NCBI GenBank assembly: GCA_031263835.1
Contig: JAISEZ010000032.1
Location: forward strand, 1 to 10,277
DNA length: 10,277 nt
Reading direction: 5' to 3'
DNA from: Tannerella sp.
GTDB taxonomy: Bacteria > Bacteroidota > Bacteroidia > Bacteroidales > Tannerellaceae
In this document: positions 1-10,277 of the stretch, piece by piece
Layout: each line of letters opens with the position of its first letter
Position numbering within the stretch: the first letter of the stretch is position 1
Notes under the pieces: generated by a model
Told to the model about the DNA's origin: nothing
The model's database searches: none
What the model saw: only the letters and a program-made list of their open reading frames with translations
Translations under genes and position numbers: made by a program

Positions 1-48
1 TCATGCTCTTTTTTTTATTCAATTCCTATTTATTTCTGAATTCGGGGC

Positions 49-80
49 GCAAGATACGCCCTTTTTTCTATCCGTGCAAC
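49..80 (-). promoter_or_regulatory. Possible promoter for a minus-strand gene leaving the window
   Basis: On the minus strand TATCTTGC (49-56) resembles the Bacteroidetes -7 box TAnnTTTGC with one T missing. GTTG (77-80) lies 20 bp upstream, where the -33 TTTG element is expected. A minus-strand ATG stands at 2-4 behind an A-rich run, so a gene may begin at the left edge. Only its start codon would be visible, so its product cannot be named. Confidence 0.35.
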
Positions 81-165
81 TTTTCCCTCGAAAAATATTT
101 CAGCCTCTAATTTAACGATAAAGCAAAAGATTAAATGTCAATGCGTTTCGACAGGGCGTGTTGAT

Positions 166-189
166 AAAGTATGCTGTAAAACATACTTT
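166..189. repeat. Perfect 8-bp inverted repeat
   Basis: The arms aaagtatg (166-173) and catacttt (182-189) are exact complements around an 8-base loop. No U-tract follows on either strand, so a terminator is unlikely. It lies behind the possible leftward promoter and could be an operator or a small hairpin. Function is not known. Confidence 0.5.
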
Positions 190-192
190 GAT

Positions 193-227
193 AGTGATTA
201 ATGATTAGTGGTTAGTGATTAGTGGTG
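193..227. repeat. Degenerate 7-bp tandem repeat, five units
   Basis: Five consecutive 7-mers read agtgatt, aatgatt, agtggtt, agtgatt and agtggtg. They lead into tgcgaatcgg, which resembles the atgcgaatcag end of the 184-bp repeats found elsewhere in the window. It may be a diverged edge of the same repeat family. Confidence 0.55.
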
Positions 228-232
228 CGAAT

Positions 233-270
233 CGGCAGTAAAAAAGGTTGAAGGCGCGATAACGGCTCGC
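233..270 (+). repeat. Dispersed repeat, left copy
   Basis: This stretch contains cggcagt, an A-run, gaaggcgc and then gataacggctcgc. The same blocks occur in the same order on the opposite strand at 9384-9429, with 13 bp exactly shared (258-270 against 9384-9396) and indels between blocks. It appears to be a diverged inverted copy of one intergenic repeat. Confidence 0.4.
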
Positions 271-277
271 ACAGAAC

Positions 278-316
278 TGCCGTGCAGCTACTCCCGGAGA
301 GAGCAGCTGCACGGCA
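278..316. repeat. Perfect 12-bp inverted repeat (strong hairpin)
   Basis: The arms tgccgtgcagct (278-289) and agctgcacggca (305-316) pair exactly around a 15-base loop. No T-run follows on either strand, so this is not a classical intrinsic terminator. The surrounding 320-484 has no supportable gene. It holds two similar direct stretches, gacgacattgggct near 330 and gcgacatcgggct near 446, which suggests non-coding repeat DNA. Confidence 0.6.
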
Positions 317-484
317 AATCCTTAAATTGACGACATTGGGCTGCGCCTGCGGCGTGATGCGACCGTTTGAATTGCATCCGTTTGCGGACATTCCCGCACA
401 CTTCGCGGGTGTTTCCATTTGATTGGCGACAACAATCCGAAATCTGCGACATCGGGCTGTTGAAGTTACAGGCATTCTTTCGTC

Positions 485-1465
485 TCACAGCGTTGACAGC
501 GCCCTGTCAACGACGGCAACCGTTTTCCCGAAACCGGTATCGAGCGCTTGCCGGGGCGTGCAGCCGCTCCAGTAGGAGGGGTTGAAAAGTTCCAGCGACA
601 GGGCGCCTCTGAAACCGCACCGGTAAAGCGCCGGAATGACCTCGTCGAACGGACATATCCCGTCGCCCGGATAGACGCGATCCGAATCCTGGACGGTCTC
701 CGCCGGGATATCGCCGGGATAGTCGTTGATGTGGAACACCGGCAGACTGGCGCCGTTGAGCAGCGACAGGGCGCTGAACGGATTGCCGCCTGCGTGCAGA
801 TGATAGAAATCAAGCAGCAGCTGCGCATCGGGACAGGAACTGACGGAAGCGATGGCCAGCACTTTCCACAGCCTGTTCAGCGTCCCGTGTCCCCAGAGTT
901 CCAGCAGGGGCGTCACCCCGAAGGACTGCCCCATGCGCACGATTTCAGCATACTGGCGGCCGTAAAGTTCCAGACTGTCGGGCTGGAATACGTCCAGACC
1001 GACTCCGGTGGCCGCAATATGGCGTCCTCCGAGTTGCGCCGCGAGCGCCATGTCCTTCTTCATCTGTTCCATTCCCTGCGCGCTTGTTTGGGCGTCATTG
1101 CTCAGCCAGCCCGAAAAGGCAATCAGGTTCTCCAGTATCAAACCGCTGTCATCGAGCAGCGCCTTCAACGCCCCGGCGTCTCCTCCTTCCTGCACATAGC
1201 GGTATGCGTCGCTTATCCACAGTTCAATTCCTTCAAAACCGGCCGCCGCCGAGAGCCTGATCTGTTCCCTTAGCGGCAGTTTGAATCCGGAAAGGGTCGA
1301 TACGTTAATACTTATCCGGAAAGGACGCTTTTTCTCCGGTTGCGGCTTTTCGTCCCTGCCCGGAGCGACCGTGCAGGACACAGCGGGAAGCGTCATCCCC
1401 AGCGCCGTTATCCGCTGCAGGAATGTACGTCTCGATGACGGCTGAATATCCGATAGATTATTCAT
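485..1465 (-). CDS. Tat-exported sugar phosphate isomerase/epimerase-like TIM-barrel protein
   Basis: A 326-residue protein of the AP endonuclease 2-like TIM-barrel fold (sugar phosphate isomerase/epimerase, hydroxypyruvate isomerase-like). The N-terminus carries a twin-arginine motif SRRTFLQ near residue 12, a short hydrophobic stretch and a Cys in LPAVSC that could be a lipoprotein attachment site, although the lipobox is not ideal. Export, possibly as a Tat lipoprotein, is therefore inferred. The barrel shows the ordered metal-ligand motifs expected of the fold: LLELWG, LLDFYHLHAG, FHINDYPGD and, near the C-terminus, LSLELFNPSYW. The ATG at 1463-1465 was chosen because it places the Tat motif close to the start; an ATG at 1588 would add 41 residues read from the 184-bp repeat. 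Substrate is unknown; such proteins in Bacteroidetes often accompany sugar catabolism, but no sugar genes adjoin it here. No clear promoter or terminator was found. Confidence 0.88.
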   Translation of the reverse strand: MNNLSDIQPSSRRTFLQRITALGMTLPAVSCTVAPGRDEKPQPEKKRPFRISINVSTLSGFKLPLREQIRLSAAAGFEGIELWISDAYRYVQEGGDAGALKALLDDSGLILENLIAFSGWLSNDAQTSAQGMEQMKKDMALAAQLGGRHIAATGVGLDVFQPDSLELYGRQYAEIVRMGQSFGVTPLLELWGHGTLNRLWKVLAIASVSSCPDAQLLLDFYHLHAGGNPFSALSLLNGASLPVFHINDYPGDIPAETVQDSDRVYPGDGICPFDEVIPALYRCGFRGALSLELFNPSYWSGCTPRQALDTGFGKTVAVVDRALSTL

Positions 1466-1507
1466 GATGTCCAATTTATATGTTGATTCGTTATGATTCC
1501 GGTGCAA

Positions 1508-1691
1508 ATGCGAATCAGTAGTTAGTAGGGGCGAAATGCTTTCGCCCACAGGGCAGCCGGCGGGAAAGCCGCATATCTCCTCCCACACAGGGATACGGTA
1601 TCAGGCACTGCATCTGCCGGGGCCATTTGATTTTGTATATGAACCGATGTATCATTCTACTAACTACTATCTACTAACTACTGATTCGCAT
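1508..1691. repeat. 184-bp MITE-like repeat, copy 1
   Basis: The element begins atgcgaatcag and ends ctgattcgcat. Its terminal 21 bp (1508-1528 and 1671-1691) are perfect inverted repeats. Inside, gggcgaaa (1529-1536) and tttcgccc (1540-1547) form a tight hairpin. A second, same-orientation copy lies at 5179-5480. No transposase is encoded and no convincing target duplication flanks this copy. It starts 8 bp past the stop codon of the ABC-F gene and fills most of the gap to the next gene, so it may affect mRNA ends. Confidence 0.8.
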
Positions 1692-1699
1692 AAATTCTT

Positions 1700-3565
1700 T
1701 TACGCCCACTCGCTCAGTTCCAGCCAGCGGTTGGTTTTCAGGTCGATTGCGTCGATTATTTCGGCGATGCGCCGGGCCTGACGGGTGAGTTCGTCGTGCG
1801 GCAGGCTGCCGCTGCTTAACGCCGTTTCCAGCTGCATCTTTTCCTCTTCAAGAGCGGCGATGGCCGGCTCAAGAGACTCAAATTCGCGCCTTTCCTGCCA
1901 GGTCAGTTTCTTCTTCGATTCCTTTCCGGCGCGGACAGCCGGCGTTTTCTTCGGCCCGGACGCTGCCTCTTTCTGCGCTTTCGGCTGCTCCTCCTTCCAC
2001 GCGCGGTACTGCGTATAATTCCCCGGAAAATCCTGAATCTCCCCGTTCCCGTGGAAAACGAAAAGATGATTTACCGTCTTGTCCATAAAATACCGGTCGT
2101 GCGAGACGACTATCAGGCAGCCCTTGAAACCTTGCAGGTATTCCTCAAGCACGTTCAGCGTCACGATGTCCAGGTCGTTCGTCGGCTCGTCGAGCACAAG
2201 GAAATTCGGGTTTCGCATCAGTACGGTACAAAGATACAGCCGCCGTTTCTCGCCGCCGCTCAACTTGTGTACATACTGATGCTGGCGGTCGGGCGCAAAC
2301 AGGAAATGATTCAAAAACTGCGAGACAGCCAGCGTTTTACCGTCGCCCAGGGTGATGTATTCGGCGATGTCCTGTACCAGGTCGATGACTTTCCGGTTTT
2401 CATCCGGCAGAAGCCCTTCCTGACTGTAATAGCCGAAACGGACGGTCTCGCCGATATCGAAATGACCGCTGTCGGGCGCCACCTCCCCGACCAGCATCTT
2501 AATAAAGGTTGATTTCCCTGTTCCGTTGTCGCCGATGATTCCCAGTTTCTCGTAGCGGGCAAACGTATAGTTGAAATCCCGCAGCATCCATTGGCCGTCG
2601 TATTTTTTGGAGACATTGACCGCTTCAAAAATCCTGGAACCGATGTAAACCGGCTGAACATTCAGCCGGAGCGTCCCGGCGTCCGGCCGCTGCTTCGCCT
2701 TTTCTTCCAGTTCGTAAAAAGCGTCAATACGGTATTTGGCTTTTGTACCCCGCGCCTGCGGCTGACGGCGCATCCAGTCCAGTTCCCTGCGCAGCAGGTT
2801 GTTTGCCCGTTCGATTTCCGCATTCCGGGCGCCGACGCGTTCGCTCCGCTTCTCCAGATAGTAGCTGTAATTGCCCCTGTACGGGTAAATTTCCCGGTTG
2901 TCAATCTCCAGTATTTCACTGCATACGCGGTCAAGGAAATAGCGGTCGTGCGTGACCATCAGGAGGCTGATGTGCGAGCGTCCCAGATAACCCTCCAGCC
3001 ATTCTATCATCTCCAGGTCAAGGTGATTGGTCGGCTCGTCCAGCAAAAGCAGTTCCGGTTCGGTAATCAGCACATTGGCGAGGGCGACCCGCTTCAGCTG
3101 TCCGCCGGACAGCTGCCCCGTTTTCCGGTCGAAACGGTCTATTTTCAGCCGGGAAAGAATCTGTTTGGCCTTCCGTTCGTAATCCCAGGCCTTGGCATGT
3201 TCCATCCGCGTCATCAAATCGTCGGGGAGGACCGGATTTTCCGCCGTCATCGCCGCTTCGTATTCGGCAATCAGCCGCACCGTCGGATGGGAAGAATAGA
3301 AGCAGGCCTCCAGCACGGTCTGTTCTTCGGGATAACAGGGGATTTGCTCCAGATAGCCGACACGCAGGTCGTTGCGGAAGACCGCCGCGCCTTCGTCATG
3401 ACTTTCCTTTCCGGCGAGGATGTTCAGCAGCGTCGTTTTGCCGACGCCGTTGCCGGCAATCAGGCCGATTTTCTGTCCCTGCGTGATGCCGAAGGTGATG
3501 TCGCGGAACAGCACCCGGTCGCCAAAACTCTTCGTCAACCCGTCAACCTGCAAATAACTGACCAT
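1700..3565 (-). CDS. ABC-F family ATPase, Uup-like
   Basis: A 621-residue cytoplasmic protein with two ABC ATPase domains and no membrane segment, the hallmark of ABC-F ribosome-associated factors. Domain 1 has Walker A AGNGVGKT (37-44, Ala in place of the usual first Gly), signature LSGGQ (152-156), Walker B ending DE at 176-177 and H-loop His206. An inter-domain linker, charged and partly helical, spans about 230-300. Domain 2 has Walker A GDNGTGKST (345-353), LSGGE (435-439), Walker B DE at 459-460 followed by PTNDLD, and His489. After a Lys/Ala-rich stretch (about 525-555), residues 555-615 look like the C-terminal coiled coil of Uup proteins. Family members bind ribosomes near the E site and some give antibiotic protection; Uup is also linked to transposon excision. 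Nothing here points specifically to resistance. The ATG lies 18 bp after the guaB stop, indicating co-transcription. Confidence 0.95.
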   Translation of the reverse strand: MVSYLQVDGLTKSFGDRVLFRDITFGITQGQKIGLIAGNGVGKTTLLNILAGKESHDEGAAVFRNDLRVGYLEQIPCYPEEQTVLEACFYSSHPTVRLIAEYEAAMTAENPVLPDDLMTRMEHAKAWDYERKAKQILSRLKIDRFDRKTGQLSGGQLKRVALANVLITEPELLLLDEPTNHLDLEMIEWLEGYLGRSHISLLMVTHDRYFLDRVCSEILEIDNREIYPYRGNYSYYLEKRSERVGARNAEIERANNLLRRELDWMRRQPQARGTKAKYRIDAFYELEEKAKQRPDAGTLRLNVQPVYIGSRIFEAVNVSKKYDGQWMLRDFNYTFARYEKLGIIGDNGTGKSTFIKMLVGEVAPDSGHFDIGETVRFGYYSQEGLLPDENRKVIDLVQDIAEYITLGDGKTLAVSQFLNHFLFAPDRQHQYVHKLSGGEKRRLYLCTVLMRNPNFLVLDEPTNDLDIVTLNVLEEYLQGFKGCLIVVSHDRYFMDKTVNHLFVFHGNGEIQDFPGNYTQYRAWKEEQPKAQKEAASGPKKTPAVRAGKESKKKLTWQERREFESLEPAIAALEEEKMQLETALSSGSLPHDELTRQARRIAEIIDAIDLKTNRWLELSEWA

Positions 3566-3583
3566 CCGCTTCGCTGGGGAGAA

Positions 3584-5077
3584 TTAGTTCTGTTCCTTGA
3601 GGATGACGTCGTGCGCGCCGCCCTCGACAATGCTGGTGGACGATACCAGCGTGATTTTGGCATGTTGCTGAAGAGCCTTGAGGGTGATGGCGCCGCAGCT
3701 GCACATGGTCGCCCTGATTTTCCCCAGCGTAATGGCCAGGTTATCCTTCATTTTTCCGGCATAGGGGACATAGCTGTCCACGCCTTCCTCAAACTTCAGC
3801 GACTCCGTTCCGCCCATGTCGTAGCGCTGCCAGTTCTGGGCGCGGTTTGACCCTTCGCCCCAGTATTCCTTCACATAATTGTTGCCGATGCGCAGCGTTT
3901 TGGTAGGCGACTCGTCGAAGCGGGCGAAATAGCGTCCCATCATCAGGAAATCCGCTCCCATGGCCAGCGCCAGCACCATGTGGCAGTCGTGCACCAGACC
4001 GCCGTCGCTGCAAATGGGGATGTAGATACCCGTCCGGCGATAGTGTTCATCGCGTGCCTGAACCACGTCAATCAGGGCTGTTGCCTGTCCGCGGCCGATG
4101 CCTTTCTGTTCGCGCGTGATGCAGATGGAACCGCCTCCGATGCCGACTTTGATAAAGTCCGCGCCGGCGGCAACCAGGTAACGGAAACCGTCGCTGTCGA
4201 CCACATTTCCGGCGCCCACCGGCACGCTGTCGCCATACGTGCGCTTAATCCACTGCAACGTTTCCTGCTGCCATTCGGAATAGCCGTCGGAGGAATCGAT
4301 GCACAGCACGTCCACGCCGGCCTCCACCAGCGCCGGCACCCGCTCGCGATAGTCGCGCGTATTGATGCCCGCCCCGACAATCAGCTGCTTGGTTTCGTCG
4401 GACAGCTCGTCGGGATTGTCGCGATGGCTGTCATAATCTTTCCGGAAGACAAAATAAACCAGATTCTGGTCTCTGTCGATAATCGGCAACGTGTTCAGTT
4501 TATGCTCCCAGAGGGTTTGATTGGCTTCGCTGAGCGAAATGCCCGACGGCCCGACTATCAGCTTGGAAAAGGGCGTCATAAAGTCCCTGACCTTCATGTC
4601 CATCGGGTCTTTTTCCGTCCGGTAGTCGCGGCTGGTGACCAGTCCCAGCAATTTCCCGTTACAGGTGCCGTCGTGGGTCACGCCGATGGTCGAATGTCCC
4701 GTCTTTTTCACCGTCCGGAGGACATCGGCCAGCGTATCTTCGGGCGTCAGGTTCGAGTCGCTGATTACAAACCCGGCCTTGAATTTCTTTACCCTGCGCA
4801 CCATGCCGGCCTGAGCGGCGACGGGCTGCGAACCGAAAATGAACGACAGTCCGCCGTTGTGCGCCAGTTCGATAGCCAGCTCGGGGCCGGAAACGGACTG
4901 CATGATGGCCGACACAAAGGGGATATTCAGCATGATAGCCGGTTTTTTATTTTTCGCATGTTTCACTAAGGGCGTTTTCAACGAAACGTTGGAAGGGATA
5001 CATTTTTTGGTCGTCAGACCGGGGACTAACAGATATTCCCCGAAAGTTCTGGATACATCGTCTAAATAAACTGCCAT
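3584..5077 (-). CDS. guaB: IMP dehydrogenase
   Basis: Oxidises IMP to XMP with NAD+, the committed step of guanine nucleotide synthesis in the cytoplasm. The 497 residues show the TIM barrel interrupted by a CBS-domain region at about 105-225. The catalytic loop [12 protein letters not shown] has Cys319. The NAD/IMP barrel motifs GAGNVV (288-293) and CSDGG (356-360) are present. The mobile flap holds the Arg418-Tyr419 dyad (NWQRYD) and [12 protein letters not shown], which supports IMPDH over GMP reductase. The start [20 protein letters not shown] and the residue numbers of Cys, Arg and Tyr match the Tritrichomonas foetus-type enzyme as remembered, not the common bacterial form. A -7-like box lies about 28 bp upstream. 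It is the first gene of a two-gene unit with the ABC-F ATPase. Confidence 0.95.
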
Positions 5078-5104
5078 ACGTCAACTGTTTTACGGAATAC
5101 GGCG

Positions 5105-5112
5105 CAAAGATA
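5105..5112 (-). promoter_or_regulatory. Promoter -7 box of guaB
   Basis: The minus strand reads TATCTTTG followed by C, an exact match to the Bacteroidetes TAnnTTTGC box, 27 bp before the guaB ATG. No good TTTG -33 element is present 19-21 bp upstream, so the call rests on the -7 box and the position. Confidence 0.55.
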
Positions 5113-5178
5113 GGCATTTTTGCCGGAAACGCTGAATCCCGCAGAGGGAAAATAGCCCCCCCCTGCCAACTGTTTTTT

Positions 5179-5480
5179 ATGCGAATCAGTAGTTATACTT
5201 CACACGGCATGGATATAAAATTCAAAGATTCAATCATTCAAAGATTCAAGGGTTTCCGGTGGAAATGACTGTTGGGTCAATGCACAAAACCATGCCGCGT
5301 GCAGTATAGTAGTCAGTAGGGGCGAAACGCTTTCGCCCGCAGGGCAGCCGGCGGGAAAGCCGCATATCTCCCACACAGAGATACGGTATCAGGCGCTGCA
5401 TCTGCCGGGGCCATTTGATTTTGTATATGAACCGATGTATCCATTCTACTAACTACTATCTACTAACTACTGATTCGCAT
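5179..5480. repeat. 184-bp repeat, copy 2, interrupted by a 115-bp insertion
   Basis: This copy has the same ends, orientation and interior as 1508-1691, but is split after its first 15 bp by the element at 5194-5308. Removing the insertion and one 5-bp duplication leaves 182 bp. The 2-bp difference is explained by a 3-bp deletion near 5370 and a 1-bp insertion near 5440. Its outer ends lie between tta triplets (5177-5179 area and 5480-5482), a possible target duplication that copy 1 lacks. Confidence 0.8.
5194..5308. mobile_element. 115-bp MITE-like insertion with 5-bp target duplication
   Basis: The ends are 19-bp imperfect inverted repeats (5194-5212 and 5290-5308, 17 of 19 matching), starting tatact and ending agtata. 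The sequence gtagt occurs immediately on both sides (5189-5193 and 5309-5313). The uninterrupted sequence at 1508-1530 shows the likely empty site. Inside, 5220-5251 is an 8-bp tandem repeat of four units (attcaaag, attcaatc, attcaaag, attcaagg). It encodes no protein, so any movement would need a transposase supplied from elsewhere. Confidence 0.75.
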
Positions 5481-5488
5481 TAACTATA

Positions 5489-5821
5489 AAAAAAGACGGA
5501 AGATGAAATTTTTCGGGAAAGACGAAAAAACACGCACGTGAATGAAAAATCCACGCACGTGGTTGGAATGACCACGCACGTGGATGAAATAAACACGCGC
5601 GTGGATAAAAAAAACACGCACGTGAATGAAAAATCCACGCGCGTGGTTGGAATGATCACGCACGTGGTTGAAATAAACACGTGCGTGGATAAAAAAAACA
5701 CGCACGTGAATAAAAAAAACACGCGCGTAGTTGGAATGACCACGCGCGTGGTTGAAATAAACACGTGCGTGGATAAAAAAAACACGCACGTGTTTTTCGG
5801 CCTCCGGCACCCGTCTTTTTT
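5489..5821. other. 333-bp inverted-repeat-bounded element carrying a palindrome array
   Basis: aaaaaagacgg at 5489-5499 is matched exactly by ccgtctttttt at 5811-5821. A second inner pair, cgaaaaaacacg before the first palindrome and cgtgtttttcg after the last, is also inverted. Between them lies the 13-unit array. The paired ends suggest that the array and its flanks form one unit that folds or moves as a whole. No target duplication was seen and no gene is encoded convincingly. Confidence 0.55.
5531..5792. repeat. Array of 13 palindromic 10-mers at exactly 21-bp period
   Basis: Thirteen copies of CACG-YR-CGTG start at 5531, 5552, 5573, 5594, 5615, 5636, 5657, 5678, 5699, 5720, 5741, 5762 and 5783. 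The centre is CA in seven, CG in four and TG in two; unit 10 ends in CGTA. The 11-bp spacers recur in the order aatgaaaaatc, gttggaatgac, gwtgaaataaa, gataaaaaaaa, which gives an 84-bp higher-order repeat present three times plus a final 10-mer. It is not CRISPR: the units are too short and the spacers are related to one another. Because 21 is a multiple of 3, several frames stay open across it, encoding 7-residue repeats such as VDKKNTH. No ribosome-binding site or family match supports a protein. Confidence 0.92.
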
Positions 5822-5834
5822 GTGCTCAAAATTA

Positions 5835-5900
5835 GATTCAAGGGTTTCCGGCGGGAATGACTGTTGGGTCAATGCACAAAACCATGCTGCGTGCAGTATA
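5835..5900. repeat. Partial second copy of the MITE-like element (right half)
   Basis: These 66 bp match 5243-5308 at 63 positions without gaps and end in the same gtgcagtata. The left inverted repeat is absent; weaker similarity runs back only to about 5826. The palindrome element therefore lies between two direct copies of this sequence. Confidence 0.85.
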
Positions 5901-5952
5901 ATTTGACGGAAGAGGTAATACCCCTCCCCACAAGGGATGGGTGGGTTGGTTC

Positions 5953-5990
5953 AAAAAAAGCCCGCCTGAACAGTTGTCGGCGGGCTTTTT
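5953..5990 (-). terminator. Intrinsic terminator of the rplM-tsf operon
   Basis: The stem gcccgcc (5960-5966) pairs with ggcgggc (5979-5985) over a 12-base loop. On the minus strand it is followed by seven T residues, 19 bp past the tsf stop. Five T residues follow on the plus strand, so it may act in both directions. Confidence 0.92.
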
Positions 5991-6008
5991 CAGAAATGGA
6001 GTGTGTGT

Positions 6009-6833
6009 TTATTCCAGATTCAACGTTACACGCTTAAACGAAATCGTTGTAAGCGCTTTATCCTGTTGCTGCAAGTATTGTTCGATCGTAAGTTTCGAAT
6101 CCTTCACAAAGTCTTGCTGCAATAACGTGCTCTCCTTATAGAATTTCTGCAATGCGCCTTCTGCGATACGTTCGAGCAGGTTCTCCGGTTTACCGCTCTG
6201 ACGCGCTTTGTCGCGTGCAATTTCCTTTTCGGTGTCGATCACCTTCTGCGACACTTCGGCCGGCGTCACGGCTACCGGATTCATGGCGGCCACCTGCATG
6301 GCTACGTCGCGCGCCACCTGATAGTCAAGCGTCCGGTTAAAGGCAACGACCGTCGCCAGTTTATTCCCCGGATGGATGTACGATATCGTGGAAACGCCTG
6401 TCACATACTCAAAGAAACCCACTTCCATCTTTTCGCCCGTGATGCCAATCCGGTCAACCACATGATTTTCGACGGAACGGCCATCGCTCAGCGGCGCGGC
6501 CAGCAAGTCGGCCAGCGTAGCCGGTTTTTGCGACATGGCGGCATCCAGAATGGTTTTCGTCAATGCGATAAAGTCGGCATTTTTTGCTACGAAATCGGTT
6601 TCACACTTTAATGCGACAATTGCCGCAAATTCTCCGTCATGCGCGGCCAGTACGCATCCTTCGGACGCTTCGCGATCCGAACGCTTTGCGGCCACTGCCT
6701 GACCTTTTTTGCGGATGATTTCCATTGCTTTCTCGAAATCGTTCGCTGCTTCTTCCAGCGCTTTCTTGCAATCCATCATTCCCGCCCCGCTCATTTTACG
6801 CAAATGAGCTATCTCAGCCATTGTAACTGCCAT
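6009..6833 (-). CDS. tsf: Translation elongation factor Ts
   Basis: Nucleotide exchange factor that releases GDP from EF-Tu in the cytoplasm. The 274-residue length is normal. The N-terminal UBA-like module carries the family signature LRKMSGAGMMDCKKAL (11-26), and the core has the EF-Tu-contacting TDFVAKN motif (79-85). The C-terminal part ends in a helical segment with LTIEQYLQQQ. The ATG is preceded by an A/G-rich stretch (aaagaaagagat) in place of a strong Shine-Dalgarno sequence. It is the last gene of the operon, 27 bp after rpsB, and a terminator follows directly. Confidence 0.98.
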   Translation of the reverse strand: MAVTMAEIAHLRKMSGAGMMDCKKALEEAANDFEKAMEIIRKKGQAVAAKRSDREASEGCVLAAHDGEFAAIVALKCETDFVAKNADFIALTKTILDAAMSQKPATLADLLAAPLSDGRSVENHVVDRIGITGEKMEVGFFEYVTGVSTISYIHPGNKLATVVAFNRTLDYQVARDVAMQVAAMNPVAVTPAEVSQKVIDTEKEIARDKARQSGKPENLLERIAEGALQKFYKESTLLQQDFVKDSKLTIEQYLQQQDKALTTISFKRVTLNLE

Positions 6834-6860
6834 ATCTCTTTCTTTTTTAATGTTTAATGC

Positions 6861-7712
6861 TTACTCTTCTTCCAGATTTTTTGCTACCCGCGAAATCACC
6901 CCTGCATTCAGGGCTGCATCGTCTTCCTTGTGGGTACGTTCCTTTTTGGCGGAAGATTTTGTCCGGCGTTCTCTCCTGGGCGCATCTTCACGCTCCTCTT
7001 CCGCCTCGCTCTCTTTGGCAAGCGCCTTGCCTTCCTGAAGACCCTCGTTCATGGCTTCGCAGACAATGGACAGAATCAACTCCACCGATTTGGTGGCATC
7101 GTCGTTGGCCGGAATCACAAAGTCAATCTCCGTCGGATCGGAATTGGTATCCACCATGGCGAACACGGGAATACCCAGCCGATGGGCTTCACTTACGGCG
7201 ATATGTTCCTTCAGCACGTCGATCACGAACAGCGCTGCCGGCAGGCGGTTCATGTCGGCAATCGAACCCAGCGTCTTTTCCAGTTTCGCACGCTGGCGCG
7301 TAATCTGGAGTTTTTCCCTTTTGGACAGGTTGTGGAAGGTGCCGTCCTTGCTCATCTTGTCGATAGTGGACATTTTTTTCACAGCCTTGCGGATGGTCGG
7401 GAAGTTCGTCAACATGCCACCCGGCCAGCGTTCAATCACGTAGGGCATGCCGATGGCGGTCGCCTTGTCGGCCACGATTTGCTTTGCCTGTTTTTTCGTC
7501 GCGACAAAAAGGACTTTCCGGCCTGTCCGGGCCAGATTTTTCAAGGCTTCCGTCGCCTCGTCTATTTTAGCAACTGTTTTATGCAAATCAATGATATGAA
7601 TACCATTGCGCTCCATAAAGATGTACGGAGCCATGGCAGGGTTCCATTTCCTTTTCAAGTGTCCGAAATGAACGCCTGCTTCCAATAATTGTTCAAAATT
7701 TACTCTTGACAT
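6861..7712 (-). CDS. rpsB: 30S ribosomal protein S2
   Basis: S2 of the small ribosomal subunit, 283 residues. Seen in the sequence are the N-terminal LLEAGVHFGHLKRKWNP block (9-25), ERWPGGMLTNF (94-104) and the family segment IPVFAMVDTNSDP (181-193) followed by PANDDA (201-206). From about residue 228 onward the protein carries a highly charged Glu/Arg/Lys tail of some 55 residues ending VISRVAKNLEEE. This extension beyond the conserved core is of the kind seen in Bacteroidetes. The gene follows rpsI after a 160-bp gap and pairs with tsf downstream, the usual rpsB-tsf order. Confidence 0.98.
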   Translation of the reverse strand: MSRVNFEQLLEAGVHFGHLKRKWNPAMAPYIFMERNGIHIIDLHKTVAKIDEATEALKNLARTGRKVLFVATKKQAKQIVADKATAIGMPYVIERWPGGMLTNFPTIRKAVKKMSTIDKMSKDGTFHNLSKREKLQITRQRAKLEKTLGSIADMNRLPAALFVIDVLKEHIAVSEAHRLGIPVFAMVDTNSDPTEIDFVIPANDDATKSVELILSIVCEAMNEGLQEGKALAKESEAEEEREDAPRRERRTKSSAKKERTHKEDDAALNAGVISRVAKNLEEE

Positions 7713-7872
7713 TTTTCTGTTTTTAAAAATCGTTTACTTTCTGTTTTACAATCAACCGTCCGGTAGTTTTCCTGCACCCGTTGTATTATATATTATGTAT
7801 AGGGCTTGATGGAAAAATCCGGACAATTTAGATACTAAACGCCTCCGGTTTGCAAGAAACTCACGAATAACA
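7713..7872 (-). promoter_or_regulatory. rpsI-rpsB spacer, candidate S2 leader
   Basis: This 160-bp gap is much longer than the 4-bp and 27-bp gaps elsewhere in the operon. In the mRNA, guccgg (from 7819-7824) can pair with ccggac (from 7758-7763) around an AU-rich interior. S2 is known to repress rpsB-tsf through a leader in other bacteria, so an RNA regulatory element is possible. No clear T-run hairpin or full TTTG/TAnnTTTG promoter was recognised inside it. Confidence 0.35.
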
Positions 7873-8259
7873 TTAACGTTTGCTGAACTGGAATCTCTTG
7901 CGTGCCTTGGGTCTTCCCGGTTTTTTGCGCTCCACGGCACGCGGGTCGCGCGTGATGAATCCTTCCGTTTTCAAAGCGGGTTTCGATTCCGGATTGATTT
8001 TGATCAATGCACGTGTAATCGCTAACCGGGTTGCTTCCGACTGTCCCTTGTATCCGCCGCCAAAAAGGTTTACCTTGATGTCGTACTGTTCAGCCACATT
8101 CAATGTTGACAGCGGCTGTTTCACGACAAACTGCAGGATTGGAGAGGGAAAGTAGTCCGACAGGTCACGCCGGTTGATCGTAATCTTACCGTTTCCTTCG
8201 CTGACGTACACGCGAGCTACCGCTGCCTTACGTCTTCCTATTGCATTTATTACTTCCAT
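7873..8259 (-). CDS. rpsI: 30S ribosomal protein S9
   Basis: S9 of the small subunit, 128 residues, a normal length. The start IGRRKAAVARVYV and the middle LFGGGYKGQSEATRLAITRAL are family-typical. The protein ends in the basic tail RPKARKRFQFSKR, whose last residues reach the P-site tRNA in known ribosomes. The start lies 4 bp after the rplM stop, so the two genes are translationally close and co-transcribed, as in most bacteria. Confidence 0.98.
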   Translation of the reverse strand: MEVINAIGRRKAAVARVYVSEGNGKITINRRDLSDYFPSPILQFVVKQPLSTLNVAEQYDIKVNLFGGGYKGQSEATRLAITRALIKINPESKPALKTEGFITRDPRAVERKKPGRPKARKRFQFSKR

Positions 8260-8263
8260 ATAA

Positions 8264-8719
8264 TTATTTAAGTAAGTTGATATCTATCTGTTTGGGAGTT
8301 TGAGCCTCGTGCCTGTGCGCGCTGCCCGCATATACGTGCAGGTTGTTGAGCAGCTTGTCTCCCAGACGATTTTTAGGCAACATGCCCTTGACTACTTTCC
8401 TGAACAGGCGATCTTCTCCCTTCGCCATCAACATGGCCGGGGTGTATTCGCGCTGTCCGCCGGGATAACCGGTATATCTCAAATAAATACGGCCGTTCCA
8501 CTTGTTTCCTGTCAGAACGACTTTATCTGCATTGATAATAATCACATTATCACCACAATCAACATGCGGGGTAAAATTGGGTTTGTATTTGCCGCGCAAA
8601 AGTTTGGCTACTTTCGAGCAAATACGTCCCAATGACTGGCCGGTCGCATCTACAACCACCCATTCTTTGTTTACAGTTGCTTTGTTTGCAGAAATGGTCT
8701 TATAACTTAAAGTATCCAC
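8264..8719 (-). CDS. rplM: 50S ribosomal protein L13
   Basis: L13 of the large subunit, 151 residues. Recognisable blocks are WVVVDATGQSLGRICSKVA near the N-terminus, NFTPHVDCGDNVIIINADKV, YTGYPGG and the signature-like VVKGMLPKNRLGDKLLNNLH. The start codon is GTG (minus strand, 8717-8719). It is chosen because MDTLSYKTIS matches the remembered N-terminus of Bacteroidales L13 and no upstream in-frame start fits better. It is the first gene of the rplM-rpsI-rpsB-tsf operon, with a promoter at 8842-8872. Confidence 0.97.
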   Translation of the reverse strand: MDTLSYKTISANKATVNKEWVVVDATGQSLGRICSKVAKLLRGKYKPNFTPHVDCGDNVIIINADKVVLTGNKWNGRIYLRYTGYPGGQREYTPAMLMAKGEDRLFRKVVKGMLPKNRLGDKLLNNLHVYAGSAHRHEAQTPKQIDINLLK

Positions 8720-8834
8720 TGCTAAAAACTATTTTTTTATTAATACTACAAACGTTCCGCCATCATTATTTCCCCGGACACAGGAGTAGAACAACGGGCT
8801 AAAAACTAATTATTTAAAACTTACTGATAATAAT
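8720..8834 (-). promoter_or_regulatory. 5' leader of the rplM operon
   Basis: The transcript from the promoter at 8842-8872 would carry a leader of about 115 nt. Its mRNA contains the 11-mer uaguuuuuagc twice, from 8798-8808 and again just upstream of the GTG (8721-8731). Between them lies a G/C-richer block that includes ccgg and cggaacg. L13 leaders that bind L13 are known in other phyla, so autoregulation is plausible. I could not derive a firm fold. Confidence 0.35.
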
Positions 8835-8841
8835 CGGCTTG

Positions 8842-8872
8842 CAAAGGTATGACTTTTCTCTGAATAACGAAA
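8842..8872 (-). promoter_or_regulatory. Promoter of the rplM-rpsI-rpsB-tsf operon
   Basis: The minus strand has TACCTTTG followed by C (8842-8849), an exact TAnnTTTGC box. TTTC (8869-8872) lies 19 bp upstream, close to the -33 TTTG. This is the best promoter in the window and points at rplM. Confidence 0.72.
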
Positions 8873-8904
8873 CTTTTCGGGCTTTTTTTTCTGTGGAAAG
8901 AGAA

Positions 8905-9100
8905 TTATGCTTTGCACGGGGTGAGGCGTGCGTCATACATATACCTAAGGCGTTGCCGTTGGGCCGGGCTATGCCGGGCTTTCAGTCCTTCGTCGCTCCT
9001 GCTGATTCGCATTACTGAGGCATTGTCTGAAAATAAACAGCACATTTCCGGACTGCTTTGCTTCGTTCCTCGCAGGGACGGGTCGACGGGCAGTCGCTTA
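8905..9100. repeat. Intergenic REP-like repeat DNA
   Basis: No gene is supported here; reading frames are short and lack family features. The DNA contains a doubled gccgggct (8964-8982 area), the 11-mer ctgattcgcat (9002-9012) that also ends both 184-bp repeats, and a block tgctttgcttcgttcctcgc near 9055 of a type common in repetitive intergenic DNA of many bacteria. The mosaic looks like several fused repeats. Family identity is from memory and not verified. Confidence 0.45.
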
Positions 9101-9383
9101 AAGGGTACGTCATCAAGATTGACGGAGAACGGATTTATCCGGATTTTGAACGGCGGCGCCGGCGGCTTCAAGCAAACAGGCGTATCCTGCGGAAGCGCTC
9201 TTATCGGAAGCTCATTGAAAAGGCGAGGGCGCGCTCAACTGCGGAGTATATCTACCGCATATAACCGTTCGCAGATTCATTACATATCGGAGCACGGAGC
9301 CATCGCTGTATCTGACGACTACCGGCAACGGGTTCGGGCTGCGGTTGACTTTTTAGTGATGAACGGTTAGTAAAGAGTGATGA

Positions 9384-9429
9384 GCGAGCCGTTATCCGGC
9401 GCTTCACACGAATCATTTTTCAACTGCCG
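9384..9429 (-). repeat. Dispersed repeat, right copy (inverted)
   Basis: The minus strand carries cggcagt, an A-run, gaagcgc and gataacggctcgc, which are the blocks seen at 233-270 on the plus strand. ccgtta (9389-9394) and taacgg (9435-9440) could pair as a hairpin that spans this copy. Confidence 0.4.
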
Positions 9430-9471
9430 GTTTTTAACGGGCAATCATTGCAAATACAGATAAAAGAAAGA

Positions 9472-9798
9472 ATGATGAATAAAAAGGAAACAGTACGGAT
9501 TGAAGAAAAAGGAGCAAAAAACATCAAAGAGATATTTTCCATCTCCGTGACGATGAAACCCGTTTCTCCTGAAGGTGAATCCGTTTTCAGGAGAGATCGC
9601 GTAAAAAACTCTGAAGAGACGGCCTCTACCTCTCCGGAAACGGCATCGGAGTCAGTGAAGATGCCGTCCGGGTCAGGAGAGAAGGAAAAAATAAATCAAT
9701 TTATGGATTTCATCGGGAAAGAGATAAAAAATATCTCTTTCATGATTTTTTCGTCCACACACACGGGAACTAGTAATAATTATATAATAACCTATTAA
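9472..9798 (+). CDS. Possible small hypothetical protein
   Basis: A 108-residue reading frame starting at tandem ATG codons (9472, 9475) behind an A/G-rich stretch, aaaagaaag, in a typical ribosome-binding position. I do not recognise the protein. It is Lys/Glu-rich at the N-terminus (KKETVRIEEKGAKNIKEIF), Ser/Glu/Thr-rich and probably disordered in the middle, and ends in INQFMDFIGKEIKNISFMIF and a Tyr/Asn-rich tail. No signal peptide or transmembrane segment is clear. A TTG at 9448 would add eight residues. The DNA also contains three perfect hairpins, so the frame may be incidental to a structured RNA or repeat. It is the only plausible plus-strand gene and lies beside a transposase remnant. 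Confidence 0.35.
   Translation: MMNKKETVRIEEKGAKNIKEIFSISVTMKPVSPEGESVFRRDRVKNSEETASTSPETASESVKMPSGSGEKEKINQFMDFIGKEIKNISFMIFSSTHTGTSNNYIITY
9565..9740. repeat. Three perfect hairpins inside 9472-9798
   Basis: tctcctgaa (9565-9573) pairs with ttcaggaga (9586-9594); cggcatc (9641-9647) with gatgccg (9660-9666); aaagagata (9718-9726) with tatctcttt (9732-9740). Their centres are about 75 bp apart. The last is followed by six T residues within 11 bp, so it could be a weak plus-strand terminator. Confidence 0.5.
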
Positions 9799-9863
9799 AT
9801 TACAGACAGATGAATAATTTGGCAGAAATTTTAGTCAACGGGGTCAATCCGGTTTTTGACTTT

Positions 9864-10277
9864 TCAGGCATGTTTTTTTCCTCCCTTTTGAACGGCAGGG
9901 CTGTTAAGTTCTAATTGATATATTAAACAGTTCTTTAACATTGTAGTTTGCAAAAATTTCGGTAGCCTGTTTGATGTACCTGTTTTCAGGATGGTGAAAG
10001 CGAAGTCGCGCAGCAGAGCAGGATTTGCAGCCACCGTTCTGTTCGCGGCAGATGTGGCGTCTTATCGAATAATCGCTTACGGTAGAACGGAACTTTTGCC
10101 GTCAACAGCTATTCACTCGCCCGGTTCAATGCTCACATAACTGTGCGTCCATTTATGAAAAGCCGTTTGTATGGAAGCAAAATCGACTGACCGGATAAAC
10201 GTGCGGATGGATACTCACATGCGACGGAACTTTCCGGTTTTTGAAGCCGAACCTGTCTGCCGGATACGACCTGCTGT
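9864..10277 (-). pseudogene. Decayed ISAs1-family transposase (partial, runs off the window)
   Basis: Reading leftward on the minus strand, fragments of an ISAs1-family (H-repeat-like) transposase appear in order. FKNRKVPSHVSI corresponds to the family's PSHDT region. After a frameshift near 10205-10212 comes RTFIRSVDFASIQTAFHKW, then SYVSIEPGE, an in-frame TGA (10113-10115) and IAVDGK, the usual IDGKT motif. Two more stops follow. The frame then resumes with AANPALLRDFAFTILK, matching the family's C-terminal NLAxLRxxALNLLK. Most of the central catalytic domain between IDGK and the C-terminus is missing, so the gene is dead through deletion, frameshift and stops. The N-terminus lies beyond the right edge. 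cagggctgttaag near 9896 could be the element's terminus, which is unconfirmed. Family assignment rests on motif order. Confidence 0.7.

What the first reader, a model, noticed from the sequence alone, without database searches (positions are those of the whole stretch)
5531..5792. Thirteen near-identical palindromes on an exact 21-bp lattice
CACG-YR-CGTG recurs 13 times with no deviation in start-to-start distance. Twenty-one bp is two helical turns, so every site faces the same side of the DNA. Strict spacing with varying spacers suggests selection on geometry: a binding platform for a dimeric protein, a nucleoid or partition-type site, or a replication/recombination element. The array lies between two housekeeping operons with no obvious owner gene.
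Basis: partly seen in the sequence, partly recalled or inferred. Interest (0 to 1): 0.82.

Follow-up and report, generated by a model that had tools for sequence, protein, structure and literature searches.

The report
Palindromic minisatellite in a mobile-element cassette
A row of thirteen near-identical 21-base, nearly palindromic repeats between two housekeeping genes is a tandem-repeat array that most likely sits inside a small transposon-like element; sampled relatives carry many such arrays whose repeat length clusters near 21 or 42 bases whatever the sequence, which points to an unexplained length rule rather than to a binding site for one protein.

Summary
The array is real: thirteen 10-bp sites start exactly 21 bp apart at 5531-5792 (12 exact CACGYRCGTG, one CACGCGCGTA). 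The spacers form an 84-bp higher-order repeat (94% matches), so it grew by blocks. A second 13-unit copy with the same leader and tail lies on another contig. In sister species G103 homologous leaders and tails flank 1-18 units of two related palindromes (14 of 17 leaders readable), in elements with terminal inverted repeats; 4 of 8 complete copies carry 9-12 bp target-site duplications. So the cassette is MITE-like, nearest in kind to BrickBuilt of Porphyromonas gingivalis. None of 29 other tsf loci shows a 21-bp array (23 with a full 1.5 kb downstream). A protein-specific platform is unlikely: unit sequences differ between species and copies. Unit length recurs: in sampled congeners 111 of 124 distinct repeat families (12-60 bp) are 20-23 or 40-44 bp long, none 26-32. 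Sampling was partly biased, and a small control leans the same way (7 of 11). Cause unknown. Verdict: new variant of a known kind, plus an interesting, unexplained length lock.

The parts
5531..5792 (.). minisatellite: 13 units of 21 bp (10-bp site CACGYRCGTG + 11-bp spacer), in an 84-bp four-unit higher-order repeat
5486..5530 (+). leader of the cassette; core TTCGGGAAAGACGAAAAA at 5512-5529 is shared with the second copy (C253) and, diverged, with 17 leaders in G103
5793..5821 (+). tail of the cassette, shared with the C253 copy (92.6% over 27 bases)
5489..5499 (+). putative left terminal inverted repeat AAAAAAGACGG
   Evidence: read; exact complement of 5811-5821; no target-site duplication recognised
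5811..5821 (-). putative right terminal inverted repeat (CCGTCTTTTTT on +)
   Evidence: read
5194..5308 (.). separate dispersed repeat R2, ~115 bp with ~19-bp imperfect inverted ends (TATACTTCACACGGCATGG ... CCATGCCGCGTGCAGTATA); 92-97% identical copies elsewhere in the genome
   Evidence: query 120-219; ends read
5306..5483 (.). separate dispersed repeat R1, ~180 bp, more than 30 copies in this genome
   Evidence: query 217-394
5834..5900 (.). partial second copy of R2 on the other side of the array
   Evidence: 95.5% over 67 bases

Best explanation
The array is an intergenic minisatellite carried by a small non-autonomous, MITE-like cassette (about 5489-5821: leader, 13 x 21 bp, tail, 11-bp inverted ends). 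SHOWN in the sister species G103: cassettes with a homologous leader and tail have inverted terminal repeats, half of the complete ones have target-site duplications, and the unit number behind one leader varies from 1 to 18. SHOWN in this genome: two copies at two places, each with 13 units in the same four-phase order. INFERRED: a transposase acting in trans moved the cassette into this already repeat-rich intergenic gap; unit number and the 84-bp blocks arise by slipped-strand replication or unequal recombination; the dyads help, because each unit can pair with a neighbour as a hairpin. INFERRED: the 21-bp step is a property of the process or structure that makes and keeps such arrays in this group (units of about two or four helical turns, whatever the sequence), not of a protein reading CACGYRCGTG. 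Any effect on tsf or the IMP dehydrogenase gene would be secondary; for instance the minus strand of the array carries four terminator-like hairpins with T-tracts.
For: Second copy with same leader, tail and 13 units. 19 leader hits in G103, 17 exact, against 1 control hit; of the 17, 14 could be read through: 13, 13, 13, 4, 2, 2, 2, 1 and 1 units mostly of CACG type and 12, 12, 18, 8, 4 of CTCAC type; 3 end at a contig edge. Terminal repeat ATGTATATCGGATATGATACC (up to 2 mismatches) at 42 places in G103, control 0; 8 copies with both ends (up to 5 mismatches), 4 of 8 with 9-12 bp duplications, allowing an offset of up to 2 bases, each p<=0.002 against shuffles. Block structure 84 bp. No array at other tsf loci and no IMP dehydrogenase gene beside them. 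Census: 111 of 124 distinct unit families at 20-23 or 40-44 bp, uniform expectation 22.8. Cassette as RNA: z -12.7 and -14.6.
Against: For the window copy itself the mobile-element case is by homology: only two copies, short inverted ends, no target-site duplication seen, no empty site and no transposase identified. The terminal repeat of G103 is absent from G000 (0 hits at up to 2 mismatches), and two of the 17 G103 leaders (L045, L178) have other outer sequence. 4 of 8 complete copies show no duplication. All three long CACG-type arrays in G103 and both in G000 have exactly 13 units despite different internal blocks (84 bp by TRF; 63 and 42 bp read by eye), which pure drift in copy number does not predict; shorter CACG-type arrays also exist, so I read this as coincidence or descent, but it is not settled.
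Confidence: 0.7

Rival explanations
1. Binding platform: thirteen operators on one face of the helix for a dimeric DNA-binding protein (nucleoid, partition or regulator).
For: Exact 21-bp spacing, near-palindromic sites, A-tract spacers that would add phased bend. Inner pair (4,7) of the palindrome keeps base-pairing through double changes: 105 of 128 units (14 arrays of G000 and G103) against 66.1 after shuffling, reached by 0 of 2000; 29 of 36 distinct cores against 19.6, reached by 2 of 2000. Pair (2,9): 82 of 128 against 62.8, 0 of 2000.
Against: Site sequence changes between species and even between copies behind one leader; among distinct cores pair (2,9) shows no such signal (364 of 2000 shuffles) and the centre pair pairs no better than chance (78 of 128 against 85.9); arrays of 1-2 units exist; exact pairs in only 5 of 123 family genomes and 1 of 393 order genomes, the own one; no array at 29 other tsf loci.
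Confidence: 0.1
2. Minus-strand transcription terminator or insulator: hairpins formed by neighbouring units followed by T-tracts stop read-through between tsf and the IMP dehydrogenase gene.
For: 4 terminator-like sites, all on the minus strand of the array, against 1.5 expected in window 4900-6100; strong fold.
Against: tsf has its own terminator-like stem just downstream (about 5953-5990, by eye; not listed); most G103 units (TTTGAAACAAA spacers) lack a long T-tract; intergenic arrays of the census lie in tandem/divergent/convergent gaps (49/22/14) much as background gaps do (207/74/77).
Confidence: 0.08
3. Coding array: an ORF of heptapeptide repeats (..NEKSTHVVGMTTHV..).
For: 21 is 7 codons, so frames stay open on both strands.
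Against: No Pfam match for the two array ORFs scanned; the distance from leader to array differs by one base even between the two copies in this genome (7 bases after GGGAAAGAC in the window, 8 in C253), so no frame is shared from the leader; sampled relatives have 20, 22, 23, 41 and 43-bp unit families, which are not multiples of three. No protein homology search was run.
Confidence: 0.03
4. Z-DNA lattice: every exact core here alternates purine and pyrimidine, so supercoiling could flip units to Z-DNA.
For: CACGYRCGTG and GTGCRYGCAC alternate strictly.
Against: The CTCACGTGAG and CGGAGYTAACTCCG arrays of the same kind do not alternate.
Confidence: 0.03

Closest known systems
BrickBuilt (P. 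gingivalis), minisatellite inside a MITE, PMC4596501
   Same: Tandem ~2-turn units (23 nt) with no extra spacer, leader and tail segments, short inverted ends, intergenic, several copies per genome, variable unit number, strong predicted stem-loops. Read: abstract and outline, sections 5, 8, 9, 10 and part 1 of 2 of section 7.
   Different: Different terminal repeats and unit length. In G103 one cassette type hosts different palindromic units at the same period. BrickBuilt duplications are 2-5 nt; in G103 they are 9-12 bp. Leader and tail were not aligned with BrickBuilt's.
MITE464/PgRS and the 22/23/41-nt tandem repeats of P. gingivalis (as told in PMC4596501)
   Same: 41-nt units match the 41-42-bp class that dominates the G080 sample.
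   Different: No sequence comparison was made here.
Tandem repeats of archaeal Borg elements, PMC9879509
   Same: Many independently arisen arrays in one genome, intergenic and genic; some units of 20-21 nt. Seen: search listing and passages only.
   Different: Borg units are described as perfect and A-enriched; units of 18 and 36 nt are also named; no lock at 20-23/40-44 is described in the passages seen.
REP/BIME-type palindromic repeats (recalled)
   Same: Intergenic palindromes, hairpin-forming, tandem in places.
   Different: No REP motif or REP-associated transposase was tested.

Membership tests
MITE carrying a minisatellite (kind) | terminal inverted repeats | tested here: met
   G103: 8 copies with both ends within 5 mismatches. 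Window copy: perfect 11-bp inverted ends read, suggestive only.
MITE carrying a minisatellite (kind) | target-site duplication | tested here: inconclusive
   G103: 4 of 8 complete copies, 9-12 bp; 4 of 8 none. Window and C253 copies: none seen by eye.
MITE carrying a minisatellite (kind) | dispersed copies with the same leader and tail | tested here: met
   2 in G000, 17 exact leaders in G103, tails in 14 of 17.
MITE carrying a minisatellite (kind) | too short to encode a transposase | tested here: met
   Complete G103 copies are 165-479 bp; window cassette about 333 bp.
MITE carrying a minisatellite (kind) | cognate autonomous transposon with the same ends | not tested
   No transposase search was run.
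BrickBuilt family | terminal repeat GAGACCTTTGCA-like (IS5 type) | tested here: not met
   Table 2 compared by eye with AAAAAAGACGG (window) and ATGTATATCGGATATGATACC (G103).
BrickBuilt family | 23-nt unit | tested here: not met
   21 bp.
CRISPR array | unique spacers between repeats | tested here: not met
   Spacers recur every 84 bp, 94% matches.
Partition or replication-origin site | single locus conserved among relatives | tested here: not met
   Two copies in the genome; no 21-bp array at 29 other tsf loci, 23 with a full 1.5 kb downstream.
Partition or replication-origin site | partition or replication gene next to the site | tested here: inconclusive
   None among the five genes of the window scanned with Pfam; other window ORFs and the neighbours of C253 were not scanned.

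The most novel reading that the evidence does not exclude
Bacteria of this group possess a process with a built-in ~21-bp ruler that creates tandem arrays de novo from arbitrary seeds, so that unit lengths are locked to two or four, and not three, helical turns, with dyads favoured; mobile cassettes merely carry some of these arrays. Arrays with unlike units behind shared flanks and the empty 26-32 bp range are what such a process would leave.
Probability: 0.25. Interest if true: 0.8.

Novelty: new variant of a known kind. Interest (0 to 1): 0.5.

Why it matters
The single array is ordinary for its group, but the group may not be ordinary: in the four larger samples tandem arrays reach 9-21 per 100 kb, and their unit lengths fall mostly at 20-23 and 40-44 bp across more than a hundred distinct unit families. 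A unit length that does not depend on sequence would be a direct clue to how minisatellites are born or kept (slippage on one helical face, hairpin size, small circles, an enzyme with a fixed step), a long-open question that these genomes would make testable. It also warns against reading an even lattice of palindromes as a protein binding platform.

Tried and rejected
Constant copy number: five arrays in two species all have 13 units, which looked like selection on length; reading all readable leaders in G103 gave 1 to 18 units, so it is not a rule. Z-DNA alternation: true of two palindromes, false of two others. Conserved tsf-IMP dehydrogenase neighbourhood: the second gene is absent from all 29 other tsf loci fetched, but 6 of these loci are cut by a contig end before 1.5 kb downstream, 3 of them within 260 bases. 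Rfam: no match in the window at the gathering score. Viral contigs: 4 stretches with two sites each, not pursued. Arrays in Trueperaceae, two Phycisphaerae-type MAGs and Streptomyces (4 of the 14 stretches) look like independent tandem repeats and were set aside. Simple helical phasing as the whole cause: three-turn units (31-32 bp) are missing in the genus sample, so it does not suffice. Spacer inversion: exact inverse spacer pairs occur in L019, near-exact ones for one spacer type in L015, none in L014 or L016 (L016 was read on a strict 21-bp grid although its units slip to 22, so that null is weak); interesting but not general.

Limits of the census: G080 was sampled evenly; 19 of 20 contigs of G000 came from the list of dispersed-repeat hits, all 20 of G103 from contigs already known from leader or terminal-repeat hits, and 4 of 20 of G104 likewise, so their densities may be too high. 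Added small samples G078, G106, G111 gave 0 arrays, G079 gave 2, and 29 tsf loci (103 kb) gave none. 21 of 176 arrays with a period outside 12-60 bp were left out of the family count. Controls are small (16 arrays in 382 kb from other families and other genera; 7 of 11 unit families also lie in the bands; R at 10.5 bp 0.69, reached by 63 of 20,000 null draws), so the lock may be wider than the genus.

Full report
OBSERVATION. The window (contig C47 of the 2.05-Mb, 331-contig assembly G000, 63% complete) has thirteen sites at 5531-5792, each 21 bp from the next; 12 match CACGYRCGTG exactly and the one at 5720 has one mismatch. Of the 12, only 3 are perfect palindromes; 9 have CA or TG at the centre. 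Chance does not give this (0.047 exact sites per random window). Tandem Repeats Finder sees a 21-bp period (12.8 copies, 76%) and an 84-bp one with a higher score (3.2 copies, 94%): spacers cycle as AATGAAAAATC, GTTGGAATGAC, GWTGAAATAAA, GATAAAAAAAA, with some departures. So the array grew by blocks of four units.

SURROUNDINGS. The gap of 931 bases lies between tsf (EF-Ts, 6009-6833, minus) and an IMP dehydrogenase gene (3584-5077, minus), Pfam. In 29 other genomes of the genus whose tsf locus was returned (of 39 others with a match), none shows the IMP dehydrogenase gene on the locus and none a 21-bp array (L070 and L080 show 45- and 41-bp periodicity by that looser test, and keeps neither). 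Six of the 29 are cut by a contig end before 1.5 kb downstream. The gap in the window is full of dispersed repeats: R2 (5194-5308), R1 (5306-5483, more than 30 copies) and a piece of R2 (5834-5900).

SECOND COPY. C253:118-458 matches the cassette at 88%: same leader, 13 units in the same four-phase order, same tail. In the window the cassette ends carry an exact 11-bp inverted repeat (5489-5499, 5811-5821).

RELATIVES. Exact pairs of sites occur in 5 of 123 family genomes including the own and in 1 of 393 genomes drawn from the order, the own. A scan of GTDB genomes found three sites in a row in 14 stretches, 10 of them in Bacteroidales MAGs labelled Tannerella, Prevotellaceae and Odoribacteraceae; their isolate codes look like termite-gut samples (recalled, not checked). 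Through the control column, G018 of the same family turned out to have 49 pairs of a different palindrome, GTGCRYGCAC, at the same 21-bp spacing, on 7 contigs.

THE CASSETTE IN G103. With one mismatch allowed the leader motif hits 97 of 123 family genomes, mostly one to a few times and about as often as its control; G033 has 16 hits and G105 10, which on the listed letters are other sequences in the main and were not pursued beyond. G103 has 19 hits, 17 exact, against 1 control. Of the 17, 14 could be read: arrays of 13, 13, 13, 4, 2, 2, 2, 1 and 1 units, mostly of CACG type (the shortest are mixed), and CTCACGTGAG-type arrays of 12, 12, 18, 8 and 4 units, all at 21 bp; three ran into a contig end. 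The outer ends are terminal inverted repeats ATGTATATCGGATATGATACC (42 places, control 0); two of the leaders, L045 and L178, have other outer sequence. Eight copies have both ends; four of eight show duplications of 12, 9, 10 and 9 bp, four show none. The same terminal repeat also lies beside arrays of a third palindrome, CGGAGYTAACTCCG (L197, L206, L208), found as 21-bp pairs in G103 alone of 41 genomes (17 hits, control 0). The CACG and CTCAC units share the spacer TTTGAAACAAA and differ at palindrome positions 2, 4, 7 and 9. Over 128 units of 14 arrays, pair (4,7) keeps pairing more than shuffles do, among all units and among 36 distinct cores; pair (2,9) does so among all units but not among distinct cores; the centre does not. 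So dyad symmetry is kept only in part.

LENGTH LOCK. In sampled stretches, tandem arrays (period 9 or more, at least 2.5 copies) number 24 in 277,759 b (G104), 85 in 400,000 b (G080), 21 in 139,513 b (G000), 44 in 399,900 b (G103), 2 in four added samples of 76,461 b (both in G079), and 0 in 29 tsf loci of 103,073 b. 155 of these 176 have a base period of 12-60 bp and group into 124 unit families by similarity; 111 are at 20-23 or 40-44 bp (uniform expectation 22.8), with 38 at 21, 25 at 41, 23 at 42 and none at 26-32. Rayleigh R at 10.5 bp is 0.73 (largest of 20,000 null draws 0.33), but G000 alone is not significant (1815 of 20,000) and the best-fitting repeat over all is 10.05. Controls: 16 arrays in 381,895 b, 11 families, 7 in the bands, so the pattern may not be peculiar to the genus. 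67 of 124 families are multiples of three and 57 are not, so a coding rule does not explain the lock. Of 136 banded arrays in the four larger samples, 56 have a dyad beyond shuffles at p<=0.05 (2 of 7, 3 of 4, 0 of 13, 26 of 53, 11 of 30, 3 of 6, 7 of 17, 4 of 6), 102 lie outside the ORFs of a crude caller and 34 inside, and 52 share flanking sequence with another array of the same genome (12 of 36, 7 of 23, 26 of 66, 7 of 11), in several groups with unlike units, some through neighbouring arrays or dispersed repeats.

MECHANISM. Most likely a MITE-like cassette carrying a minisatellite. Past transposition is supported for the homologous cassette of G103 and inferred here. Growth by slippage or unequal exchange is inferred from the block structure. 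The 21-bp step is shared by unlike units; its cause is not known. As RNA, both strands of the cassette fold far better than shuffles (z -12.7, -14.6), a simple result of the palindromes; four terminator-like sites lie on the minus strand of the array.

KNOWN. Nearest in kind is BrickBuilt, a 23-nt minisatellite in a P. gingivalis MITE (PMC4596501; sections named under Closest known systems); the MITE review PMC10969869 and the resequencing paper PMC5771137 were seen as passages, the Borg paper PMC9879509 as listing and passages. Paper searches listed no paper whose title or abstract start describes this array or the length lock; two searches showed 10 and 12 of 25 hits each, the listed papers were not opened except those named, and the library holds only open-licence papers.

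Noticed in passing
window 5306-5483, 1517-1694 and more than 30 other places in G000: R1, a ~180-bp dispersed repeat ending in TCTACTAACTACTA repeats, often with a short inverted piece at its other end; looks like an unnamed MITE family.
   Followed up: partly
window 5194-5308 and 5834-5900; C253, C254, C71, C98, C278, C46 of G000: R2, a ~115-bp repeat with ~19-bp imperfect inverted ends at 92-97% identity, possibly a recently active MITE.
   Followed up: no
L019 4711-4951 with flanks: 12-unit array of CACGTACGTG sites (11 exact) whose spacers occur in both orientations (several exact inverse pairs), inside 184-bp inverted flanks at 87.5% identity: segments seem to have flipped between palindromes.
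   Followed up: partly
G080 (one-contig genome), sampled stretches L235-L254: 85 tandem arrays in 400 kb, mostly with 41-42 bp units; by extrapolation several hundred per genome.
   Followed up: partly
L199, L203, L204, L210 (G103): Single copies of the terminal repeat ATGTATATCGGATATGATACC lie upstream of what look like gene starts, without a partner within 1.2 kb; remnants or a regulatory use.
   Followed up: no
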